The position numbers and the translations under genes were made by a program. Shown here piece by piece: positions 1 to 5,981 of a DNA stretch of 5,981 bases. The DNA is from Desulfobacula sp. GTDB lineage: Bacteria; Desulfobacterota; Desulfobacteria; Desulfobacterales; Desulfobacteraceae. The stretch is from contig JAGLNZ010000728.1 in assembly GCA_023139225.1 (NCBI GenBank), positions 1 through 5,981 on the forward strand. Reading direction: 5' to 3'. Numbering within the stretch: position 1 is the first letter of the stretch; each line of letters begins with the position of its first letter. The notes under the pieces are model-generated. The model was not told the DNA's origin. It searched no databases and saw only the letters and a program-made list of their open reading frames with translations.

Positions 1-1171
1 ATCATCTTTTGCATCTGATAAAACCTGGAAAATCGGTACAATTTTTCCTTTAACCGGTCCTTTGGCAAAAAATGGGATCAATAATTTTACCGGTGTGAAA
101 ATTGCAACCCAGATGATCAATGATAACGGTGGCGTATTAGGCAAGAAAATTAAGCTTGTCAGTGCAGATGCTCCTGAGCCCCAGGCCGCAGCCAGTGAAG
201 CGAATCGGCTTATCACAAATGAGAATGTAAAAGCCATTATCGGAACAGGCGGCTCCAGTCTTTGCATGGCAGCATCGGTCGTTGCTGAAAAGAATAAAGT
301 CTTCTATATCGAAAATGAAGGTGTTTCAGGCCTGATAACTGCGCGAAAATATAAATATCTTTTCAGGACAACTTTCAGCGGCAGCATGATGGCCAATCTA
401 ATGCTTGACTATACAGAGAATGTTCTTGCACCTAAAATGGGAAAAGATCCAAAAAAACTTAGAATTGCAATTATTCATGAAAACGGCGGATTTGGAATAT
501 CAACCGGAAAAGGATTGGCAGCCTATGCCAAAACCCTTGGATTGAAAGTGGTGTTAACTGAAAAATACAATGCCAAAACCGCAGACCTGTCTGGTCTTAT
601 TTTAAAATTGAGAGTGGTTCGTCCTGATATCATTCTGGCAGCCCAGTATGTAAATGATGCTATTTTATTTCATCGACAGGCAAAAGAGTTGAAATTAATG
701 GTTCCCGTACTTGGAACAACCGCAGGGCAGGGGACCCATGATTTTGGAAAAGCGTTGGGACCTGATGCCGATAAGGTTCTTGCCGGTGGTATCCCGGCAG
801 AATTATCAATTGAAAAATTAACCGGAGAACCCCTAAAGATCGCCCGGGAACTGATTGCCCGTTATGAAAAAGACCATAATGGTAAATATCCGTCACCCAA
901 TACTTTTATCGGTTTTGCCGGTGCCTGGATCTTTTATAAATACATCCTTCCGAAAGCTGGAAGCCTTGATCCGGATAAACTGCGTGAAGCAGCATTAAGC
1001 CTGGATATCCCAAAAGGAGAAGGCGTGCTGAACTGGGGGGTCAAATTCGCCGGTATCGGTGCCAAAAATATGGGGCAGAATTTATTTGCCTCGGCCTGTA
1101 TCAATCAATGGCAGGACGGCAAATTAAGACTGGTTTATCCTGAAGTGATTGCAACATCAAAACTCAGATAA
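1..1171 (+). CDS. Periplasmic substrate-binding protein of a LIV-type ABC importer (5' partial)
   Basis: This is the ligand-capturing subunit of the importer encoded downstream. The reading frame is open from the left edge (first full codon at base 2) and gives 389 visible residues, so the gene starts outside the window. The TTG at 62 is internal and not the start, because the family's first beta strand (WKIGTIFPLTGP, visible residues 9-20) lies before it. The first visible residues SSFA followed by SDKTW look like the end of a signal peptide, so little more than the signal sequence should be missing. Family features (Peripla_BP_6, LivJ/LivK-like) include PLTGP, then a GVKIATQMINDNGG helix, the GTGGSS ligand-loop region at about 81-86, and the second lobe beginning near LRIAIIHENGGFG. 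The stop lies 7 bases before livH. The ligand is uncertain: the family also binds aromatic acids, amides and urea, and the adjacent dehalogenase-like gene argues against assuming leucine. Confidence 0.9.
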   Translation, partial: SSFASDKTWKIGTIFPLTGPLAKNGINNFTGVKIATQMINDNGGVLGKKIKLVSADAPEPQAAASEANRLITNENVKAIIGTGGSSLCMAASVVAEKNKVFYIENEGVSGLITARKYKYLFRTTFSGSMMANLMLDYTENVLAPKMGKDPKKLRIAIIHENGGFGISTGKGLAAYAKTLGLKVVLTEKYNAKTADLSGLILKLRVVRPDIILAAQYVNDAILFHRQAKELKLMVPVLGTTAGQGTHDFGKALGPDADKVLAGGIPAELSIEKLTGEPLKIARELIARYEKDHNGKYPSPNTFIGFAGAWIFYKYILPKAGSLDPDKLREAALSLDIPKGEGVLNWGVKFAGIGAKNMGQNLFASACINQWQDGKLRLVYPEVIATSKLR

Positions 1172-1178
1172 TCAGATT

Positions 1179-2105
1179 ATGGATTTATCAATATTTCTTC
1201 AATTGTTAATATCGGGTATTCTGCTGGGTGGAATATATGCCATGTCCAGCATTGGACTGACACTGATTTTCGGTGTGATGAAAATCGTCAATTTTGCCCA
1301 TGGTGAATTTTTAATGCTGGCCATGTATTTTTCTTTTTTTCTGCATCATCTGTTCAAACTTGATCCTTATGTTTCCATCATTATCGTGGCCCCGGCACTC
1401 TTTATCATTGGTATCATACTTTACAAAACCATCATCCGGTACACAATCGGAAAACCGATTCTAACCCAGATTTTTGTTACACTAGGGATCTCCATTGTGA
1501 TAGAAAATTTAGCACTTCTATTTTTTTCAGGAGATTTCAAGGCGGTCACTCTGGATTATCTTCAAGTTCCCTTTTTCTTAGGGCCTTTTGATTCCATTGG
1601 TATTGGCGAAATTATTATAAATCCGGGCCGACTTATTGCGTTTATTACAGGATTGCTGATTTCCGGTGCTTTTTATCTGTTTTTAAAGTTCAGTTATACG
1701 GGAAAAATAATCAGGGCTACTGCCCAGGACCGGACAACTGCTTTGTTAATGGGCATCAATATTGACCGGGTATATATGCTGACGTTTGCCATCGGTCTGC
1801 TTCTTGTGGGAATCGCAGGCTGCCTGATGATCCCTATTTTTACAGTACATCCTTTTGTGGGATTCGAGTTTGTTCTGATCATGTTCGTTGTTGTTGTATT
1901 GGGGGGGCTTGGAAGTATTGTGGGAGCAGTAGCTGCCGGGTTGTTCATAGGTGTTGTTGAGGTCTTTTCAAGCTTTATCATCGGTCCTGACAGTAAACAG
2001 GCAATTTATTTCATTATTTTTATTATCCTTCTGATCATCAGACCTTCCGGGTTATTTGGGATAAAAGGAGAAGAGGAGCTTGAGCGAATTGAAGCAATTG
2101 ATTAA
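1179..2105 (+). CDS. livH: LIV-type ABC transporter permease LivH
   Basis: Inner-membrane permease that forms the translocation channel with LivM. The 308 residues are very hydrophobic, with roughly eight membrane segments. The LivH hallmark GLTLIFGVMKIVNFAHGEF lies at residues 26-44. The cytoplasmic coupling loop that contacts the ATPases is around 175-200 (GKIIRATAQDRTTALLMGI), and the C-terminal LGGLGSIVGA motif is at 241-250. I chose ATG 1179, 7 bases after the binding-protein stop, because it begins right at the first hydrophobic helix. An in-frame TTG at 1149 would add ten polar residues and overlap the upstream gene, which is less likely. No clear Shine-Dalgarno precedes 1179, so translation is probably coupled to the upstream gene. 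The 3' end overlaps livM by 26 bases. The length is normal for the family. Confidence 0.93.
   Translation: MDLSIFLQLLISGILLGGIYAMSSIGLTLIFGVMKIVNFAHGEFLMLAMYFSFFLHHLFKLDPYVSIIIVAPALFIIGIILYKTIIRYTIGKPILTQIFVTLGISIVIENLALLFFSGDFKAVTLDYLQVPFFLGPFDSIGIGEIIINPGRLIAFITGLLISGAFYLFLKFSYTGKIIRATAQDRTTALLMGINIDRVYMLTFAIGLLLVGIAGCLMIPIFTVHPFVGFEFVLIMFVVVVLGGLGSIVGAVAAGLFIGVVEVFSSFIIGPDSKQAIYFIIFIILLIIRPSGLFGIKGEEELERIEAID
2064..2078 (+). promoter_or_regulatory. Tandem Shine-Dalgarno sequences for the livM TTG start
   Basis: Two purine-rich blocks, AAAGGAG (2064-2070) and GAGGAG (2073-2078), lie inside the end of livH. The first is 9 bases before TTG 2080 and the second is 10 bases before TTG 2089. Either could initiate LivM, and they decide the start in the absence of any nearby ATG. 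Both starts give the same protein apart from three N-terminal residues. Confidence 0.6.
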
Positions 2106-3069
2106 AAATATTCGAAACAGCAGTCATCTGCCCTTTGTTTGTTTTTTTCTGGCAGCGGCAGTCCTTCCCCTGTTTGTTGAAAATGATTTTTATCTGGACG
2201 GATTTATTCTTATTTTTATCTGGGCATCATTTTCATCTGCCTGGAACATAATAGCAGGCTTTACGGGAATGGTATCTTTAGGCCATAATGCATTGTTTGG
2301 CATTGGTGCATACTCTTCCACAATTCTTTTAATAAGATATGGTATTTCTCCATGGTTTGGTCTTTTGATAGGCGGAACCCTTGCTGCGGCTGTCGGTGTG
2401 CTGATCGGGGTGATCTGTTTTAGATTGCGCAGTCATTATTTTGCTCTGGCAACCCTTGCATTTGGCGAAGTGATATTTATTCTGGCTATGAATTTTGCGG
2501 ATATCACGGGTGGAGCAGAAGGGATTGCCCTTCCAATTGAACCGGATATCTGGAATATGTCCTTTCAGGGGAAACTGCCATATGTATATTCCGGGCTTAT
2601 CCTTCTAATGATCGTTACAATTGTTTCTTCAAAAATCAAACAGTCTAAACTGGGATACTTTTTAATCGCTTTTAAGGAGAATGAGGATGCGGCAAGAATG
2701 CTGGGGGTTAATACCGGAAGGGCAAGGCTGACGGCCATGGCCATAAGTTCTTTTCTGGCCGCAGTTACCGGTAGCTTTTATGCTCAGTATATTGTGTTCA
2801 TAGATCCGTCCAGTGTCTGTAGAATTCAACTTTCCATTCAGGCGGCACTATTTGCCATTGTCGGGGGGATTGGAACCGTGTTCGGCCCGATTGTGGGGGC
2901 GGTTATCTTTGTGCCGATCACCATTGCGCTCAGAGCAGTGCTGGGAAGTACAATGCCGGGGCTGCATTTGATCATATACGGTTTTATCCTGATAGTTGTT
3001 TTGTTGTATATGCCGCAAGGCATTTTAGGGGCAGCTAAGAATAAATTGTTCCGGATCTCAAACAATTAA
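2080..3069 (+). CDS. livM: LIV-type ABC transporter permease LivM
   Basis: Second inner-membrane permease subunit, partner of LivH. At 329 residues from TTG 2080 it is typical in length. Recognisable LivM motifs are GMVSLGHNALFGIGAYSS (63-80), ITGGAEGI (142-149), the ATPase-coupling loop SKLGYFLIAFKENEDAARMLG (189-209) and GGIGTVFGPIVGA (262-274). Multiple hydrophobic helices run from about residue 18 to 311. No ATG occurs before residue 64, which is inside the conserved core, so a TTG start is required. TTG 2080 has AAAGGAG at 2064-2070 with 9-base spacing; TTG 2089, with GAGGAG at 2073-2078, is a credible alternative. The start lies inside the end of livH, which suggests translational coupling. 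The stop lies within a small inverted repeat that also holds the livG ribosome binding site. Confidence 0.93.
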   Translation: MSELKQLIKNIRNSSHLPFVCFFLAAAVLPLFVENDFYLDGFILIFIWASFSSAWNIIAGFTGMVSLGHNALFGIGAYSSTILLIRYGISPWFGLLIGGTLAAAVGVLIGVICFRLRSHYFALATLAFGEVIFILAMNFADITGGAEGIALPIEPDIWNMSFQGKLPYVYSGLILLMIVTIVSSKIKQSKLGYFLIAFKENEDAARMLGVNTGRARLTAMAISSFLAAVTGSFYAQYIVFIDPSSVCRIQLSIQAALFAIVGGIGTVFGPIVGAVIFVPITIALRAVLGSTMPGLHLIIYGFILIVVLLYMPQGILGAAKNKLFRISNN

Positions 3070-3082
3070 TCCTAAGGATTAA
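3066..3082 (+). promoter_or_regulatory. livG ribosome binding site within a small inverted repeat
   Basis: TTAATCC (3066-3072) and GGATTAA (3076-3082) are perfect 7-base inverted arms around a TAA spacer. The repeat holds the livM stop codon (3067-3069) and the livG Shine-Dalgarno AAGGA (3074-3078), which is 8 bases before ATG 3087. The ribosome binding site is clear. Sequestration by the hairpin is inference; the stem is short and AT-rich with a tight loop. Confidence 0.5.
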
Positions 3083-3086
3083 CATC

Positions 3087-3806
3087 ATGCTGGAATTGAA
3101 AAATATAGAAAAGAAATTTGGAGGGAACCTGGTTCTGCAAGGTATCAGTTTTTCTCTGGAACCCGGAAGAATCACCGGTTTGATTGGCCCGAACGGGGCC
3201 GGTAAAACAACACTTTTTAATGTGATAACCGGGTTTCATAAAGATCATTCAGGAACTGTAATTTTTTCAGGAGATAAGATCACCGGGTTGAATCCGGAAG
3301 ATATTTGTAAAAAAGGCATTTGCAGGACCTTTCAAGTCACAAAGCCGTTTGCAAACATTACATTGACACAAAATGTCATGATAGGAGCCTTGAGCAGGCT
3401 TGAGCGAATAAAGGATGCCAGACGAAAAGCTCAAGAGATCCTTGATTTTGTGGGGCTGTATGAAAAAAGAGAAATTTTGGGAAGAAACTTGACTATAGCG
3501 GACAGGAAAAAACTTGAAATTGCACGTGGATTAGCCACTTCCCCAAAAATATTCCTGCTGGATGAAGTGATGGCAGGCCTTAATGAGAGCGAACTTTTGG
3601 AAATGAAAAAACTCATAAGAAATATCGCTGATTCAGGAATTACCCTTTTGATCATTGAACATATCATGACGGTTATTATGGAGCTTTCCCAAAAGGTCAT
3701 TGTTCTTGATCAGGGGAAATTTTTAACTTCAGGTACACCTGAGCAGGTAACCAAAAATCCTGAAGTTATTAAAGCCTACCTGGGAAAAGAGTTTAAGCAT
3801 GCTTAA
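3087..3806 (+). CDS. livG: LIV-type ABC transporter ATP-binding protein LivG
   Basis: Cytoplasmic ATPase that pairs with LivF to power import through LivH/LivM. The 239 residues contain Walker A GPNGAGKT (34-41), Q-loop Gln83 in RTFQ, Walker B IFLLDE (155-160) with catalytic Glu160, the D-loop region AGLN (163-166) and the H-loop His192 in IIEHIM. The C-terminal stretch TSGTPEQVTKNPEVIKAYLG is characteristic of LivG. The signature motif is divergent: residues 135-139 read LTIAD where LSGGQ or LSYGQ is usual, followed by a normal RKKLEIARGLA helix. A LivG subgroup with LTLxDRKRLE-type signatures and a DEVMAGLN Walker B exists to my recollection, so this is probably a subfamily trait and not decay. 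ATG 3087 has a good ribosome binding site. The end overlaps livF by 8 bases. Confidence 0.94.
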   Translation: MLELKNIEKKFGGNLVLQGISFSLEPGRITGLIGPNGAGKTTLFNVITGFHKDHSGTVIFSGDKITGLNPEDICKKGICRTFQVTKPFANITLTQNVMIGALSRLERIKDARRKAQEILDFVGLYEKREILGRNLTIADRKKLEIARGLATSPKIFLLDEVMAGLNESELLEMKKLIRNIADSGITLLIIEHIMTVIMELSQKVIVLDQGKFLTSGTPEQVTKNPEVIKAYLGKEFKHA

Positions 3807-4503
3807 AATAGAAAATCTAAATTCCTTTTACGGTGATGTTCAGGTGCTTTTTGATGTCAGTCTTCAAATAAACATGGGTGAGACTATTGCAATCGTCGGT
3901 GCCAATGCTGCGGGGAAAAGTACCTTGTTAAGATCCATATCCGGCCTTATCAAACAAAAAAAAGGATCTGTAAGGTTTTTGGAACAACAGATCATCAATA
4001 CGACCCCTTACGAGATCGCTCATTTGGGAATTATTCATATCCCACAGGGCAGAAGAGTATTCCCGCATATGACGGTAAGTGAAAATCTCGCTGTCGGGGC
4101 ATATACCAGGCGAAAGACAATTAAAATGAAACAAAGTCTGGATAAATCATTCAGTATTTTTCCAAAATTGTATGAACTTAAGAATCAGGCAGCAGGATCA
4201 TTAAGCGGCGGTGAACAGCAGATGCTGGCAATTGCCAGGGGGCTCATTGCAGAACCCAGGCTCATTACCATTGATGAGCCGTCCCTTGGTCTGTCACCGA
4301 TTATGGTGGAAAATACCTTTAAAGTGATTGAAAAAATTAATAAGGAAAATGTCACTGTTCTGCTTGTGGAGCAGAATGTTGTAAAGGCATTGGAGCTTTC
4401 AAAAAGAGCGTATGTCCTGGAAAACGGGAAAATAATCATGCAGGGAAAAGGAAAAGATCTCTTAGCTGATGCGCATTTAAAAAAAGCATATCTTGGAATG
4501 TAG
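3799..4503 (+). CDS. livF: LIV-type ABC transporter ATP-binding protein LivF
   Basis: Second cytoplasmic ATPase of the importer. The 234 residues hold Walker A GANAAGKS (34-41), Q-loop Gln83 in IPQGRRVFPHMTV (a strong LivF marker), a canonical signature LSGGEQ (135-140), Walker B LITIDE (155-160) and PSLGLSP (161-167). The H-loop position is Gln192 (LLVEQN), which is normal for LivF. The canonical LivF signature may compensate for the divergent one in LivG, since each ATP site pairs the Walker A of one subunit with the signature of the other. The ATG overlaps the last 8 bases of livG (start 3799, livG stop 3804-3806), with a weak AAGAG 7 bases upstream, so coupled translation is likely. The stop is 14 bases before the dehalogenase-like gene. 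Confidence 0.94.
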   Translation: MLKIENLNSFYGDVQVLFDVSLQINMGETIAIVGANAAGKSTLLRSISGLIKQKKGSVRFLEQQIINTTPYEIAHLGIIHIPQGRRVFPHMTVSENLAVGAYTRRKTIKMKQSLDKSFSIFPKLYELKNQAAGSLSGGEQQMLAIARGLIAEPRLITIDEPSLGLSPIMVENTFKVIEKINKENVTVLLVEQNVVKALELSKRAYVLENGKIIMQGKGKDLLADAHLKKAYLGM

Positions 4504-4506
4504 GAG
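4501..4506 (+). promoter_or_regulatory. Shine-Dalgarno of the rdhA-like gene, overlapping the livF stop
   Basis: TAGGAG includes the livF TAG stop (4501-4503) and lies 11 bases before ATG 4518. The spacing is slightly long but usable. There is no room for a separate promoter or terminator between the two genes, which supports one transcript. Confidence 0.5.
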
Positions 4507-4517
4507 TTGCATCTATT

Positions 4518-5711
4518 ATGGTTGTGAAAAAAAATACTGACAATGTTGTCTATGTGGAAAAAATTGAGAACGAGCCCTATTTTCCCCTTAAAACCTGTGA
4601 TTACCGGTTTGACCAGAGAAATGAAATGTTTAAGCGCAGAACCTGGGATGAAGAGTTTGTCGAACACGGCAACAGGCTTTATCTGGATGCAAAGTATGAT
4701 AATTCACGATATGGTTATCGAAAACTGGATTATGCGTTGAGGAATGCAGCGTGGAATATAGAGTACGGATATGCCTTTGGAAATATGAAAAGCAATTTTG
4801 GGCTCTATTCCTGGGATCATGTGCCGGCCAAGGCAGAACGGTTTGTTAAAAAAGGGTCCAGGGTTGAAAATTCCAAAGAAGTAAATGCGAAAATTATTAA
4901 AAAGGCAGCCGGTTTTCTCGGCGCGGATGATGTTGGGATCTGTTATGCTCATCCAAGTCTTATCTATTCCCACGAAATGGATCTGGTGAAAAATGAGCAT
5001 CGACGGCTTGAACTGCCGAAAGGGTGTACCAACGTTATTGTAATGGCCATTGCAATGGATTATGAGGCCACCAGATATTCACCCGATGCCATTGCCGGTG
5101 CAACAACCGGTCTTGGATACAGCCAGCAGGCCGTTGTTGCCAATTATGTGGCAGCGTTTATCCGCGGGCTGGGTTACACGGCTGTTCCATCCGGCAATGA
5201 TACAGCCGTGTCAATTCCCCTGGCAATGGCTGCAGGCCTTGGAGAACTCGGCAGGATGGGGCTTTTGATTCATCCCGAATTTGGACCCAGAGTAAGACTG
5301 TGCAAAGTATTTACGGACATGCCCCTGCAACATGATGATTTTAGGCCTTTTGGCGTGGAACAATTTTGCAAAACATGTAAGAAATGTGCCAGGCACTGCC
5401 CTTCAAAATCCATTTCTTTTGACGATGAGATCACCCAGACTAAAGGGCCGTCAATTTCCAATCATTCCGGTGTATTAAAATGGTATATCAATCCGGAAAA
5501 ATGTTTTATGTTTTGGGTGAAAAACTGGGTTGACTGCAATAACTGCGTCATGGTCTGTCCCTTTAATAAGCCGGCCGGCCTGCTTCATGATGTTGTCCGC
5601 TATACAATAAAGAGTATACCGATTATGAATCGGCTCATGTTGCTGATGGATGATTTTATGGGATATGGAAAATTTATTAAACAGGAGAACAAGTGCTTCT
5701 GGGAGGATTAA
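4518..5711 (+). CDS. rdhA: Reductive dehalogenase-like corrinoid/iron-sulfur protein (RdhA family, no Tat signal)
   Basis: Family members remove halogens from organohalides using a cobamide and two [4Fe-4S] clusters. The 397-residue product shows the first cluster motif C284-x2-C287-x2-C290-x3-C294-P and the second as C329-x10-C340-x2-C343-x3-C347-P, with the RdhA-style tryptophan-rich stretch between C329 and C340. The core has RGLGYTAVP (216-224), AGLGELGRMG (239-248) and PEFGPRVRL then TDMPL (253-270). The C-terminus DDFMGYGK followed by FWED is also RdhA-like. Tyr187 and Arg246 are 59 residues apart, matching Tyr246/Arg305 of Sulfurospirillum PceA as I recall them; that match needs alignment. 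The N-terminus (MVVKKNTDNVVYVEKIENEP) is hydrophilic, with no twin-arginine signal or membrane helix, so a cytoplasmic location is inferred. No rdhB follows. The related queuosine enzyme QueG is less likely, given the second cluster layout and C-terminus. Substrate and activity are unknown. Confidence 0.87.
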   Translation: MVVKKNTDNVVYVEKIENEPYFPLKTCDYRFDQRNEMFKRRTWDEEFVEHGNRLYLDAKYDNSRYGYRKLDYALRNAAWNIEYGYAFGNMKSNFGLYSWDHVPAKAERFVKKGSRVENSKEVNAKIIKKAAGFLGADDVGICYAHPSLIYSHEMDLVKNEHRRLELPKGCTNVIVMAIAMDYEATRYSPDAIAGATTGLGYSQQAVVANYVAAFIRGLGYTAVPSGNDTAVSIPLAMAAGLGELGRMGLLIHPEFGPRVRLCKVFTDMPLQHDDFRPFGVEQFCKTCKKCARHCPSKSISFDDEITQTKGPSISNHSGVLKWYINPEKCFMFWVKNWVDCNNCVMVCPFNKPAGLLHDVVRYTIKSIPIMNRLMLLMDDFMGYGKFIKQENKCFWED

Positions 5712-5721
5712 ATAATTATTT

Positions 5722-5783
5722 ATAAGAAAGCCCTATAATTCAAAAAGATGTTAATCTCATTGAATCCTAAGGCTTTTCTTTAT
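5722..5783. terminator. Candidate bidirectional terminator between convergent genes
   Basis: An imperfect stem pairs 5722-5741 with 5762-5783 around a 20-base loop. The strongest parts are AAAGCC with GGCTTT (5727-5732/5771-5776) and the inner AATTC with GAAT region (5738-5741/5762-5765), with three mismatches and one or two bulged T residues. It fills most of the 81-base gap between the two converging stop codons. A/T-rich tracts flank it on both sides, more so on the minus-strand exit (5701-5721). There is no long uninterrupted U run, so it is a plausible but not textbook Rho-independent terminator. Confidence 0.4.
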
Positions 5784-5792
5784 TCTATGGGG

Positions 5793-5981
5793 TTATATTC
5801 CTTTGTCGATAATGTCTTTATCGTGTAATAGTCTTTCCTGGATACCTCTTGAGACTTCCCAGTCTTTTTCAAAATCATTCCAGAAATCCTTGTTATCATC
5901 CTTCCAGCCTTTTCCAAAGCGCAGGTTAAAATGGTTCCCAAGTTTTTCAAACAGAAGTTTCCAGGTGGGTTTGCCATCATT
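5793..5981 (-). CDS. C-terminus of an unrecognised protein (5' partial at right edge)
   Basis: On the minus strand a frame without stops runs from the right edge (codons beginning at 5981) to TAA at 5793-5795 and encodes 62 residues. It begins NDGKPTWKLLFEKLG and ends HDKDIIDKGI. The composition looks like a real soluble protein: charged, with amphipathic helix-like stretches, four tryptophans and a phenylalanine/tryptophan/aspartate-rich segment (KDFWNDFEKDW, residues 31-41). The competing minus-strand frame starting with ATG near 5980 reads less like a protein (MMANPPGNFCLKNLG...) and overruns this stop only slightly, so I regard it as the shadow. There is no start in the window and no family I recognise. 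It converges on the rdhA-like gene and so belongs to a different transcription unit. Confidence 0.6.
   Translation of the reverse strand, partial: NDGKPTWKLLFEKLGNHFNLRFGKGWKDDNKDFWNDFEKDWEVSRGIQERLLHDKDIIDKGI

What the first reader, a model, noticed from the sequence alone, without database searches (positions are those of the whole stretch)
1..5711. Reductive dehalogenase-like gene as the last member of a LIV-type ABC importer operon
Seen: binding protein, livH, livM, livG, livF and the rdhA-like gene are all on one strand with gaps of at most 17 bases or overlaps, and 14 bases separate livF from the rdhA-like gene. Known: characterised respiratory rdhA genes usually sit with rdhB and regulators, and their enzymes act outside the membrane. 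Inference: here an importer may bring a halogenated organic acid or amino-acid-like compound into the cytoplasm for dehalogenation, either to open it for catabolism or to detoxify it. I do not know of a described system with this arrangement.
Basis: partly seen in the sequence, partly recalled or inferred. Interest (0 to 1): 0.75.

Follow-up and report, generated by a model that had tools for sequence, protein, structure and literature searches.

The report
Importer–dehalogenase operon for halogenated histidine
In an uncultured bacterium, genes for an amino-acid-type importer sit directly in front of a gene of the reductive dehalogenase family, and in four related genomes the same block lies close to genes for breaking down histidine, so it likely lets cells take up halogenated histidine-like molecules, remove the halogen and use the rest as food.

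Summary
Five LIV-type importer genes and an rdhA-like gene lie on one strand with gaps of 17 bases or less. The last protein is an RdhA-family enzyme by HMM, both Fe-S motifs, catalytic Tyr/Asn/Arg and a full-length predicted fold. It has no TAT signal or N-terminal membrane helix.

The adjacency is conserved: liv genes precede the RDH in 5 of 6 members of its clade in my tree, including one Bacillota MAG. New here: all 4 other liv–RDH loci have histidine-utilisation (hut) genes within 4 kb of the RDH. Two further RDH clades, with N-terminal membrane helices, also sit in hut loci, one of them in the window's own genome.

I read it as an import-and-dehalogenate module that feeds a halogenated histidine or urocanate into the Hut pathway. 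Substrate, activity and co-transcription are inferred. Against it: the window's contig ends before any hut gene; one clade member (L055) has neither liv nor hut nearby; close relatives of the importer occur without RDH (L157, L158). New variant of a known kind.

The parts
2..1171 (+). LIV-type (Peripla_BP_6) substrate-binding protein, 389 codons read, start cut off by the contig end
1179..2105 (+). LivH-type permease
   Evidence: PF02653 123.9 bits
2080..3069 (+). LivM-type permease (TTG start, overlaps livH by 26 bases)
   Evidence: PF02653 143.2 bits; NCBIfam LivM 138.6 bits, under its cut-off
3087..3806 (+). LivG-type ATPase
   Evidence: ABC_tran and BCA_ABC_TP_C; NCBIfam LivG 199.9 bits, under its cut-off
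3799..4503 (+). LivF-type ATPase
   Evidence: ABC_tran; NCBIfam LivF 235.4 bits, under its cut-off
4503..4506 (+). GGAG ribosome-binding-site-like sequence overlapping the livF stop codon, 11 bases before the RDH start
   Evidence: sequence
4518..5711 (+). RdhA-family corrinoid/4Fe-4S reductive dehalogenase, 397 aa, no TAT signal, no N-terminal membrane helix
5118..5120 (+). Tyr201, aligned to PceA Tyr246 (numbering and role, proton donor, recalled)
   Evidence: alignment; invariant in 54 of 54 and 91 of 91
5196..5198 (+). Asn227, aligned to PceA Asn272
   Evidence: 54 of 54, 70 of 91
5289..5291 (+). Arg258, aligned to PceA Arg305
   Evidence: 54 of 54, 83 of 91
5367..5399 (+). first 4Fe-4S motif CxxCxxCxxxCP (C284, C287, C290, C294)
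   Evidence: the four Cys are invariant in 54 of 54
5502..5558 (+). second 4Fe-4S set (C329 and CxxCxxxCP, C340, C343, C347)
   Evidence: the four Cys are invariant in 54 of 54

Best explanation
This operon couples a LIV-type ABC importer to an RdhA-family enzyme that is predicted to stay in the cytoplasm, and it likely serves to import a halogenated histidine-type compound (5-bromohistidine or the matching halo-urocanate would fit) and strip off its halogen so that the Hut pathway can use the product. Shown: the gene order, its conservation, the family membership and predicted fold of the enzyme, and the proximity of hut genes in relatives. Inferred: the binding protein captures an imidazole-type carboxylate; LivHMGF import it; the enzyme, with a corrinoid and two 4Fe-4S clusters fed by a cellular low-potential donor, replaces C-halogen by C-H; histidine or urocanate then runs through HutH, HutU, HutI and the formimino-glutamate steps to glutamate. 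The RDH behaves as an optional add-on that would widen the diet of an otherwise ordinary histidine pathway.
Against: The window itself contains no hut gene: after the RDH the contig has only 270 bases, with a convergent ORF that matched no hut locus. L055 carries a 68% identical RDH with neither liv nor hut among its labelled neighbours. Relatives of the importer stand without RDH or hut in L158 (all five genes) and L157 (no LivG ORF called); their binding proteins are 73-75% identical to L092's and 67-69% to the window's. Most hut loci have no RDH: in the window's genus it follows hutI in 3 of 7 decidable genomes (G000, G263, G287; not G192, G245, G237, G275). The clade's nearest RDH relatives sit beside other genes (TRAP, molybdenum-hydroxylase-like, AOR-like, hydantoinase-like), so the substrate range of the family is probably broad. 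The binding protein lacks the LivJ residue that holds an alpha-amino group (Glu226, role recalled), which argues against a free amino acid as ligand. No halogenated compound could be tested.
Confidence: 0.4

Rival explanations
1. The module handles halogenated five-membered or fused N-heterocycles in general (imidazoles, hydantoins, pyrroles, purine-like rings), and histidine is only one of several end routes. The importer and the downstream pathway vary with the ring.
For: Sister RDHs (54-57% identical) lie near molybdenum-hydroxylase-like or AOR-like genes, some with liv or TRAP importers (L056, L059, L094, L095, L177), or near hydantoinase/oxoprolinase-like genes (L057, L175) (several of these labels are my reading of N-termini). 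Best solved relative of the binding protein holds L-pyroglutamate.
Against: In the window's own clade the linked pathway, where visible, is histidine degradation in 4 of 4 liv loci.
Confidence: 0.22
2. The hut and liv neighbours are incidental. The RDH is a general detoxifying or electron-sink dehalogenase that happens to share an operon with an ordinary amino-acid importer.
For: L055 has the enzyme without liv or hut nearby; L157 and L158 have the importer without the enzyme; the window shows no hut gene.
Against: Hut-linked RDHs in three separate clades, independent placement in the Bacillota MAG, and joint loss in G573 are hard to explain by accident.
Confidence: 0.2
3. The enzyme removes sulfur, not halogen, from a thiolated histidine (ergothioneine or ovothiol type), producing urocanate or histidine for Hut.
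For: Same pathway neighbours. One hut-linked membrane-helix RDH clade has Cys in place of Arg258 (6 of 91 rows).
Against: HutU of L036, L034 (two full ORFs) and L054 score best as ordinary urocanate hydratase and lie under the cut-offs for the thiourocanate and S-methyl-thiourocanate hydratase models; HutH of L036, L034 and L092 score as histidine ammonia-lyase. The window's enzyme keeps the RDase Tyr/Asn/Arg set.
Confidence: 0.1
4. An epoxyqueuosine-reductase-like enzyme with another reductive reaction, misnamed as a dehalogenase.
Confidence: 0.03

Closest known systems
Cytoplasmic 'catabolic' reductive dehalogenases (NpRdhA, BhbA)
   Different: 397 aa, about the RDase core alone; last gene of a LIV operon; linked in relatives to histidine degradation rather than hydroxybenzoates (BhbA recalled; NpRdhA is solved with 3-bromo-4-hydroxybenzoate).
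Respiratory RdhA (PceA of Sulfurospirillum, 8q4h RDH complex)
   Same: Fold, two 4Fe-4S sets, catalytic Tyr/Asn/Arg (PceA).
   Different: No TAT signal, no rdhB next to it on the contig, importer genes instead.
Putative RDases with N-terminal transmembrane helices (Atashgahi 2019, PMC6797604)
   Same: Same broad family; RDHs of this type occur in the window's genome and sit beside hut genes (L052, L054).
   Different: The window's enzyme has no N-terminal helices. A term search of the paper's main text found no hit for transport, histidine or urocan.
LIV/HAAT-type ABC importers (LivKHMGF)
   Same: All five subunits.
   Different: Binding-protein pocket lacks the LivJ Glu226 and Thr102 equivalents in the 28 aligned sequences (roles recalled); best solved relative binds L-pyroglutamate.
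Hut histidine-utilisation operons
   Same: Canonical HutH, HutU, HutI, formimidoyltransferase in relatives.
   Different: Carry an RDH as an optional extra gene, for which I found no description in the searches made.

Membership tests
Reductive dehalogenase catalytic subunit (RdhA) | Score over the NCBIfam RDH cut-off | tested here: met
   TIGR02486 231.7 bits, cut-off 160.35
Reductive dehalogenase catalytic subunit (RdhA) | Two 4Fe-4S motifs (CxxCxxCxxxCP and CxxCxxxCP) | tested here: met
   Present in the window; their Cys are invariant in 54 of 54
Reductive dehalogenase catalytic subunit (RdhA) | Corrinoid-binding RDase fold over the whole chain | tested here: met
Reductive dehalogenase catalytic subunit (RdhA) | Catalytic Tyr with Asn/Arg partners (PceA numbering recalled) | tested here: met
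   Tyr201, Asn227, Arg258 align to PceA 246, 272, 305
Reductive dehalogenase catalytic subunit (RdhA) | Dehalogenating activity | not testable with these tools
   Needs the purified enzyme
Respiratory RdhA | TAT signal peptide | tested here: not met
   No RRxFxK-like motif in the first 60-70 residues
Respiratory RdhA | Adjacent rdhB | tested here: not met
   14 bases between livF and the RDH, convergent ORF after it; beyond the contig unknown
Catabolic cytoplasmic RDase (NpRdhA/BhbA type) | No TAT signal, no N-terminal membrane helix | tested here: met
   (motif and hydropathy scan)
Catabolic cytoplasmic RDase (NpRdhA/BhbA type) | Long chain with additional fused domain(s) | tested here: not met
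   397 aa; NpRdhA chains are about 700 aa and align only over about residues 269-620. That these extra parts define the type is recalled
LIV/HAAT ABC importer | Binding protein, two permeases, two ATPases | tested here: met
LIV/HAAT ABC importer | Pocket residues for a branched-chain alpha-amino acid (LivJ Ser79, Thr102, Tyr202, Glu226; recalled) | tested here: not met
   Ser79 and Tyr202 equivalents kept, Thr102 and Glu226 equivalents replaced in the 28 aligned sequences
Epoxyqueuosine reductase QueG | Score over the QueG cut-off | tested here: not met
   TIGR00276 48.8 bits, cut-off 200
Hut-linked RDH | hut genes close to the RDH in the window itself | tested here: inconclusive
   Contig ends 270 bases after the RDH; 4 of 4 other liv-RDH loci have them

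The most novel reading that the evidence does not exclude
Reductive dehalogenases have been recruited at least three times into histidine catabolism of anaerobes, each time as an add-on that opens halogenated histidine or urocanate to the Hut pathway. The window's liv-RDH operon is the version with its own dedicated importer, and would be the first dehalogenation route for halogenated histidine.
Probability: 0.35. Interest if true: 0.82.

Novelty: new variant of a known kind. Interest (0 to 1): 0.66.

Why it matters
One search found 4747 relatives of this enzyme at E <= 1e-10, and to my knowledge few RdhA-like proteins have a known substrate. A link of several RDH clades to one defined pathway gives a concrete, testable substrate class: halogenated histidine or urocanate. 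If true, it extends reductive dehalogenation from respiration and pollutant breakdown to the recycling of naturally halogenated amino acids, and offers an importer as a handle for finding the substrate.

Tried and rejected
Rejected or dropped: QueG-type enzyme (48.8 of 200 bits); respiratory RdhA (no TAT, no rdhB); ergothioneine-type reading (HutU and HutH score as the ordinary enzymes), kept as a rival at 0.1. A cobalamin riboswitch or other RNA element near these loci: Rfam gave only one tRNA, in L098, over 10 sources. Promoter and terminator scans were no better than shuffles overall (8 promoter-like found, mean 5.0, sd 2.3; 3 terminator-like, mean 2.2, sd 1.6). Literature: ten searches in an open-access library that lacks most subscription papers. 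'Reductive dehalogenase' with 'urocanate' gave three papers, two listed, both on flavinylation by title and abstract; with 'histidine ammonia-lyase' none; with 'branched-chain amino acid', 'ABC transporter' and one or two further required terms none. So absence from print is only suggested.

Limits of the counts: ORFs were called by a simple longest-ORF rule. Neighbour labels come from BLAST against references taken from these same loci; only those named with an NCBIfam score were checked against curated families. The 91-row table covers 87 of 96 long loci plus the window. Four full-length RDHs were lost to the ORF rule (L057, L064, L135, L150) and the other five loci without a row hold short, partial or duplicate copies (L048, L049, L061, L069, L096). 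L096 is a 63% identical partial RDH cut by its contig end, without liv in the 10 kb seen, and is not in the tree. One further row (L143) was dropped before the tree. Loci fetched later (L157-L195) are not in the table. Genome searches scored only the top candidates per genome. Pair statistics ignore shared ancestry: G000, G263 and G218 are one family, G075 and G007 one genus. Six pairs of RDH and binding-protein clusters over 5 kb share the same longest-contig length (6 seen by eye among the 120 listed in each), which suggests but does not show further linked contigs; one of them is L092's contig.
Full report
What is in the window. The window is a complete 5981-base contig of a 3.5 Mb, 77% complete assembly. 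On the + strand it holds a LIV-type binding protein (2-1171, start cut off), LivH, LivM, LivG, LivF and an rdhA-like gene (4518-5711), with gaps of 7, -26, 17, -8 and 14 bases. A GGAG overlaps the livF stop codon. No + strand promoter-like site lies between livF and the last gene.

The adjacency is conserved. In a tree of 90 RDH proteins the window falls in a clade of 6 with support 99: window, L034 (MAG named Candidatus Acetocimmeria pyornia, placed in Bacillota by NCBI), L035, L036, L092 and L055. Five of the 6 have liv genes upstream, at 14, 747, 360, 26 and 59 bases in window, L034, L035, L036 and L092; L034 has a HutU fragment in that gap, and L035's contig starts at LivG. L055 has no liv.

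The unexpected neighbour is histidine degradation. All 4 other liv-RDH loci have hut genes near the RDH: L036 has HutI, an FchA-like cyclodeaminase, glutamate formimidoyltransferase, HutU and HutH right after it, on the other strand; L034 has HutU on both sides (one a fragment), then HutH, a third HutU and HutI; L035 has a HutU, cut by the contig end and with one in-frame TGA; L092 has a second RDH and HutH. NCBIfam puts HutI, FtcD, HutU and HutH of L036, HutU and HutH of L034 and HutH of L092 above their cut-offs. The FchA-like protein is under its cut-off. The window's contig ends 270 bases after the RDH with a convergent ORF that matched no hut locus, so for the window itself the link is an inference. 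Its genome does encode HutH over the cut-off (C427) and HutU (C426).

The link recurs in other RDH clades. RDHs with N-terminal membrane helices, a type already described as putative in PMC6797604 (first of four parts read), sit by hut genes in two more supported clades: L052 and L054 (window's own genome; L054 reads HutU-FchA-like-HutI-RDH), L097, L098 (with HutH and HutC) and L101, 5 of 6 rows, L130 being cut at its contig end; and L099 and L100, 2 of 3 rows, not L115. In the first of these clades Arg258 is Cys, in the second Asn227 is His. The second RDH of L092 belongs to yet another clade, with L109 and L111. In total 11 of 91 tabulated RDH ORFs have a hut gene and 16 of 91 an importer component on the same strand within 3 ORFs. 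Of 77 RDH-HutU pairs in 37 genomes, 5 lie within 5 kb, with 0.22 expected from genome size alone (places; expectation); shared ancestry makes this a rough figure.

The RDH behaves as an add-on. L097 and L160, from one genus, share HutU (89%), HutI (79%) and the two following genes (68%, 85%), and only L097 has the RDH between them. In the genus it follows hutI in 3 of 7 decidable genomes: G000, G263 and G287, not G192, G245, G237 or G275; in G228 the contig ends. In the Bacillota MAG the RDH is 68-74% identical to the others while the liv genes are 49-54% and the hut genes 45-61%, yet the RDH again lies between liv and hut. This looks like separate transfer of the RDH into the same kind of place, with the caveat that MAG contigs can be misbinned. 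In G573 the liv genes look broken (two TAG in the binding-protein frame), a 46-residue RDH remnant follows the livF remnant, two genes further on match flanks of L092 (52%, 48%), and HutH and HutU are not found at the thresholds used, although small HutU-like and HutI-like ORFs remain elsewhere in that genome (L094).

Most likely mechanism. A halogenated histidine or its deaminated form is imported; the RDH, with a corrinoid and two Fe-S clusters, removes the halogen; the product enters HutH or HutU. Steps shown: gene order, conservation, family and predicted fold, proximity to hut. Steps inferred: ligand, reaction, electron donor, co-transcription. 5-Bromohistidine is reported as a natural product of the sponge Aplysina cavernicola (PMC8659048, passages). 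Confidence 0.4.

Novelty. Cytoplasmic RDases and RDases with membrane helices are known (PMC6797604); PMC6299228 reports a TAT signal in 16 of 35 Deltaproteobacteria RdhA (abstract and passages). My searches found no paper on an RDase with histidine degradation or with a LIV importer (both with further required terms), in an incomplete library. I call it a new variant of a known kind.

Noticed in passing
L050, L051, L053, L054, L052 (own genome G000, contigs C423, C52, C547, C426, C97): The window's genome has further RDH-like genes, several near a different importer: TRAP-like genes at C423 and C547, a TctC-like binding protein near C52's RDH, hut genes at C426 and C97 (transporter labels are my reading).
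   Followed up: partly
L109 8508-9644 and L111 6854-8077: A second liv arrangement: an RDH (35-38% identical) lies between the binding protein and livH. L109 also has molybdenum-hydroxylase-like genes nearby (XdhA model 491 bits, under its cut-off).
   Followed up: partly
L164 932-2377, L192 13419-14891, L195 3219-4676: MttB-like (trimethylamine methyltransferase family) genes next to hut genes; L164 and L192 scored under the TIGR02369 cut-off, L195 labelled by BLAST only. In L192 and L195 HutU scores best with the S-methyl-thiourocanate hydratase model though under its cut-off. This may be a route for methylated or trimethylated histidine.
   Followed up: partly
L034 9233-9706, 11351-12994, 17231-18883: Three HutU-like ORFs in one locus, one a short fragment between livF and the RDH.
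   Followed up: no
L092 10744-12243: A second RDH (over the TIGR02486 cut-off, 215.5 bits) beside the first, related to the L109/L111 type.
   Followed up: no
L052, L054, L097, L098, L101, L130: The hut-linked membrane-helix RDH clade has Cys in place of the Arg equivalent to PceA Arg305, in all 6 rows. L097 scores 149.1 bits, just under the TIGR02486 cut-off.
   Followed up: no
L057 13608-17581, L175 5375-9267: Sister-clade RDH loci with hydantoinase/oxoprolinase-like gene pairs and a CoA-ligase-like gene (my reading of N-termini).
   Followed up: no
window 5793-5981, minus strand: End of a convergent ORF of unknown function; similar stretches in L132, L126 and L123, which also hold RDH genes.
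   Followed up: partly
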